The notes under the pieces: model-generated | Seen by the model: only the letters and a program-made list of their open reading frames with translations | Told to the model about the DNA's origin: nothing | Databases searched by the model: none | Assembly: GCF_012910885.1 (NCBI RefSeq) | Contig: NZ_WTVM01000002.1 | Coordinates: forward strand, 1 to 64,000 | From: Azoarcus taiwanensis | GTDB lineage: Bacteria > Pseudomonadota > Gammaproteobacteria > Burkholderiales > Rhodocyclaceae | DNA length: 64,000 bases | Direction of reading: 5' to 3' | Part shown: positions 1 through 64,000 of the stretch, piece by piece | Position numbering within the stretch: position 1 is the first letter of the stretch | Layout of the letters: every line of letters starts with the position of its first letter | Position numbers and translations under genes: made by a program

Positions 1-58
1 AGGCTGCGTGCGAAGTTGATGCGTTTCTGATGGGTGAGAGTGTGTTGCCCCGATGGCG

Positions 59-1495
59 CTAACTCACCTGGCTTGCGAGCTCGGCGCGCTTGAGTTTGCC
101 GGTGTCGGTGCGCGGAAAGGCGGCCACCAGATGGATCTCGCGAGGTCGCTGGTATGGCGGCAGGGCCTCTATTGCGTGTGTCGCGTCTCTCGACAGTTCT
201 GCTGTATCCCCCGATGCTGCGGGCACGATGAACAGATGCAGGCAAACCGGCTCTGAATCGTCCTTCCCGCGCCGCGGTACGACGCACAGCTCACCCAGAT
301 GCCCTTTCAAGACCTGCTGCAAGACATCCTCAACTGCGAGGATGTCCACCCAGCGTCCGAACACCTTGACCAGTTGGTCGGTGCGACCGGCGAAGAGCCA
401 GCCTTCAGCGTCATCCGCTTTTCGGAAAAGGTCTCCGGGTGAGAACCCGAAAGCGCCGAATCGGGCGCTGTCGTGCGTGACTGTGCGTGAGTAACCCAGT
501 GCGACTGCGGGGTGGTCGAACCACAAACGCAGCGTCTCGTTCCCGCAGTCGGTCGACGCCTCCTCGGTCACCCGCGTCAAAGGTGTGGCGCAGGCCGCAC
601 CCATCGATGGCGTTCGGTACAACATCAGACACAGGGTTTCGGTGGTGCCGTAGCCGTTGATGAGTTCCGCACCGGTATGGGCCATCCACGCCTGAGCCAG
701 GGCCGGCGGGCAGGCTTCGCCGGCTGAGACGGAGGCACGAAGCGGGCCTAAGCTCACGCCGGCTTCGAGTAAACGGCGCAGCAGCGTCGGCACGCTGAAG
801 AACAGCGTCGGCCGGTGTCGGGCAACGATCTCGGCGACCCGGCCAGGTTCCGGCCAGGCGAAGTCGAGTATTACGGTCGCGCCAAGGCGCAGCCCGGCGA
901 ACAAGGCGTTTGCAAGCGGGTATGCGAAGAACAGTTTCGAGGTCGAGTAGAAACGGTCGGTCGCATCCGCGCCAAGCAGGTTGCGGGCGAACACGTGTGC
1001 TTCGCAGATTGCGCGATGTGCGTGGACAACGCCCTTCGGTCTTCCTGTCGTGCCTGACGAATAGAGCATGAAGGCAGGCCAGTCCGGTTCTGCTGAGAAC
1101 GGTTCGGGCATATGCTGGCAGGCGGCGAGACGACGCTGCCAGTTCGAAAGCGCAATGGCGCCTGCGCCATGAGTCGCCGCGACCGCGTCTTCCAGCAGTA
1201 GTGTGGCCGCGCCGGAGTCGTCGATCAGCCCGTGGAACTGCTCGGCCGATGTGCGCGGGTTCACAATGATTGGCTGGCCGCCGGCCCACATCAGCCCGAT
1301 GAAGGCGATCGCCCAGTCGATGCCGTCGGGCAAAGCGATAACCACGCGTTCGCCAGGACGAACGCCGAGCGCCAGCCAGGCGCCGGCGCTGCGACGGCAA
1401 AGCGCGCGCAAATCCGCATAATCGATCTCACGGTCATTGTCGACCAGCGCGATCGCTTCAGGCCTGCCGCCCACGAGCAGTTCGGCCGCATTCAT
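59..1495 (-). CDS. Benzoate-CoA-ligase-type acyl/aryl-CoA synthetase
   Basis: AMP-forming ligase of 478 residues that should activate a carboxylic acid (probably aromatic) to its CoA thioester via an acyl-adenylate. The P-loop motif YSSGTTGRPKGV is present around residue 145, NGYGTTE (adenylate binding) near 280, the hinge region GRTDQLVKVFGRWVD near 370, and the C-terminal catalytic lysine motif TGKLKR near 470. Spacing and overall pattern fit the benzoate-CoA ligase family, but it is shorter than the usual ~520-530 residues, mostly at the N-terminus, where family members carry about 20 more residues before NAAE. The start has only a weak ribosome-binding site of its own and overlaps the stop of a short upstream ORF. 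It is divergent from a LysR gene that probably controls it. The substrate is not determined. Confidence 0.85.
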   Translation of the reverse strand: MNAAELLVGGRPEAIALVDNDREIDYADLRALCRRSAGAWLALGVRPGERVVIALPDGIDWAIAFIGLMWAGGQPIIVNPRTSAEQFHGLIDDSGAATLLLEDAVAATHGAGAIALSNWQRRLAACQHMPEPFSAEPDWPAFMLYSSGTTGRPKGVVHAHRAICEAHVFARNLLGADATDRFYSTSKLFFAYPLANALFAGLRLGATVILDFAWPEPGRVAEIVARHRPTLFFSVPTLLRRLLEAGVSLGPLRASVSAGEACPPALAQAWMAHTGAELINGYGTTETLCLMLYRTPSMGAACATPLTRVTEEASTDCGNETLRLWFDHPAVALGYSRTVTHDSARFGAFGFSPGDLFRKADDAEGWLFAGRTDQLVKVFGRWVDILAVEDVLQQVLKGHLGELCVVPRRGKDDSEPVCLHLFIVPAASGDTAELSRDATHAIEALPPYQRPREIHLVAAFPRTDTGKLKRAELASQVS

Positions 1496-1551
1496 TGGAC
1501 GGCACCGACCGGACGCGATGGCTGCGCCGGGTCTAGAATCAGAGTAGCCAC
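1492..1551 (-). CDS. 19-codon upstream ORF (leader peptide or displaced N-terminus of the CoA ligase)
   Basis: A GTG start at 1551 is preceded by a strong GGAGG at 1561-1565 with 9-nt spacing. It opens a 19-codon frame (VATLILDPAQPSRPVGAVQ) whose TGA overlaps the ATG of the CoA ligase as ATGA. The ligase itself lacks a good ribosome-binding site. Two readings are possible: a translationally coupled leader, or the true N-terminus of the ligase displaced by a one- or two-base indel near 1495, because family members have a similar-length extension just before the NAAE motif. Confidence 0.45.
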   Translation of the reverse strand: MATLILDPAQPSRPVGAVQ

Positions 1552-1668
1552 GCGATGTCTCCTCCGCTAAGGCCCCCTGTCAGGGATCTATAAGTATTTT
1601 TTGTTTCTGCTATTAGAGCCCCGCAAAATGGCCGGCACAATATCAATGATGCGATTAATATTATTTGG

Positions 1669-2619
1669 ATGCTTAATAACGTGAGTGTCCGGGGCTTTGA
1701 CCTAAACCTTCTGCGCGTGTTGCTCGCGGTCTACGACGCGCGCAGCGTCAGTCGCGCTGCCAGCATGCTCGGAGTCTCCCAGCCGACGGTCAGTGCTGCG
1801 CTCGGGCGTCTGCGCAAGACGTTCGATGAACCGCTATTCATCAAGACGTCCTCTGGCGTATCGCCGACCGCCCGTGCGCATGTGCTTGCGGCGGGAGCGC
1901 GCGAAGTGTTGCTGCGGGTCGAGAACGATCTCCTCGTCGAGGACGCCTTCGATCCGGGGAAGGTCACCGGGGAGTTCGTGTTCGCGCTGACCGATCTGGG
2001 CGAGATGGTCTTCCTGCCCAGATTGCTGGCTCACTTTCAGCGGCTTGCGCCGAAAGCCACGCTCCGATCGGTCGCGCCGGCCCCGGCCGGCATGATTCGC
2101 GCGATGGAGAGTGGGGACGTGGACCTTGCGATCGGCTACTTTCCCGATCTCGATGCGGCTGGCTGTTATCGGCAAAAGCTGCTGACACACCATTTTGTAT
2201 GTCTGCTTCGCGCTGATCATCCGATCACCGACAGTTCGCTGTCCTTAGCGCAGTTTCTGTCGCTGGGCCACGCGGTGGTGCGTGCGGATGGGCGCAGTCA
2301 GGAAGTGCTCGAAGCATACCTCGAGCGGCACAGGATCGAACGGCGTATCGTGTTGCGCACACCTCATTTCATGAGCTTGCCGATGATTATCGGACGTTCC
2401 GATCTGGTGGTGACACTGCCGCACGCTATAGGGCACTATTTCACGCACATAGGCGCAAATGTCAGGATGGCCCGTCCACCGCTTGCGATTCCTCGTATCG
2501 AGTTATATCAGCACTGGCACCGAAGCCATCACCACAGCGCAAGAAACCGCTGGCTCCGCCAGCAGGTTGCACAGCTGTTCTCAGCCGATACCGACGAATG
2601 GCCCTATCCGTTCAAATGA
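1669..2619 (+). CDS. LysR-family transcriptional regulator
   Basis: 316 residues, normal for a LysR activator. The N-terminal winged helix-turn-helix is clear (residues ~8-67: FDLNLLRVLLAVYDARSVSR, then AASMLGVSQPTVSAALGRLR), followed by a two-lobed periplasmic-binding-protein-like effector domain. It is divergent from the CoA ligase and 65 bases upstream of a TauE/SafE exporter gene, so either is a candidate target. The shared 173-bp intergenic region contains an AT-rich stretch (about 1585-1675) in which a LysR T-N11-A box would be expected. The start is uncertain: ATG at 1669 has no clear ribosome-binding site, and GTG at 1681 is an alternative. Confidence 0.85.
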   Translation: MLNNVSVRGFDLNLLRVLLAVYDARSVSRAASMLGVSQPTVSAALGRLRKTFDEPLFIKTSSGVSPTARAHVLAAGAREVLLRVENDLLVEDAFDPGKVTGEFVFALTDLGEMVFLPRLLAHFQRLAPKATLRSVAPAPAGMIRAMESGDVDLAIGYFPDLDAAGCYRQKLLTHHFVCLLRADHPITDSSLSLAQFLSLGHAVVRADGRSQEVLEAYLERHRIERRIVLRTPHFMSLPMIIGRSDLVVTLPHAIGHYFTHIGANVRMARPPLAIPRIELYQHWHRSHHHSARNRWLRQQVAQLFSADTDEWPYPFK

Positions 2620-2690
2620 GCTGGCGCTTGGCCGTTGGGGCCACTACTCCAGATCTTTACGCAGGAGGCTACTGGCTTTGAGGCATGGGG

Positions 2691-3449
2691 ATGCTTGACG
2701 AACTCGATGCGATGGGATGGGTTGTCACCGCGATTGCGGTGTTGATCACCGGCGTCTCGAAATCCAGCCTTGGCGGAGCGATGGGTGGGCTGGCGGTGCC
2801 CTTCATGGCGATCTGGTTGTCGCCGCGCGACGCGCTCGCGGTGGTGCTGCCAATCCTCATCGCGATGGACTTCGCCGGCATGCGTGCCTGGCGGGGCAAG
2901 GCGGCCTGGAACGAGCTCAAGCACCTGGTGCCGGCTTCCGTCGTGGGGATCGCCCTGGCTGCACTGCTGTTCGGTTTGATGTCCGATGCCTTCATCAAGG
3001 CCGGACTCGGCGTTATCGCGGTTGCGTTCGCAGCGGACCGGCTCATCCGTCGCAGTCGCCCCGAGGTCGGGCCGCGCGCCCTGTCTTGGCCGTGGGCCTG
3101 GCTGTGCGGGTCGGCCGCTGGGGTCACCAGTACCTTCGCGCATGCCGGTGGGCCACCGCTAATCATCTACTTGCTGGGTCGCGGGCTGCCCAGGCAGGTG
3201 TTTGTCGCGACATCGGTGTACTTCTTCACCGCGATCAATCTCGCCAAGGTCCCCTTTTACATCGGGCTCGACATGTTCTCGCGTGAGACGCTGTTGATGT
3301 CGGCCGTGTATCTGCCACTGGTACCGGTAGGCGTGTGGATCGGCACGCGGCTGCTCGCAATCATCTCGGAGCGGACTTTCTTCTATATCGCCACCGGGAT
3401 GCTCGGGCTTTCCGGCCTCAAGCTCTTGTGGGATGTGTTCGTAGTCTGA
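2691..3449 (+). CDS. TauE/SafE family membrane protein (anion/sulfonate exporter type)
   Basis: About 252 residues, very hydrophobic, with around eight predicted membrane helices arranged as two homologous halves, as in the TauE/SafE (DUF81) family. These proteins export small anions such as sulfite, sulfoacetate or other organic acids; the substrate here is unknown. Two Met codons lie six bases apart (2685 and 2691). A GAGG at 2680-2683 is 7 nt from 2691 and too close to 2685, so 2691 is preferred. An in-frame stop at 2679 rules out an earlier start. It follows the LysR gene on the same strand and may be part of the same function as the divergent CoA ligase. Confidence 0.8.
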   Translation: MLDELDAMGWVVTAIAVLITGVSKSSLGGAMGGLAVPFMAIWLSPRDALAVVLPILIAMDFAGMRAWRGKAAWNELKHLVPASVVGIALAALLFGLMSDAFIKAGLGVIAVAFAADRLIRRSRPEVGPRALSWPWAWLCGSAAGVTSTFAHAGGPPLIIYLLGRGLPRQVFVATSVYFFTAINLAKVPFYIGLDMFSRETLLMSAVYLPLVPVGVWIGTRLLAIISERTFFYIATGMLGLSGLKLLWDVFVV

Positions 3450-3479
3450 GGGGGCGCACCGTCCCCGTGCTGTCCGGGG

Positions 3480-4667
3480 TCAGCAGCCGTCGAGCGCTTC
3501 CATCGTGTAGCGCGCGATCATCGCCTCTTCGTTGGTCGGCACCACCGCCACGGCAACCCGGCTGCCGGTGCTGTCGATACGGACACGACCCTCGGCATTT
3601 GCAGTCTGGTCGATGGACAGACCCAGCCAGGCCGACATTGCGGCCACTTTGGCGCGAACTGGTGCGGCATGTTCGCCGATACCGCCCGTGAAGACCAGGG
3701 CATCCAGTCCGCCGGCGGCGGCCGCGAGCGAGCCGAGTTCGCGGGCGATCCGGTAGCAGAAGAGCGCTACGGCCTCGGCGGCTTCAGGAGCGTCGCTGCC
3801 CAGCAGGGTGCGCATGTCCTGGCTGATGCCCGAAACGCCCAGCAGGCCGGATTCCTTGTATAGCAGCCGGGTCAGCGACGCCGCGTCCATGCCCTTCTGC
3901 TCCATCAGGTAGAGCAACACGCCGGGGTCGAGGCTGCCGGTGCGCGTTCCCATCATCAGGCCTTCTACTGCGGTGAAGCCCATCGTGGAGGCGACACTCT
4001 TGCCGTCGCGCAGGGCGCACATCGATGCGCCATTGCCGAGGTGGGCAATCACGACTGCGCCCTTCGCCCGTTCTCCGATGATTGTCGGCAGCTGGCGCGC
4101 GACAAAGTCGTAGGACAGCCCATGGAAGCCGTAGCGCTTGATGCCTTCTGCCGACAGTGCACGCGGCAGGGCGAAGGCCTGTGCTAGTGGCGACTGGCTG
4201 CGGTGGAAGGCAGTGTCGAAGCATGCGACCTGCGGCACTTCCGGCATCAGACTGGCGACCGCGCGGACCGCGCGCAGGTTATGCGGCTGGTGCAAGGGTG
4301 CGAGCGGCACGAGGCGATCCAATTCGGCGATCACTGCCTCGTCGAGACGGACTGGTGCGCTGTAACGCTCGCCACCGTGTACGACGCGATGGCCCGCGGC
4401 GACGATGTCGAGATTCGGGTTGTGTGCCGATAGCCAGTCCAGCAAGTGGTTGAGCGATTGGCGGTGCTGCTCGGTCTGACCGCCCGACACCTGAATCTCG
4501 TCACTGAAGCGCTCACCGCCAGCAGTGCGCGCACTCAGCTCGGGCGTCGCACCAATGCCTTCGATCTGGCCCCAGAGCGCGGGGTGGTCTGCAAGCTGCG
4601 GCTCGAGAGCGAACAGCGCGAACTTGAGGCTGCTCGAGCCGGCGTTGAGGACGAGTACCGCACGCAT
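3480..4667 (-). CDS. ackA: Acetate kinase
   Basis: 395 residues, the family's normal size. It interconverts acetyl phosphate + ADP and acetate + ATP in the cytoplasm. ASKHA-fold signatures are visible: VLNAGSSSLKFALF at the N-terminus, HRVVHGGERYSAPV near 85, GFHGLSYDFV and HLGNGASM in the middle, and FTGGIGEHAAPVR near the C-terminus. The start at 4667 is supported by a GAGGCG ribosome-binding site and by overlap with the stop of the upstream maoC-pta gene (TGATG), a classic translational-coupling arrangement. Together the two genes form a phosphotransacetylase-acetate kinase route. A propionate/butyrate kinase activity cannot be excluded by eye. Confidence 0.93.
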   Translation of the reverse strand: MRAVLVLNAGSSSLKFALFALEPQLADHPALWGQIEGIGATPELSARTAGGERFSDEIQVSGGQTEQHRQSLNHLLDWLSAHNPNLDIVAAGHRVVHGGERYSAPVRLDEAVIAELDRLVPLAPLHQPHNLRAVRAVASLMPEVPQVACFDTAFHRSQSPLAQAFALPRALSAEGIKRYGFHGLSYDFVARQLPTIIGERAKGAVVIAHLGNGASMCALRDGKSVASTMGFTAVEGLMMGTRTGSLDPGVLLYLMEQKGMDAASLTRLLYKESGLLGVSGISQDMRTLLGSDAPEAAEAVALFCYRIARELGSLAAAAGGLDALVFTGGIGEHAAPVRAKVAAMSAWLGLSIDQTANAEGRVRIDSTGSRVAVAVVPTNEEAMIARYTMEALDGC

Positions 4668-6076
4668 CAGAGCATCGCCTCGCGCTTCCGGTGGGCCATC
4701 AGCTGGGCGACAGCGCACGAGGCCGCGCGGGTCTCGGCGGTGTCGGCGCGACTGGTCAGGACGATGGGCACGCGCGCGCCGAGCACCACGCCGGCCATCA
4801 GTGCGTTGCCGAGGTATTCAAGCTGTTTTGCGACCATGTTGCCGGATTCGAGATCTGGCACCACAAGGATATCGGCGTTGCCTGCCACCGCAGAGCGGAT
4901 GCCCTTGGTCTTGGCGGCCACCAGCGAGACGGCGTTGTCGAATGCGAGCGGACCGTCCAGCAGGCCACCGCGGATCTGGCCCCGGTCGGCCATCTTGCAC
5001 AAGGCCGCGGCATCGATCGTCGAGCGCAGTTTGGAGGTCACGGTTTCGACCGCCGACAGGATCGCGACTTTGGGCTCGGCAAGACCCAGCACATGGCCGA
5101 GTTCGATGGCGTTCTGAACGATGTCCACCTTGACCTCGAGTGAGGGCTCGATATTGATCGCGGCGTCGGTAATCATCAGCGGGTGCGGGTAGGTCGGCAC
5201 ATCGGCCAGGAAGACATGGCTGATGCGGCGGCCGGTGCGCAGTCCGGCGGTTCGAGAAACGACCGCGCTCATCAGTTCGTCGGTGTGCAGCGAGCCCTTC
5301 ATCAAGGCCTCGACGCCGCCGTCACGGCACAGGGCGACTGCGGCTTCGGCTGCGGCATGGCTGTGCGGCACGTCGACAATGCGGAAGTTGCGCAGGTCAA
5401 GCCCTTGCTCTTCGGCGACTGCACGGATCTTGTATTCGGGACCGACCAGGATTGGGTCGATGAGGCCGGCTTCGGCCGCCTGGATCGGGCCGCGCAGGGA
5501 CTCGGCGTCGCAGGGGTGTGCGACCGCCATCGGGATCGGGCTCAGGCCGGATGCAATCGACAACAGATGCCGGTAGCGCAGCTCGCGGTCGGATATCGTC
5601 ACCTCAGGAAGGTTGATCCGGGGGCGCTTGACCTTCTCGGTCGGTGCCTGAACTTCGGCGACGCCGTCGATGACCTTGAGCCCGTCCTGATTGGTTGCCA
5701 GACAGTCGAACACGATGTGGTGGTTGTGCTCGTACTTCTCCCGGCAGGTCACGGTGATCGACAAGGTGTCGCCGATCGTGATCGGACGCCAGAAGTTCAG
5801 GCTCTGCGACACGTACACTGTGCCCGGCCCTGGAAACTCGGTACCGAGCACCGAGGAGATCAGTGTGCTGCCCCACATGCTGTGGCCGACCACCTCACGA
5901 AACTGGCTGGAGCGCGCGTATTCGGTGTCGACATGAGTGGGATTGACGTCGCCCGACATCACCGCGAAAAGGTGAATATCGTCCGGCCGCAGGGTGCGAA
6001 GCAGCTGGGCGAAGTCGCCGACCTGGATCTCGTCGAAGGTACGGTTCTGGATGTACTGGGTGGTTGGGGTGTTCAT
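4667..6076 (-). CDS. MaoC-like hydratase domain fused to phosphate acetyl/butyryltransferase
   Basis: 469 residues with two domains. Residues ~10-155 form a MaoC/hotdog domain with the hydratase signature GDVNPTHVD; residues ~170-465 form a phosphotransacetylase/phosphotransbutyrylase domain with motifs such as ILVGPEYKIRAVAEEQGLDL and DALMTDAAINIEPSLEVK-like segments. The PTA half transfers acyl groups between CoA and phosphate and feeds AckA, whose start overlaps its stop. The MaoC half would act on enoyl-CoA or simply bind acyl-CoA. The fusion is known in Proteobacteria. ATG 6076 is chosen because a GGGA lies 7 nt upstream and the MaoC domain begins soon after; earlier in-frame Met codons add unconserved sequence. 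Confidence 0.88.
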   Translation of the reverse strand: MNTPTTQYIQNRTFDEIQVGDFAQLLRTLRPDDIHLFAVMSGDVNPTHVDTEYARSSQFREVVGHSMWGSTLISSVLGTEFPGPGTVYVSQSLNFWRPITIGDTLSITVTCREKYEHNHHIVFDCLATNQDGLKVIDGVAEVQAPTEKVKRPRINLPEVTISDRELRYRHLLSIASGLSPIPMAVAHPCDAESLRGPIQAAEAGLIDPILVGPEYKIRAVAEEQGLDLRNFRIVDVPHSHAAAEAAVALCRDGGVEALMKGSLHTDELMSAVVSRTAGLRTGRRISHVFLADVPTYPHPLMITDAAINIEPSLEVKVDIVQNAIELGHVLGLAEPKVAILSAVETVTSKLRSTIDAAALCKMADRGQIRGGLLDGPLAFDNAVSLVAAKTKGIRSAVAGNADILVVPDLESGNMVAKQLEYLGNALMAGVVLGARVPIVLTSRADTAETRAASCAVAQLMAHRKREAML

Positions 6077-6230
6077 GCTGATTCCCGTGGTTTGCATCGC
6101 AACATCGGCCATTCTAGACTCACTGGTGGCACGATATCCGCGAAATGTAATCGATTTGTTGCATTGCAAGATAACACGGGCCTATTCGCCGATAATGCCA
6201 ACCGGATCACGAGGCGGGTCCAAAGCCGCA

Positions 6231-6239
6231 TGCTAGAAT
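6231..6239 (+). promoter_or_regulatory. Extended -10 promoter of glmU
   Basis: TGCTAGAAT matches the extended -10 form TGN-TANNNT and lies 31 bases upstream of the glmU ATG, in the divergent region between maoC-pta and glmU. No convincing -35 is visible, which is common for extended -10 promoters. Confidence 0.5.
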
Positions 6240-6270
6240 CGGCGCCGCACGCCAGAACTCCGGAGTTCAG

Positions 6271-7632
6271 ATGGAAGTCGTCATTCTCGCCGCGGGCAAG
6301 GGCACGCGGATGCGTTCAGACCTGCCCAAGGTGCTTCAGCCGATTGCCGGGCGTGCCATGCTCGGGCACGTGATCGCCACTGCGCGGGGGCTGGAAGCAC
6401 GTCGTATCTGTGTCGTCTACGGGCACGGTGGTGAATTGGTTCGCGAGCGATTCGGCGCGGAAGACATCGTCTGGGCACGGCAGGAACCTCAGCTCGGCAC
6501 CGGGCACGCGGTCCAGCAAGCCCTGCCACACCTCACCGACGGCGATCTCGCCCTGATCCTCTATGGGGACGTGCCGCTGATCGCCGACACCACGCTGCGC
6601 CGCTTGAGCGACGCAGCCGCCGCCGGCAAGCTTGCGCTGCTGACCGTCATGCTCGACGATCCCACCGGCTACGGGCGAATCCTGCGTGATGCATCCGGCA
6701 AGATCTTGCGAATCGCCGAGCACAAGGACGCGACCGAGGCCGAGCGCGAGGTTCGGGAAGTGAATACCGGCATTCTCGTGGCGCCTGTGGCGCGACTGCG
6801 TGACTGGCTGGGCCGCATCGGCAACGACAATGTGCAGGGCGAGTATTACCTGACAGACATCATAGGCCTTGCCGTGGCCGACGGCGTGGAAGTCACCGCG
6901 GTTCAGCCGACCGCAGTCTGGGAGACCCTCGGCGTGAACGACAAGCGTCAGCTCGCAGAGCTCGAGCGCATCCACCAGCGCAACGTCGCCGGTCGCCTGA
7001 TGGACGAGGGCGTCACCCTCATCGACCCGGCGCGGCTCGACGTGCGTGGCGAACTGATCTGTGGCCGCGACGTCGAGATCGACGTCAATTGCGTGTTCGA
7101 GGGGCGGGTTCAGCTCGGCGATCGCGTGCGCATCGGACCCAACTGCGTGCTGCGCGACGCCATAGTCGGTGCCGGTACACGCATCTCAGCCTTCTCTCAG
7201 GTCGAAGACACCGTGATGGGTGTCGAGTGTGTCATCGGCCCCTATGCGCGCACCCGGCCAGGCACCCGCCTTGGCGACGACGTGCACCTGGGCAACTTCG
7301 TCGAAGTCAAGAACAGTCACATCGACAACCACTCAAAGGCCAACCATCTCGCCTACGTCGGCGACGCGGATATCGGCCAGCGGGTCAACGTCGGTGCCGG
7401 CACCATCACCTGCAACTACGACGGCGCCAACAAGTATCGCACCGTCATCGAGGACGACGTTTTCATCGGCTCCGACTCGCAGCTGGTGGCCCCGGTGCGA
7501 GTCGGCCGCGGCGCGACCCTCGCCGCCGGCACGACGCTGACCAAGGATGCCCCCGAGGCTCAGCTCACGGTGTCGCGCGCCAAGCAGATCAGCATTCCGG
7601 GCTGGAAGCGCCCGGTCAAGAAAACCACCTGA
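6271..7632 (+). CDS. glmU: Bifunctional N-acetylglucosamine-1-P uridyltransferase / glucosamine-1-P acetyltransferase
   Basis: 453 residues, standard length. The N-terminal half is a nucleotidyltransferase with the [17 protein letters not shown] signature at residues 6-22; the C-terminal half is a left-handed beta-helix acetyltransferase with hexapeptide repeats and the conserved [10 protein letters not shown] and [24 protein letters not shown] region. It makes UDP-GlcNAc for peptidoglycan and LPS from glucosamine-1-P, acetyl-CoA and UTP. A GGAG ribosome-binding site precedes the ATG. It is 30 bases upstream of glmS, so two consecutive users of the same pathway are co-transcribed. Confidence 0.97.
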
Positions 7633-7662
7633 ACCACGCCAGCCTCTTCATCGGAGCAAGCC

Positions 7663-9489
7663 ATGTGCGGCATCGTCACTGCCATTTCCACCCAGAACAT
7701 CGTGCCGGTGCTGCTCGAGGGCTTGCGCAAGCTCGAGTATCGCGGCTACGACTCGGCCGGCATCGCGGTGCTGTCCAACGGCCTGCAGCGGGTCCGGTCG
7801 GCCGGTCGGGTTGCTGACCTGCAGGCGCTGACCGATGAATCAGGTGTCACCGCACATGTCGGCATTGCCCATACCCGCTGGGCGACCCACGGCGCGCCGT
7901 GCGAGCGCAACGCCCATCCACATATCTCCGCCGGGCTGGCGGTGGTGCATAACGGCATTATCGAGAACTACGAGGAAATCCGAGAGCGGCTCACCGCACG
8001 AGGCTACGTGTTCGAGTCCGAAACCGACACCGAGACCATCGCCCATCTGATTCACCACAAGCTGAATGCAGCGCCGGATCTTTTCGAGGCGGTGCGGCTG
8101 GCTACCAACGAACTCGTCGGTGCCTACGCCATCGGGGTGGTCACCGAGGCCGATCCATTCCGCGTCATCGTTGCACGGCGCGGTTCGCCGCTGCTGCTCG
8201 GCATCGGCGAGGATGGCATGTATGCCGCCTCGGACACCGCCGCCCTGCTGCAGGTCACCCGCAAGGTGGTTTATCTCGAAGACGGCGATCTCGCCGAACT
8301 GCGCCGGGACGGCTATCGCATCGTCCGCGGAGATGGTGTGCCGGTCGAACGCGAGACCGCCATCTCCAGTCTCTCGGCGGATGCGGTCGAGCTCGGCCAG
8401 TATCGCCACTACATGCAGAAGGAAATCTTCGAGCAGCCGCAAGCGCTGGCCAATACCCTGGAGATCATCGCCGGGGGCGGCAGCGTGAATCCACAACTAT
8501 TCGGCGCCGACGCCAGCGGCGTGCTGAACGGGGTGCGCCAGGTGCTCATCATCGCCTGCGGCACGAGCTACCATGCCGGCCTGGTTGCGCGGTACTGGTT
8601 GGAGGCGGTGGCGCGCATTCCCTGCACCGTGGAGATTGCGAGCGAATACCGTTACCGCGACTCGGTTCCTGATCCGGACACCCTGGTCGTCGTGATCTCG
8701 CAGTCCGGCGAAACCGCCGACACGCTCGCCGCGCTCAAGCATGCAAAAGCGCAGGGCATGGGCCGCACGCTCGCGATCTGCAACGTGCCCGAATCGGCGA
8801 TCGTGCGCGAATCGCGGCTGCGCTTCATCACACGGGCTGGCCCCGAGATCGGCGTCGCCTCCACCAAGGCATTCACCACCCAGCTGGCCGCACTGGCGCT
8901 GCTGACGTTGGCGCTCGCAAAGATCGCCGGCCGGCTCGATGCGGACGCCGAATCACGCGCATTGAACGGACTTCGTCACCTGCCGGTCGCGGTGCAAAAA
9001 GTCCTCGAGCTCGAACCCGAAATCGAACAGTGGGCGCAGCGTTTCGCCGCCAAGCATCACGCACTCTTCCTGGGTCGCGGTCGCCATTGGCCGATTGCGA
9101 TGGAGGGCGCGCTCAAGCTCAAGGAGATCTCCTACATCCACGCGGAGGCCTACGCAGCCGGCGAACTCAAGCACGGTCCGCTCGCGCTGGTCGACAAGGA
9201 CATGCCGGTCATCGCGATCGCCCCCGCCGACGAGTTGCTCGAGAAACTCAAATCCAACCTGCAGGAAGTCCGCGCCCGCGGCGGAGAGCTCTATGTTTTC
9301 GCAGACGCCGGCAGCGAGATTGTTGAGTCCGAGGGCGTGCACATCCTCCACATGCCTGAACACTACGGCATGTTGTCGCCGGTGCTCCACGTCATACCGC
9401 TCCAGCTGCTCTCCTATCACGCCGCACTCGTGAAGGGGACCGATGTGGATAAGCCGCGTAACCTCGCGAAATCCGTGACGGTGGAGTGA
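7663..9489 (+). CDS. glmS: Glutamine-fructose-6-phosphate aminotransferase (isomerizing)
   Basis: 608 residues. The first residue after Met is the catalytic Cys of the class-II glutaminase domain (MCGIV), with the family's RWATHG segment near residue 74. Two SIS sugar-isomerase domains follow ([23 protein letters not shown], and [10 protein letters not shown]). The C-terminus ends NLAKSVTVE, the canonical GlmS tail. It makes glucosamine-6-phosphate, the entry to amino-sugar synthesis, and lies directly behind glmU. GGAGC precedes the ATG. No glmS ribozyme is seen in the 30-base gap, as expected outside Firmicutes. Confidence 0.98.
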
Positions 9490-9511
9490 GGCAGCGGAGC
9501 TGTTTCGAAAC
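9454..9511 (+). other. attTn7-type target at the 3' end of glmS
   Basis: The last codons of glmS encode [12 protein letters not shown], the segment whose DNA is recognised by Tn7 TnsD-type targeting proteins. Tn7 inserts roughly 25 bp after the glmS stop. Here a transposon-end-like sequence begins at 9512, 22 bases after the stop, so 9507-9511 (GAAAC) would be the target duplication. Recognition by TnsD is established for Tn7; occupancy here is inferred from the end-like sequence that follows. Confidence 0.55.
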
Positions 9512-9558
9512 TGTTCCGAGCAAATAAAGTCGAAAACTCGGCAATAAAGTCGAAAACT
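9512..9558 (+). mobile_element. Solitary Tn7-like transposon end with two TnsB-site-like repeats
   Basis: The segment starts TGTTCCGAGCAAATAAAGTC and contains two identical 16-bp copies of AATAAAGTCGAAAACT (9523-9538 and 9543-9558) with a 20-bp period. From memory, the right end of Tn7 starts TGTGGGCGGACAATAAAGTC and carries TnsB sites of the form AATAAAGTCTTAAACT at about 20-bp spacing. The TGT terminus, the 8-base gap to AATAAAGTC and the repeat period all coincide. It sits at the expected distance from glmS. No tns genes and no inverted partner end were found before the next core gene, so this is probably a remnant. Confidence 0.55.
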
Positions 9559-9596
9559 GGTTCGATTGGATGAGCTGCCCAGTTTGCGGTGGGGCT

Positions 9597-9614
9597 ACGG
9601 TCTGACAAGACCGT
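9597..9614. other. Perfect 7-bp hairpin in the glmS-parD gap
   Basis: ACGGTCT-gaca-AGACCGT forms a perfect 7-bp stem with a 4-nt loop. There is no U-tract, so it is not a confident terminator. Apart from this, the Tn7-like end and the toxin-antitoxin promoter, the 485-bp stretch between glmS and the antitoxin gene holds no convincing gene. Confidence 0.35.
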
Positions 9615-9934
9615 GAGCGAAATAGCTCGCGGAGTATGGTTGCGATGTTGTTTCGGGGCGGCGACTAGTCGGCCGCAGCTGACGGTCAGCATGTGCCAAA
9701 CGTGGGGCGGCAATGCTGCCTGTACCTGCCGCTCAGCGGCCACGCTAGCTGGACGGCAGGCCTCGACGCCTTAGACAATAGCTCAATTTACGGTGTTGCC
9801 TGACACGGTGTGGGCCGAACGCTTCCACTGTCGGCGGCTCACTATCGGGAAACAGATCACGCCACGGCTACTCCGAACCGATACCTGCTTGCTCGCTCGT
9901 TGAAGCTTTGCAAGTCGCGCGAGGTAATGAGCAC

Positions 9935-9952
9935 GTATATACTAAGTTAGTA
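9935..9952. promoter_or_regulatory. Palindromic operator of the toxin-antitoxin operon
   Basis: Two overlapping palindromes, GTATATAC (9935-9942) and TACTAAGTTAGTA (9940-9952), sit 23 bases upstream of the antitoxin ATG and just before its AGGAGA ribosome-binding site. Ribbon-helix-helix antitoxins usually repress their own operon from such sites; the binding itself is inferred. Confidence 0.5.
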
Positions 9953-9974
9953 CGAGCCGATAGGAGATGCGATC

Positions 9975-10253
9975 ATGTCAAAAGAAGCAGTTTTCACAAT
10001 GAAGCTGGAACCTGAGTTGCGTGCCGAGTTCATGGCCGAGGCCGAGGCCGCCCATCGGCCTGCGTCGCAGATCCTCCGCGAGCTAATGCGCGAATTCGTT
10101 CAACGCCAGCGCGAAGCGCGGGAGTATGAAGAGTTCCTCCGTCGCAAAGTCGAGGCCGGACGGGCCTCAATGCGCGCCCGATCTGGGCGATTGAACGATG
10201 AGGTTGAGGCCGAATTCGCCGCGCGGCGTGCCAGTGTGGCGAGCCAAATGTGA
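9975..10253 (+). CDS. ParD/RelB-like ribbon-helix-helix antitoxin
   Basis: 92 residues. The N-terminus (EAVFTMKLEPELRAEFMAEA) is a ribbon-helix-helix DNA-binding motif; the remainder is a highly charged helix rich in Glu and Arg, typical of antitoxins that wrap their toxin. AGGAGA at 9962-9967 provides the ribosome-binding site. Its stop overlaps the toxin's GTG start by four bases (GTGA), the usual coupled antitoxin-first order. It lies between a Tn7-like end downstream of glmS and the zinc operon, so it may be cargo of the lost element. Confidence 0.8.
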   Translation: MSKEAVFTMKLEPELRAEFMAEAEAAHRPASQILRELMREFVQRQREAREYEEFLRRKVEAGRASMRARSGRLNDEVEAEFAARRASVASQM

Positions 10254-10534
10254 GGGTTGTCTGGACTCCCGAAGCGCAGCAAGACCGTGCCGAAGTGTGG
10301 GACTACATCGCAGCCGACAATCCGCGCGCGGCGGCCCGGATGGATGAGATTTTCAGCAATGCAGCTGCCAAGCTGACCCAGTACGCGATGTTGGGCAAAC
10401 CGGGAACAATTCCCGGCACCCGCGAGATAATCCCACACGAAAGCTATCGCCTCGTGTACGAGATCGACGGCGGGACGGTGTGGATACTGACACTGGTTCA
10501 TACGGCCCGCCTTTGGCCGCCTGTGGGCGATTAA
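10250..10534 (+). CDS. ParE/RelE-family toxin
   Basis: 94 residues with the family pattern: VVWTPEAQQDRAEVWDYIAADNPRAA at the start, then a central LGKPGTIPGTREIIPHESYRLVYEIDGGTVWILTLVHTARLWP. The conserved R-x-I/L...YRLVYEI...I..L.VxH..R.WP arrangement is that of ParE/RelE toxins, which inhibit gyrase or cleave mRNA on ribosomes; which target applies cannot be read by eye. It starts with GTG, overlapping the antitoxin stop by 4 bases. Confidence 0.82.
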   Translation: MRVVWTPEAQQDRAEVWDYIAADNPRAAARMDEIFSNAAAKLTQYAMLGKPGTIPGTREIIPHESYRLVYEIDGGTVWILTLVHTARLWPPVGD

Positions 10535-10800
10535 TAAAGCATCGTGGCAACAGCGATAGCTGCATGTTGGCCGACCGCTTTCGAACCAGACAGCGGTCCG
10601 CGGCACCCGGCCAGTTGCCGTCATTCATCAGAGCTCGCCAGCAACTCTCGGAACGCCAGCAACCTATCCGCCAGTTGCCAAACGAGCCCAGCCAAGTCCG
10701 GTCCTCATGCGTTGAGTTGATCGGTCGTTCTCACTCCGATAACCGGCAGAACAGGTTGCGAGCCACACTCAGGATAAGTCTTGAATTGGAATGATCGTGT

Positions 10801-10818
10801 GCAATGTTATAACATTGC
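10801..10818. promoter_or_regulatory. Zur-box-like 18-bp perfect palindrome
   Basis: GCAATGTTATAACATTGC is a perfect 18-bp palindrome whose core ATGTTATAACAT has the shape of Zur (zinc uptake regulator) operators in Proteobacteria. It overlaps a plausible -10 (TATAAC, 10808-10813) paired with TTGGAA at 10786-10791, a position fitting repression. The four genes behind it are a known zinc-starvation gene set, which supports the assignment. Confidence 0.75.
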
Positions 10819-10833
10819 CTTTCTATTTGGCCG

Positions 10834-11265
10834 ATGCGAATCATGTTCAAGAGCCTCGAATCCTCAAACGCCGGTACGGTGGTTGCTGCCGATGCGGCGA
10901 TCGCCGCCTTGCCATTCGACGAGAACGGCTTGATTGCGGCGATTGCCCAGCAGTTCGACACCGGCGAGGTGCTCATGCTCGCCTGGATGAACCGGGCTGC
11001 ATTGGAAGAAACCCTGGCGACAGGGAGGGCCTGCTACTGGTCGCGCTCACGCAAGGCCTTGTGGAGAAAGGGCGAAACCTCGGGCTGCGTGCAGACCGTC
11101 AAGGAGATGCGGCTGGACTGTGACGGCGATGCCGTCCTGCTGTTGGTCGACCAGCTAGGGGGCGCCTGTCATACCGGTCGCAGCAGCTGCTTTTACAACC
11201 GGATCGATAACGAGCAGCTCGTCGTGCTGAGTAGCCCACCCGGTCGGCACGGAGTGGCGCGATGA
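10834..11265 (+). CDS. hisI: Phosphoribosyl-AMP cyclohydrolase (zinc-operon paralogue, HisI2-type)
   Basis: 143 residues. It opens the adenine ring of PR-AMP in histidine synthesis. The DCDGD motif (Asp95, Asp97, Asp99 for Mg) and the zinc cysteines Cys96, Cys112 and Cys119 ([11 protein letters not shown]) are intact. It is not in a his operon but heads an operon with cysS, a dihydroorotase and a COG0523 GTPase behind a Zur-like palindrome, so it is most likely the stress paralogue used when zinc is short. A main-operon copy presumably exists elsewhere. No strong ribosome-binding site is visible; from the predicted promoter, the 5' leader would be only ~14 bases. Confidence 0.88.
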
Positions 11266-12779
11266 GCGGAAATGCTGCGGACCGGCGTGTGCTGTTCAAC
11301 GAGTCCGCGCTCAAGGTTGCGGCCATCCTCAAGGACATGTCCGAGACCGATGCCGGCGCTTCGGTTCCTCTCCGTTTGCACAACACCTTGCGTCGGCAAA
11401 AGGAGGCTTTCGTACCGCGCGATCCGCAGCGCGTCACGCTGTATGTGTGCGGACCCACGGTCTACAACTACGTCCATATCGGCAATGCGAGGCCGGTGGT
11501 GGTGTTCGACGTGCTCTACCGGTTGCTCTCGCGGCACTACCCGCAGGTCGTGTACGCCCGAAACATCACCGACATCGACGACAAGATCAACGCCGCGGCG
11601 CAGGCGGCGGGCGAACCGATCCGCGTGCTGGCCGAGCGTTATGCCGTCGCCTATCGCGAAGACATGGCCGCACTCAATGCGCTGCCGCCAACAATCGAGC
11701 CCTGGGCTACCGACCACGTTCCGCAAATGATCACGCTCGCGCAGCGACTCATCGAACGCGGTCATGCCTATGCCGCCGAAGGGCATGTGCTCTTCCATGT
11801 GCCTTCGCTTGATGATTACGGCAAGCTCTCCGGGCGTCGGCGCGACGAGATGATCGCCGGTGCCCGTGTCGAGGTCGCGCCCTTCAAGCGCGACCCGGCA
11901 GACTTCGTGCTGTGGAAGCCTTCGAGCGGGTCCCAACCGGGCTGGGACAGCCCGTGGGGCTTTGGCCGCCCCGGCTGGCACATCGAATGCACTGCGATGA
12001 TCCATACCCATCTCGGGCACTCGATCGACATCCACGGCGGTGGTCAGGATCTGATCTTCCCGCATCACGAAAACGAGATCGCCCAGGGCGAAGGCGCCTA
12101 TGGTGGCGAGTATTGCCGCTACTGGGTGCACAACGGCTATGTCACCGTCGACGGCGAGAAGATGTCGAAATCCCTCGGCAACTTTCACACCGTTCGCGAT
12201 CTGCTGCAGCGCTATCCGGGCGAGGTCATCCGCTATGCACTGCTGGCGGGGCACTATCGCAAGCCGCTCGATTTTTCCTTGGCTGCGCTCGATCAGGCAC
12301 GCGTGGCCTTGGACCGCCTCTATGGCAGTCTGCTGTCGCATGAGAATCGACCGCCGCCGATCAGCCGCGCACGCGCCCATGACGTCGAGGCCGCGCTGGC
12401 CGACGATCTCAATACCCCACTCGCACTCGCCCGCCTGCACGAGACCGCTGCGGCCCTTCGCAAATCAACCGATCCCGCACAGCAGGAGCAACTTGCCGAC
12501 ACGCTTCGCGATGGTGCCGAACTGCTCGGTCTGCTTCAGCAGTTGCCAAGCCAGTGGCGCCAATGCGCCCACGAGACCGACGGCGCGCCGGACGTCGAGC
12601 ATATCGAAGCGCTGATCGCCGCACGTAGTGCGGCCCGGGCCTCAAGGGACTTTGCGCGGGCCGACGCCTTGCGCCAGGAACTGAACGCGCTCGGCATCGG
12701 CATCGAGGACAGCTCGGTCGGTACCAGCTGGCATCGCCTCGGGGCATCGGCAAACGAACGCAGGCGTGACTCGACCTAA
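11262..12779 (+). CDS. cysS: Cysteinyl-tRNA synthetase (zinc-operon paralogue)
   Basis: 505 residues. Class-I synthetase that charges tRNA-Cys. Visible motifs: [18 protein letters not shown] (HIGH motif), [38 protein letters not shown] and EKMSKSLGN (KMSKS). The four zinc ligands known from the E. coli enzyme are all kept (Cys63, Cys243, His268, Glu272 here), so zinc independence is not evident from the ligands. About 35 extra residues precede the usual N-terminus; ATG 11337 is an alternative start, but ATG 11262 overlaps the hisI stop (ATGA) and has a GGAG upstream. Presumed second copy to a housekeeping cysS. Confidence 0.9.
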
Positions 12780-12801
12780 GCGTGGAAACATTTTCAACCA
12801 C

Positions 12802-14130
12802 ATGAAAACCTTACTGATCCGCAACGCCCGACTGGTCAACGAAGGGCATATCACCGAAGCCGATCTGCTTGTGCGCAGCGGCCGCATCGACAAGATCGCG
12901 CCGAGCATCGACGCGGCGGCCGACCAAGAGGTCGATGCGAACGGACAATGGCTGCTGCCCGGCATGATCGACGACCAGGTGCATTTCCGCGAACCGGGCC
13001 TGATGCACAAGGGTTGCATCGCAACTGAATCGGCCGCAGCGGTGGCCGGTGGCATCACCAGCTTCATGGACATGCCCAACACCCGGCCGCCCACGCTGGA
13101 CCTGCAGGCGCTCGCCGGTAAAAAGGCCATTGCCGCCCGTGATGCGCGTGCCAACTACGCCTTCCATTTCGGGGTGTCGAACGGCAACATCGACACGGTT
13201 GCCGCGCTGGATCCGCGCGAGGTAGCCGGGGTGAAGGTCTTCATGGGCGCCTCCACCGGCGACATGCTGGTGGATGATCCCGCCACCCTGGAGCGCCTGT
13301 TCGCCACCGTGCCCACGATTCTGCTGGCCCACTGCGAACACACCCCTCGCATCCGGCACAAGGAATCGTTGTGGCGAAAGCGGCTTGGCAGCAAGGTGCC
13401 AATGGCTGCGCATCCGCACATACGCGATGCGGAAGCCTGCTGGCTGTCTTCGTCCATGGCGGTTGACCTGGCGCGCCGACATGGCACGCGGCTGCATGTA
13501 TTGCACATCACCACGGCCCGCGAACTCGAACTTTTCGAGGACAAGCCGCTTGCCGAAAAGCGGATCACCGCCGAGGTCTGCATTCATCACCTGATGTTCG
13601 ACAGCCGCGACTACCCGAGACTCGGCAGCCTGCTCAAGTGCAACCCGGCGGTGAAGTCCCCGGAGGACCGGACGGCGCTGCGTGCCGCACTGCGCGGCAA
13701 CCGGATAGACGTGATCGGTACCGATCACGCGCCCCATACGCTCGAAGAAAAGTCCGGCGACTATTTCAGCGCACCCGCAGGCCTTCCGCTGGTGCAGCAC
13801 GCCTTGCCGGCACTGATGGAGCTGGTGCACGACGGAGTCATCGATCTGCCGACACTGGTGGCCAAGACCAGCCACCGCGTGGCAGACCTCTTCGGGATCG
13901 TCGATCGCGGTTACCTGCGCGAGGGCGCCTGGGCCGATCTCGTGCTGGTCGGACCACGGTCGCCCAACGCAGCCGAGGATCCCGTACTCGCGCGCTGCGG
14001 GTGGAGCCCTTTCGCCGGCTACCGCTTCCGTAGCCGGGTCAACACCACCATCGTCTCCGGGCAGATTGCCTGGCACGACGGCGCGTTGCGCCCGGACTGC
14101 CGTGGCCAGCCGCTGACCTTCGAGCGCTGA
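12802..14130 (+). CDS. Dihydroorotase (PyrC2-type, zinc-operon paralogue)
   Basis: 442 residues. Amidohydrolase that cyclises carbamoyl aspartate in pyrimidine synthesis. The family signature is DDQVHFREPG at residues 57-66: the usual HxH metal pair reads Gln59-Val-His61, so one zinc ligand is absent. The remaining amidohydrolase residues are visible: Lys145 (VKVFMG, carboxylated in related enzymes), His177/His180, His235 and Asp308 in GTDHAPH. The altered metal site plus the operon context suggests a version that works with less or different metal. The start is uncertain: Met 12802 matches family N-termini, while a GTG at 12766 would overlap cysS. Confidence 0.85.
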   Translation: MKTLLIRNARLVNEGHITEADLLVRSGRIDKIAPSIDAAADQEVDANGQWLLPGMIDDQVHFREPGLMHKGCIATESAAAVAGGITSFMDMPNTRPPTLDLQALAGKKAIAARDARANYAFHFGVSNGNIDTVAALDPREVAGVKVFMGASTGDMLVDDPATLERLFATVPTILLAHCEHTPRIRHKESLWRKRLGSKVPMAAHPHIRDAEACWLSSSMAVDLARRHGTRLHVLHITTARELELFEDKPLAEKRITAEVCIHHLMFDSRDYPRLGSLLKCNPAVKSPEDRTALRAALRGNRIDVIGTDHAPHTLEEKSGDYFSAPAGLPLVQHALPALMELVHDGVIDLPTLVAKTSHRVADLFGIVDRGYLREGAWADLVLVGPRSPNAAEDPVLARCGWSPFAGYRFRSRVNTTIVSGQIAWHDGALRPDCRGQPLTFER

Positions 14131-14219
14131 GAACCCTGTACCTCATGTGGACCCGTCCCTATGAATGCACCCATCCCACGACACGCCATCACATGCTGGA
14201 TGCAGGGTGGTGATCGCGG

Positions 14220-15347
14220 ATGACTGAACTGCCCGGTTTCATGAACGAGAACGTCGAAGACCGGCGCGTACCGGTGCGGGTGCTGACCGGCTTTCTCGGC
14301 GCAGGCAAGACGACCCTGCTCAACCGCTTGCTCAGCAACCCTGCGTTCTCGCGCACCGCGGTGCTCATCAACGAGTTTGGCGAGGTCGCGGTCGACCACC
14401 ACCTTGTCGACAAGATCGACGACAGCATTGTCGTGCTCGACTCGGGTTGCATCTGCTGCAGTGTGCAGGGTGATCTGCTGCGCGCACTCAAGGACGTGTT
14501 CCAGCGCGGGGTGCGCCGCGAGATCGATCCCGTCGAACGGGTGCTGATCGAAACCACCGGCCTGGCCGACCCCGCGCCGATCATCCATACCTTGATGCAG
14601 GACATGTTCGTATCGGCGAGGTTTCACTGCGACGGGGTGATCACCGCGGTCGACGTCACCCACGCGCCGGGTCAGCTCGACGCGCACCGTGAGCCCGTGC
14701 GGCAGATCGCGATGGCCGATCGCCTGTTGCTGACGAAGTGCGACCTGACCGACCCGCCCACGCGCGCAAGTGTGGTCGAGCGCCTGCGCGTGCTCAATCC
14801 CGGGGCGCCGTTGGTCGAGGTCTTCGGTGGGGAGGTGGGAGCCGAGGCCTTCGAAGCCTGCGGCATCTACGATCCGGGCACCAAACTGCCGGACGTTGCG
14901 CTGTGGCTCGGTGAGGAAGCGGCCCGGGCAAAGGCCGAGCGCGCGCCGGCCACTTCCGGTCCGGGTGCGTGGCGTCGCCCCGGCGCCGCACCGGTGGCCA
15001 GGCAGCCGACACGCCATGACTCGGATGTCCAGAGTTTCGTGCTCGCGTTCGATCAGCCGTTGGACTGGCTTGAGTTCAGCGAGGGCCTCTCGCTGCTGCT
15101 CGCGGCTTATGGCCATCGAGTCTTGCGCATCAAGGGCTTGCTCAACGTATCCGGCGACCCATTGCCCCGTATCGTGCAGTGTGTCCAGCATGCGGTCTAT
15201 CCCCCAACCACATTGCCAGCCTGGCCAGAGTCCGGTCCCTACGCCGATCGTCGCAGCCGTCTGGTGTTCATCGTCCGCGAACTGCCGCGGGAAGAGGTCG
15301 CGGCCATTCTCGGCAGCTTGTTTGGGCAGGTGCCCGTCTCCTCCTAG
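14220..15347 (+). CDS. COG0523 GTPase, ZigA/YciC-type putative zinc metallochaperone
   Basis: 375 residues. The N-terminal G3E GTPase has a Walker A motif GFLGAGKTT (24-32), the metal-binding CxCC motif in GCICCS (Cys77, 79, 80) and a C-terminal CobW_C domain (~260-365) joined by a variable linker. COG0523 proteins under Zur control deliver zinc to client enzymes; a cobalamin role (CobW) is unlikely because no cob genes are nearby. It closes the hisI-cysS-pyrC operon after an 89-base gap. The start at 14220 has GGTGGTGA upstream; ATG 14241 is an alternative. Confidence 0.88.
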   Translation: MTELPGFMNENVEDRRVPVRVLTGFLGAGKTTLLNRLLSNPAFSRTAVLINEFGEVAVDHHLVDKIDDSIVVLDSGCICCSVQGDLLRALKDVFQRGVRREIDPVERVLIETTGLADPAPIIHTLMQDMFVSARFHCDGVITAVDVTHAPGQLDAHREPVRQIAMADRLLLTKCDLTDPPTRASVVERLRVLNPGAPLVEVFGGEVGAEAFEACGIYDPGTKLPDVALWLGEEAARAKAERAPATSGPGAWRRPGAAPVARQPTRHDSDVQSFVLAFDQPLDWLEFSEGLSLLLAAYGHRVLRIKGLLNVSGDPLPRIVQCVQHAVYPPTTLPAWPESGPYADRRSRLVFIVRELPREEVAAILGSLFGQVPVSS

Positions 15348-15806
15348 TGGTCTGCTTCGCAGGTCTGGGGGCATGACGAAAGGGATGGATTGTGGTGCAG
15401 CGCAAGGCGCGAATCGCAGCGACAGCAGTCGCGATCGCGAGGATGAGCAACGCGGCCAAGCGCCTCAAGCCGCGACTTCGCGTCCCGGTATTTGCGAAGT
15501 CGACCACTAGCGACACGAACCTTGGACCATCAGTCCAGGCGATTCGCATATTGGGTGGGTTCCCAACTCTATTGCGCGGCGGCTTGGCGACAAAGCCGCT
15601 TGGCTGGCTCTTGTTTCGATTGGTACTCGGGCTGTTGGACGAGATACATAGCCTGGCATTGGCAGAACCAGAGTTCTTGCACGTCAATGCTTGAACGGCG
15701 CAGAATGAAAACGTATTACTTTTTTAGTATCAAGCGCCCCGGGAAGCGGCCTTGCCTTTTCCGTCTCCCAAGAGAAGGACAAGGCTTGGGGTGACCTCTC
15801 ATTGGA
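15348..15806. other. 459-bp gap without a convincing gene
   Basis: Open frames exist on both strands here (for example 15392-15694 +) but none resembles a protein family, has a good ribosome-binding site or shows a codon pattern like its neighbours. No transposase motif or clear inverted repeat was recognised. It may be a decayed insertion or a repeat common to the genome. Confidence 0.4.
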
Positions 15807-15812
15807 GTGCAT

Positions 15813-17423
15813 GTGCTGACAGGCGATCTGCGCGAGAGTCACAAACTGCAATGGGTGCTGCTGGTGCTCATGCTGCTCGTCGTCGCGGCTGCGCTACTCG
15901 TGATGCAGGGCATCGAGCGTCAGTCGATTGAAGTGCGTGAGCGGGAGCACCTCGCTGGTCAGGTTCGGGTGATCGAGCAAAACATGGATCGCCAGATTGC
16001 TGCCACCCGGGCGGCTCTGGGTTCGGTGCTCAGTGACTGGGTGTTCTTCTCGTCCTTGCCGAGCGGGCACGAACTTTCAAACTTGCGCCTGCAGTCCCTG
16101 TCCGAGGCCATGCCGGGGATTCGGACGATGCTGATTCTGACTCCACAGGGTCTGGTTTTGAGCAGTAACCGCGCGGAGCTGATTGGCCGCGATTTTGCTG
16201 AGCGCGACTATGTGCGAGCGGTGCTTCTGCACCCGGACCCCGATACGCTCTACGTGTCCCAGCCCTTTCGCACTGTACTCGACGTCTATGCCCTGAACAT
16301 GACCCGGGTTTCACTGTGGCCGGATGGGCGGCCTCTCAACATTGTCTCGGCGACGCTCGACCCGGATTTCTTCGGCATCTTGATGGAGTCGATCCGCTAC
16401 GCGCCTGATATGTGGGTGGCAATGGCGCACGGCGATGGCGTGCTGTTCAACCACGTGCCGCCGCGCGAGGAGTTGCTCGGCGCTGATCTCGCCCGTCCCG
16501 GCAGCCTGTTCACACGTCACATGGAAAGCGGAGAAGAAGCGACGGTATTTGAAGGCGTCGCGGCCACCACCGGGGAGTCAATACTGATGGCGCAGCGTAC
16601 CATTGCACCGCCCGAATTGCAGATGGACAAGCCGCTGGTGGTTGCCGTGGCGCGCAGCCGACAGGCGGTGTTTGCGGGGTGGACGCAGAAGACAATTGCC
16701 TTGGCGGCCTTGTGGTGCGTGCTGGTGCTGGTGTCAGTGGGCAGCATGGCGTTTTATCAGCGGCGCCAGCGCCACTTGATCGGGATAATCATGGAAGAAG
16801 AAGCCTCGCGGCAACGGGCCGAAGAGGAAGTCCGCCAGCTTGCGTTCAATGATCCACTCACTGGTTTGCCGAACCGACGCCTCTTGCTCGACCGTATGCG
16901 GCAGCTGCAGGCGGCGAGCCTCCGGCGCGGTCGGCTCAGCGCCCTGTTGTATGTCGACCTCGATCACTTCAAGGCGCTCAATGACCACCTCGGGCACGAC
17001 CGGGGTGACGAATTCCTCCGCCGTCTCGCTCAGCACATGCTGGCCTGTGTGCGCGATGAAGACACCGTGGCCCGGCTGGGTGGCGACGAATTCGTGGTGA
17101 TGCTCTCGGTGTTGAGCAGCCAAGCGGACGAGGCCGTGCAACAAGCGTCGGTCGTAGCAGAAAAGATTCTGCATCTGGTGCGCGCAGACCCTCTGGCCGT
17201 GCGGGTCGAGCCGCATTGCAGTGCCAGTATCGGCATCACCCTGTTTGGCAACCGCGCCGAGGCGGTCGAAGAGATCCTCAAGCGCGCCGATATTGCGATG
17301 TATCGGGTCAAGATGGCGGGGCGGGATGGCGTCGAGATTCTTGATGCGGGTTCGTCAACGTACTCCGCAAGTCATACCGGGGCGATGAGCGATACCGGAG
17401 TCCCGCCGCCCGGCGCAGCCTGA
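15813..17423 (+). CDS. Membrane-bound diguanylate cyclase with a dCache-type sensor
   Basis: 536 residues. One transmembrane helix at ~15-35, a periplasmic dCache-like sensor (~40-285) and a second helix (~290-315) lead to a GGDEF domain (~350-515). The active-site motif RLGGDEFVV is intact, and an RxxD inhibitory site (RDED) lies five residues before it, so product inhibition is expected. It makes c-di-GMP from two GTP in response to an unknown periplasmic ligand. The GTG at 15813 is preferred because a GGAG lies 5 nt upstream; GTG 15807 is an alternative. Monocistronic by appearance. Confidence 0.9.
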   Translation: MLTGDLRESHKLQWVLLVLMLLVVAAALLVMQGIERQSIEVREREHLAGQVRVIEQNMDRQIAATRAALGSVLSDWVFFSSLPSGHELSNLRLQSLSEAMPGIRTMLILTPQGLVLSSNRAELIGRDFAERDYVRAVLLHPDPDTLYVSQPFRTVLDVYALNMTRVSLWPDGRPLNIVSATLDPDFFGILMESIRYAPDMWVAMAHGDGVLFNHVPPREELLGADLARPGSLFTRHMESGEEATVFEGVAATTGESILMAQRTIAPPELQMDKPLVVAVARSRQAVFAGWTQKTIALAALWCVLVLVSVGSMAFYQRRQRHLIGIIMEEEASRQRAEEEVRQLAFNDPLTGLPNRRLLLDRMRQLQAASLRRGRLSALLYVDLDHFKALNDHLGHDRGDEFLRRLAQHMLACVRDEDTVARLGGDEFVVMLSVLSSQADEAVQQASVVAEKILHLVRADPLAVRVEPHCSASIGITLFGNRAEAVEEILKRADIAMYRVKMAGRDGVEILDAGSSTYSASHTGAMSDTGVPPPGAA

Positions 17424-17733
17424 GTCGATCAGGCCTTCGCGTTCATCCTCCTCCTGGGCGGTAGGGTCAGCGCCCGGTGACCGGCATATTTCGCTTGCAA
17501 GTCGATGGCCCATGTCTATGGTGAAGCAATGGCATGACCTATGGCTCGCGGCCCGTGCGATTGACAAATCCTCCGGCAAGGTGAGCCGGCATCCATTGCC
17601 TGTGCGCGCTACGTGATGCGTGATTCTGAGGCTGCTGCACCAACCCGTCCCTCATTTTTCAGCGTCAGGATTTGTGCAGACGACCTCCACGCGCCTCGCG
17701 CGCGCGTATTCACTCATCCTCAAGGAGATTCTC
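17424..17733. other. 310-bp gap upstream of the cupin gene
   Basis: No gene is supported here. The only clear element is the AAGGAG ribosome-binding site at 17722-17727 in front of the cupin start; a promoter was not recognised with confidence. Confidence 0.4.
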
Positions 17734-18150
17734 ATGGCCAGAGGTGAAGAGTTGAAGTTTGGATGTGTCGTTCGAGGCGGCGCGAGCTACGTCAGCAAAC
17801 AGGGGTCTGTGTATGCGCCCGGCGTCAGTGCTGAAACCGCGGGTTCGAAGGTTGTCTTCCTCGGCATTGTCACGCTTCCCCCAGGCGGCAGGACCAGTGC
17901 GCATTACCACGAGTACCACGAGTCTGCCTTCTACTTCATGAGTGGTGAAGAAGTTGAGCTATGCACAGGCGAGCAGCTTGAACATCAGGAGCGCGCGTGC
18001 CCCGGCGATTACCTCTTCATTCCTGCGAAAGTGCCACATGTGGCGGTTAATCGTGGCAATACGCCTGCCGTGTTTGTCGGCGTGCGCAATGAGCCTACTG
18101 CGCAGGAGAGTGTCGTGATGCTGCCAGAGTTGGACGCCCTGGTGCCGTAG
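17734..18150 (+). CDS. Cupin-domain protein
   Basis: 138 residues with one cupin barrel. The two cupin motifs are recognisable: GGRTSAHYHEYHESAFYFMSGE (metal-binding His/His/Glu) and CPGDYLFIPAKVPHVAVN (fourth His). Such small cupins bind a metal and act as isomerases, oxygenases or sensors of small molecules; no specific reaction can be assigned. The start is fixed by AAGGAG 7 nt upstream; an in-frame frame extends further 5' but is not translated-looking. It is 62 bases upstream of a SnoaL-like gene and is probably co-transcribed with it. Confidence 0.8.
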   Translation: MARGEELKFGCVVRGGASYVSKQGSVYAPGVSAETAGSKVVFLGIVTLPPGGRTSAHYHEYHESAFYFMSGEEVELCTGEQLEHQERACPGDYLFIPAKVPHVAVNRGNTPAVFVGVRNEPTAQESVVMLPELDALVP

Positions 18151-18212
18151 GTTGGTTTCGCGACGACCGATGGAAACAGCTAGCGTTTTCACCCACAACA
18201 AGGAGAGCCGAC

Positions 18213-18656
18213 ATGGATACCTCATCCACAGCTGCATCCACTGAAGTCGAGCTTCGCCACCAGCTGGAAGACTGGGCGAAAGCGGTTCGCGCCAAGGATA
18301 TCGAACGCATCTTTTCCAATTATGCGACGGACATCGTCGCCTTTGATGCCATTGCCCAACTGCAGTTCAAGGGCGCCGACGCGTATCGCACGCACTGGGA
18401 GACCTGCATGACGATGTGTCCGGGCCCGATGATCTTCGAACTGCATGACCTTCGGATCACGGCGGGCGAGGATGTCGCCTTCGCGCACGGCCTCAATCGC
18501 TGTGGCGGCACCGGCCCGGATGGCAACGAGATGTCCGGCTGGATGCGCCTGACCGCCTGCTTTCAAAAGCAGCATGGCAAATGGCTGGTCGTGCATGAGC
18601 ACTTCTCCGCCCCGTTCGACCCCGAGAGCGACAAGGCTTTGTGGCTCCAACCCTGA
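18213..18656 (+). CDS. SnoaL/NTF2-like protein (ketosteroid-isomerase-related)
   Basis: 147 residues with the cone-shaped NTF2-fold pattern: EVELRHQLEDWAKAVRAKDI at the start, YATDIVAFD in the first strand region, and WLVVHEHFSAPFDP at the end. This is the YybH-like group, usually of unknown function, sometimes hydrolases or isomerases. AAGGAGA precedes the ATG. It is paired with the cupin gene upstream. A substrate cannot be inferred. Confidence 0.78.
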   Translation: MDTSSTAASTEVELRHQLEDWAKAVRAKDIERIFSNYATDIVAFDAIAQLQFKGADAYRTHWETCMTMCPGPMIFELHDLRITAGEDVAFAHGLNRCGGTGPDGNEMSGWMRLTACFQKQHGKWLVVHEHFSAPFDPESDKALWLQP

Positions 18657-18906
18657 TTCCCGCCAGATCCGAGAATCACTGCCATGATTGACCCTCGGCG
18701 CCTCGCCGCGCCGAGCGGCCCTCGATCGCTGTCAACCCCGAAGGCCTCGTAGACTTTTTCGGCATTCGTCGTGATTCTGCGCAGGTGCTCGATCGCGCTC
18801 CTCGTAGAATATGCGGGTGGAGGGACCTGGTTGGTGACGGGAATCGAGTTTCCAGAGCGGAATGTGATGAGTCGTCGGAAGTCCAAAGCGGAGTGAACTG
18901 CCTTTG

Positions 18907-19737
18907 ATGTTCCTGTACCTTTTCCTGGCGGCAGTCGCTGTCTTATTGCTTGCGCTGATGGCGCTTCGTCTTCGCGACGCCCTCGCGGACCGGGCGGAGT
19001 GGGTCCGTCTGGCCGCTCTGCAGCCGGCGCAGCCGGCCCTGTATGACCAGGCCATGGTTGCCGAATTGCCGGATCCGGCGCGGCGATTCTTCAACTTTGC
19101 AATCAAACCCGGCACGCCGTTGCTCTCCGTCGCCGAGATCGACATGGGCGGTGAGTTCAGCCTGGGCTCGCGCACCAAACCGAATTACCGCCCGATGTGT
19201 GCGCGCCAGATTCTGGGCGCTCCGCAGGGGTTCGTCTGGATGCTCAAGATCCCCGGCGCGGTGTCGCTGTCCGGTTCCGATACAGGCAAGTGGACGCACT
19301 TTCGCATTCTTGGCCTGATTCCGGTCGCCCGCATGGGGGGTGATGCCAATCATGCACGCGCTGCCTACGGCCGCTATGTCGCCGAGGCGGTATTCTGGAC
19401 GCCGGCCGCGCTCCTACCGGGACCGGGAATCGTCTGGGAGGCGCTGAATCAGGACGTCGCTCGCGTCACGGTGACACACAACGCGCTGTCTCAGAGCGTT
19501 GATGTCAGGGTGGACGCAGACGGCCGACCGGTCGAGGTGCGTTTCACGCGGTGGACCAATGCCAACCCCGAACGCGTGTACCGGCTGCAGCCCTTTGGCG
19601 GTCTTTTATCGGATTTTCGGGAGGTTCAAGGCTTTCGTCTTCCCTTCCGGGTCGAGGCTGGCAACCTGTTCGGAACCGACGCCTACTTTCCCTTCTTCAA
19701 GGCGCAGGTCAGAGCGGTACGCTTTCCTCATCGGTGA
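18907..19737 (+). CDS. DUF6544-type membrane-anchored protein
   Basis: 276 residues. One N-terminal membrane helix (FLYLFLAAVAVLLLALMALR) is followed by a soluble domain with the family's RFFNFAI and RWTNANPE segments; I recognise it as DUF6544 (formerly DUF6920-like). Function unknown. The preceding 250 bp (18657-18906) contain no convincing gene. GGAGTG lies about 13 nt upstream of ATG 18907, a little far. Confidence 0.65.
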   Translation: MFLYLFLAAVAVLLLALMALRLRDALADRAEWVRLAALQPAQPALYDQAMVAELPDPARRFFNFAIKPGTPLLSVAEIDMGGEFSLGSRTKPNYRPMCARQILGAPQGFVWMLKIPGAVSLSGSDTGKWTHFRILGLIPVARMGGDANHARAAYGRYVAEAVFWTPAALLPGPGIVWEALNQDVARVTVTHNALSQSVDVRVDADGRPVEVRFTRWTNANPERVYRLQPFGGLLSDFREVQGFRLPFRVEAGNLFGTDAYFPFFKAQVRAVRFPHR

Positions 19738-19883
19738 CGCAATCCCCGTGAAAGCTGTCATCGGTCGCCCGGAGTCCTTCATGACCCCTTGTTCACCATC
19801 CTTCTGGTCATCATGGCGCAGGCTACGATTCCATCTGCCGTTCCCACTCGCCAAGGGAGAAAGTCAACGAACGGAGCAGCACA

Positions 19884-20693
19884 ATGATGCGACTTGAAGG
19901 CAAGACAGCTCTGGTAACTGGCGCGGCGCGCGGCATCGGGGCAGCAATAGCAGCCGCTTTTGTCGAGAATGGAGCTTTTGTCTATCTCAGCGATATCGAC
20001 GATGCCGCAGGGCAATCCACTGCGGAGGCGCTGGGTGTGCGGGCTCGGTACATCCATCTCGATGTGCGCGAAGAACTGGATTGGCAGGCCGTCATGACGC
20101 AGGTTCTCGACGAACGCGGGGGGTTGAATGTACTCGTCAACAACGCAGGAATCACGGGCTTTGAGCAGGGCAACTTCGTGCATGACCCGGAGCATGTCTC
20201 GCTGGATGAATGGCATGAGGTGCATCGGACAAACCTGGACGGTGTCTTCCTAGGCTGCAAGCATGCAATCCGGACGATGCGCAACGCCGGGAGTCCGGGT
20301 TCGATCATCAACATTTCATCGCGCTCCGGTCTGGTCGGCATTCCGGGAGCTGCGGCCTATGCCTCGTCGAAAGCTGCGGTGCGCAACCATACCAAGACGG
20401 TGGCGCTTTACTGCGCCGAGCAGGGACTGCCGATTCGCTGCAACTCGATTCACCCTGCCGCCATTCTGACCCCGATATGGGAGCCACTGCTGGGCGACGG
20501 ACCAGAACGTGAACCGCGGATGCGCGAGTTCGTGCAGGACTGCCCGCTACGCCGATTCGGCCGCCCCGACGAAGTGGCTGCGGTGGCGGTGATGCTTGCC
20601 TCGGATGAGGCTGCCTACATGAATGGTGCGGAGCTGAACATCGATGGGGGGATTCTGGCTGGTGCTGTAGCGGCGCCAGCATCCTCCCGATAG
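19884..20693 (+). CDS. Short-chain dehydrogenase/reductase
   Basis: 269 residues, classical SDR. The NAD(P)-binding motif TGAARGIG is at residues 12-19, NNAG near 89, and the catalytic Ser...Tyr-x3-Lys triad appears as [20 protein letters not shown]. The Asp in YLSDIDD after the second strand suggests NAD rather than NADP. The C-terminal GAELNIDGG is typical of the cyclohexanol/hydroxysteroid-type group. GGAG precedes the start. No neighbouring pathway gene indicates the substrate. Confidence 0.87.
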
Positions 20694-20755
20694 TTTGCTC
20701 CACTGGAGATCTCGGTGCCGATCAGGCTTCGACGGATATTCCGAACCGGCCGCGC

Positions 20756-21160
20756 TCAGCGAATGCCAACCCGGCGCTGGTGCATGCGGATGTAGGCAGT
20801 GATGTGGGCCACCTGATCTGGTGTGAGCCCTTCGATCGGCGGCATGTCACCATACTGCCAGTGGTGGGCGCGAACGCCCTGGGCCACCGCCATCTGGAAC
20901 GCTGCGTCGCTGTGGTGTGACGGTTCGTAGATCTTGTGCAGCATGGGCGGCGCAACCTCGGTGCCGTTCAGGTCGGCGCCGTGACAGCTTGCGCAGTGAG
21001 TCTCATACAACGGCTGGCCAACGTTCGGATTCGGCATCAGGCCGGGAGTTGTTTCAGGGGGTGGCTGCCAGACTTGGGCAGCCACGCCGGTGGTCAGTGC
21101 GCCGAGCACGATGGCGAAGGCGGTTCGCAGGGTTTTTGGGCGGCGATGGGTGCGTTGCAT
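20756..21160 (-). CDS. Periplasmic monohaem cytochrome c
   Basis: 134 residues with a Sec signal peptide (TAFAIVLGALTTGVAA) and one haem-binding CASCH motif; the distal Met is probably that in GDMPPIEGL. AAGGA precedes the ATG. It is the last gene of a four-gene cluster with a CuA protein, an oxidase-like subunit I and a small membrane protein, so it most likely donates electrons to the CuA centre. Confidence 0.85.
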   Translation of the reverse strand: MQRTHRRPKTLRTAFAIVLGALTTGVAAQVWQPPPETTPGLMPNPNVGQPLYETHCASCHGADLNGTEVAPPMLHKIYEPSHHSDAAFQMAVAQGVRAHHWQYGDMPPIEGLTPDQVAHITAYIRMHQRRVGIR

Positions 21161-21178
21161 GAAGCGCGTCCTTCGGGG

Positions 21179-21385
21179 TTACGGTTTGTCTTGAGCGGTC
21201 GTAATGGATGGGGTCCGGGGTTTTCCCTGTGCAAGCAACACGGCCAGCCCGGCGAACAGCATCGAACCAACCCCCCACACCCACGCATAGCCGATCATGT
21301 CACCCCAGGGTGCGAGCGCGTAGGCCAGTGCGAGCAGTGCCCAAACGATCGCAATCGGCACGATGAGCCAGAAATCCTCGTTCAT
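21179..21385 (-). CDS. Small two-helix membrane protein of the oxidase cluster
   Basis: 68 residues with two hydrophobic helices (LIVPIAIVWALLALAYALA and a second around IGYAWVWGVGSMLFAGLAVL). A strong GAGGAGG ribosome-binding site is present. No family was recognised. Its position between subunit I and cytochrome c suggests an accessory or assembly subunit of the oxidase-like complex. Confidence 0.7.
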   Translation of the reverse strand: MNEDFWLIVPIAIVWALLALAYALAPWGDMIGYAWVWGVGSMLFAGLAVLLAQGKPRTPSITTAQDKP

Positions 21386-21413
21386 CAGTCGTTTCCTCCT
21401 CGATATTCGTACG

Positions 21414-23069
21414 TCAATGTCCGCCGCCGCCGGCCGCGGTCACCGGCAGGGCCTGCATCATCTCGAAGCCGATCGCCGTGAAGGCGTACATTGCGACCAC
21501 AATCACGAGCACCGAGACCGGACCGACCCAGGCCGTGAAGCCGGGTCTCACGGCGCTGCCCTGCCATGCCACGGTGAGATCGCGCAGTTCGCTTGCAGTG
21601 CGCCCGCGCGGCACCAGGGAGATCGCGACCCCGGCTGCGAACAACGCCAGCGCAGCCGCCATGATCGCGCCGCCGATGCCGACCGTGGCCATCAACCCTT
21701 GCCACAGGGCCGGGGCCTCGCTCCGGTAAGCCACGTCGATGACCCGACGAGGAACACCCAGATAGCCTGCGGCCACGCCGGCGGCACCAAAGACGAGCAG
21801 ACCGGCCAGCACGAGCCAGGGCATCCAGCGCATGAGCCCCGGTTGCCACATAGCCCGGCCGCCGATCGCGGGAAGCATCACGGCTAGTGCGGCCAGCAGC
21901 GTGAGGCTCACCGTGCCCACAGTGAAGAAGTGGAAGTAGCCGGGGACGAAGAAGGTGTCGGACAACAGCGGTGCGAGTTGCTCCTGGATCAGCACGAACG
22001 CGAACACGATGCCCAGGCCCATCGACAGCACCGCGACGCCGATCGCATTGGTCGCCGGGTGACGCCAGGGCAGCATCCGCATCCAGCCGAACAGGCCGCG
22101 TCCGCCCTGGGCGCGGGCGTGCAATTCAAGCGAGGCGACGATGATCAGAAATGCGGTCAGCGTCGGCACGCTGACGAACAGCGACAGCAGCGAGCCGGTC
22201 ACCCGCACCACGCCGGGCAGGTCCGGTTCGAGGAACATGTGGTACAGCGAGGTCGGCGGCACGAAGACCAGGTACATCGAGAACACGATCTTTGAGAAGC
22301 GATCGCCGAACACCGACTTGACGCCGGTGAGGTGGCGGACCAGCACGTACCACAGGATCACCGTGGCCATCAGTGGCAGGTAGTGCATGTTGTGGAACAC
22401 GATGTGCCAGTTGGTGCCGTGGTTGGCCGGCATTGCGCCCAGACCGAGCGCCCACAGCGTGCCGGGCAGGAAGGTGTAGAGCGCGGCGAATCCGGTCACG
22501 ACCAGGAAGCCGGCCCACGTGAAGAGCGCGAAGCCCACCCCGGTCAGGCGTTCCTGGCGGCCTGTGCGGCGCGGTTCGAGCAGGGTCGCGATCGCGCACG
22601 CTGGCACCACCATCAGGCCCAGCCCAAGCAGCAGGTAGCCGAGGTTGAACACCAGCAGTGCGTGCGGCGTCTGTGCGGCCATTGCAGGTGCGCCGTCGTA
22701 GAGCAGCGGCAGGCCCATGTGGGCGCCGCCCATGCTGAACACGAAGCCGGCGAGCATCAGGCCGAATCCGGTCCACGCCAGCCTGCGCCGCACCAGCCCG
22801 CCGCCGTTCTCGACCGCGCTGAAACCCAGGAGCAGGGCCGCCTGCGCGACAAACAGCCAGTAGAAGAAGATGCTCACCCCGTGCACGGTGAGGAAGCGGT
22901 ATCCCGTGTTGGGGATCATGTCGATGAGGCCGCCACGGGCAAGCGCGGTCAGCACGCCGCCGACAATGCCCAATGCCAGGGCGACCAGCGAGACGGCGCT
23001 CATCGCCACCAGCAGACGACGGTCCGAGGCGCCGAGCGCCGCAAAACGATCCCGATAATTGGTTTCCAT
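21414..23069 (-). CDS. Haem-copper-oxidase-like subunit I with an altered binuclear centre
   Basis: 551 residues and about 13 membrane helices, most like B-type (ba3) oxygen reductases; the segments GGRGLFGWMRMLPW and NVPRR-like GVPRRVIDVAY also match ba3. Low-spin haem ligands are kept (His63 in TVHGV and His380). CuB ligand His226 and the cross-link Tyr230 are kept (H-N-M-H-Y, spacing H-x3-Y), as is His277. But the HH pair reads Tyr276-His277, and the high-spin haem ligand in the VPGHFH motif reads VPGYFH, with Tyr378. So two core ligands are Tyr. It sits 2 bases after the CuA gene and has a GAGGTGG site. Oxygen or NO reduction cannot be assumed. Confidence 0.85.
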   Translation of the reverse strand: METNYRDRFAALGASDRRLLVAMSAVSLVALALGIVGGVLTALARGGLIDMIPNTGYRFLTVHGVSIFFYWLFVAQAALLLGFSAVENGGGLVRRRLAWTGFGLMLAGFVFSMGGAHMGLPLLYDGAPAMAAQTPHALLVFNLGYLLLGLGLMVVPACAIATLLEPRRTGRQERLTGVGFALFTWAGFLVVTGFAALYTFLPGTLWALGLGAMPANHGTNWHIVFHNMHYLPLMATVILWYVLVRHLTGVKSVFGDRFSKIVFSMYLVFVPPTSLYHMFLEPDLPGVVRVTGSLLSLFVSVPTLTAFLIIVASLELHARAQGGRGLFGWMRMLPWRHPATNAIGVAVLSMGLGIVFAFVLIQEQLAPLLSDTFFVPGYFHFFTVGTVSLTLLAALAVMLPAIGGRAMWQPGLMRWMPWLVLAGLLVFGAAGVAAGYLGVPRRVIDVAYRSEAPALWQGLMATVGIGGAIMAAALALFAAGVAISLVPRGRTASELRDLTVAWQGSAVRPGFTAWVGPVSVLVIVVAMYAFTAIGFEMMQALPVTAAGGGGH

Positions 23070-23071
23070 GT

Positions 23072-23767
23072 TCAGACCACCTCGATCGTTGCCTGCATCA
23101 CGTCGTGTGCAGGGCCGCAATAAATCGTGCAATACACGAGATAGCGGCCGGGTTCGTGGAAGGTGATGTCCATCTCGGTGACACGCCCCGGACGCAGCCG
23201 CACCATGCGTCCACCGCGCCCGAACTGGATCGACGCGCCGTGCGCGACGTCAAGCGCCATCATGCGAAAGCGGTAGGGTTGCCCGGCGTCGAGCCGCAGC
23301 GTGCCCGGCAGGTAGTACCACATGCCGGCGGCGAGATAGACGTCGATCGCTTCGTCGTCGTGCGCGTGGTCCGGGTCGTCCACTTCATGGGCGCCGTGAT
23401 CCATCGCGCCGTGGTCCATCGCGCCGTGCCCGTCGTCATGTTCCAGCGTTCGGGCGAGGACGCGCGGATGGACTGTGCCATCGGGCAACCGGTAGCGCTC
23501 GATGAACTCGGCGGTCATCCGGTTGAATTCTTCGGCGCTCGGGCCGTCGTGGGCAGCACCGTGCCCGCCATGTCCGCCGCCATGTCCGGCGGCGTGTCCG
23601 GCGGCGTGTCCGGCGGCGCCATGATCGTCACCGTGGCCCAGGCCCAGCAGTGCGAGCGGAGTCGGAGCCGCGCCGTAGGCGGCCCACAAGCCGTACAGCG
23701 AGACGCCGCCGAAACCCATCGCGGTGATGAACCCCCGCCTTGTCGTGAAATGTGATTTTTCTGCCAT
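23072..23767 (-). CDS. CuA-containing subunit-II-like cupredoxin with a Tat signal
   Basis: 231 residues. The N-terminus TTRRGFITAMG is a twin-arginine signal (Arg10-Arg11). A long His-rich stretch (residues 45-140, many GHG and MDHG units) may bind copper. The C-terminal cupredoxin holds a full CuA set: His176, then Cys213-x3-Cys217-x3-His221-x2-Met224 (CTIYCGPAHDVM). It should pass electrons from cytochrome c to subunit I, whose ATG follows by two bases. Start 23767 has AGGGA upstream. A Tat rather than Sec signal suggests export after cofactor loading or as an anchored, folded protein. Confidence 0.88.
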   Translation of the reverse strand: MAEKSHFTTRRGFITAMGFGGVSLYGLWAAYGAAPTPLALLGLGHGDDHGAAGHAAGHAAGHGGGHGGHGAAHDGPSAEEFNRMTAEFIERYRLPDGTVHPRVLARTLEHDDGHGAMDHGAMDHGAHEVDDPDHAHDDEAIDVYLAAGMWYYLPGTLRLDAGQPYRFRMMALDVAHGASIQFGRGGRMVRLRPGRVTEMDITFHEPGRYLVYCTIYCGPAHDVMQATIEVV

Positions 23768-23899
23768 GTGCTGTCCCTTGGTCGTCTGTCGACCCCACCG
23801 GATGCCGATGCTGTTGGAGTCGATCGGGGGCTGGATGCTCATAGGATTGAGATGTGCTCAGTCTAGGCAACAGAGATCGTCAGTACCCTGACGCCAGGG

Positions 23900-23913
23900 T
23901 TACGATTCTGTAA
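23900..23913. promoter_or_regulatory. Putative CusR/CopR-type operator A (upstream of the CuA gene)
   Basis: TTACGATTCTGTAA has the form TTAC-N6-GTAA and follows CGCCAGG. Closely related sequences occur upstream of the truncated copper ATPase and between the Met-rich gene and cusR, all inside one copper-linked region. Confidence 0.55.
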
Positions 23914-24025
23914 TCTTCGGACCGCCCCTTCCGCGATGTGGATCGCGAACGCATTCGCCCTAATGCCAATGCGTTCAATCGGCTCGAGCTGTTGCTGCGC
24001 CTCGGTCGGGTCAGGCGCGACCTGT

Positions 24026-24994
24026 TCAACGAGTAACCTCCAACCTCGCCCGGCGCAGCAGCAGCGAGTTGCCGATCACCGACAGCGAACTCGCGGTCAT
24101 CGCGACGACACCGATCATCGCGTCGCCCGGGCCTTTCTCGACCGGAACCGACTCGCCGGTCGCGATCGATTCGTCGACATGGCTCGTGCCGTCGACAATC
24201 TCTCCGTCGGTCGGCACCTTGGCCCCGGGGCGAACGACCATCACGTCGCCGACCGCAAGCTCGGCCACGGGCACTTCGACCTCGTGGCCGTCGCGCAGCA
24301 CCGTCGCGGTCTTCGCGCCGAGTGTGACGAGGTTTCGGATCGCCTGCGACGCGCGTCCTTTTGCCCGCGTTTCAAGGTAGCGGCCGAGCAGGTGGAAGGT
24401 CATGATGGTCGCGGCCATCTCGATGAAGGACGTCATCGGGTAAATGAAACCGATGAGCCCGATCACATAGGGCGGGATACTGCCCAGCGAGATCAGCACG
24501 TCCATGTTGGCGGTGCGGTTCTTCAGCGAACGCCAGGCGGACTGATGCGTCGCCCATCCGCCATTGGTGAACACCACCGGAAACGCGAATACCGCGACGA
24601 TGGCGAGATAGCCGGGCACCGGCTGCCAGAACATGTGCGGCACCATCAGCAACATGATCAGCGTGGCCGGCACGGCGGCAATCCATAGCCGCTTCTGCGC
24701 CAGCGCCAGATAGCGCTCCTCGGAGTCGGTCGCCTGCTGTTCGCTCGGGGGGCTCTCGAGATCGACGCTGTCGACGTCGTAGCCAGCACGTTCGATCGCG
24801 GCACGGATCGCGTCCGGCTGTGTGCGCGCCGCGTCGAAGCGCACCGTGACGCGGTGGTTGGCGATATTGGTCTCGACCCCTTCGATACCGTCCACCCTGC
24901 GGATAGAAGTCGATACCAGGCCCGCACAGTGGTTGCTGCTCATGCCGGGCACGGTCAAGAGAACCGTATTCGATGCTGTGGCTGGGGTGTTCAT
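24026..24994 (-). pseudogene. Internally deleted copper-type P1B ATPase
   Basis: 322 residues against the usual ~750-830. Present: an N-terminal heavy-metal domain with an atypical GMSSNHC motif (one Cys), the first four membrane helices, and the actuator domain with TGES. After EKGPGDAMIG the sequence jumps in frame to VAMTASSLSVIGNSLLLRR, which is the extreme C-terminal helix of such pumps. The CPC membrane motif, the phosphorylated DKTGT and the nucleotide-binding domain are missing. It cannot hydrolyse ATP. The start has AGGGG upstream. It lies between two copper-handling units with a shared operator type upstream. Confidence 0.85.
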
Positions 24995-25064
24995 GGACTG
25001 ACCCCTCGCGTTCCTCATGGCTACAGCATGGTCGAGGGCGGCTTTCCGAACGATTGCCCCGGGA

Positions 25065-25078
25065 TTACGGTTTCGTCA
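25065..25078. promoter_or_regulatory. Putative CusR/CopR-type operator B (upstream of the ATPase remnant)
   Basis: TTACGGTTTCGTCA lies 71 bases upstream of the ATPase start. Read on the other strand it is CGCCAGCC followed by TGACGAAACCGTAATC, matching operator A in both the CGCCAG element and the TTAC/GTAA half-sites, with one mismatch. Confidence 0.5.
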
Positions 25079-25213
25079 GGCTGGCGGGGCGTCCAAAAAA
25101 TGCATGTCGAATGCGTCGGGCATCATGGGGTGCTCGACCGGGCTGAAACACCGGGTGGGATGTCCGGATGGGGCGTCGCGCCGCATCCGGACCAGTTTGC
25201 GAAGCCGATCGGC

Positions 25214-25690
25214 TCAGCGGGCGGGCGACTGCGATTGCATTCTCTGCTCCAATGCCTCCATGCGCTTTTCCATCATCTCCATCCGTTGATGCATGGCTTC
25301 AGGGCCACCGCCTTTCATGCCCCCTTGCATCCCCATCATGCCTTGCATGCCACCTCGCATCATGCCCGGTCCCATCGGCATGTCGCCGGACATCATCGGG
25401 CAATCTGCCGGCATGGCCTGCATCATGCCTTCCATGTCGGCCATCTGTTCTTCCATGAGTTTCATGCGCTCGGCCGGGTCCTGCATCTGCCGCATTCGCT
25501 GCATGCGCTCCTGCATCGCCGAGATGCGGGCAGCGGGGGTGGCGCCTGGCGTGGCTTCGGCGCTTACGGCTTCGGCCGGGTGGTGGGCCGCATGGTCGTC
25601 CTGCTGTGCGAACGAGGCGCCAATGAGCAAGCTGCCGCCGAGCAAGGCGGCGAGGATCAGCGGTGTGCGATTGCGAGTGAGGGTTTTCAT
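25214..25690 (-). CDS. Met/His-rich periplasmic protein, probable copper-binding
   Basis: 158 residues. A Sec signal peptide (PLILAALLGGSLLIGASFA) is followed by DDHAAHH and then a long segment extremely rich in Met (MMSGDMPMGPGMMRGGMQ and similar) ending in charged coiled-coil-like repeats (HQRMEMMEKRMEALEQRM). Clusters of Met are typical Cu(I) ligands in the oxidising periplasm. It is divergent from cusR across a 164-bp region holding a putative CusR operator. No catalytic family was recognised. Confidence 0.75.
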   Translation of the reverse strand: MKTLTRNRTPLILAALLGGSLLIGASFAQQDDHAAHHPAEAVSAEATPGATPAARISAMQERMQRMRQMQDPAERMKLMEEQMADMEGMMQAMPADCPMMSGDMPMGPGMMRGGMQGMMGMQGGMKGGGPEAMHQRMEMMEKRMEALEQRMQSQSPAR

Positions 25691-25773
25691 GATAGCTCTC
25701 CTTCGAATGGGCTCTTCTCATGCATCTGCTTGCAGTCTAGGAGCACCAGGTCGACGCCAGGCTGACCGGAGGA

Positions 25774-25787
25774 TTACATCTTCGTAA
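25774..25787. promoter_or_regulatory. Putative CusR/CopR-type operator C (cusR promoter region)
   Basis: TTACATCTTCGTAA, a perfect TTAC-N6-GTAA site, preceded by CGCCAGG-CTGAC. It lies between the divergent Met-rich gene and cusR and could control both. Confidence 0.6.
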
Positions 25788-25854
25788 GGCACGGAGAATG
25801 CGAGCCCCGGGCTGGCACAATCCCCACCTATGATCCGGTAGAAGGAGCACCCAC

Positions 25855-26535
25855 ATGAAGATCCTGATCGTCGAAGACGAACCGAAGACCGGGGACTACC
25901 TGCGCCAGGGGCTGGGCGAGGCGGGTTTCGTCGTCGATCTGGCGCGAGAGGGTATTGACGGCATGCATCTCGCGCTCACCGGCGAGTATGACTTGCTGGT
26001 GCTCGATGTCATGCTGCCCGGCGTCGATGGCTGGACCATTCTGCAGGCGGTGCGCCGCGCGGGGGGCGAGATGCCGGTGTTGTTCCTGACCGCGCGTGAT
26101 GCGGTCGAGGACCGGGTGCGGGGGCTGGAGCTTGGCGCCGACGACTACCTCGTCAAGCCCTTTGCCTTTTCGGAACTGCTCGCCCGAGTGCGCACGCTGT
26201 TGCGCCGGGGCAAGAACAAGGAGCCCGAGGTGTTGCGTGCGGCCGATCTGGAGCTCGATCTGATGCGGCGACGGGTCACCCGCGGTGGCTCGCGGATCGA
26301 CCTTACCGCCAAGGAGTTTGGTCTGCTCGAACTGTTGCTGCGGCGACAGGGCGAAGTCTTGCCGCGCTCGCTGATCGCCTCGCAGGTGTGGGACATGAAT
26401 TTCGACAGCGACACCAACGTGATCGAGGTCGCGGTGCGTCGTCTGCGCGCCAAGGTGGATGACCCGTTCGAGCCCAAGCTCATCCGGACGGTGCGCGGTA
26501 TGGGCTATGTGCTCGAGGCAGACGAGCAGGCATGA
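25855..26535 (+). CDS. CusR/CopR-like OmpR-family response regulator
   Basis: 226 residues. Receiver domain with the acidic pocket ([11 protein letters not shown]) and phospho-acceptor Asp in [10 protein letters not shown] (about residue 51), Lys in [16 protein letters not shown]; then an OmpR-type winged helix ([12 protein letters not shown]-like segment and [14 protein letters not shown]). The KTGDYL and [16 protein letters not shown] segments are typical of the CusR/CopR heavy-metal group. Its stop overlaps the kinase start. Likely targets are the TTAC-N6-GTAA sites found upstream of its own gene and neighbouring copper genes. Confidence 0.88.
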
Positions 26536-27929
26536 GTGCCCCGTCATTCGGCGCAGTGTCGCTGACCACCCGCCTCGCCGCCCTCTTCGCGGCGACGACG
26601 AGCGTGCTGCTGATCCTGGTTGGCATCGCGGTAGACCGCGCGGTGTCGGCGCATTTCGACGATCTCGATCAGCATGATCTCGCGGCCAAGCTTGTCGCAA
26701 TCGAGACCTTGCTCGCGACCACTACGTCCGATGACGCGCTCGCGGCGCTACCGGGCAGACTGGACGACGCGTTGGCTGGCCATGAATCCGTTGCGCTGCG
26801 TCTCAGCATTCCGGCGCGTGGCTGGCAGCATGCGGTACTCGAAGATCGCTTCGACCCCCAAGCGCCATTGTCGCCGGGTCTGCGGGGCGCTGTGACGAAA
26901 TGGCAGGACAACCACGGCACGCCATTCATCGGCAAGGCGGCGACGATTCCGGTGAACCTGTCCGAAACTGTCGCTGCCGAGGTCATGCTTGGGCTGGATA
27001 CCTCCCATCATGCGCACTTTCTGCGGACGATGCGGCTTCAGCTGGGTTTCGGCATTTCGGTAGCGGCGTTGCTCGCGGCGATGTTTGGATGGCTGGCTGC
27101 CAGCAAGGGACTCGCCCCGATGCGTCGGGTGACCGCCACGGCCAGTCGGTTATCGGCAGAACGCCTTGGTGAGCGGCTGTCCGAGCGGGATGCGCCCGCC
27201 GAGATGCGGGAACTGGTCGAAGCCTTCAACGGCATGCTCGCACGCCTGGAAGCCTCGTTTCGAAGGCTGAGCGAGTTCTCGGCCGACATCGCCCACGAGC
27301 TGCGCACTCCAGTGTCCAACCTGATGACTGAAACCCAGGTCGCTCTGTCACGCAGCCGCAGTGCCGACGAGTATCGCGAGGTGCTGCATTCCAACCTGGA
27401 GGAGTTCGACCGGCTCGCCCGGATGATCGCCGACATGCTGTTTCTCGCCAAGGCCGACAATGGACTGCTACCCAAGCCGGCCGAACGGATCGCCCTCGAA
27501 GCTGAAGCGGCCGCATTGCTCGAGTTCTACGAGGCGCTTGCGGATGAGAAAGGCATCCGGATGGAGTTTACCGGGGCCGGCGAGGTTGTCGGCGATCGGC
27601 TGATGCTGCGCCGCGCCTTGTCCAATCTCCTGTCGAACGCGATCCGCCATACGCCGCAGGGTGAAACCATCGCGGTCGGGGTTCACAGAGAAGGCGACCA
27701 AATCCTGCTGACAGTCAGCAATCCTGGCGAACCGATTCCGCCGGATCAGGTAGCGCAGGTCTTCGAACGGTTTCACCGGGCTGACCTGTCACGTTCCCGT
27801 CATAGCGACGGTTCGGGACTTGGGCTGTCGATCACGCGCTCCATCGTCGAGGCGCACGGTGGCCGCATCGAGCTCGAATCGAACGCAACGAGGACGATCT
27901 TCACTATCGCCCTTCCCGAAGACCGCTAA
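26532..27929 (+). CDS. CusS-like heavy-metal sensor histidine kinase
   Basis: 465 residues. Two membrane helices (~18-40 and ~165-190) frame a periplasmic sensor, then HAMP, a dimerisation domain with the phospho-acceptor His in [16 protein letters not shown], and an ATPase domain ([18 protein letters not shown]). The ATG overlaps the cusR stop (ATGA). In this group the periplasmic domain senses Cu or Ag; the metal here is inferred from the surrounding copper genes. Its 3' end overlaps the convergent araC gene by 26 bases. Confidence 0.88.
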
Positions 27930-28971
27930 CGTCAGATCTCTCAAGAGTCGCTGGCGGGGCGAGGGTTCTGCGGTAGCTGCCTGGCGGCGTGCCGGTCCAT
28001 TGCTTGAAAGCACGGTTGAAGGCAGTTGGGTCGTCGAAACCGAGATCGGCGCCGATGGTGCCGATGGGCACTTCGGTGCGCGAGATACGGGCGATGGCGA
28101 CGTCTCGCCGCAGGGCGTCCTTGACCGCCTGGAAGTGGGTGCCCTCGGCGGCGAGTCGGCGCGCAAGCGTGCGCGGAGAGATATGCAGGGCGCGGGCAAC
28201 GTCTTCCACCCCCTGGGGTTTGCCCAAAGCGGCCTCGAGCAGGTCGCGCACGCGGTGGGTCATCACGCGTTCGCTCACGGATACGTGAATCCAGTCCATC
28301 GGTGCCTTGCGTAGAAAGGCCGACAACGAGGCCTTGTCCTGCCGGATCGGCGCGTTCATGAACGACGGTTCGATGTATAGCGCAGTGCGCGCCTGATCGA
28401 AGCGTGCGGGTCCCGCATACATGTTGATGTACTCGCGTGCATGATCGGGCGTCGGATAGCTCAGGTCTACGCGAGCGAAGAAGAGCTTGCGCTCGATCAT
28501 CCAGGATGCGATGCCCTGAACCAGCATCAGCATCAGTTCGAGGATCAGCGTGCGGTGGCAACCGAAGTCCGCGTTTTCGACCAGCATGATTCTGGTCAGG
28601 CCGTCCTCTTCGCCCATCTCGAAGTGCAGATCGTCGAGCACGAGACGAAAGAACCAGCAGTAACGATACAGCGCCACCCTGAGGTTTGCCGCGTCCAGCA
28701 TGCCCAGGCACAGGAACTTGAGCGTGCCGGCGCGCAAGGGTCTAGAGAACAGGCCGGGTGTTTCGTCGTCGAGCTCGACCGCAAGCGTGCGGTAGAAAAA
28801 GGCGAACTGTTCCACTGTGACACGCGCCGAGTCCTGGTCGAGCAGCGCCGGGGCGATGCCGGCGCGTTTGATGCAGTCGCGTGCCAGCTGATGATGCCCG
28901 TCCAGCCGATCGAGCAACTGCCTGACCATTCGGATCGGGACGGTGACGCTCGGAGCCTGTATCGATTTCAT
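27904..28971 (-). CDS. AraC-family regulator (OruR/ArgR-type N-terminal domain)
   Basis: 355 residues. An N-terminal arabinose-binding-like/OruR-type ligand domain is followed by a C-terminal pair of helix-turn-helix motifs (VEDVARALHISPRTLARRLA and IGTIGADLGFDDPTAFNRAFKQWTGTPPGSYR). It is divergent from the liv/beta-oxidation operon, so it most likely activates that operon in response to the imported acid or its CoA ester. Tail-to-tail overlap with cusS is 26 bases. Confidence 0.85.
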   Translation of the reverse strand: MKSIQAPSVTVPIRMVRQLLDRLDGHHQLARDCIKRAGIAPALLDQDSARVTVEQFAFFYRTLAVELDDETPGLFSRPLRAGTLKFLCLGMLDAANLRVALYRYCWFFRLVLDDLHFEMGEEDGLTRIMLVENADFGCHRTLILELMLMLVQGIASWMIERKLFFARVDLSYPTPDHAREYINMYAGPARFDQARTALYIEPSFMNAPIRQDKASLSAFLRKAPMDWIHVSVSERVMTHRVRDLLEAALGKPQGVEDVARALHISPRTLARRLAAEGTHFQAVKDALRRDVAIARISRTEVPIGTIGADLGFDDPTAFNRAFKQWTGTPPGSYRRTLAPPATLERSDVSGLREGR

Positions 28972-29194
28972 GTCGCAGACCGTGTTCTCGAGTGGCAGAA
29001 AATGTCAATCAATCGACTGTTTTGGTTATCCCCTTCCTGGGGCGTACGGCCTAGTATGGCCCACAAGTCGCCATATATAAAAGAATCACGACATGGCTCG
29101 CGACACGCCGCTGTTGGTAAGCGCGCTGGCGCTGGCAATAAACGCACAGCACGAGCTGGCTGCACGCAAGAGGCAGTCGGCAGGAGGAGACAAG

Positions 29195-30028
29195 GTGCAT
29201 CCAGGCAAGGTCAATCCGATCCTTGAGGTCGAGGGGCTCACGTTGTCGTTCGGCGGCATCAAGGCGCTCAGCGACGTGGGTTTCGAGGTCGCCCCCGGTT
29301 CCATCACCACCGTCATCGGTCCGAATGGTGCCGGCAAGACCTCGCTGTTCAACACGATTTCCGGTTTCTACAAGCCTTCGACCGGCCGAATCCGGTTCGA
29401 GGGCGAGGACATCACCGCGACGCGTCCGCCGGCACGTGCGAAGCTGGGCCTAGCGCGCAGTTTTCAGAACATCGCACTGTTCCGCGGCATGACGGTGCTC
29501 GACAACATCAAGCTCGGCCGCCACACCCATTTGCGCACCAACGTGCTCGACGCGCTGTTCTACTTCGGTCGGGCGCGCCGCGAGGAGATGGAACTGCGCC
29601 AGGAGGTCGAGGAGCGCATCATCGACTTCCTCGAAATCGACCATATCCGCCACATGCCGGTGTCGGTGTTGTCCTACGGCCTGCAGAAGCGCGTCGAGAT
29701 GGCGCGCGCGCTGGCCATGCGGCCCAAGATCCTGATGCTCGACGAGCCGGTTGCCGGCATGAATCGCGAGGAAACCGAGGACATGGCGCGCTTCATCCTC
29801 GACGTGCGCGACGAGTGGGGGGTCACCGTTCTGATGGTCGAGCACGACATGGGCATGGTCATGGACCTCTCCGACCATGTCGTGGTGCTCAATTTCGGCA
29901 AGCTGATTGCCGACGGTACGCCGGCCGAGGTGCAGGCCAATCCGGAGGTCATCAAGGCCTACCTCGGTTCAGGCGACGTATCCGAGTTGCGCGAACGGCT
30001 TCATCAGACCGTAGCGGTGGGAGGCTGA
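29195..30028 (+). CDS. Branched-chain-type ABC transporter ATPase (LivG-like)
   Basis: 277 residues. ABC ATPase with Walker A GPNGAGKTS, the LivG-type insertion after it, Q-loop FQNIALF, an altered signature region VLSYGLQKRVEMARAL, and Walker B ILMLDEPVAGMN. It powers import through the LivH/LivM-like permeases encoded next. GTG 29195 is preferred: AGGAGGAG ends 5 nt upstream. An in-frame ATG at 29093 would add 34 residues of non-family sequence without a ribosome-binding site. First gene of an at least ten-gene operon. Confidence 0.88.
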   Translation: MHPGKVNPILEVEGLTLSFGGIKALSDVGFEVAPGSITTVIGPNGAGKTSLFNTISGFYKPSTGRIRFEGEDITATRPPARAKLGLARSFQNIALFRGMTVLDNIKLGRHTHLRTNVLDALFYFGRARREEMELRQEVEERIIDFLEIDHIRHMPVSVLSYGLQKRVEMARALAMRPKILMLDEPVAGMNREETEDMARFILDVRDEWGVTVLMVEHDMGMVMDLSDHVVVLNFGKLIADGTPAEVQANPEVIKAYLGSGDVSELRERLHQTVAVGG

Positions 30029-30029
30029 C

Positions 30030-30914
30030 ATGGACTTCGATTGGTTGTTCCTGGTCGAGATCTTCCTCGCCGGACTGGGGGCAGGGGGCCTGTACGCGCT
30101 GACGGCGCTGGCTTTCGTGCTGATCTACAAGGCCACCCGGGTGGTGAACCTTGCCATCGGCGAAATGCTGATGATCGGTGCCTACCTGTGCTTCGGCCTG
30201 GCGACCGCGATGAATCTGCCGATGTGGCTGGCGATTGTCGTCGCCGTGATTGCGAGCGGCATGGCGGGCGCAGTTCTGGAACGGGTGGCGATCAGGCCGA
30301 TGCTGGGCGAATCGCCGATTGCGGTGTTCATGGTCACCGTTGGCCTGGCGTCGATTCTGGTTGGCGTGGTCGAACTGGTGTGGACCTCCGAACCGCGCCG
30401 GCTGCCGGAGTTCATGCCCAATACGCCGGTGATGATCGGTGAGGCTTTCGTGCCGCCCAAGGTGTTCTACGGTTTCCTCGTCGCTGCGGCCTTGATCGCC
30501 GTTGCCTTGACGGTGTTCCGGTTCTGGCGTGGCGGGGTGGCCTTGCGTGCGACTGCGTCCGATCAGCAGACCGCCTATTCGATGGGCATCAACGTGCCGC
30601 GGGTGTTCTCGCTGTCCTGGACGGTGGCGGCGATGATCGCGGCCATCGCAGGCGTCATCGTGGGTGCGGTCGGCGGCATCTCCTCGACGATGGGTGTTTT
30701 TGGCCTGTCGGTGCTCGTCGTCGTCATTGTCGGAGGCCTGGACAGCGTGCTCGGTGCGCTGGTCGCCGGGCTGTTCATCGGCGTCGTCGAATCGCTCGCC
30801 GGGGGTTATCTCGGGGGCGAATACAAGTTGCTGGCCACGTTCCTGATCCTGATCGTCGTGCTGATGGTCCGTCCATACGGACTGTTCGGCACCCATGAAA
30901 TCGAGAGGTTGTAA
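30030..30914 (+). CDS. Branched-chain-type ABC permease (LivH-like)
   Basis: 294 residues with about eight membrane helices and the family signature around ATASDQQTAYSMGINVPRVF (the EAA-like loop contacting the ATPase). It is one half of the membrane channel. It starts one base after livG and its TAA overlaps the LivM ATG (TAATG). Confidence 0.9.
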   Translation: MDFDWLFLVEIFLAGLGAGGLYALTALAFVLIYKATRVVNLAIGEMLMIGAYLCFGLATAMNLPMWLAIVVAVIASGMAGAVLERVAIRPMLGESPIAVFMVTVGLASILVGVVELVWTSEPRRLPEFMPNTPVMIGEAFVPPKVFYGFLVAAALIAVALTVFRFWRGGVALRATASDQQTAYSMGINVPRVFSLSWTVAAMIAAIAGVIVGAVGGISSTMGVFGLSVLVVVIVGGLDSVLGALVAGLFIGVVESLAGGYLGGEYKLLATFLILIVVLMVRPYGLFGTHEIERL

Positions 30915-31954
30915 TGCGTATCGGAACCGCACGCTCGAGCTATCGTCACGACGAAGCCTTGTTCGACAGCCGCACGCAATATGCCTGGCTGGCGATCCTC
31001 GGTGTCGCACTGCTCGGCTTTCCCTTCGTTGCCGATGAATACTGGCTCTATCTCGCGTGTCTGGTGGCGATCAACATCGCCAGCGCGACCGGCCTCAACA
31101 TCCTGACCGGCTATACCGGGCTGGTGAGTCTTGGTCAGGCGGCGTTCATGGGCATCGGCGCCTATACGGTCGCCGCGTTCGAGCAGAAGTTCGGCACCCC
31201 GGTGCTGCTCAACCTGCTCGCGGGTGGCTTCGTGGCGATGCTCGGCGGACTCGTCGTCGGCCTGCCGTCGCTGCGGGTCAAGGGTCTGTACCTCGCGATC
31301 TCGACCATCGCCGCGTCGGTGGTGTTGCACTTCGTGTTCGCGAACTGGCATTCGGTCACCGGCGGGCACTCGGGCATCACCGTGGCGCCGGCTGAAATCC
31401 TTGGCATCAGTTTCGATACCTCCTTCCGCCTCTACTGGTTGTTCGTGCCGATCACCATCATGATGGTGATCGGTGCCGCCAATCTGTTCCGTACCCGCAT
31501 CGGCCGCGCCTTCATCGCGATCCGCGATCGCGACATCTCGGCCGAAGTGCTCGGGATTCCGCTGCTGCGCTACAAGCTGCTGTCCTTCGGGCTGTCGTCC
31601 TTCTACGCCGGTGTCGCCGGTGGCATGTGGGCGTACTTCTTCCGCGTCGTCACGCCGGAGAGCTTTCCGCTGCTGATGTCGATCTTCTTTCTCGCGGCGA
31701 TCATCGTCGGCGGCATGGGCACCATTCTCGGGGCGATCCTTGGCGCGATCTTCATGACCATGGTCCCCGAAGCGCTCAAGCTCATCGTCGGTTGGCTGCC
31801 GCTGTCGACCGATGCGACGCTGATTCTGTCGCCGGTCCGAACCATCGTGTTCGGCGCGCTGATCGTGGGCTTCCTGGTGTTCGAGCCACTCGGCTTGCAG
31901 GAGATCTGGCGTCGAATAAGACGATTTTTCCACCTCTGGCCATTCCGGGCCTGA
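30914..31954 (+). CDS. Branched-chain-type ABC permease (LivM-like)
   Basis: 346 residues, about nine or ten helices, with the LivM signatures NILTGYTGLVSLGQAAFMGIGAY (as two blocks) and AIRDRDISAEVLGI. Second half of the channel. It overlaps livH by one base. Confidence 0.9.
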   Translation: MRIGTARSSYRHDEALFDSRTQYAWLAILGVALLGFPFVADEYWLYLACLVAINIASATGLNILTGYTGLVSLGQAAFMGIGAYTVAAFEQKFGTPVLLNLLAGGFVAMLGGLVVGLPSLRVKGLYLAISTIAASVVLHFVFANWHSVTGGHSGITVAPAEILGISFDTSFRLYWLFVPITIMMVIGAANLFRTRIGRAFIAIRDRDISAEVLGIPLLRYKLLSFGLSSFYAGVAGGMWAYFFRVVTPESFPLLMSIFFLAAIIVGGMGTILGAILGAIFMTMVPEALKLIVGWLPLSTDATLILSPVRTIVFGALIVGFLVFEPLGLQEIWRRIRRFFHLWPFRA

Positions 31955-32002
31955 GTTTTCCCGCGTCACCGCCTCACCACACACAAAGACAAGGAGACAA
32001 CG

Positions 32003-33181
32003 ATGAGAAGGACTGTGCTCAAGAGCTTGCTGGCCACTGCCGTCATGGCAGCAACCGCCACCATGGCGGGTCTGCCTGCGGCCTATGCCGCCGACAAGGA
32101 GATCGTCATCGGGGGTTCGATTCCGATGAGCGGCGTGTTCGCGTTTGCCGGCATCGGCATCCACGCCGGCATTCAGGACTACGTCAGGATGGTCAACGAC
32201 GCCGGCGGTGTCGAAGGCTACAGGCTGCGCTACGTACCCGAGGACAGCGCCTATGCGGTCGACCAGTCGGTTGCGGCGTTCAAGAAGATCACCAGCCAGA
32301 ACAAGGTCAATTTCTACTACGGCGACTCGACTGCCTTCAGCAAGACCATCAACCCCGAGCTCGAGCGTGCCGGCTCGATGATCATGTCGGGTGCGTCGTT
32401 CGCCACCGAATTGAACGATCCGGAGAAGTTTCCGTTCCAGTTCATCGCCGGCCCGGACTACACGCAGCAGTTCGGCATTCTTCTGCGCTATATCGCCGAC
32501 GAGAAGCCCGGAGCAAGGGTTGCCTTCGTCTATTCGGACACCGAGTTCGGCCGCGATCCGATCGCAAGCAGTCGTGAGGTTGCCCAGTCACTCGGACTCG
32601 AGGTCGCCATCGAGATCATGACGCCGCCGGGCGCGGTCGATGTGTCGACCGAAATGGCTCGTCTGCGTCGTGCGCGGGCTGATTACACGATCTTCCACGG
32701 TTACATTCTCGGCCCCATCCCGGAGTTCATCAGCCAGGCACGCCAGCTGCGTCTGGACACCCAGTTCATGGGTACCTTCTGGACCATGGACAACTCGACC
32801 GTGATGCAGATGGGCGAACTCGCCGACGGGTTCATGGGCGTGATGCCGTACAGCTACTACTACGATGACTCCACGTCCGCGCCGATGCTGGACAAGATTC
32901 GCGAGATGCGTCCCGAGTACCAGAGCGTGCCCTACATCCAGGGCTTCCTGTCGGCGATGCTTTACGCTGAAACCGCCCGCCGCACGATTGCCGCCGGACA
33001 GGAGATGACCGCGGTCAACCTCAAGACGGCCTTGAACTCCATCGAGAACTTCGATACCGGCGGATTGATCGGGGTGCCGATCACCATCAGCGGCAACACC
33101 ATTCCGGTCGGGCGAATCTATCGCGCCGACATCCAGGCCAAGCGAATGGTGCCGGCCTCCGACTGGATCGTGCTGGAGTAA
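32003..33181 (+). CDS. Periplasmic substrate-binding protein (LivK-type, peripla_BP_6)
   Basis: 392 residues. A Sec signal peptide ends at AYA-ADKE; the mature protein has the Leu/Ile/Val-binding fold (EIVIGGSIPMSGVFAF at the start, VAFVYSDTEFGRDP between lobes). Members of this group in aromatic-degrading betaproteobacteria bind aromatic or alicyclic acids instead of amino acids; here the operon suggests a carboxylic acid. AAGGAGA precedes the ATG. Confidence 0.88.
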   Translation: MRRTVLKSLLATAVMAATATMAGLPAAYAADKEIVIGGSIPMSGVFAFAGIGIHAGIQDYVRMVNDAGGVEGYRLRYVPEDSAYAVDQSVAAFKKITSQNKVNFYYGDSTAFSKTINPELERAGSMIMSGASFATELNDPEKFPFQFIAGPDYTQQFGILLRYIADEKPGARVAFVYSDTEFGRDPIASSREVAQSLGLEVAIEIMTPPGAVDVSTEMARLRRARADYTIFHGYILGPIPEFISQARQLRLDTQFMGTFWTMDNSTVMQMGELADGFMGVMPYSYYYDDSTSAPMLDKIREMRPEYQSVPYIQGFLSAMLYAETARRTIAAGQEMTAVNLKTALNSIENFDTGGLIGVPITISGNTIPVGRIYRADIQAKRMVPASDWIVLE

Positions 33182-33184
33182 GCG

Positions 33185-33997
33185 ATGAGTGCGGTCGAAT
33201 CCGTCCTCGAGGTGAACAACATCGAGGTGATCTACAACAAGGCGGTGCAGGTGCTGCGCGGTCTGTCGCTGTCGGTGCCGAAGGGGCAGATCGTTGCCCT
33301 GCTCGGCTCCAACGGCGCGGGCAAGAGCACGACGCTGAAGACGGTGTCGGGTCTGCTTGCGTTGGAGAACGGCGAGCTGACGCGTGGCGAGATCCGCTTC
33401 GAGGGCAAGCCGCTGGCGGGTTCGAAACCGCACGACCTGGTGCGTGCGGGGCTCTTCCATGTGATGGAAGGGCGCCGCGTCTTCGAGGATCTCACCGTCG
33501 AGGAGAATCTCGTCTCGGCCACCTATGCGCTGACCGGGCGTCGTGAGGCGAAGCCGGACTACGAGTTGGTCTATGAGTACTTTCCCCGCTTGTACGAGCG
33601 TCGTACCGGTCTGGCCGGCTACCTGTCCGGTGGCGAGCAACAGATGCTGGCGATCGGTCGCGCGCTGATCGCCCGGCCGAAAGTGATTCTGCTCGACGAG
33701 CCCTCGCTCGGTCTCGCGCCCCTGCTGGTCGAGAACATCTTTCAGATCATCGCGCGCATCAACGCGGAGCAGAAGGTGTCGATGCTGCTCGTCGAGCAGA
33801 ACGCCTCGGTGGCACTCGCCGTGGCGCACTACGGCTACATCATGGAGAACGGCAAGATCGTCACCGACGGTCCGGCCGAGCGGCTTGCCTCCGACCAGGA
33901 CGTGCGGGAGTTCTATCTCGGCATGGGTGGTCACGGCGAGGTGAAGAGCTTCCGCGACGTCAAGCACTACAAGCGCCGCAAGCGCTGGCTGTCCTGA
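33185..33997 (+). CDS. Branched-chain-type ABC transporter ATPase (LivF-like)
   Basis: 270 residues, Walker A GSNGAGKST, signature LSGGEQQMLAIGRAL, Walker B VILLDEPSLGLAPLL. Partner of the LivG-like ATPase. About 25 residues (GEVKSFRDVKHYKRRKRWLS) extend past the usual LivF end. Three bases separate it from the binding-protein gene. Confidence 0.9.
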   Translation: MSAVESVLEVNNIEVIYNKAVQVLRGLSLSVPKGQIVALLGSNGAGKSTTLKTVSGLLALENGELTRGEIRFEGKPLAGSKPHDLVRAGLFHVMEGRRVFEDLTVEENLVSATYALTGRREAKPDYELVYEYFPRLYERRTGLAGYLSGGEQQMLAIGRALIARPKVILLDEPSLGLAPLLVENIFQIIARINAEQKVSMLLVEQNASVALAVAHYGYIMENGKIVTDGPAERLASDQDVREFYLGMGGHGEVKSFRDVKHYKRRKRWLS

Positions 33998-34014
33998 TCG
34001 GGAGGACGACGGGC

Positions 34015-35847
34015 ATGAGCAACAACCCTCTACCCACGCTGACACTGCCGCAGATGCTGCGAGAGCAGGCAAGGCAGCGACCCGAACGGGTCGCCATCCG
34101 CCAGAAGGACTTCGGCATCTGGCAAGGCATCACCTGGGACGACTACTACCGCCGTGCCGGCCATGTCGGCCTCGGCTTGCGTTCGCTCGGACTGTCGACC
34201 GGCGGTCACGTCGGTGTCATTTCGGAGAACCGCATCGAATGGGTACTGACGCAAATGGGATGCGGCCTGGTTGGTGCGATCACCGTTGGTGTCTACCCCA
34301 CCAGTCCGGCACCCGAAGTGGCCTATGTCCTCAATCACGCCGATGTCGAGGTGGTCGTCTGCGAAGACCAGGAGCAGACCGACAAGGTCATCGAAGCACT
34401 CGACCAGTTGCCTCACCTGCGCGCCATCGTGGTGATGGAGACCAAGGGCTTGCGCAACGCGGATGAGCGGGTGCGCGACCGCATTGTGTCATTCGAGCAT
34501 CTCGAACGCATCGGCGTCGAGTACGAAGCCACTCATCGCCATCTGGTCGAGGAGACGCTGCAAGGGCAGCAGCTCGATGACATTGCGCTGATGATCTACA
34601 CGTCGGGGTCCACCGGTAAGCCCAAGGGCGCGATGATCAGCTATGCCAACATCCGCGGCGTGGCGCCGGGCATCATCGATCGCCTCGGTCTTTCCGCCGA
34701 CACCAGCCATCTCTCGTATCTGCCGCTGTGTCACGTGGCCGAGCAGATGCTCACGACCTTCTGTCCGATCTACCTCGGTTCCACAGTGGCCTTCGGTGAG
34801 TCCATCCGCACCGTGCAGGAAGACCTGCGAGAAATCGCCCCGACCATGTTCCTCGGTGTGCCGCGCATCTGGGAGAAGCTGCATTCGGCGATCACCATCA
34901 AGATGCAGGAGAGCGGGCCGGTGCAGCGCTGGTTGTTCGATCGTGCGATGGCCTCGTGCGCGGCCTTCGCCGACAAATCCGCTGACCGACGCACGCCTGG
35001 CGAGCGTTTGCGCTACGCCCTGTGGTACTGGCTCATCCTGCGCGCGCTGCAGAACTTCATCGGCTTGCGTCGGGCATCGGTGGCGCTGACCGGCGCCGCG
35101 CCGATACCGCCCGCGGTCGTGCAGTTCTTCCGCACCCTTGGGGTGCCCCTCGTCGAGGTCTATGGTCTCACCGAGTCCACCGGCATGATCACCGGCCAAC
35201 CGCTCGATGCGGCGCGCTTCGGCTCGGTCGGTACGCCGATTCTCGGGGTCGATTACCGCATCGGCGAGCGCGGCGAACTGCTGATTCACGGTGAGATGGT
35301 GTTTGCCGGCTACTACAAGAACCCCGACGCTACCGCCGACACGATCCGGGATGGCTGGCTGCATACCGGCGACGTTGCCGAGGTGCGTGACGGCCAGCTC
35401 TACATCGTCGATCGCTTGAAGGACATCATGATCACGGCCGGTGGCAAGAACCTGACCCCGTCGGAGATCGAGAAAACGATGAAGGCCAGTCCTTACATCA
35501 AGGAATGCATCGTCATCGCGGACGGCCGCAAGTTCGTCTCGGCGCTCATTCAGATCGACTACGAGACGGTCGCCAAATGGGCCGAGAGCCGCCAGATCCC
35601 TTTCACCCACTTCCGCTCGCTGGTGGAGCACCCGGACGTCAGGGCGCTGATCGATACCGAGGTCGGCCGGGGCAATGCCCAGCTCGCCCAGGTTTCGCAC
35701 ATCCGTCGCTTCCATCTGCTGACCAAGGAACTCGACCACGACGATGGTGAAGTCACCGCGACGATGAAGGTGCGTCGCTCCAGTATCTACAAGACCTACG
35801 CCGAGGTGATCGACTCCATGTACGACGGGGAGGCCGCACATGTCTGA
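34015..35847 (+). CDS. Long-chain-type acyl-CoA synthetase (AMP-forming)
   Basis: 610 residues. AMP-binding fold with P-loop IYTSGSTGKPKGAM (~200), YGLTEST, and the C-terminal DRLKDIMITAGGKNLTPSEIE hinge. The length and the C-terminus resemble FACL/bubblegum-type synthetases that lack the usual TGK loop and act on long, bulky or cyclic acids. It would activate the acid delivered by the liv-type transporter. GGGAGGA precedes the start; its end overlaps the next gene by 8 bases. Confidence 0.88.
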   Translation: MSNNPLPTLTLPQMLREQARQRPERVAIRQKDFGIWQGITWDDYYRRAGHVGLGLRSLGLSTGGHVGVISENRIEWVLTQMGCGLVGAITVGVYPTSPAPEVAYVLNHADVEVVVCEDQEQTDKVIEALDQLPHLRAIVVMETKGLRNADERVRDRIVSFEHLERIGVEYEATHRHLVEETLQGQQLDDIALMIYTSGSTGKPKGAMISYANIRGVAPGIIDRLGLSADTSHLSYLPLCHVAEQMLTTFCPIYLGSTVAFGESIRTVQEDLREIAPTMFLGVPRIWEKLHSAITIKMQESGPVQRWLFDRAMASCAAFADKSADRRTPGERLRYALWYWLILRALQNFIGLRRASVALTGAAPIPPAVVQFFRTLGVPLVEVYGLTESTGMITGQPLDAARFGSVGTPILGVDYRIGERGELLIHGEMVFAGYYKNPDATADTIRDGWLHTGDVAEVRDGQLYIVDRLKDIMITAGGKNLTPSEIEKTMKASPYIKECIVIADGRKFVSALIQIDYETVAKWAESRQIPFTHFRSLVEHPDVRALIDTEVGRGNAQLAQVSHIRRFHLLTKELDHDDGEVTATMKVRRSSIYKTYAEVIDSMYDGEAAHV

Positions 35848-36655
35848 GCCTGTTGAAGCCTGCGGTGTGCGGCTCGAACGTGACGGTGGCATCGCCTTCG
35901 TCACGCTCGATCGGCCGGCCACACGCAACAGCCTCGACCTGCCGATGGGCATCGGTCTGCGCGATGCGGTACGGGCGCTGATGGCCGACCCGCCACGGGC
36001 TGTCGTGTTGCGCAGCAGCGGTGCGCATTTCATGGTTGGCGGCGACGTCCGCCGCTTTCAGGTCTTGCTTGACGAATCGCAGGCCCGTTGCGCTCAGGAG
36101 GTCGACGAACTCATCGGCGCGGTGCATGACGCGGTTATCGGCCTCACCCGCTTGCCCTGTCCGGTTATCGGGCTGGCGGGTGGTTCGGTCGCGGGTTTCG
36201 GCATGTCGCTCGCGATGGCGTGCGACATGTTGATCGCGGGTGACGATGCCCGCTTCGTGTTGGCCTACAGCGCCATCGGCACGACGCCCGACGGCGGTGC
36301 GAGCTGGCATTTGAGCCGTCGTGTCGGGCTGCAACGTGCGATGGCGATCGCCTTGCTCAATCCCCAGGTCGATGCTGCACGGGCGAAGGAGATCGGCCTG
36401 GTCGCCGATGTCGTGCCTTCTGCGGAACTGGCAGCGCAGGGCGTTGCGTTGGCGAAACGACTGGCTGACGGGCCGGCGATGGCCCAGGCGGGTATCAAGC
36501 GTCTGCTGCGTGAGGGGCTGGATACCGACCTGGCGACCGCGCTCGAGGCCGAGAGAAAGAGCTTCATCGAAATGTCGGCAACTGCCGATTTTGCCGAGGG
36601 TGTGCGCGCCTTCTGCGAACGGCGGCCAGCGCGTTTCGGGACGCCGCCGGGCTGA
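35840..36655 (+). CDS. Enoyl-CoA hydratase/isomerase family protein
   Basis: 271 residues, crotonase fold. The oxyanion-hole segments [13 protein letters not shown] (~62-74) and [16 protein letters not shown] are present. Compared by eye with mitochondrial hydratase, both catalytic Glu positions are replaced (Tyr143 and Ala169), while an Asp is found in PDGG (Asp151), as in PaaG-type isomerases. So the activity may be isomerisation or hydration by another arrangement. It overlaps the ligase gene by 8 bases in a beta-oxidation operon. Confidence 0.85.
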
Positions 36656-36723
36656 ATCTCGGCGGGTCCGCATTCAATCGCATGAGAAGAAGCGGTGTGC
36701 CGTGGCGCGCCGGAGTCGTTCGC

Positions 36724-36742
36724 GCGGTGTCTCGGACACCGC
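36724..36742. other. Perfect 8-bp hairpin just upstream of the acyl-CoA dehydrogenase gene
   Basis: GCGGTGTCTCGGACACCGC folds into an 8-bp stem with a 3-nt loop, 8 bases before the AAGGAG of the next gene, inside the only gap of about 100 bases among the catabolic genes. There is no U-tract. It could stabilise or separate mRNA segments. Confidence 0.45.
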
Positions 36743-36759
36743 TGCGCCAAGGAGACGTT

Positions 36760-37896
36760 ATGGATTTCGAATTGAACCCGGAACAACGGGAGATCCGGGA
36801 GCTGGCGCGCCGCTTCTCGGACCGGGAGATCGTGCCGCGAGCGGCCGAAGCCGACCGCGACAAGCGCTTTCCCAGCGAAGTGCACCAGCGCGCACAGGAA
36901 CTGGGCCTGCTGAGCATCAATCTGCCCGAGTCGGTGGGCGGCGGTGGCCTCGGCTGCCTGGAGCTGGTGCTAGTCACCGAGGCGTTCTGTCGGGGCTGCC
37001 TGGGCATCGGCACCGCCTTGTGTGTGAATGCACTGGCGACTGAACCGATCGTCATAGCCGGCACCGACATGCAGCGCGCGCGCTATCTCGGCGCTGCGGC
37101 CAACGGAGCGCTGGCCAGTTTCGCGATGACCGAACCGGGCGCCGGCTCCGACGTGGCCGGCATCCGTACCCGCGCCGAGCGGGTCGGCGGCGGCTACCGT
37201 CTGAGCGGCAGCAAGATCTGGATCTCCAACGCCAATCTCGCGGAATTTCTCGTGGTGTTCGCCAAGACCGAAGCGGACGCGGGTTACCGTGGCATGAGTG
37301 CCTTCATCGTGCCGACCGCAAGCGACGGGCTGTCGGTCGGCGAACCGCTGGGCAAGCTCGGCCAGCGCTGCGCACCCACCTGCGAGGTTTTCCTGGATCA
37401 GGTTTTCGTGCCCGACGACCACCGTCTGGGCGAAGAGGGTGAAGGATTTGCCCTGGCGATGTCGGTGTTCGACCATTCGCGCCCGATGGTCGCTGCCTTC
37501 GGTGTTGGGCTCATCGAGCGCTGTCTCGACGAATCGCTCGCCTACGCCAGTGAGCGCACGAGCATGGGCAAGCGCCTGATCGACCATCAGGTCGTGGCCC
37601 ACAAGCTCGCGGAGATGCGCATGAAGCTCGAAGCCGCCCGCCTGCTGACCTACCAGTCGGCCTGGCTGATGGACCAGGGACGACCCAACACGATCGCGGC
37701 CTCGATGGCCAAGGCTTTCGCCGCCGACGCCGCAATGTGGGCGGCCAACGAGGCGGTACAGATCTTCGGCGGCATGGGCTACTCCACCGAGTATCCGGTG
37801 GAAAAACTCTTCCGCGACGCCAAGGTATTGCAGATTTACGAAGGCACCAGCGAAATCCAGCGCAACATCATCGCCCGCGAACTGCAGCGGGCGTGA
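36760..37896 (+). CDS. Acyl-CoA dehydrogenase
   Basis: 378 residues, FAD enzyme making the alpha,beta double bond of an acyl-CoA. Signatures: [10 protein letters not shown] (FAD/substrate), the [12 protein letters not shown] segment, and the C-terminal [34 protein letters not shown] region with the catalytic Glu in IYEGTSE. ATG 36760 has GGAG 5 nt upstream and matches the family start ([16 protein letters not shown]). Confidence 0.93.
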
Positions 37897-37911
37897 CATT
37901 CAGGAGAACCC

Positions 37912-39105
37912 ATGAGCCAAGCCAACCCGAACGAAGCGCTGATTCTCGGCGCCGTGCGTACCCCTTTCGGCCGCCGCGGTGGCGCCCTGCGCGAGACACG
38001 GCCCGATGAACTCCTGGCCACCGCGATCGAGGGTGTGCTCGCCCGCACCGGTCTGCCGGGCGAGCGGGTCGATGACGTCCTTGCCGGCTGCGTCAGCCAG
38101 GCCGGGGAGCAGGGGGCGAACATCGCCCGCCAGGCCTTGTTGATCGCGGGTCTGCCCGCCGAGGTGCCGGGGGTGTCGATGAACCGCATGTGCGGCTCGA
38201 GCCAGTTTGCCACGCATGCCGCGGCACAGGCGGTCGCCGCGGGTGACGCCGATTTTGCCATCGGCTGCGGCGTCGAAAGCATGAGCCGGGTGCCGATGTT
38301 CCTCGATCTCACTCTCGGCAAGGGGGATTTCCGCGGGTTCGACGATCTTCATCCGCGCCTCGTGAAGCGCTTCGACATACCGCACCAGGTCGAGAGCGCG
38401 GAGCGCATTGCGGATCACTGGCAGATCTCGCGCGAGGAAATGGACGAGTATGCGATCGAGAGCCACCGTCGTGCGGAAGCTGCGCGGGCCGCCGGTCTGC
38501 ACACCGAGATCGTGCCGGTCAGCGGCGTGGACAAGGAGGGCGCGGCGATCAGGCTTGGCCACGACGAAGGCATTCGCGCCGTCATCGACGTCGAACGCAT
38601 GCGCGCCATGCAGCCGGTGTTTCGCCAGCCGGGCGAAGGTGGCGTGACCGCCGCCAATGCCAGCCAGATGTCCGATGGCGCGGCGGCAGTGCTGGTCGGT
38701 CGGCGTGAGGCTGCGGAGGACGCCGGTATTCAAGCCCTCGCGCGTTTCCGCTCGCGTGTCGTCGTCGGTTCCGATCCGGTGATGCAGCTCACCGGCGTGA
38801 TTCCGGCCGCACATCGCGCGCTGCGGAAAGCCGGACTTTCCATCCGCGACATGGACTGGATCGAGGTCAACGAGGCCTTCGCCAGCGTGGCCCTGTGCTT
38901 CGTGCGCGAGTTCGCACCCGACATGGAGCGCTTCAACCCATGGGGTGGAGCAATCGCACATGGCCATCCGCTCGGAGGAACCGGCGCCGGCCTGATGGCC
39001 AAGGTGCTGGCAGGTCTTGCGCATCGTGACGGGCAGTTCGGGCTTCAGGTCATGTGCATTGGCCACGGCATGGCGACGGCCACGGTCGTCGAACGCATTC
39101 GATAG
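37912..39105 (+). CDS. Acetyl-CoA acyltransferase (thiolase)
   Basis: 397 residues. Active-site nucleophile Cys in NRMCGSSQ (~90), the [15 protein letters not shown] motif with the activating His, and VMCIGHGMA with the second Cys near the C-terminus, where degradative thiolases usually read CxGGG. It would cleave the 3-ketoacyl-CoA. AGGAGA precedes the ATG; it lies 15 bases after the dehydrogenase. Confidence 0.92.
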
Positions 39106-39121
39106 ACACGGAGAACACACA

Positions 39122-39889
39122 ATGAAGATCGATAACTCGGTATTCCTCGTCACCGGCGGCGCCTCTGGCCTCGGCGCGGCGACGGCGCGCATGGTGGTTG
39201 AGGGCGGCGGCAGGGTGGTGATCGCCGACCTCAATACGGAAGCAGGTCAGGCGCTGGCCGCCGAGCTCGGCGAGGCCGCGCGTTTCGTGCGCACCGACGT
39301 CACCGACGAAGCCTCAACGCAAGCTGCAGTGGATGCGGCCGTCCAGGGTTTCGGCAGCCTGCACGGACTGGTCTGCTGCGCCGGCGTCGCACCGGGCGAA
39401 AAAGTCATCGGCAAGGAAGGCCCACATGGCCTTGAGAGCTTCGCACGAGGGGTCACGATCAACCTGGTCGGCACCTTCAATCCGCTGCGTCTGGCGGCAA
39501 ACGCGATGAGCAAGGCCGCGCCCAACGAAGAGGGTGAGCGCGGCGTCATCGTCACCACCGCGTCGGTCGCCGCCTTCGACGGCCAGATCGGACAGGCCGC
39601 GTACTCGGCCTCCAAGGCCGGCGTCGTCGGCATGACCTTGCCGATCGCACGCGAGCTCGCACGCTACGGAATCCGGGTGCTGAGCATTGCCCCCGGTATT
39701 TTCGAAACCCCTATGTTGCGCGGGCTGCCGCAGCAGGTTCAGGATTCGTTGGGGCAGATGGTGCCATTCCCGTCGCGCCTTGGCCGACCGGCCGAGTATG
39801 CACAGCTGGTTCGGGCGATCTGCGAGAACCCGATGCTGAATGGCGAAGTCATTCGTCTGGACGGTGCGATTCGCATGGCCGCCAAGTAA
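39122..39889 (+). CDS. SDR-type 3-hydroxyacyl-CoA dehydrogenase (HSD10-like)
   Basis: 255 residues. TGGASGLG at the N-terminus with Asp in VIADLN (NAD preference), catalytic Ser in [15 protein letters not shown] and YSASK. The [25 protein letters not shown] region and the C-terminal [12 protein letters not shown] are typical of type-II 3-hydroxyacyl-CoA dehydrogenases. It completes the beta-oxidation set of the operon. GGAG precedes the start. Confidence 0.9.
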
Positions 39890-39903
39890 TCGGCTGCTCT
39901 CCA

Positions 39904-39934
39904 CTTTCGCGCTGACGGGTGTCCGTCACGAAAG
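39904..39934 (+). terminator. Stem-loop after the beta-oxidation operon
   Basis: CTTTCG (39904-39909) pairs with CGAAAG (39929-39934), and inside it GACGG-gtgt-CCGTC forms a second stem. It begins 15 bases after the last stop. There is no T-tract, so it may act with Rho or only as an mRNA end. Confidence 0.4.
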
Positions 39935-40041
39935 GTGTGAATCGCGCGCGAATGAGAACAGGCCCTAGTAGCAGGGGCCAGGCGTTCGTTTAGACACGAA
40001 GATGCGAAGCGCCGCCGGGACGGTATCCATATACGGGCAAA

Positions 40042-40082
40042 CACCCCCGATGGGCCTGCAGGCAGCCGTCGGGGGTGATTTT
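40042..40082. terminator. Terminator of the His-rich protein gene (possibly bidirectional)
   Basis: CACCCCCGATGG (40042-40053) pairs with CCGTCGGGGGTG (40066-40077) with one G-T pair. ATTTT follows on the + strand and a short TGTTT on the - strand. It lies between two convergent genes. Confidence 0.7.
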
Positions 40083-40091
40083 CAGCCTCTC

Positions 40092-40685
40092 TTAGTGGGC
40101 GTGCACCGCGCCGTCCGCCGAGATGGCGTTGTGTACATCTTCCAGGTAATGGACGTAGTGGACGTAAGCGTCTACGAATGCCCGCCCTTGATCAACGCTG
40201 TCGTCCGCTTGCGCTCGCGCAGCCGACACGGTGGCAAAGCGCTCCCGGGCGCTCTCTTTGAACTTGTGGGCGAACTTGTCGAGCAGCGCTTCGATCTCAC
40301 CACTTTCCAGCGCGGCATCGGCTGCTTTCACGGCTGGATCGATGGCCCCCGCAGCCTTGATCCCGGTAAACGGCGCGCCTTCGGATGCCCGGTGCACCTC
40401 GACGAGGGTTGCGAACAATTGCGCGTCGGCCAGTTCCTGGGCATCGCCACCATGCTTGCGGACGCTGACAGCCTTGTCGAATACTGTCTTGATTCGGCCT
40501 TCATCCGCCTGCGGAACCCACTTCAGCAGTGGCGTCACGTCACCGGCCGACAAGGCCGCCTGTGCCTCGGTAATGACCGGGCCATCGAGGGCATCGCAAT
40601 GTGCCGCAGCGGTACCCATCAGGGCGAAATTCAACGCGGCGGCGGTGGCAAAGGCATACATGGTCTTGCGGAGTACGAGTTTCAT
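40092..40685 (-). CDS. Periplasmic DUF6448-type protein with a His-rich tail
   Basis: 197 residues. Sec signal peptide (AFATAAALNFALMGTAAA) directly followed by HCDALDGPV, a helical middle, and a C-terminus rich in His (YVHYVHYLEDVHNAISADG). I recognise the HCDxxDGP start and YVHYVE-like end as DUF6448; function unknown, metal binding plausible. AAGGAA 8 nt upstream supports ATG 40685. Confidence 0.72.
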   Translation of the reverse strand: MKLVLRKTMYAFATAAALNFALMGTAAAHCDALDGPVITEAQAALSAGDVTPLLKWVPQADEGRIKTVFDKAVSVRKHGGDAQELADAQLFATLVEVHRASEGAPFTGIKAAGAIDPAVKAADAALESGEIEALLDKFAHKFKESARERFATVSAARAQADDSVDQGRAFVDAYVHYVHYLEDVHNAISADGAVHAH

Positions 40686-40825
40686 CAGAGTGTTCCTTGT
40701 ATCGAAAGGAGTTGTCGTTTCACTGGAAGGCTTTTGCAAAGGGAGCAGTTGGACCGCTTCGCGTTGCTTACTTGCCGAGGTCAATCGTAGGCAAAACGAC
40801 CGACGCGATCGTTCTGGAAACCGAT

Positions 40826-40840
40826 CTCGTACGATACGAG
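40826..40840. promoter_or_regulatory. 15-bp palindrome upstream of the DUF6448 gene
   Basis: CTCGTACGATACGAG has two perfect 6-bp arms (CTCGTA/TACGAG) around CGA. It lies about 140 bases upstream of the DUF6448 start and ~105 bases past the end of the AraC-type gene, in the only non-coding stretch between them. Confidence 0.35.
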
Positions 40841-40945
40841 GAAAACGAAAAAGATATTGTATTTCAGTGGTATAGAGGTTCGAGCTTTGTCGTGCGGAAA
40901 GTCGAACCGCCGGAACTCAGGGCAACGGGTCCGGAAACCGCGCTT

Positions 40946-42079
40946 CTAGCGCCGCTGCGACCGATACTGGCTTGGCGTCATCCCCGTCGCCTTCTTGAAG
41001 GCGGTATTGAAAACCGATTTCGAATTGAAGCCCGCTTCGTACATGATGTCGAGAATGCTGGCCGTGCTACCCGCATCCTCGAGCAGATGCCTGGCTTGCA
41101 CCAAGCGATAGCCGCTCACGAACTCGAAGAAGTTCTGTCCGAACCCTTGGTTGATTGCCCGAGATAGCTCGCGGGGAGCCACTCCCAATTGGCGTGCGAG
41201 TTGCTCGACGGTGAGGTTGGGGTTGAGGTGGGGATGGGTCTCGTCCATGTGCTGGCTGACACGCGCGATCAGGGCAGCGTCGGGAGCAGAGCCCGACCCG
41301 GCCGGCCGGTCGGTCGACAGCAGATCTGTCTCTTCTGCGCTCAAGCCGGAGAAGACGACGGGTTGTCGCAGTGCGTTCAGAAGCAGGTAGTTGATGAACA
41401 GGAAGCCGGTCACCGCACCGGTCGCCACGACCCACTTGTTGGCCGCACCGCCGATGAACACGTGTGCGGACAGGCAGTAGATCATGCTGACCGTCCACAC
41501 GAACGAGTATCCGATCAGCAATACGCGAAGCCAGGCCAGCTGCTTGCTTTCGATGTTGGAAAAGATCTGCCGGACATCGAGCCCGAAGCGATTGATCGCA
41601 CGAATCGTCGCGTAGAGATACCCGAGAAACACCAGGTGGATCGCGACGGCGAGTAGCGGCGACGTCAGCACCCCGGGGTGGTCCCGCTGCATCAGGATCT
41701 GCAGCTTCACCTCGGTGGGTTGGAGGTAATACTCGACCACAAATATTGCGGAGACCACCCAGAACAAGAGGCTATGGACCGCGTGCTCCGAGCGAAGCCG
41801 GAAGTCACGGTACATCAGCGATTTCGCGTAGAGAAAGAGCGTGCCCGCCTGCAGGAGGGCCACCAGGGTGCCGAGATAGGCGAGTCCCGGATGCTTCAGA
41901 GCCAGGCCCGTGCCATACAGGAAGATCTCGAACAGCCAGCCAGCGAAGCAGAGCACGCTCACGAACAGCAAGCGGTTGCTGAGCAGACTGAAATTGGAGG
42001 GAAACAGCAGGAAGACCGCAAGCGTCAGCGACTGGATGATGCTCGTGACGAGCAGGACATCGGCAATGCTCAGATACAT
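40946..42079 (-). CDS. Membrane-anchored AraC-family regulator
   Basis: 377 residues. The N-terminal ~230 residues hold about seven membrane helices; the C-terminal ~100 residues are an AraC domain (LTVEQLARQLGVAPRELSRAI, ILDIMYEAGFNSKSVFNTAFKKATGMTPSQYR). One-component membrane regulators of this build sense a membrane or periplasmic signal. It sits between the DUF6448 gene and the divergent haem-protein pair and may control either. Start 42079 fits the beginning of the first helix; ATG 42139 would add 20 residues. Confidence 0.82.
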   Translation of the reverse strand: MYLSIADVLLVTSIIQSLTLAVFLLFPSNFSLLSNRLLFVSVLCFAGWLFEIFLYGTGLALKHPGLAYLGTLVALLQAGTLFLYAKSLMYRDFRLRSEHAVHSLLFWVVSAIFVVEYYLQPTEVKLQILMQRDHPGVLTSPLLAVAIHLVFLGYLYATIRAINRFGLDVRQIFSNIESKQLAWLRVLLIGYSFVWTVSMIYCLSAHVFIGGAANKWVVATGAVTGFLFINYLLLNALRQPVVFSGLSAEETDLLSTDRPAGSGSAPDAALIARVSQHMDETHPHLNPNLTVEQLARQLGVAPRELSRAINQGFGQNFFEFVSGYRLVQARHLLEDAGSTASILDIMYEAGFNSKSVFNTAFKKATGMTPSQYRSQRR

Positions 42080-42446
42080 GCCACGCTTCGTTTGGCTCGT
42101 GAACGGAAAAGTGTGCAGCCGCGCATCTTGCCGCTGCACCGCATCCGACTTTCCCTTCGGCGCACATGCTCAATGGATGGAGCTATCAGGGGCTCAGGAG
42201 ACGGCGGGGTTGGTCGTTCGGATGCGGTCGGGTGCATTGCGACCGGATTCTAGCGGAAATCCTCCGCCGAAAGCCGAACGCATCCCCGAGCAGCGCAACA
42301 GCACCGCGAAGTTACCGGGGATCCTTCCCGTTGAAATACTTTTGCAACAACCGGGAAAGATCTGACTGATACGGTTCAATCGACCTGGAACCCGTCCGGG
42401 CAGCGCGGTCCGTTCCGGGCCGACATACTTTTACATCGGGGGAGAC

Positions 42447-43862
42447 ATGGACCGATCAGTCACATCTCTAGGACTGTTGGGAGCGGCGTTGGGCGCTCTC
42501 AGCTTGGTATGGATCAACAACGGCCAGGGGGTCGTCGGTGACGATCATGACCGACATATTGCGATTCCCAATGAGCTCGTAATGCCGATTCAGGTGCGGG
42601 CGGCGTATGACGGCGAGCGCATCCTGTTCCAGTATCGCTGGCCGGCGGAGCGTCCGGGCATCCACATGGACGTCTATCGTTACGAGGGAGGGGAGTGGGT
42701 CAAGTACGGAGAGGATATCCCCGGCGCCCAGGAACACCCCTTCCTCGAAGATCGCGTCGCGATGATGGTCGATGACGGCAGCGTTCCCGAGTTTTCCCGT
42801 TACGGTGGTTACATCGCCATCGGCGATGGTCTGGACGGCATGACCGACGCGGCCGACGAGGACGAGGTCGAAGCACACCCATGGATGGGCGCAGCACGTA
42901 AGCAGGATGTCGTGACCAAGTACCTGCCGCAGACGCGCAAGCATCCCGGAGAATGGGGTTCGGTCGTTGCCGAAGAGCGGCTCAATGCGCAGCGCGAAGC
43001 CGGCTACTTCCTCGACTTCTGGCACTGGCGTGGGCACCGTGGCAACGTAATGGGATTCGCCGACGACCAGTATATCGCCGACATCCGGGGTGGCGACTCG
43101 GGCCGCAGCGGCTGGTCGACGAACTGGGACGCCGACGGCAAGCACCCGAAGTTCATGTACGACCCGGCCCGTACCGGTCGCCACGCGAACAAGTGGGATG
43201 ATCTGGTCAGCGGGCGGGTCGGCCAGGACGACATTTACTATCTCAGCCCTGACACCATGGTCGAGTTCGACCCCGATCCTGCGTGGCAGGAGGGCGACAC
43301 GCTGCCCCGGCGCCTTGTTCGCAACTACGAAGGATCGCGCGCCGACATCCTCACCGCCGGTCGCGGCCGCTGGGAGAACGGTTTCTGGGAAGTGACCCTG
43401 GAGCGTCTGATGGACACGGGCAATCCGCTCGAGGACAAGATCTTTCGCGAAGGCGGCGTCTACGACATTGCAATGGCCGTCCACCGGCATGCCACCGGCC
43501 TGCGCTGGCATTACGTCTCGCTGCCGCTGACCGTCGGTCTCGGACGCGAGGCGACTGTGATCGCCGAACGCTTCGCGGGCGCGGCACCGGCGTGGAACCA
43601 GCCCTGGCACACCGTCAAGCTGTTCTACCCGGGCCAGGTCAACTGGCCGCTGCTGATCAGTCAACGCCATGCGGGCAAGCCGATGATCGAGCGCGGCGTG
43701 CCGGTCAAGCACTACCACAACGAGGACCAGCTCGCACGCTACGGCATCGAGATCGAGTTCGACGAGCAGATTCGCGCTCAGTGGCGTCTGACCCTGCTCG
43801 CCGGTCTGTTCATGTTCGTCGGTGTCGGCTTCGGCCTGACCCGGCTTCAGCGCAAGAACTGA
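42447..43862 (+). CDS. Ethylbenzene-dehydrogenase-type haem-binding protein, membrane-anchored
   Basis: 471 residues. An N-terminal membrane helix/signal (LGLLGAALGALSLVWI) precedes a domain of the EbdC/DMSO-reductase gamma haem-binding family (segments RILFQYRWPAERPG, HFWHWRGHRG-like FWHWRGHRGNVMG, and VYDIAMAVHRHATGLRWHYVSLP). A C-terminal helix (WRLTLLAGLFMFVGVGFGLT) anchors it. Family members bind one b-type haem and pass electrons. No molybdenum enzyme subunit is nearby, so it is not part of an ordinary dehydrogenase operon. GGGGGAGAC is the ribosome-binding site; a DUF2231-like membrane gene follows after 13 bases. Confidence 0.78.
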   Translation: MDRSVTSLGLLGAALGALSLVWINNGQGVVGDDHDRHIAIPNELVMPIQVRAAYDGERILFQYRWPAERPGIHMDVYRYEGGEWVKYGEDIPGAQEHPFLEDRVAMMVDDGSVPEFSRYGGYIAIGDGLDGMTDAADEDEVEAHPWMGAARKQDVVTKYLPQTRKHPGEWGSVVAEERLNAQREAGYFLDFWHWRGHRGNVMGFADDQYIADIRGGDSGRSGWSTNWDADGKHPKFMYDPARTGRHANKWDDLVSGRVGQDDIYYLSPDTMVEFDPDPAWQEGDTLPRRLVRNYEGSRADILTAGRGRWENGFWEVTLERLMDTGNPLEDKIFREGGVYDIAMAVHRHATGLRWHYVSLPLTVGLGREATVIAERFAGAAPAWNQPWHTVKLFYPGQVNWPLLISQRHAGKPMIERGVPVKHYHNEDQLARYGIEIEFDEQIRAQWRLTLLAGLFMFVGVGFGLTRLQRKN

Positions 43863-43875
43863 GGAGAACACCACA

Positions 43876-44430
43876 ATGGCACCCTATCACCACCTTTTGG
43901 CGCACTTTCCGATTGCGCTTCTGAGCCTGGCGTTCTTCATCATCCTGATGCGCGGTTTCTCCTCGGGTGAGCTTGCGCAGCGATTCGATGCGGTCCTGCC
44001 TTACCTTTTGCTGCTGGGGCTTACCGTCGGACTCGTAACACTTGCTACCGGCTTGATCATCTGGCCCAGCGAGGCAACGACGACATCGCCAATGGGACGC
44101 AACAAGATTCTGATCTCGGTCTGGATGATCGCCTGTTGGGGCGTCGTACTCGCGCTGCGCTGGCGGGGTGGCCAGGAGCTTTGGAGCGGGCCGGGCCGCG
44201 CCCTGATGCTCGGCTTCGGCACCATGGGCATGGTCCTGCTGGCCACCACCGGTACGCTGGGCGGACACCTGCTCGGATCGCCCTCGCGCCTTACCGGGCT
44301 GTTCCGGGAGATCGGCTGGGAGGTGTACCACACCTACTACGCACCGGACTGGGTTCTGCTTGTACTCCTGGCTGTCGGCGCGGCGGGCGTGGCAGTCGGC
44401 CTGTTCAGCGCACGCAAGCCCGCCACCTGA
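43876..44430 (+). CDS. DUF2231-like multi-helix membrane protein
   Basis: 184 residues, four or five membrane helices. The start PYHHLLAHFPIALLSLAFF and the later GGHLLG match the DUF2231 pattern, in which His residues at helix ends may bind haem. It follows the EbdC-like gene by 13 bases with GAGGAGA upstream, so the two probably form a membrane electron-transfer unit. Confidence 0.68.
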   Translation: MAPYHHLLAHFPIALLSLAFFIILMRGFSSGELAQRFDAVLPYLLLLGLTVGLVTLATGLIIWPSEATTTSPMGRNKILISVWMIACWGVVLALRWRGGQELWSGPGRALMLGFGTMGMVLLATTGTLGGHLLGSPSRLTGLFREIGWEVYHTYYAPDWVLLVLLAVGAAGVAVGLFSARKPAT

Positions 44431-44545
44431 GCCGTCGGATAACCGTCATTCCATTCAAGGAAAGTCGAGGCATCGACAAGCTTGGTTCGGTAAAGGCCGG
44501 CATCGCGTGGGAATTCTGAAGGGCCGCACACGCAAGCCGGGGTGA

Positions 44546-45919
44546 TCAAACCTCCTGCGCCCGCACTGCCACTGTGGCGGTGCGTGGCGCGGAGCCTTTC
44601 CCAGCCTGCCGCCGGCTTCCGGCCGGAATTATCAGCACCGCTTCCGATCCGCCGCCTTCCCGAGCGCGAAGCGAGACCTCCCAGCCATTGGCATCGGCGA
44701 GTTGGCGTGCGATGGCCAGCCCCAGCCCCGACCCTCCGGTTTCAACAGCGCGCGACTGCTCGAGTCTATGGAACGGCCGGAAGACCGCCTCCTGCTCGTC
44801 GTCGGGGATGCCCGGTCCGCGGTCCGCAATGCACACTATGCATCGATCACGCTCGCACCTTTGCGTGACCGTCACCAACTGTCCCCCGCCATAGCGGACC
44901 GCATTGTCGAGAAGGTTGGCGAGAATGCGCCGCAGGGCGAGTGGCTGGGCAAAAACCGTGCACGCATGGCGCCCCACCCATTCGCAGCGACCGCCCAGTC
45001 GGGTCACGCCGTCTATCAGTTCCTCGATTACGGTGCTGATCTCGAGCTCCTCCACGGACTCGCCGGAGAATCCCTTGCCGATCTCAAGAAAGCGGCCGAT
45101 GAGGCGGTCCATCTCCTCGATGTCGCGGCGCAGCGCAGCAGCCAGCTTGGGGTCGGTGTCCGGTGAGAGCATTTCAACGGCAAACTGCATGCGCGCCAGC
45201 GGCGTGCGCAGGTCGTGCGAGACACCCACGAGCAGCGTCGTTCGGCCCGCGAGCAGTTGCCGCACCTGGGTGTTCATGTGATTGAAGGCCGTGGTCAGCT
45301 GCGCGATCTCGTCCGGGCCGGTCGTCGGAAGTGCGTCGGGGAATTCGCCCTGCCCGATGCGTCCCGCCACGTCGACGAGGCGGCGCAGAGGCTGATTGAT
45401 CCGCCGCACGAACACCAGCGCCGTGCCGAACGCGAGAACCGAACCCAGTGCGAGCATGAGGTAGAGCGTCACCAGCGGATCGGCGCCTAGCCGGTCGGCG
45501 CTGAAGCCGATGCGCACGGACTCACCCTCGACCGGCACATCCACCCAGTACCAGGCACCGTGCCGATCGGTAAGCACTTCGGCCGAGGTGCCGGTACGCT
45601 GCTCCATGGCCTCCACCAACGCGGCAACGTAGGGTGAAGACGAGTTGCCGAGCGGCACGAGGCCAGTGATCGGCGGGTCGAGCCGCAAGCCGTGATCATC
45701 CGCAATACGGTCGGCGAACTCGGGACGTTCGGGTGCCCAGCGATCGTTCCACGACTCCGCCGTGAGCACCATCATCGCGGCGAGATCGTCGGCCGAGCGC
45801 CTGACCATCGGCATGAACAGGTAGTGGCCGAGGAAGGCGTGGGTCAGGAGGTCGTAGACCAGGATCGCGACCCCGATCGCGGCGGCGGTGCGGGCGAAGA
45901 GGCTCCGGAACGCTTTCAT
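44546..45919 (-). CDS. EnvZ-like sensor histidine kinase
   Basis: 457 residues. Two membrane helices (~12-35 and ~150-170) around a periplasmic domain, HAMP (RRINQPLRRLVDVAGRIGQG), His box VSHDLRTPLARMQF as in EnvZ, and ATPase motifs NLLDNAVRYGG, DRGPGIP, GSGLGLAI. Its start overlaps the stop of the response-regulator gene (ATGA). Confidence 0.88.
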   Translation of the reverse strand: MKAFRSLFARTAAAIGVAILVYDLLTHAFLGHYLFMPMVRRSADDLAAMMVLTAESWNDRWAPERPEFADRIADDHGLRLDPPITGLVPLGNSSSPYVAALVEAMEQRTGTSAEVLTDRHGAWYWVDVPVEGESVRIGFSADRLGADPLVTLYLMLALGSVLAFGTALVFVRRINQPLRRLVDVAGRIGQGEFPDALPTTGPDEIAQLTTAFNHMNTQVRQLLAGRTTLLVGVSHDLRTPLARMQFAVEMLSPDTDPKLAAALRRDIEEMDRLIGRFLEIGKGFSGESVEELEISTVIEELIDGVTRLGGRCEWVGRHACTVFAQPLALRRILANLLDNAVRYGGGQLVTVTQRCERDRCIVCIADRGPGIPDDEQEAVFRPFHRLEQSRAVETGGSGLGLAIARQLADANGWEVSLRAREGGGSEAVLIIPAGSRRQAGKGSAPRTATVAVRAQEV

Positions 45920-46647
45920 CGAGGTTCTCCTCCCGGTGGCGGATCGGGCAGGAACATGTAGCCCTCGCCCCAGACGGTGCGGATATAGGCCGGTGTGGCC
46001 GGATCGTCTTCGATCTTGCGGCGCAACCGCGCGATGCGCACGTCGACGCTGCGATCGAAGGGCGTGCGGTCGTAGCCGCTGAGCAATTCCAGCAACTGGT
46101 CACGGCTCAGCACGCGGTTTGGATGTTCGACGAAGACTCGCAGCAAGGCATAGTCGCCAGCGGTCAGGCCGATCTCATGGCCGTCGCGCGTCAGATGATG
46201 GATCTGCAGATCCAGGCGGAACGGTCCGAAGCGGCAAATCCGTGCTGGTTCTTCGCCTGCGTTGGGGCGGACGCGATGCGCCCGTCGCAGGACCGCGCGG
46301 ATACGCGCGAGCAGTTCGCGCGGGCTGCACGGTTTGGCCAGATAGTCGTCCGCGCCCACTTCGAGTCCGACCACGCGATCGATTTCTTCGCCACGCGCGG
46401 ACAGCATGATCACCGGGCAGCTCCCCCGAGCCCGAAGGCGATGGGCCAGCGTCAGACCGTCCTCGCCGGGCAGCATCAGATCGAGGATGATGAGGTCGGG
46501 CTCGTTCCCGCGCAACCAGTTCTCCATCTCGACCCCGTCGCCGACCGAAGCAGTCCGGTACCCCTGTTGTGTGAGGTACTGCTCGAGAAGATCCCGCAGG
46601 TCGCGGTCGTCATCTACGATCAGGATCTGGTCGTATGCCGTGTTCAT
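45916..46647 (-). CDS. OmpR-family response regulator
   Basis: 243 residues from ATG 46647 (ATG 46656 would add three). Receiver with DDDRDLRDLLEQYL, phospho-acceptor in LIILDLMLPGEDGL and Lys in YLAKPCSPRELLARIR; OmpR-type winged helix with FDRSVDVRIARLRRKIEDD. It is a cognate pair with the overlapping EnvZ-like kinase. Targets unknown. Confidence 0.88.
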   Translation of the reverse strand: MNTAYDQILIVDDDRDLRDLLEQYLTQQGYRTASVGDGVEMENWLRGNEPDLIILDLMLPGEDGLTLAHRLRARGSCPVIMLSARGEEIDRVVGLEVGADDYLAKPCSPRELLARIRAVLRRAHRVRPNAGEEPARICRFGPFRLDLQIHHLTRDGHEIGLTAGDYALLRVFVEHPNRVLSRDQLLELLSGYDRTPFDRSVDVRIARLRRKIEDDPATPAYIRTVWGEGYMFLPDPPPGGEPR

Positions 46648-46748
46648 CGGATCCATTCATATTCACCCGAACAAACCTTGTTGCTGTCGCAGACCGCGCC
46701 AAGGACTGGCTACGCCGGAGCGGCATGGAGGGCCGGGCCTGCCGTTGG

Positions 46749-48152
46749 TCATGCCCGGGGTAGGCGCAGGCTTGCACGCAAGCCTCCGCGGGGAGAGGCG
46801 TCGAGGGCGATATCCCCACCATAGAGTAGCGCGAGGTCACGGACAATGGCCAGCCCGAGGCCAGACCCCGGCCGCTGTTCGTCGGTGCGAACCCCGCGCT
46901 CCAGCACGATCTCCCGCACCGACGCATCGAGCCCCCGACCGTCGTCCTCGACCGTTACCACCAGGTCCCCGTTCCGCGCTGCCACCTTCACGTCGACACG
47001 ACTGGATGCCCACTTGTAGGCGTTGTCGAGCAGGTTGCCGAGCATTTCCTGCAGGTCCTGCGTTTCACCCCGGAAGGCCGTCGTTTCGGGAAAGTCGCCT
47101 ACGGTAATTTGCACGCCCCGTTCGACATGGACTCGCTCCATGACGCGGACCAGGGCCTCCATCACCGGCCGGATCGCGGTCCGTTGCCCCGGAATCTGCA
47201 CCGCAGCCGCGGCGCGGGCGCGCGCAAGGTGATGGTCAACCTGAAGCTGGGCGAGGGCGACCTGCTCTACCACCACGCGCGCCAGAGCGCTGTCGTCGCG
47301 GTTTGCGGCGTTCGCGAGCACCGCCAGCGGCGTCTTGATGGCATGGGCGAGGTTGCCTGCCTGGGTGCGAGCGCGCACCACGATTTCCGCATTGCGTGCC
47401 AGCACGCCGTTGAATTCGTCGACCAACGGCTGGATCTCCGACGGGAAACGCCCTTCGATGGCTGCGTTGCGGCCGTCGTGCACCTGGGCCAGTCCCTCAC
47501 GGAGCCGCTCCAGCGGCATCCACGCAGTACGCACCTGCACCACGACGGCCCCGATCAGCCCCAGCGACAGGGCGCCGAGTGCGAATCCGAGAAGGTCGTT
47601 GAAGCGCGCCACCGGCTCGCTGATGAGATCCTCGGTTGCTGCCACGATGAGGCGAAGCGCCTGGTCCGGGTACTCAGCCGGTCTCAGCACCTGTTCGATC
47701 ATGCGCAGCGGCTCGTCGTTAGGTCCGCGCACGTGATGGACGTGCATCTCGCCGTCAGCCAGCGCGTCCGGCGGGACCGCCAGTACGGCATCCCAAAGGG
47801 AACGCGAGCGCAGCAGCGCGACGGTTTCGGGTTCTCCGGCCGCCCCCATCCGGTCGACCTGCCAGTACAGGCCCGACAGGGGCCGCGCCAGTCGCGGATC
47901 GCTGAGTGGCGCCCGCAACCGTAGTGTCTGCGCTTCATCGAACACGAGATTCGCGGCCAACTGATCGAGATGGGTGCCCAGCTCGGCATCGAACTGGCGC
48001 GAGACGTGCTTGTTGAACAGGGACGATAGCCCCCAGCCGGCTGCCAATACGGCTACTACAATCCACACAAGAGTGCCCGCGAGCAAACGCAGGCGCAGGG
48101 AGTTACGCCACCGTTTCATTCTTCCAGCCACGGCCTTCATCCGGCCGGACAT
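46749..48152 (-). CDS. PhoQ/QseC-like sensor histidine kinase
   Basis: 467 residues. First helix LRLLAGTLVWIVVAVLAAGW, a periplasmic sensor to ~175, a second helix, a HAMP-like linker, His box GNLAHAIKTPLAVL (PhoQ-type, with Lys after His-Ala-Ile), and ATPase motifs MLGNLLDNAYKW and GSGLGLAI. It overlaps its response-regulator gene by 16 bases. Part of a PepSY/ferric-reductase divergon. Confidence 0.88.
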   Translation of the reverse strand: MSGRMKAVAGRMKRWRNSLRLRLLAGTLVWIVVAVLAAGWGLSSLFNKHVSRQFDAELGTHLDQLAANLVFDEAQTLRLRAPLSDPRLARPLSGLYWQVDRMGAAGEPETVALLRSRSLWDAVLAVPPDALADGEMHVHHVRGPNDEPLRMIEQVLRPAEYPDQALRLIVAATEDLISEPVARFNDLLGFALGALSLGLIGAVVVQVRTAWMPLERLREGLAQVHDGRNAAIEGRFPSEIQPLVDEFNGVLARNAEIVVRARTQAGNLAHAIKTPLAVLANAANRDDSALARVVVEQVALAQLQVDHHLARARAAAAVQIPGQRTAIRPVMEALVRVMERVHVERGVQITVGDFPETTAFRGETQDLQEMLGNLLDNAYKWASSRVDVKVAARNGDLVVTVEDDGRGLDASVREIVLERGVRTDEQRPGSGLGLAIVRDLALLYGGDIALDASPRGGLRASLRLPRA

Positions 48153-48802
48153 GCCAGCCGATACCCGAGCCCGCGCACGGTCTCGATCAGTTCAGGCGGC
48201 AACTTCTTGCGCAGACGCGCGACGAAGACCTCGATCGTGTTCGAATCGCGGTCGAAATCCTGCGCGTAGATGTGCTCGACCAGTTCGCTGCGTGAGACGA
48301 CCTGCCCGGGCCGGTGCATCAGGTAGGCCAGCAGGCGAAACTCGTGGCTGGTGAGCGCAAGCGCGCGCCCATCGACGGTCGCGCGGCTGCGACGGGTGTC
48401 GAGCACGAGAGGTCCGCAGACAAGTTCTGCGCTGGCATGGCCTGCGGCGCGGCGGATCAGCGCGCGCAAGCGGGCGAGCAGTTCTTCCATGTGAAAGGGT
48501 TTGGTCAGGTAGTCGTCGGCTCCGGCGTCGATGCCAGCGACCTTCTCGTGCCAACCATCCCTGGCCGTAAGGATCAGCACCGGCATCGTGCGGCCGGCGG
48601 TGCGCCAGTGTTTGAGAACGGTCAGACCGTCCATCTTTGGCAGGCCGAGATCCAGCACCACCGCATCGTAGGATTCGACGTCGCCCGCGAAATGTGCGTC
48701 GCGGCCATTGTCGGCCAGGTCGACCGCATAGCCTGCAGCAGCCAAGGCTTCCCGCAACTGCTCGGCAAGCGTCGGTTCGTCCTCGACGACCAGCACGCGC
48801 AT
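48137..48802 (-). CDS. PhoP/QseB-like response regulator
   Basis: 221 residues. VVEDEPTLAEQLREAL, phospho-acceptor in AVVLDLGLPKMDGL, YLTKPFHMEELLARLRAL; winged helix ending DSNTIEVFVARLRKKLP. The start shares one base with the PepSY stop (TGATG), so it is coupled to the PepSY gene upstream. Probably binds the four-half-site operator at 49207-49243. Confidence 0.88.
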   Translation of the reverse strand: MRVLVVEDEPTLAEQLREALAAAGYAVDLADNGRDAHFAGDVESYDAVVLDLGLPKMDGLTVLKHWRTAGRTMPVLILTARDGWHEKVAGIDAGADDYLTKPFHMEELLARLRALIRRAAGHASAELVCGPLVLDTRRSRATVDGRALALTSHEFRLLAYLMHRPGQVVSRSELVEHIYAQDFDRDSNTIEVFVARLRKKLPPELIETVRGLGYRLACPAG

Positions 48803-49149
48803 CAGCGCCGCCCTCCGCCCTCGCCGGGCCGGATGTCGCGCCCCTTCACGCCGAGCACGGTGGCATCGCGGGCGTCGATCTCAAGCTTGAGCAGCCCGCC
48901 ACCTTGTCGCAGCATCTTGATCTCGTAGATCCAGCGACCGTCTTCTTGCTCGAGTTCCACCTCGATGACCTCACCGGGGAAGTCGCGTTCGACCTTCTCG
49001 AGCACGCTGCGTAGCGAGAGGACTTCACCTGCTTCCAGCGCCCGTCGTGCCCTTTCGTGATCATCGTCGGCCTGCACGGTGCTGAATGCGAGCGTCGCAG
49101 CGCACAGCCCCGCGAGCAGCACCGCACGAATCTTTAAACACCTCTGCAT
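48802..49149 (-). CDS. Periplasmic PepSY-domain protein
   Basis: 115 residues. Sec signal peptide (RAVLLAGLCAATLAFSTVQA) and one PepSY domain (LRSVLEKVERDFPGEVIEVELE, WIYEIKMLRQGGGLLKLEIDA). Start fixed by a perfect GAGGAGG. First gene of the operon with the PhoPQ-like pair; it may modulate the kinase or a periplasmic protease. Confidence 0.82.
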   Translation of the reverse strand: MQRCLKIRAVLLAGLCAATLAFSTVQADDDHERARRALEAGEVLSLRSVLEKVERDFPGEVIEVELEQEDGRWIYEIKMLRQGGGLLKLEIDARDATVLGVKGRDIRPGEGGGRR

Positions 49150-49206
49150 TGTCGCCTCCTCGGGTTGCCGGCGTCGCCGTCTGGAGTGTTTGTAGTCCAT
49201 CGAAGG

Positions 49207-49243
49207 TGAACGCAATGTGAACGCACGGTTCAGGGAGCGTTCA
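49207..49243. promoter_or_regulatory. Divergent operator with two pairs of 11-bp-spaced half-sites
   Basis: TGAAC at 49207 and 49218, then GTTCA (its inverse) at 49228 and 49239. Each pair has an 11-bp period, one helical turn, the spacing used by OmpR/PhoP-family dimers, and the two pairs face each other. It lies between the divergent PepSY genes. Confidence 0.6.
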
Positions 49244-49314
49244 GGCTCGCACGCCGAGAATGCGATCACGGTCTGGAAAAGGACCGAAACCAACCCGAAC
49301 CAAGGAGAATCATC

Positions 49315-49641
49315 ATGCGAGCCACACACCTTCTTTCCGTCCTGTTGATCAGCGCCGGCATCGTCACTGGCGGTGCATTGCTCACGCCGGTGTTCGCCCA
49401 GAATGCCAGCACCACGAGCGTCGGTGCAAGCGCACCGTCGAGCGCGGACTGGTTGAGCATTCCCCAGGTACTCCAGCGCCTGGAGGCGTCCGGCTATCGC
49501 GACTTCGAAGAGATCGAACGCGAATCCGATGGCTACGAGGTCAAGGCTACCGATCCGGAAGGCCGTCGTGTCGAGATCGATGTAGACCCGATCACCGGCG
49601 AAGTCCTCAAGACTGAGGTCAAGCGCGACAAGCGTTCCTGA
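49315..49641 (+). CDS. PepSY-domain periplasmic protein
   Basis: 108 residues. Signal peptide (LLISAGIVTGGALLTPVFA) followed by one PepSY repeat (SIPQVLQRLEASGYRDFEEI, GYEVKATDPEGRRVEIDVDP). AAGGAGAA precedes the ATG. Divergent from the other PepSY gene and 85 bases upstream of a ferric-reductase-like gene. Confidence 0.82.
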   Translation: MRATHLLSVLLISAGIVTGGALLTPVFAQNASTTSVGASAPSSADWLSIPQVLQRLEASGYRDFEEIERESDGYEVKATDPEGRRVEIDVDPITGEVLKTEVKRDKRS

Positions 49642-49726
49642 TCACTTTTCGGCGAGGCGGTCGGAAGCGCAAGGTTCCGACCGCCACCTACGATCTTCAC
49701 TCCGACATCAGAAACGGGCAACGACC

Positions 49727-51043
49727 ATGACGCTACTGGCTGGAATCATTGGACTGCTTCTCCTGGCCTGGGGCTGGGACATCACCACCACTGGAACCGG
49801 GGCCGGCACTCTACCGTGGGTCGTCCGCGAACAGGGGCTCTACCTGAGCGGCCTGCTCTCGATCGCGACCATGTCGCTCGCGATGGTGCTGGCCACGCGG
49901 CCCGTCGCGCTCGAACGCCCGCTCGGTGGCATGGACCGGATCTACCGCGTGCACAAGTGGAGCGGAATCCTGGCGGGAATCTTTGCGCTGGCGCACTGGC
50001 TCATCGAGATGTCCGACGATTTGATCAAGTCACTTGCCGGCCGTGCCGGCCGGCCGCCCAAGGTCGAGTTCCACGGTCTGCTCGACACGCTGCGCGACGC
50101 GGGCGAGGAGCTTGGCGAGTTCGCAATCTACGTACTGCTGGCAATGCTCGTCCTGACGCTTGTGCGGCGCTTCCCCTACAAATTCTGGCGCCTGCTGCAT
50201 CGGATCATGCCGGCGCTGTACCTGTTGCTGGCTTTCCATGCTGCGGTACTCACGCCGCTCGAATACTGGTCGCAACCGGTGGGTTGGTTGCTCGCGGTGC
50301 TGCTCGCGGGCGGGTCGGTCGCAGCCGTGCTGTCGCTCACCGGACGTATCGGGCGCGAGCGGCTCTCGCACGGCACGATCACTGCAGTGTCGTCCCCTAC
50401 ACCGGACATTACCGAGGTCACCTGCCTACTGGACAAGCAGTGGCATGGTCACCGCGCCGGACAGTTTGCCTTCGTCTGTTTCGATCGGCTCGAAGGGGCG
50501 CACCCATTCACGATCGCCAGCGCCGACCGCGGCGACCGTACCGTCACCTTCCAGATCAAGGCACTGGGCGACTACACCCGGGGGCTCGCGCGACACATCG
50601 CACCTGGACAGTCGGTACGCGTCGAAGGGCCCTACGGCCGCTTCGAACTCCAGCGCTGCGACCCGCGCTCAGAGCAGATCTGGATTGCGGGCGGAATCGG
50701 TATCACGCCGTTCCTCGCCTGGTTGGACGCCCTGCGCGCCGATCCTGCATCGGCACCGGCGGCCGATCTGCACTATTGCACCCGTGACGCTGCACGGGAT
50801 CCGTTTGTCGGCCGGCTCGAGGCCCTGTGCGCAGAGATTCCCGGCATTACCCTGCATGTGCACGACAGCAGCCGAAACGAAGCGCTCAGTGCCGGGCGGT
50901 TGGCCACGCTGCATCGAGGCGCGCGCCAAGCCGAGGTCTGGTTCTGCGGCCCCCGCGGATTCGCCGAGCAGTTGCGACACGGCTTGCAGCGCACGTGGCC
51001 CGGCCGCCTGCGCTTCCATCAGGAAGCGTTCGAAATGCGCTGA
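49727..51043 (+). CDS. Ferric-reductase-like flavocytochrome (FRE/NOX type)
   Basis: 438 residues. The N-terminal ~210 residues form a six-helix ferric-reductase transmembrane domain with haem His pairs (VHKWSGILAGIFALAHW, LLHRIMPALYLLLAFHA). A ferredoxin-reductase module follows: FAD site HPFTIASA, NAD(P) site GGIGITPFLAWL, C-terminal VWFCGPRGF. It moves electrons from cytosolic NAD(P)H across the membrane to ferric iron or another acceptor. Together with PepSY proteins and the PhoPQ-like pair it forms a regulated redox locus. Confidence 0.87.
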   Translation: MTLLAGIIGLLLLAWGWDITTTGTGAGTLPWVVREQGLYLSGLLSIATMSLAMVLATRPVALERPLGGMDRIYRVHKWSGILAGIFALAHWLIEMSDDLIKSLAGRAGRPPKVEFHGLLDTLRDAGEELGEFAIYVLLAMLVLTLVRRFPYKFWRLLHRIMPALYLLLAFHAAVLTPLEYWSQPVGWLLAVLLAGGSVAAVLSLTGRIGRERLSHGTITAVSSPTPDITEVTCLLDKQWHGHRAGQFAFVCFDRLEGAHPFTIASADRGDRTVTFQIKALGDYTRGLARHIAPGQSVRVEGPYGRFELQRCDPRSEQIWIAGGIGITPFLAWLDALRADPASAPAADLHYCTRDAARDPFVGRLEALCAEIPGITLHVHDSSRNEALSAGRLATLHRGARQAEVWFCGPRGFAEQLRHGLQRTWPGRLRFHQEAFEMR

Positions 51044-51241
51044 CCGGGAGCCCTGCCAATGAATCGACTTCGTTCGGGCAGGCGCGAGCTGATGATGCGT
51101 TGTCTCGACAGCGAGCTTCAAGTGCATGACCCGCTGCCGACTTCGCCGTGTTGCTTATGAGCTGACGGTTCGGTGCATGCTTGCGCGATTAAGATGGCGG
51201 GTGGCGTCCTGGCTTCGCGCCGCTGATTGTCCCCGGGGGTT

Positions 51242-51646
51242 TCAGTGCCTGACCTCAATGAGTTCGATGACGAAACTGAGCGTGGCGTCTCGCGGGATGC
51301 GGCCGCGGACGCCTCGGCGGCCGTAGGCGGTTTCGGGTGGGCAAACGATGTGGACCAGGGTGCCGGGTGTCATCTGTTGCAACACTTCCTGCCAGCAGGA
51401 AATGAGACGATCCAGGGGTAGCTCGGCCGGGTTGCCGCGGGCGTAGGAGCTGTCGAACACGGTGCCGTCGCTCAGGCTGCCCTGGTAATGAACACGCACC
51501 ACATCGGTTCGTGCCGGGGGGGCGCCATCCGGCCCCTCACGGTGGATCTGCATGGTCACGCCGGAAGGTAAGGTTCGGGTTTCCGGTTCGGTTGCGAATG
51601 CGGCCGAAACCGACAAGAGTATTGCAAGGCAGATTGGCAGGCGCAT
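51242..51646 (-). CDS. FKBP-type peptidyl-prolyl isomerase, exported
   Basis: 134 residues. Signal peptide (LPICLAILLSVSAAFA) and one FKBP domain (VVRVHYQGSLSDGTVFDSSY, PLDRLISCWQEVLQQMTPG, IVCPPETAYGRRG, LSFVIELIEV). The domain starts right after the signal, so there is no MIP-type dimerisation arm. It catalyses prolyl isomerisation in periplasmic proteins. GGAG 5 nt upstream supports ATG 51646. The 198 bases before it hold no gene. Confidence 0.9.
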   Translation of the reverse strand: MRLPICLAILLSVSAAFATEPETRTLPSGVTMQIHREGPDGAPPARTDVVRVHYQGSLSDGTVFDSSYARGNPAELPLDRLISCWQEVLQQMTPGTLVHIVCPPETAYGRRGVRGRIPRDATLSFVIELIEVRH

Positions 51647-51694
51647 TGGGACTCCACTGAGATGTTTCAATGTCAGCCCGCAGGATAAACGGGT

Positions 51695-54600
51695 TCAGCC
51701 TGGGCTGTCGGGGGTGGTGGGGGAGTGCTTGTGGAAGACGCTGACCCGGTTCTTGCCCGAGGACTTGGCTTCATACATGGCCTGGTCGGCCTCACGCAGG
51801 AGCAGGTCGGGGTCCACGTCTGCGCCGGAAGTGAAGAAACTGATGCCGATGCTCGCCGACACCTGCACCTCGTGTCCCAGGATTGTCGCGGGCTTGGCGA
51901 TGTCCTCGAGTAAGCGCTGAATCATTGGTTGCGCGGCTTCGGGTGTCGGGAGGTCGCGCAGCACGACGGCGAATTCGTCACCGCCAAGACGAGCCACGGT
52001 GTCGCTCTCGCGCAGCGAACCCCGCATGCGTTGCGCGAGGGCAGCCAGCAGTGCGTCGCCACACTGGTGACCATGAAGATCGTTCACCTCCTTGAAACCG
52101 TCGAGATCGATGTACGCGAGGGCCATCACCAGGTTGCGACGCCTGGCATCCAGCATCGCCTGCTTCATGCGGTCCGACAGCAAAGGCCTGTTGGCCAGTC
52201 CGGTGAGTGCGTCATGGTAGGCGATGTGCTCGAGCGTCTTTTGCTGCCGGTATTCCAGGGTGACGTCGCGGATGACCTCGAGCCTGCAGGGGGTGCCGTC
52301 GGTGTCGGTGTATGGGACCGCGATCACATCGAGGATTTGAGCGTCATGAGTCGTCGTTCGGTAACTCGCCTTCGACTTGCCATCGATGACCTGAACCAGG
52401 TCGTCGTGAGCGCCGGCCGGATCGGCATCGCCGATGAGGCCGGCGCTGCTGCGCCCGACCTGGTCGCCGAAGCGGTCAGTCATTGTACGATTCATGTAAC
52501 GCACGGTCTGCTCGCGGTCTACGACCATCAACATGATCCCCGCGTCGCTGAGCGCATGAATCAGGGTGAGCTGTTGCTCCTGAGCGCGTTTGCGCGCGGT
52601 GATCTCGAGATGGGTGCCTGCCATCCACAACGGGCGACCGTCATCGGTCCATTCGACCACCTTGCCTCGATCGAGCACCCAGACCCAGTGGCCGCTGCGG
52701 TGGCGCATGCGAACTTCGCACTCGTAATGGTCATCAAGGCCCGAGAAGTTTCGCTGCAGCGCGGCTTCGGATACTGCGTGATCGTCGGGGTGCAGGTGGG
52801 CAAGCCAGGTGTCGATGCTAACCGGGCCGAGTTCGTCCAGTGTGTAACCGATGATCTGCGCCCAGCGGTCGTTGAAGCGGGTTTCGCCTGTCTGGACGTT
52901 CCATTCCCAGGTTCCGACGCCGGTGCCCCAGAGAATGTTGAGCAGGCTCTTGCGTTCCTCGTCGAGTTGCAGCTCGAGTTGCTTGGTAGTGGTCTGATCG
53001 ATCAGATAGCCGCGCAATGCCAGCAGCCTGCCGTCAGTATCACGCACCGCCTGGGTGAAGTCGTAGTACCAGGCATACTCGCCGGACTTTCGGCGCAGGC
53101 GATACGATTGCTCCCAGGTCGTCTTGCCGTGCATGATGGCGGTCTGCGAGTCCAGTCTGATGCGTTCGACGTCGTCCGGATGCATGAGGGCGGCGAACTT
53201 GAAGCCGGGCTCGGCCATTTCCTCGGGTGTATACCCGAGTTCGACGGTGACGTTGTTCGAGACCGATGTGATCGGCCAATCGTCGGTTGGCGGCGCCCAC
53301 TCGAAGACGATGACTGGTCCGCTCGAGAACAGCGCGAGCTCGCTGGCGACGAGTCGATGTGAGCGATCACGTTCGGTGATGTCGTGCCAGGCACAAAGGA
53401 TGTGGCGCTCGCTGCTCGTATCGAGCGGCGAGAGGCTCACTTCTATCGTTCGCTCACTACCGTCGGCGTGCAGGTGGATCCAGTCCAGGCGTGTCGGCTC
53501 TCCGGTGAGCACCTTGTCGAGGATCCGCGTTCCCTTGACGGCCGAATCTTCGCCGTCTGCTTGTTGCGGGGGAGACAGTTCGTACGGCGATTTGCCGATC
53601 AGTTCGCGTCGTTCCGAAAAACCGAGTGCGTGCACAGCGGCCGCATTGCAGTCGGTGAAGACGCCGTCCTCGATCAGAAGGATGGGCGTCGGAACCGTCT
53701 TGAAGAGCTGGTCGAAGCGATGGTTGGCTCGCTGGGTCCGGCGGCCCATCATGAATATGCGTGCACTTGCCGCCAGCAGCAGGAGCATTGAACTGGCAAT
53801 CGCGATCAACCAGTGGGAATGCTGCGCCCACAGGTCGCTCCAGGTCACCTCGGGGACTGCGTCGAAGGGGGGCAGACGCAGTCGTCGCAGCAGATCCTCG
53901 ACTGCCTGGTAATCGGCGGGAATACTGAAACCATGAATGCCGATCGCACGGGTGGTATCCGAGTCGGGTTCGAGCTGCAGGAGCGCGGCGGCGACGCGGC
54001 GCACCAACTCGGGGCTGACATGCGGTGTGGCGAACAGCGGCCACTCCGGGTAGAGCCGGGTCGACACCGCGTGTGGAAATCCGGGCAGTTCCTGCTGGTT
54101 GACTACGCGCAGACTTGACGGCTCCAGCCGGCCTTCGGCGATCATCGATTCGACCAATCCGCTCCGAACGAAACCCACGTCGTAGTCGCCGGCGATGAGC
54201 GCTTCGACGACGTGATCGTGCGGCATCCCCAGGAAAGTGACATTGGTGGGTGCCGGGATGCCGTGCTCGGCGAGCGTGGCCGCTTGTGCCTGATAGCCAC
54301 CGAGCGAGGTCTCGCTCACCGCCGCGATTCGGCGCCCGACGAGATCCGCGAGAGTACGAACGCCGTCGCGGTCGGCCCGGACCACGATGGTGCCACCGAA
54401 GCTGCTCAGTGCCAGGCCGTCCCCCTCGGGCACCAGGGTGAGCAGAGCACCAGAGAGCGGATTGCGTCGCCTGAGCTCGATGTAGTGGCTGGGATTGGTC
54501 AAGACAAGGTCCACGCCCTGCCGACTGACTTGTTCGTTCAATTGCTCATACGACATTGCAAGGACGCGAACCGGTATGCCCCCCAGTACGCTCTGCAGGT

Positions 54601-54796
54601 GGGTTGCCAGCGGCTGCCAGCGAGCTTCGACTTCTGCGGCTGAGCGGTGTGCCAACACGCCCACGATGAGCGGTATTCTGTGTTCGTCCGGTAGCGATGC
54701 CCGGACGGGGCCGGAAAGCCCCGACAACAGCATCAAGAGCGCAATGATCCCGGCAAATCGCTGCAGAGTGCGGCAGGCGTCCAGCGGCGGGATCAT
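51695..54796 (-). CDS. PhnD-type sensor / PAS / diguanylate cyclase
   Basis: 1033 residues. A signal helix, then a PhnD-like phosphonate/phosphite-binding domain (IPLIVGVLAHRSAAEVEARW, GVDLVLTNPSHYIEL; ~35-310), a membrane helix (~330-350), several PAS/PAC repeats (~365-850) and a GGDEF domain with intact ARLGGDEFAVV and an RxxD site (RESD). A periplasmic ligand and PAS signals would set c-di-GMP synthesis. Its ATG overlaps the stop of a frameshifted substrate-binding gene. Confidence 0.88.
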   Translation of the reverse strand: MIPPLDACRTLQRFAGIIALLMLLSGLSGPVRASLPDEHRIPLIVGVLAHRSAAEVEARWQPLATHLQSVLGGIPVRVLAMSYEQLNEQVSRQGVDLVLTNPSHYIELRRRNPLSGALLTLVPEGDGLALSSFGGTIVVRADRDGVRTLADLVGRRIAAVSETSLGGYQAQAATLAEHGIPAPTNVTFLGMPHDHVVEALIAGDYDVGFVRSGLVESMIAEGRLEPSSLRVVNQQELPGFPHAVSTRLYPEWPLFATPHVSPELVRRVAAALLQLEPDSDTTRAIGIHGFSIPADYQAVEDLLRRLRLPPFDAVPEVTWSDLWAQHSHWLIAIASSMLLLLAASARIFMMGRRTQRANHRFDQLFKTVPTPILLIEDGVFTDCNAAAVHALGFSERRELIGKSPYELSPPQQADGEDSAVKGTRILDKVLTGEPTRLDWIHLHADGSERTIEVSLSPLDTSSERHILCAWHDITERDRSHRLVASELALFSSGPVIVFEWAPPTDDWPITSVSNNVTVELGYTPEEMAEPGFKFAALMHPDDVERIRLDSQTAIMHGKTTWEQSYRLRRKSGEYAWYYDFTQAVRDTDGRLLALRGYLIDQTTTKQLELQLDEERKSLLNILWGTGVGTWEWNVQTGETRFNDRWAQIIGYTLDELGPVSIDTWLAHLHPDDHAVSEAALQRNFSGLDDHYECEVRMRHRSGHWVWVLDRGKVVEWTDDGRPLWMAGTHLEITARKRAQEQQLTLIHALSDAGIMLMVVDREQTVRYMNRTMTDRFGDQVGRSSAGLIGDADPAGAHDDLVQVIDGKSKASYRTTTHDAQILDVIAVPYTDTDGTPCRLEVIRDVTLEYRQQKTLEHIAYHDALTGLANRPLLSDRMKQAMLDARRRNLVMALAYIDLDGFKEVNDLHGHQCGDALLAALAQRMRGSLRESDTVARLGGDEFAVVLRDLPTPEAAQPMIQRLLEDIAKPATILGHEVQVSASIGISFFTSGADVDPDLLLREADQAMYEAKSSGKNRVSVFHKHSPTTPDSPG

Positions 54797-55870
54797 GGGT
54801 GTGTTCCCCCGTTCGCTCGTGGGAGGAAGCGAGCGTCTGCAATGTCGGACGACGCTGCCGAGCTGATCCGCCCTTGTTCAAGCAGGATCTGGCTGATCTC
54901 GGTTACGGCACGTATGACGCCGCCACCGCTAAGCAGTTGACGGTTGGCGTATTGGTCGGGCAGGACGAGACCACGGTAGCTTTGAAGCGCTTCCGGTCCA
55001 GTGTTGCCCAGGCGTTGCGCGAGGCGGTATCCCGCATCCGCCGGATTGAGCTGAAGATGCTGCAGCGCCCGAAAATGCGCATCGATGAGCGCGCTCGTGG
55101 CACGTCTGCCGTGGCGTGTGTCGAGCACCTCGGCGCGGATGGCGAGTACGTCCAGAATCTTGTCGGGTATTGCGCTGCTGTCGAACAGAAGGCTTGCGCC
55201 TTGTCTCAACAGCACACCGGTAACCGGGTTCGTAGCTGACCAGCACATCGATCATGCCGGCTTGCCAGGCATCCAGATGCTGGTCGATGGTCAACGGAAC
55301 CACTTCGATTGCATTGGCGCTCAGTCCAGCGGCATCCAGCATCTTGTGCAGCATCAGCGCGCCGGCCGCAGTGTCTTCTACGCCGACACGCTTGCCTGCG
55401 ATTTCGGCGAGCGAGCCCACGCCCGGTTTGCCCAGTACTGCGTCGGCACCGGAAGACCGGTTGAAAACGAGAACCACGCGGAGATCGACGCCCCGGTCGA
55501 CCAGAATCAGTGTCTCGTCGAGGGTGAGGGCGGCCGCATCGACTTGTCGCGCTTCGAGCGCCTGCATCGACTGCGTGGCGGATTGGGTGTCGACCAGACC
55601 GACGAGCTGTGTATCAAGCCAGCCCTCGCGTTGCGCGAGAAACATCAGCTCGTAACCCGGCCAAACATGAGAAGCGACCAGCATCGGCTGTCGCCGCTTA
55701 CTGCAGGCTGCCAGCACGATCGCCGCGGGCAGCGCGCTGATCACTTTCAGCGCACGCCGCCGTGGCTTGCTGGCGTTGGAATGGTCCACCGAGGAGCGTG
55801 AAAGAAACACGAATGAAGTCTGAAGGGGATGAGGTGGATGCCAGTGCAAGCGGGTCAGCGCGTCGCCCAC
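54793..55870 (-). pseudogene. Frameshifted SsuA/THI5-type substrate-binding lipoprotein
   Basis: One protein is split between two frames. The first part (from 55870) has a lipobox LPAAIVLAAC and the fold of NMT1/THI5 solute-binding proteins (ASHVWPGYELMFLAQREGWL, VDAAALTLDETLILVDRG) up to DVLVSYEP. The rest (TGVLLRQGASLLFDSSAIPD to the stop at 54793) continues in the next frame. The break is at the C run 55226-55228, where one extra base would explain it. The stop overlaps the start of the PhnD-PAS-GGDEF gene, suggesting that ligand binding fed that cyclase. Confidence 0.8.
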
Positions 55871-55985
55871 AAGCTTACCTGAATATTATGCTTTCCTATT
55901 ATGCCTGCAAAGTAACTATATAAAATAATAAATACGTAAGTGCATGTGTGGCGCTGATGCACGAGAGCGCATCCTTCGTGCCGGC

Positions 55986-56009
55986 TATACATACACTCGT
56001 GTACGTATA
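55986..56009. promoter_or_regulatory. AcrR/TtgR-type operator upstream of the RND operon
   Basis: A 24-bp near-palindrome: arms TATACATACA and TGTACGTATA around CTCG, one mismatch. It resembles the 24-bp E. coli AcrR operator, which also begins with TACATACA. It ends 41 bases before the acrA start; the TetR repressor is encoded at the end of the same operon. AT-rich sequence (55870-55935) lies upstream. Confidence 0.65.
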
Positions 56010-56050
56010 ATCATGCGATCCTCGACTGCCGACTGGTTACGGAATCTCAC

Positions 56051-57202
56051 ATGAATGCATACGCCCGCTTGCGCCAGCTTCGATTGGTAACCTCCGTTGC
56101 CGCTCTCATATTCGTTCTGAACGGATGCGCGGATTCCAATGAGGGTGCTGGGCAGACACGTCCGGCACCGCAGCCGCCACTGGTCACGCTTCAAACCGTG
56201 AGCCTGGAGCCGGTAGAAGTGTTTGGCGATTTCACCGGCAGGGTGCGGGGCGCGCGCGAGGTCGAGGTTCGCGCCCAGGTCGGTGGCATTCTCCAGCAGC
56301 GACTTTTCACCGAGGGCGAGCGCATCGCGGCGGGCACGCCGATGTTCCAGATCGAGCGTGCTCCGTATGAGATTGCCCTGCGCCGGGCCGAGGCCGAACT
56401 GGCCGATGCACGGGCCAACCTCAATCAGGCCGATCGCGAATGGCAGCGCGTGTCCGGCCTGCATGCCCAAAGCGTGGCCAGCGAGCGCGAACGCGATCGG
56501 GCCTTGTCGCAGCTCGAATTGACGCAGGCACGAGTGGCGCTGGTGCAGGCCAACGTGGATCAGGCGCGGCTCAACCTTTCCTATACCAAGGTGCTGGCGC
56601 CGCTCGATGGCGCCACCGGTCTCGAGACCCGCTCCGAGGGAAATCTGATCGAGCGAGGTACGCTGCTGGCGACGATTACCCAGCTCGATCCGATTCATGT
56701 GCTTTTCGCATTGCCGCAGAACGACCGCGCCGCGCGTCAGGCCATCGAGCTCAGTTCGGTGGCTGCGGCGACCGGCGTGCCGCTGGAGGTCAGCCTGCAG
56801 CTCGCCGACGGATCCACGTACGCCGAGACCGGCGTGGTGGATTTCACCAGCACCACCGTCGACCCTCAGACCGGCACCGTCACAGCGCGGGCGGTGTTTG
56901 TCAACCCCGGGCTCGCGGTTCGGCCCGGGCAGTTCGTGCGCGTGAGAATGCTGCTCGAAACCGTCGAGGCGGCGGCCCGCATTCCGGCTTCCGCGGTGGG
57001 GCAGGGGCCGGCCGGACCGACTGCTTTCGTCGTCGATGACGCGATGGTGACCCAGCGGCGACAGGTCGGGCTAGGGCCGGTGATCGATGGTCAGCAAATC
57101 GTCATCGAGGGACTCTCGGACGGCGACCGGGTCGTGGTCAATGGTCATGTCGCGTTGCGCGGCGGCGAGACCGTGCGCACCGCGAGCCAGGGAGACCGCT
57201 GA
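56051..57202 (+). CDS. RND efflux periplasmic adaptor (AcrA-like)
   Basis: 383 residues. Lipobox-like IFVLNGC suggests a lipoprotein anchored in the inner membrane. Domains: lipoyl half (VRAQVGGILQQRLFTEGERI), alpha-helical hairpin (~95-165), second lipoyl half (LSYTKVLAPLDGATG), beta-barrel and membrane-proximal part. It joins the AcrB-like pump to an outer-membrane channel not encoded here. Its stop overlaps the pump start (TGATG). Confidence 0.92.
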   Translation: MNAYARLRQLRLVTSVAALIFVLNGCADSNEGAGQTRPAPQPPLVTLQTVSLEPVEVFGDFTGRVRGAREVEVRAQVGGILQQRLFTEGERIAAGTPMFQIERAPYEIALRRAEAELADARANLNQADREWQRVSGLHAQSVASERERDRALSQLELTQARVALVQANVDQARLNLSYTKVLAPLDGATGLETRSEGNLIERGTLLATITQLDPIHVLFALPQNDRAARQAIELSSVAAATGVPLEVSLQLADGSTYAETGVVDFTSTTVDPQTGTVTARAVFVNPGLAVRPGQFVRVRMLLETVEAAARIPASAVGQGPAGPTAFVVDDAMVTQRRQVGLGPVIDGQQIVIEGLSDGDRVVVNGHVALRGGETVRTASQGDR

Positions 57203-60200
57203 TGCTCCGCTTCTTCATCGACAGGCCAATCTTCTCGTCGGTGCTGTCCATCGTCATCGTCATCGCCGGCCTGGTATCGCTCCGTGCGCTGCCGGTCGAA
57301 CAGTATCCCAACGTGGTGCCGCCGCAGATCGTGGTCACCGCGAACTACCCCGGTGCGAGCGCGCAGGTGCTGGCCGGGTCGGTCGCCGCGCCGCTTGAAC
57401 AGGAGATCAACGGCGTCGACAACATGCTCTATCTGGAGTCGACCAGCACCGACTCCGGCATGGTGATGATTACCGCCACCTTCGAGATCGGCACTGACCC
57501 CGATCAGGCGGCAATCAACGTCAACAACCGGGTGCAGGCAGCGCTGCCGCGCATGCCGCAACGGGTGCGTGAACTCGGCGTGCGCGTGGCAGCGCGCTCG
57601 ACCAACATCCTGATGGTCCCGGTGATGCGTTCGCCCGACCGCAGCTTGAGCACGCTCGACATCAGCAACTACGCGCTGCTCAACGTGCTCGACGAACTCG
57701 TACGCCTGCCCGGGGTAGGCGACGCGTCGCTGTTCGGTGCGCAGGACTATTCGATGCGGATCTGGTTGCGCCCGGACATGCTTGCGCGCTACAACCTAAC
57801 CCCGTCGGATGTCGCCGCCGCCCTGCGCGAGCAGAATGCCCAGTTCGTCGCCGGCAGCCTGGGTGCCGAGCCGGCACCGCCGGGCAACGCGTTCACCTTT
57901 GCGGTGAGCACGCGCGGCCAACTGCGCACCGCCGAGGAGTTCGAGCAGGTCATCCTGCGTGCCGATGGCGACGGTGGCGTGCTCAGGCTCGGCGATGTCG
58001 CCCGCGCCGAACTCGGCGCGGTCAGCTACGCCTTCTCGGCCATTTCCAATGGCGAGCCGGCGGTGCCGATGGGTGTCTACCTGCAACCGGGCGCCAATGC
58101 ACTGGCCACCGCCGACGCAGTGCGCGAGGCTTTCGAGATCATGTCCGAGCGCTTTCCTGCCGGACTTGAATACGCTATTCCCTACGACACTTCGCGTTTC
58201 GTCGAGATCTCGATTCGCGAGGTCATGATCACCCTGCTGATCGCGGTGGTCCTGGTGGTCGCGGTCACCTTTGTCTTCCTCCAGCATGTGCGCGCGACGC
58301 TTATTCCGGTCGCCGCGATTCCGATCTCGCTGATTGGCACCTTCGCCGGCATGCAGCTGTTCGGGTTCTCGGTGAATCTGCTCACCCTGTTCGGCCTGGT
58401 GCTGGCCATTGGCATCGTCGTCGACAACGCCATCATCGTCATGGAGAACGTCGAACGCCTGATGCATGAGAAGGGGCTGAAGGCGCGCGAGGCGGCAGTC
58501 GAGACGATGCAGCAGGTTTCCGGTGCGGTGATTTCGTCCACACTGGTGTTGGTCGCGGTGTTCGCGCCCGTGGTGTTCCTCGGTGGCCTGTCGGGCGAAC
58601 TCTACCGTCAGTTCGCAGTTACGATCGCGGTGTCGGTAGTGGTTTCCGGCGTTGTCGCACTGACGCTGACTCCGGCCATGTGCGCGCTGCTGCTCGACAA
58701 GGAACCCAAGGAGGTCACCGCTCCTTTCAGGCTGTTCAACCGGGCTTTCGATGCGCTGACCAATGGCTTTGTCGCCATGGTTCGCTTTCTGCTGCGCCAT
58801 GCGCTCGTCGGCGTCGGCCTGTTCGTGGCGGTGGTGGTGGGTGCGGTGATGCTGCTCGAGCGGCTGCCGACCGGGCTGGTGCCAGCCGAGGATCAGGGGG
58901 TCGCGCTCGCGGTCTTCCAGTTGCCGGCGGCTTCGTCGTTGCAACGCTCGATGGAGGTGCGCGACAAGCTTTCGGAGGAGATCCTGTCCTTCGACGAGGT
59001 GAGGCAGTTCACCACCTTTGCCGGCTTCGACATCATCGCCCGTGCCAGGCGTACCCAGGCGGGGGTGGGCTTCATCAACCTCACCGACTGGCGCGAACGC
59101 GAAGGGCCGGGCCAGGATGCCGCCTCGATCACCCGCCGTGTGATGCGTGCCGGGGCCGGAATCGAAGAGGCCAACATCATCTCCTTCACCCCGCCGCCGA
59201 TCCAGGGTTTGTCACTCACCGGTGGGGTCGAAGGCTATCTGCAGTTTCGTGGCGATGTAACCGCCGGTGAGCTGTCGGCACAGGCACAGCGCTTTGTTGC
59301 AGCGGCGAATGCGCGCGAGGAGCTCGTCAACGTCAGGGTCACGCTGGATCCGGGCATCCCCCGCTACCACGCCGAGGTTGACCGGGAGCAGGCCCGCGCC
59401 ACCGGTGTGCCGATCAACCAGATTTTCGAGGCGATGCAGAGCACCTTCGGTTCGCTCTACGTCAATGACTTCACGCTGGCCGGCCGCAACTGGCAGGTCA
59501 ATCTCCAGGCCGAGGGCGAGTTCCGCAGTCAGCCGGAAGACTTGCGACGGGTGTTCGTGCGCTCGCAGAACAATGAGATGGTGCCGCTGAGCGCACTGGT
59601 GACGCTTGAGCGCACCGCCGATGCCGATATCCTGAACCGCTACAACCTGGCGCTGGCAGCGAGACTGCTCGGTGACCCGGCCCAGGGCTTTACCACCGGT
59701 CAGGCCAAGCAGGCGCTGGAGGAGGTTGTGGCCGACCTGCTCGGGCAGGACTTGTCGATTGGCTGGGTCGGCGAGGCCTATCAGCTCGACGCGGCCGCAG
59801 GCGCCGGCCTGGCCGCGTTCGCAATGGGCCTGCTGATGGTCTTCCTGATTCTCGCTGCGCAATACGAGCGCTGGACTCTGCCGCTCGCGGTAGCCGCGGC
59901 GGTGCCCTTCGCAGTGCTCGGTGCGGGTGTTGCAGTGTGGTTCTCGGGCTACCCGAATGACATCTATTTCCAGATCGGATTGCTGGTGTTGATCGGGCTT
60001 GCGGCGAAGAACGCGATTCTGATCGTGGAGTTCGCCGCCCAGAACCGCGCCGCGGGCATGAGCAGCTTCGATGCCGCGCTCGCGGCTGCCCGCCAGCGCC
60101 TGCGCGCAATCATGATGACCGCACTGACTTTCATCATCGGCGCGCTACCCCTGGTGCTCGCAACCGGTGCCGGCGCAGTGAGCCGGCGCGAGATCGGCAC

Positions 60201-60321
60201 CGTGGTGGTCGGCGGCATGGTCGCTGCGAGCACCCTCGCTTTGCTGTTCGTGCCGCTCGCGTACAAGCTGTTCGAGGACATGAGCGGGCGCCTGCGGCGT
60301 CAGCCGCGGTCCGCACCCTGA
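57202..60321 (+). CDS. RND multidrug efflux pump (AcrB-like, HAE1)
   Basis: 1039 residues, 12 helices with two large periplasmic loops. Proton relay: helix IV reads GIVVDNAIIVMENV, with Asp408 kept but the second Asp (E. coli Asp408) replaced by Asn409; helix X has the Lys in AAKNAILIVEFA. Drug/proton antiporter with AcrA. The operon ends in its TetR regulator. Confidence 0.93.
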   Translation: MLRFFIDRPIFSSVLSIVIVIAGLVSLRALPVEQYPNVVPPQIVVTANYPGASAQVLAGSVAAPLEQEINGVDNMLYLESTSTDSGMVMITATFEIGTDPDQAAINVNNRVQAALPRMPQRVRELGVRVAARSTNILMVPVMRSPDRSLSTLDISNYALLNVLDELVRLPGVGDASLFGAQDYSMRIWLRPDMLARYNLTPSDVAAALREQNAQFVAGSLGAEPAPPGNAFTFAVSTRGQLRTAEEFEQVILRADGDGGVLRLGDVARAELGAVSYAFSAISNGEPAVPMGVYLQPGANALATADAVREAFEIMSERFPAGLEYAIPYDTSRFVEISIREVMITLLIAVVLVVAVTFVFLQHVRATLIPVAAIPISLIGTFAGMQLFGFSVNLLTLFGLVLAIGIVVDNAIIVMENVERLMHEKGLKAREAAVETMQQVSGAVISSTLVLVAVFAPVVFLGGLSGELYRQFAVTIAVSVVVSGVVALTLTPAMCALLLDKEPKEVTAPFRLFNRAFDALTNGFVAMVRFLLRHALVGVGLFVAVVVGAVMLLERLPTGLVPAEDQGVALAVFQLPAASSLQRSMEVRDKLSEEILSFDEVRQFTTFAGFDIIARARRTQAGVGFINLTDWREREGPGQDAASITRRVMRAGAGIEEANIISFTPPPIQGLSLTGGVEGYLQFRGDVTAGELSAQAQRFVAAANAREELVNVRVTLDPGIPRYHAEVDREQARATGVPINQIFEAMQSTFGSLYVNDFTLAGRNWQVNLQAEGEFRSQPEDLRRVFVRSQNNEMVPLSALVTLERTADADILNRYNLALAARLLGDPAQGFTTGQAKQALEEVVADLLGQDLSIGWVGEAYQLDAAAGAGLAAFAMGLLMVFLILAAQYERWTLPLAVAAAVPFAVLGAGVAVWFSGYPNDIYFQIGLLVLIGLAAKNAILIVEFAAQNRAAGMSSFDAALAAARQRLRAIMMTALTFIIGALPLVLATGAGAVSRREIGTVVVGGMVAASTLALLFVPLAYKLFEDMSGRLRRQPRSAP

Positions 60322-60347
60322 AAACCGCTGCGGAGTGAGCCAGGATC

Positions 60348-60989
60348 ATGGCCAGAAGAAGCAAGGCCGACGCGGAGGCGACCCGCGAAGCCATTCTCGA
60401 CGCGGCTGAGGGGCTGTTTCTCGAGCGCGGCGTGTCGGCGACCACCCTGGAGCAGATCGCGCGGCGTGCCGGCGTGACCCGGGGCGCCATCTACTGGCAC
60501 TTCAGCAGCAAGCCCGATCTGCTCGTGGCGATGCGCCAGCGGGTGGACGAGCCAATGTGGGCCTGGATCGACCAACGCCGGCAGGAGCTGTCGGACGATC
60601 CGTTGAAGCTGATGCGCGAGGCCTGTTCGCGGGTGCTCGAGCGGATCCGTGCGGATCGCACCTATCGCAATGTGCACGCCATTTTCCTTACGCGCTGCGA
60701 ACTCGGCGATGAACACCGTGCCGACATGGACGCGGTGGCGGAGCTGGACGAGCGCAAGTTTGCCGCCATCGTCGCGGACTTCGAGCGGGCGCACGCGCTT
60801 GGGCTGCTACGGCCCGACATCTCGCCCCGCACCGCGACGCTGATGCTGTTCTCGCTGGTGCAGGGCATGATCGGCGGCTGGCTGCGCTCGCCGGTGCGCT
60901 TCGACATCAGGGATGAGGGTGAGGCGATGCTGTCGGTGTTTTTCAACAGCATCGCCCGCCGCGACGCAGGGATAGAGGCCGAGCGTTAG
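60348..60989 (+). CDS. TetR-family repressor of the RND operon (AcrR-like)
   Basis: 213 residues. N-terminal helix-turn-helix (TREAILDAAEGLFLERGVSA, TLEQIARRAGVTRGAIYWHF) typical of AcrR/TtgR, and an AcrR-type C-terminal ligand domain. GGAGTGAGCCAGG lies upstream. It is transcribed with the pump genes, so it would set its own level through the operator at 55986-56009. The last four bases overlap the end of the convergent bacterioferritin gene. Confidence 0.9.
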   Translation: MARRSKADAEATREAILDAAEGLFLERGVSATTLEQIARRAGVTRGAIYWHFSSKPDLLVAMRQRVDEPMWAWIDQRRQELSDDPLKLMREACSRVLERIRADRTYRNVHAIFLTRCELGDEHRADMDAVAELDERKFAAIVADFERAHALGLLRPDISPRTATLMLFSLVQGMIGGWLRSPVRFDIRDEGEAMLSVFFNSIARRDAGIEAER

Positions 60990-61468
60990 CCGCCGCCGGG
61001 CTCCATCTGGCTCTGCAGGTAGTTGGCCAGACTCACGTCCTCGATCAGCGCCAGCTGGGTTTCGAGCCAGTCGATCGATTCTTCGCAGTGCTCGAGGAGA
61101 TCTTCAAGCAGTTCGCGGCTGACGTAGTCCTGATGCTTTTCGCACAGCGCGATACAGTCGATCAGCAGAGGCCGCTGGATGTCCTGCTCGTACTTGAGGT
61201 CGGCCTTCAGGCATTCGACCACGTTCTCGCCGATCATCAGCTTGCCAAGGTTCTGCAGGTTCGGCAGACCGTCCAGAAAAAGGATGCGCTCGATCAGTTC
61301 GTCGGCTTCCTTCATGACGCGGATAGACTGCTTGTAACGGTAGTCGTTGAGCCGCTCGAATCCCCAGTTGCCGAACATCCGCGCGTGGAGGAAATACTGA
61401 TTGATCGAGGTCAGCTCGTTGGTGAGCACCTTGTTCAGTGCCGCGATGACTTTCTTGTCGCCTTTCAT
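60986..61468 (-). CDS. bfr: Bacterioferritin subunit, haem-binding type
   Basis: 160 residues, four-helix ferritin. Compared by eye with E. coli Bfr, the haem ligand Met52 is kept (IRVMKEAD) and Glu18 and Glu94 are kept, but Glu51 is Val, His54 is Glu, and the Glu127/His130 pair is lost (EHCEESIDWLE). So it should bind haem at the dimer interface but lack a working ferroxidase centre. GAGGAG precedes the start. It lies 10 bases after a complementary subunit gene. Confidence 0.92.
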   Translation of the reverse strand: MKGDKKVIAALNKVLTNELTSINQYFLHARMFGNWGFERLNDYRYKQSIRVMKEADELIERILFLDGLPNLQNLGKLMIGENVVECLKADLKYEQDIQRPLLIDCIALCEKHQDYVSRELLEDLLEHCEESIDWLETQLALIEDVSLANYLQSQMEPGGG

Positions 61469-61478
61469 GAGCTGCTCC

Positions 61479-61964
61479 TCAAGTCGGGTTGCCGGAGCCC
61501 ATCTGGCTCTGCAGGTAGTTCTGGATGCCGACCATCTCGACCAGTCGCAGTTGCTTCTCCAGATAGTAGGCGTGGTCGGTCTCGGAGTCCTCTAGCTGGA
61601 CCTTGAGCATGTCGCGACTGACGTAGTCCTGTGCCTGCTCACAGGCCGCGATCGCTGCCTTCAGATCACCGATGACCTTGTATTCCACCGCAAGATCGGC
61701 CTTGAGCATGTCAACCACGGTGTCGCCGATCGCCAGGGCATCGCGCTTGCCAAGGTTCGGCTTCCCTTCCAGAAACAGAATGCGCTGAATCAGCGCCCGC
61801 GCGTGCTCGCGCTCATGAGCCGACTCGTGCAGGGCATGCTCGGCGAGTTCGGCAAAACCCATGTCTGCGTACATCTCACCGTGAATCAGATACTGGTCGA
61901 TGGCGGTCAGTTCGCCCGCGAGCAGCGCGTTGAGGGTTGCAATGATCTTGTCGTTGCCTTTCAT
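61479..61964 (-). CDS. bfr: Bacterioferritin subunit, ferroxidase type
   Basis: 161 residues. The ferroxidase residues Glu18, Glu51, His54, Glu94 and the Glu128/His131 pair are all present (HESAHEREHARALIQ; SETDHAYYLE), but the haem ligand Met52 is Arg. It should oxidise Fe(II) without binding haem, the mirror of the next gene's product. GAGG precedes the ATG. First gene of the pair. Confidence 0.92.
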   Translation of the reverse strand: MKGNDKIIATLNALLAGELTAIDQYLIHGEMYADMGFAELAEHALHESAHEREHARALIQRILFLEGKPNLGKRDALAIGDTVVDMLKADLAVEYKVIGDLKAAIAACEQAQDYVSRDMLKVQLEDSETDHAYYLEKQLRLVEMVGIQNYLQSQMGSGNPT

Positions 61965-62018
61965 GTCGGGACCTCGTTACTTTTTGTTGTTTCTCGTTGG
62001 GGGCGGTGGCTGAGCGGA

Positions 62019-62405
62019 TCATGTTCTGATGCCGCGCATCGCGACGAAGGCCACCATCGCCCAGAATGCTGTGCGGAAGCCCATTGCGATCACGGTGCGC
62101 AACTCGAACGCGCCGCCGCTCAGGATATGAACCCCCAGGTAGGTGAACATTATGATCGTCATGGCTGCCAGCGCAACCGCAAGCCTTGCGGCCCAGCGCT
62201 GACCCTTCCATATCCCGATTCCGGCTGCGACGTAGGCGAACCCGGCGAGGAAGTTGAATGCCAGCACCGGGGTCACGACCTGGCCCATGTCGACCCCGCG
62301 TTCCGGCCCGAGAAAAAGCGCCTGGCCACCACTGATCAGTGTGAGAAGACCGAAGATCGTGGCGATGATGCCAAGCAGTTTGAGCGAGGATTTTGTGCTG
62401 GTCAT
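62019..62405 (-). CDS. Small four-helix membrane protein
   Basis: 128 residues with four hydrophobic helices (LLGIIATIFGLLTLISGG; VLAFNFLAGFAYVAAGIGIW; WAARLAVALAAMTIIMF; GFRTAFWAMVAFVAM). No specific family recognised. The start at 62405 follows the conserved-looking MTSTKSSLK; an in-frame ATG at 62477 is less likely. It lies upstream of neither bfr start and may be unrelated to iron storage. Confidence 0.65.
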   Translation of the reverse strand: MTSTKSSLKLLGIIATIFGLLTLISGGQALFLGPERGVDMGQVVTPVLAFNFLAGFAYVAAGIGIWKGQRWAARLAVALAAMTIIMFTYLGVHILSGGAFELRTVIAMGFRTAFWAMVAFVAMRGIRT

Positions 62406-62437
62406 GGGGTGTCTCGTTCTAGGTGTGCGCTTCAGGT

Positions 62438-64000
62438 TCAGACCTGCCCAGGAAGAGTTGGCTCTGCGCCCGGCCATTGGTCGATATCCATCGGATGGCC
62501 GAACAGATAGCCTTGGTAGAAGCGGCAGCCGAGCGTCTCGAGTGCGTTGCGCTGGGCCTCGGTCTCCACGCCTTCGGCGATGACCTCGAGCTCAAGTGAC
62601 TGGCTCATGGCGATGATCGCACGCACGATGGCCATGCTGCTATGGTCAGTCAGCATGTCGCGTACGAAGGATTGGTCGATCTTGAGTTGATCGAACGGCA
62701 GATGCTTGAGGTAGGACAGCGACGAGTAGCCGGTGCCGAAGTCGTCGAGCGACAGGCCGACGCCTAGCCTGCGCAGTTCGTCCATGCGTGCGACTGTCTT
62801 CTCCGGGTCGCGCAAGAAGGCGCTTTCGGTCAGTTCGAGCTTGAGGCCGGCCGGGTCGATGCCGCTCGCTTCGATGGTCGCGGAGGTTTCCAGCACGAAC
62901 TTCGGATGCAGGAACTGACGCGCGCTGATATTCACCGCCAGCTTCAGCGTCCGGGTCTTCGGTGCGCTCTGCCAATGCGCGAGTTGTTCGCAGGCTCGGC
63001 GCAGCACCCACTGGCCGATGGGAATGATCATCCCGCTCTCCTCGGCCAGCGGGATGAACTCGGAAGGGGGAACCGGTTTGCCGCTGGGGTCGAACCAACG
63101 GATCAGCGCCTCGCCCCCGGTGACTTGTCCGCGGCTGTCGACCTGGGGTTGGTAGTGCAGGCGGAACGCGTTGTTCTCCAACGCCGCGCGTAGTTCGCTG
63201 TCAAGCCTGGCGTGTGCCTCCACAGCGGCCTGCATGTCCGGGCTGAAGAAGCGGTAAGTGTTTCGGCCGTCGCGTTTGGCCTGGTCCAGTGCGACCTCCG
63301 CCTGTTGTGCGACCAGTTCGGCTGGCGTGTCATTGCCCCTGAACAGCGTGACGCCAATGCTCAGTGTGGCGAAATATGCCTCGCCGTCACCTCGCAGGTC
63401 GAAGGGTGTCGCGAACTGAGCCTCGATCTTGCGGACGATCTGCTCGGCGTGCGCGAGGGCTTCGTCAGCCACCGATCCGATATGCTCGATCAGGATTGCG
63501 AAATCGTCATCGCCCTGGCGCGCGACCGTGTCCTCCTCCCGGACACAAGCCCTCAGCCGGGCAGCAATGCCCTGCAGCAGTTTGTCGCCGGTTTCGTGAC
63601 CCTGGGAGTCATTGAGCAGCTTGAAACGATCCACATCGAGCATCAGCAGCATGCAGTACGCGTGCGAGCGCGCGCTGCTCGCTACCGCCCGCTCCAGCCG
63701 GTCGCGCAACAGACTGCGGTTGGCCAGCCCCGTGAGGCTGTCGTAGTAGGCCAGCCTTTCGAGCAGGGCTTCGGACTCGCGGCGCAGCGTGATGTCTTCC
63801 TTGACCGCGACGTAGTGAGTGATTTCGCCGTTGGCGCTCCTGATTGGCGCGATCGTGGCCTTTTCGAGGTATTCGCTGCCGTTCTTGCGGGTATTGTTGA
63901 ACTCCCCGCGCCACACCTCGCCGCGCGTCAGCGTTGCCCACAGTTCTTCGTAGACCGCGGCTGGGGTCTTGCCACGGTTGAGGATGCGGGGATTTTCGCC
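62438..64000 (-). CDS. PAS-GGDEF-EAL protein (5' end outside the window)
   Basis: At least 520 residues; the frame stays open to the right edge, and the first visible codons (GENPRILNRGKTPAAVYEE) belong to a PAS domain. The GGDEF site is degenerate (RQGDDDFAIL instead of RLGGDEF), though RxxD (REED) remains. The EAL domain looks active: GGEALIRW, LKLELTESAF, LDDFGTGYSSLSYLKHLP and LKIDQSFVRD. The likely role is c-di-GMP hydrolysis, with the GGDEF part binding GTP as a regulator. Confidence 0.9.
   Translation of the reverse strand, partial: GENPRILNRGKTPAAVYEELWATLTRGEVWRGEFNNTRKNGSEYLEKATIAPIRSANGEITHYVAVKEDITLRRESEALLERLAYYDSLTGLANRSLLRDRLERAVASSARSHAYCMLLMLDVDRFKLLNDSQGHETGDKLLQGIAARLRACVREEDTVARQGDDDFAILIEHIGSVADEALAHAEQIVRKIEAQFATPFDLRGDGEAYFATLSIGVTLFRGNDTPAELVAQQAEVALDQAKRDGRNTYRFFSPDMQAAVEAHARLDSELRAALENNAFRLHYQPQVDSRGQVTGGEALIRWFDPSGKPVPPSEFIPLAEESGMIIPIGQWVLRRACEQLAHWQSAPKTRTLKLAVNISARQFLHPKFVLETSATIEASGIDPAGLKLELTESAFLRDPEKTVARMDELRRLGVGLSLDDFGTGYSSLSYLKHLPFDQLKIDQSFVRDMLTDHSSMAIVRAIIAMSQSLELEVIAEGVETEAQRNALETLGCRFYQGYLFGHPMDIDQWPGAEPTLPGQV

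Follow-up and report, generated by a model that had tools for sequence, protein, structure and literature searches.

Genes at the locus

The window, a stretch of 64,000 nucleotides from Azoarcus taiwanensis, carries on its minus strand genes for a CuA-type subunit II (23072..23767), a subunit I of 551 amino acids (21414..23069), a small subunit of 68 amino acids (21179..21385), and a secreted monohaem cytochrome c (20756..21160), which is a possible redox partner as judged from its translation and from comparing loci. Pfam (PF00115, 7e-35), an alignment, and a fold model all describe subunit I as a COX1-type protein, and the alignment shows that its active site has been rebuilt. The sequence-only reading took the four genes to be a tidy operon. 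Across the clade of related loci described below, only three of them (subunit II, subunit I, and the small subunit) form a conserved unit. Of the 48 loci with sufficient sequence, only two, the window and L031, have a same-strand ORF resembling cytochrome c that follows subunit I at a distance of no more than 1.5 kb, and of 47, only L049 has one preceding subunit II; we told these ORFs from chance CxxCH motifs by eye. The small subunit has two hydrophobic stretches (by eye) and a homologue in 52/55 clade loci and in 0/20 controls. It has no match in Pfam or NCBIfam.

Subunit II is a CuA cupredoxin by its translation and by Pfam/NCBIfam. Its CuA ligands were read as complete from the start, and the translation bears this out: the motif C-x3-C-x3-H-x2-M is present as C-T-I-Y-C-G-P-A-H-D-V-M at residues 213-224 (23096..23131, minus strand, counted from the translation). 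The same motif is found in 54/55 clade loci, and the exception, L056, has little upstream DNA. The N-terminus of subunit II (TTRRGFI) is twin-arginine-like, and 48 of the 54 clade ORFs have an RRxF-type motif (searched for anywhere in the clade ORFs, but within the first 80 residues of 27 comparison ORFs). The linker of subunit II is rich in His and Met, with a median of 12% for the two together among the 48 linkers measured and a maximum of 26%. In an uncultured gammaproteobacterial group (L054-L061), 5 of the 6 measured linkers have 5-6%. The linker in the window carries two MDHG repeats; two or more are found in 6/54 subunit II ORFs, and 46/54 have none.

Near these genes are a gene for a copper P-type ATPase that lacks the P and N domains (24026..25018, minus strand; family scan) and a gene for a Met/His-rich secreted protein (25214..25690, minus strand; ORF list and neighbour scan). 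On the plus strand, an OmpR-type response regulator (25855..26535), CusR-like by eye, is paired with a CusS-type heavy-metal sensor kinase (26532..27929; TIGR01386, 488 bits against a cut-off of 293).

Two tyrosines fixed across a separate clade

Subunit I has Tyr276-His277 (22239..22244, minus strand) where the His-His pair that binds CuB normally lies, and Tyr378-Phe379-His380 (21930..21938, minus strand), where Tyr replaces the high-spin haem's His and the low-spin haem's His is retained. Both tyrosines are encoded by TAC (22242-22244 for Tyr276 and 21936-21938 for Tyr378). In an alignment with ba3 oxidase, Tyr276 lines up with the leading His of HH and Tyr378 with that of HFH; we take the counterparts to be His282 and His384. 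In excerpts of one paper, His384 of ba3 is the proximal ligand of the high-spin haem (PMC3141039). When we re-read the translation, both tyrosine claims and the numbering of H63, H226, Y230, and H380 were exact, and the alignments place no substitute His at position 276 or 378.

These residues are fixed among the relatives of subunit I. Tyr276 is present in 53/53 clade rows, so that the three-His CuB/FeB site is missing from its usual positions, and Tyr378 replaces the usual proximal His of the high-spin haem in all 51 rows that cover its region. The low-spin haem ligands His63 (22881..22883, minus strand; a ligand by homology) and His380 are each found in 51/51 rows. H226, H229, and Y230 (22380..22394, minus strand) are each found in 53/53, which preserves the His-x3-Tyr pair that B types have in helix VI. 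The new residue is H229, which is Val in A and B types, and it may compensate for the CuB His lost at 276.

The search itself did not select for the tyrosines: 52 loci were retrieved with the patterns [VL]FHNMHY and HGV[SN]IFFY, which contain neither. Carriers of both are found in the Alpha-, Beta-, and Gammaproteobacteria, and two Azospirillum plasmid copies have the same residues. Among the non-clade loci whose motifs were read, none had just one of the two tyrosines (weaker matches without a locus fall outside this count). Close homologues that all carried His would have pointed to an isolated mutation, a sequencing error, or a pseudogene; instead both tyrosines are fixed throughout a clade that spans three proteobacterial classes, with Tyr276 in every row, and since nothing speaks for such an artefact we dismiss it. 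As had been proposed, the gene is not decaying, and that this is a conserved, functional clade is close to certain.

The predicted structure of subunit I (pTM 0.85) has the haem-copper oxidase fold: it aligns with 7deg at Z 35.3 (rmsd 2.6 over 475 residues) and with the ba3 oxidase 1EHK at Z 34.8 (24% identity). The pLDDT is only 57-78 at residues 211-330. We used the model for the fold alone, and pocket geometry rests on the alignment. With ba3 the clade also shares a CuA subunit II, the low-spin haem ligands, H226, and Y230. It differs from ba3 in its two tyrosines and H229, in its haem a3 pocket, O2 channel, and K-path positions, in the twin-arginine-like subunit II, and in a small subunit that belongs to no named family.

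In a phylogenetic tree, the clade has 100/100 support on a stem of length 2.72, which is long enough that long-branch artefacts are a concern. The nearest group is eNOR, the NO reductase related to the B family, and the joint node has 99/96 support. The tree included 27 of the 49 clade rows described below and the Thermus row L115; rows for sNOR, gNOR, cNOR, and qNOR were absent from it. Loci of eNOR also have CuA-type subunit II ORFs, but in the 19 eNOR-type rows positions 229 and 230 are both Gln, the His-His pair is present, and a His precedes Phe-His, whereas the clade reads HNMHY (or, in a few rows, HNLHY), Tyr-His, and Tyr-Phe-His. These residues and the separate branch rule out membership in either eNOR or ba3. 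In a sample of 398 genomes from the phylum, the best match outside the window's own genome scored 176 bits, versus 929, and in a sample of 369 genomes from the class, the window's genome alone matched at E 1e-60. Among the best-ranked open PMC papers listed, none describes such a family in its title or the start of its abstract, though an earlier mention elsewhere is possible.

The high-spin haem pocket

For residue and side-chain volume tests, we used 49 clade rows (the 47-row alignment A2 plus L080 and L081). A2 excludes six truncated, frameshifted, or oddly starting sequences (L044, L064, L065, L066, L069, and L070), and the oxidases from the window's own genome, L077 and L078, were left out as well. 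The residue comparison had 29 reference rows of eNOR, B type, and A type, without Thermus L115. Of the 27 columns that are near-invariant in the references, 16 are kept in the clade and 11 are changed. The kept columns include H63, F379, H380, R441, and R442 (49/49 each). The sequence-only reading had argued that electrons can still enter the complex, and the retained CuA and low-spin haem residues agree with this.

Five of the changed columns are at the high-spin haem/CuB centre. S370, Y378, and Y276 are changed in 49/49 rows each, Gly at position 357 became Ala or Ser in 49/49, and Gly at 354 became Ile or Leu in 30/49 (it is retained in the other 19). The other six are 119, 127, 129, 176, 177, and 396, of which only 127/129, presumably the YPP loop, are linked to the high-spin pocket; because most of these six are not assigned to it, part of the change is general divergence. 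In addition, Ala366 replaces the Asp or Asn of relatives in 49/49 rows. On helix IX (residues 354-361; 21987..22010, minus strand), the face formed by 354, 357, 358, and 361 has the largest gain in side-chain volume of 373 helix faces, and we take it to be the face that, in relatives, lies against the high-spin haem. Its mean gain is matched by randomly drawn sets of four columns with P = 0.00175; this test is not blind because the helix IX residues had been seen beforehand.

The clade also differs from its relatives in the routes to the active site. At positions 306 and 309, presumably Thr312 and Thr315 of the ba3 K-path, the 49 clade rows have Ala/Val and Ile/Val/Leu, versus Thr in 8/8 B-type rows; three polar residues of the K-path, S296, T303, and Y241, are retained. 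F225, just before H226, is present in 49/49 clade rows at the position of Gly232 in the O2 channel of ba3. Among the eight B-type rows, five have Leu at this position, and five have Met at the position of I361. Excerpts of a published study report that Val at the matching Gly of the Rhodobacter enzyme strongly inhibits access of O2 (PMC3141039).

Could the high-spin haem be retained with Tyr378 as its ligand, and perhaps His229 on the opposite side? Such a complex might act on peroxide or NO, or serve for electron transfer alone. Neither Tyr378 nor His229 varies in the clade, and the two align with the axial ligand and with the Val next to the active site of relatives, and the rows that retain Gly at 354 fit a kept haem. 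Tyr-ligated haems are also known from other folds: catalase haem has a Tyr ligand and the haemophore HasA uses His/Tyr. But the clade has lost D/N366 and H370, helix IX has been packed with larger side chains, and F225 is in the O2 channel, so we consider a retained haem unlikely. Loss of the high-spin haem fits better than Tyr ligation because the partners of the propionates (S370 and A366) and the helix IX glycines have changed along with the ligand; judging from these residues, the haem is probably absent. Tyr378 does occupy the axial-ligand position, as had been noted, while the high-spin haem that it was thought to bind is less supported.

Copper genes and a possible Cu(I) oxidation

Copper markers were found in 21 of 35 long clade loci and in 3 of 20 controls (Fisher P = 0.0017, for loci that are not phylogenetically independent and probes taken from clade loci). 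Pfam and NCBIfam identify the neighbours as CusS, CusF, DUF411, copper ATPase, RND pump, cupredoxin, and multicopper oxidase. One representative was scanned for each of the labels RND pump, CusF, DUF411, copper ATPase, and multicopper oxidase, and two for CusS; the labels CusR, CusA, CusB, and CusC were assigned by eye. The other 14 of the 35 loci have no copper marker, and since the linkers of L054-L061 are low in His and Met, copper may not be the substrate everywhere. The sequence-only reading offered NO, peroxide, or a copper or redox sensor: the neighbourhood favours a copper/redox role, and a Pfam/NCBIfam scan of 18 of the 160 non-core neighbour clusters found no gene linked to NO or peroxide.

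Because the oxygen centre is rebuilt and genes for copper detoxification often lie beside it, we favour electron transfer for copper over O2 respiration. Our main reading, to which we give a probability of about 40%, is that these genes make a redox complex of the membrane whose scaffold is that of a B-type-like haem-copper oxidase; the complex would have lost its high-spin haem and would probably oxidise Cu(I). With CuA, haem b, and copper as its centres, it would probably feed the respiratory chain with electrons taken from Cu(I) in the periplasm. The His/Met-rich linker of subunit II would perhaps collect periplasmic Cu(I), and the residues of the old binuclear centre (H226, H229, Y230, Y276, H277, and Y378) could hold a copper ion in a His/Tyr-type site. 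Cytochrome c would then receive the electrons of Cu(I) by way of the low-spin haem and CuA, and toxic Cu(I) would become Cu(II) without an oxygen-dependent multicopper oxidase. That Cu(I) oxidation is the main task is a tentative proposal.

The same anatomy would fit the reverse direction, with electrons from cytochrome c passing through CuA and the low-spin haem to reduce Cu(II) to Cu(I) for CusF, an RND pump, or a P-type ATPase, and copper-export genes and CusF do recur nearby. However, periplasmic copper is more toxic when reduced, and the multicopper oxidase in the islands L046-L048 would act in the opposite way, so we consider this quite unlikely. More improbable still seems a role without turnover, as an assembly factor or as a sensor of copper or redox state. 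A response regulator is near 13/53 loci and a CusS-type kinase near 12/53, on the opposite strand, but CusS already has its own sensor domain, and for a mere sensor, complete sets of CuA and low-spin haem residues plus a third subunit that is conserved would be a high price.

Least plausible of these functions is that of an ordinary O2 or NO reductase whose ligands happen to be unusual. In its favour, ba3 oxidases are the closest in sequence among solved structures, part of the K-path is kept, and so is Tyr230, presumably the crosslinking Tyr of oxygen reductases. Against this, Tyr replaces His at the high-spin haem position in 51/51 rows, and F225 and the two K-path changes also speak against an oxygen reductase. 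For NO reductases, excerpts of one source list Glu, Asn, Gln, or Asp at the position of Tyr230 (PMC8756737), and none of these occurs in the clade. Judging from the residues, the complex is likely neither an O2 nor an NO reductase. The earlier proposal of a divergent haem-copper-type complex that is probably not a standard oxygen reductase agrees with the clade-wide ligand changes and the intact gene unit.

Haem-copper enzymes are usually defined by their haem/CuB centre. A conserved branch without the catalytic haem site, but with the fold, CuA, and low-spin haem residues, would mean that different chemistry can be run on an old scaffold. It would also be a warning to annotators, since generic models report its members only as oxidase subunit I. 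If the role in copper is correct, detoxification would have a direct tie to electron transport in the respiratory chain and might do without oxygen. It is more doubtful that the complex represents a respiratory class of its own, in the form of a cuprous (Cu(I)):cytochrome c oxidoreductase for O2-independent detoxification, with the O2-reducing haem deleted and the CuB pocket turned into the site for the substrate copper.

CopA combines twin-arginine export with Met/His repeats. We propose a functional parallel with CopA/CueO, the periplasmic multicopper oxidases, on the basis of the copper islands, the twin-arginine motif, and Met/His; their fold is different, and the clade's complex is membrane-bound, carries haem, and has a CuA centre. 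Cu(I) oxidation in the periplasm, with the electron going to the quinol pool, has been suggested for the Gig system of Cupriavidus metallidurans, whose GigT is described as loosely related to DoxX (PMC10304878, in excerpts); the likeness lies in the idea of Cu(I) oxidation only. The multicopper oxidase of L046-L048 is related to the copper-resistance type (186 bits, below the cut-off of TIGR01480). Hits to the CopA family TIGR01480 above the cut-off were found in 1/29 clade genomes and 8/101 relatives, and multicopper-oxidase-like matches at any score in 23/29 and 55/101, so most clade genomes would need no substitute for a multicopper oxidase.

A distinct family with both tyrosines

Subunit I of the haem-copper oxidase-like complex (551 amino acids) is encoded on the minus strand at 21414-23069. 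Translation bore out the residues and numbering of the sequence-only reading (H63, H226, Y230, Y276-H277, Y378, and H380), and both altered tyrosines, Y276 and Y378, have the codon TAC. In a Pfam scan, the protein matched PF00115 at 7e-35, but it scored 38 bits against the NCBIfam oxidase model, whose cut-off is 671, so it is a clear yet remote member of the fold. The AlphaFold2 model (mean pLDDT 80.2, pTM 0.85, with lower pLDDT of 57–78 for residues 211–330) resembled 7deg (Z 35.3; rmsd 2.6 over 475 residues) and the ba3 oxidase 1EHK (Z 34.8).

We searched 101 related genomes, including the window's own, and found a match in 21 of them (own included). Two other genomes encode close homologues (76% and 57% identity), each with both tyrosines. 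The remaining matches were 23–29% identical and eNOR-like (HSSQQ) wherever the region was present; eNOR is a nitric oxide reductase related to the B family. With an alignment of three sequences as query, we then scanned the species genome collection once, using patterns that spanned HNMHY and the H63 region and included neither tyrosine. This yielded 52 loci: 20 betaproteobacterial, 19 alphaproteobacterial, 11 gammaproteobacterial, and 2 unassigned. When these were aligned with the window's protein (53 rows), Y276, H277, H226, H229, and Y230 were present in every row, and H63, Y378, and H380 in all 51 rows having the position. H222 was found in 49/53 rows, with serine in the other 4. The two Azospirillum plasmid copies that we read also have both tyrosines, and none of the loci read had a row with just one of them. 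Whether close homologues share the two changes had been left as a question; those read do. The complex is real, conserved, and unusual: all rows read differ at two ligands by which the catalytic centre of the superfamily is defined.

This is a rare family: the top match in 398 sampled genomes of the phylum, apart from the window's own, scored 176 bits (versus 929), and a search at E 1e-60 of 369 sampled genomes of the class matched only the window's own genome. A limited search of the open-access literature found no description of such a haem-copper family.

The sequence-only reading had proposed a tree to see if homologues with both tyrosines belong together. In ours, 27 of the 49 clade rows were joined by 19 eNOR-type, 8 B-type, and 2 A-type rows and 1 Thermus plasmid row (57 in all), with eNOR as the only nitric oxide reductase family. 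The proteins with both tyrosines formed a single branch (support 100/100) beside the eNOR rows; its stem is 2.72 changes per column long. Because the tree program warns of long branches, we are not sure of the exact sister of this clade.

Thermus thermophilus plasmids L115, L138, L139, and L140 encode an eNOR-like subunit I (HGAQQ, His-His; CDS ~1327-3012), annotated as a ba3- or cbb3-type oxidase and adjoining an Rrf2-family regulator. In all four, which are those read of 10 Thermus records matched, lysine replaces the low-spin haem histidine at the position of H380 (VVGHFK).

An altered active site

The clade, represented by 49 rows, was compared with 29 reference rows (19 eNOR-type, 8 B-type, and 2 A-type). 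Of 27 columns that are near-invariant in all three reference groups, the clade keeps 16 and alters 11. The low-spin haem set (H63, F379, H380, R441, and R442) is retained in 49/49 rows each; for ba3, the two arginines are described at the haem b propionates (PMC3141039).

Five of the altered columns lie at the high-spin haem and CuB. Y378, S370, and Y276 (49/49 rows each) stand where the references have histidine, and glycine is replaced at position 354 by Ile or Leu (30/49) and at position 357 by Ala or Ser (49/49). The other six are 119, 127, 129, 176, 177, and 396; 127 and 129 are part of a YPP loop. Outside the 27 columns, all 49 rows have A366 instead of Asp or Asn, and all have isoleucine at 361, a position with small residues in eNOR and A types and Met in 5/8 B rows. 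From the bovine and ba3 structures, we take positions 354, 357, 361, 366, and 370 to be contacts of the high-spin haem. We ranked every helix face (i, i+3, i+4, i+7) by how much side-chain volume it had gained, and 354/357/358/361 stood first among 373; random four-column sets reached its mean with P = 0.00175, in a test that was not blind, as the residues were known beforehand.

F225, just before H226, is invariant (49/49), while the 29 references have Gly (22), Leu (5), or Ala (2) there. This position matches Gly232 of ba3, part of the O2 channel according to PMC3141039. Two K-path positions that are Thr in B types are hydrophobic in the clade; S296, T303, and Y241 of the K-path remain polar. 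On the CuB side, the invariant H229 is new: Val occupies this position in A and B types, and Gln in eNOR.

From these substitutions we infer that the high-spin haem was removed and that a metal site was rebuilt from H226, H229, and H277 with Y276 and Y230, perhaps joined by Y378. The main rival explanation is that the haem is kept and is ligated by the same invariant Tyr378 and His229.

The C-terminal residue, H551 (window 21417-21419), is His in all 50 clade rows that reach that end; in the window's copy it follows a Gly-rich tail.

Partner proteins and copper genes

Three genes are conserved together, those for subunit II, subunit I, and a small protein. The sequence-only reading had asked whether a CuA subunit, a cytochrome c, and a small subunit are shared neighbours. 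The first and last are shared: the CuA motif (C-x3-C-x3-H-x2-M in the window) is found in 54/55 loci (the window, 52 loci, and two plasmids), and a homologue of the small protein in 52/55, compared to 0/20 comparison loci (tblastn, E 0.01). The cytochrome c is not. One lies close behind in only 2/48 loci and close ahead in 1/47, so the window's cytochrome c is outside the conserved unit.

A twin-arginine-like RRxF motif occurs in 48/54 of the clade's subunit II ORFs and in 1/27 comparison ORFs, in which a shorter span was searched. In the linkers joining the anchor to the CuA domain, His and Met are abundant (median 12%, up to 26%; 48 measured), with just 5–6% in 5/6 copies measured from a single group of uncultured gammaproteobacteria. 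MDHG appears in 8/54 ORFs, and twice or more in 6 of these, including the window's. The window's small protein has no match in Pfam or NCBIfam. In six loci from uncultured gammaproteobacteria (L054, L055, L057, L058, L060, and L061), it is about twice as long (126–140 amino acids, with starts as chosen); by eye, the L054 protein resembles a tandem duplication of a two-helix unit.

Upstream of the unit, the window has what looks like the remnant of a copper ATPase gene, along with genes for a secreted protein rich in Met and His and for a response regulator paired with a CusS-type kinase. The P-type ATPase gene (24026-25018, minus strand) is shortened in frame, with the metal-binding domain and part of the A domain fused to a short C-terminal end. 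There is no DKTGT motif in this gene or elsewhere in the window; it is either a true remnant or an assembly collapse. The secreted protein (25214-25690, minus strand) has no Pfam match above the cut-off, and proteins that look similar by eye adjoin the clade member in locus L003.

Across 53 loci, recurrent neighbours included copper P-type ATPases (15), OmpR-type regulators (13), CusS-type kinases (12), ICMT-like proteins (11), DUF411 (10), RND pump genes (6), the F510_1955 protein (5), CusF (4), and cupredoxins (3). Multicopper oxidases are neighbours in 3 of the 53 (L046-L048). When the count was restricted to efflux, chaperone, and oxidase markers (by tblastn), at least one was present in 24/55 clade loci. 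Among clade loci of at least 17 kb, 21/35 have a marker and 14/35 do not, versus 3/20 comparison loci of 20 kb (19 eNOR-type, 1 B-type; P = 0.0017, Fisher's exact test). As these loci share ancestry and clade loci supplied the probes, this excess is support, not proof.

A proposed role in copper oxidation

As far as its anatomy shows, the complex has a CuA centre, a single low-spin haem, and a rebuilt site of His and Tyr residues; its oxygen chemistry has apparently been lost, and copper genes often lie nearby. The likeliest main task is oxidation of Cu(I): the complex would oxidise Cu(I) in the periplasm, and the electron would exit through the low-spin haem and CuA to a cytochrome c. This resembles an idea put forward for the Gig system (PMC10304878), namely that Cu(I) oxidation feeds electrons onward, there to the quinol pool. 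The same paper notes that scarce oxygen may hamper the oxidase CopA. Some multicopper-oxidase-like match was found in 23/29 clade genomes.
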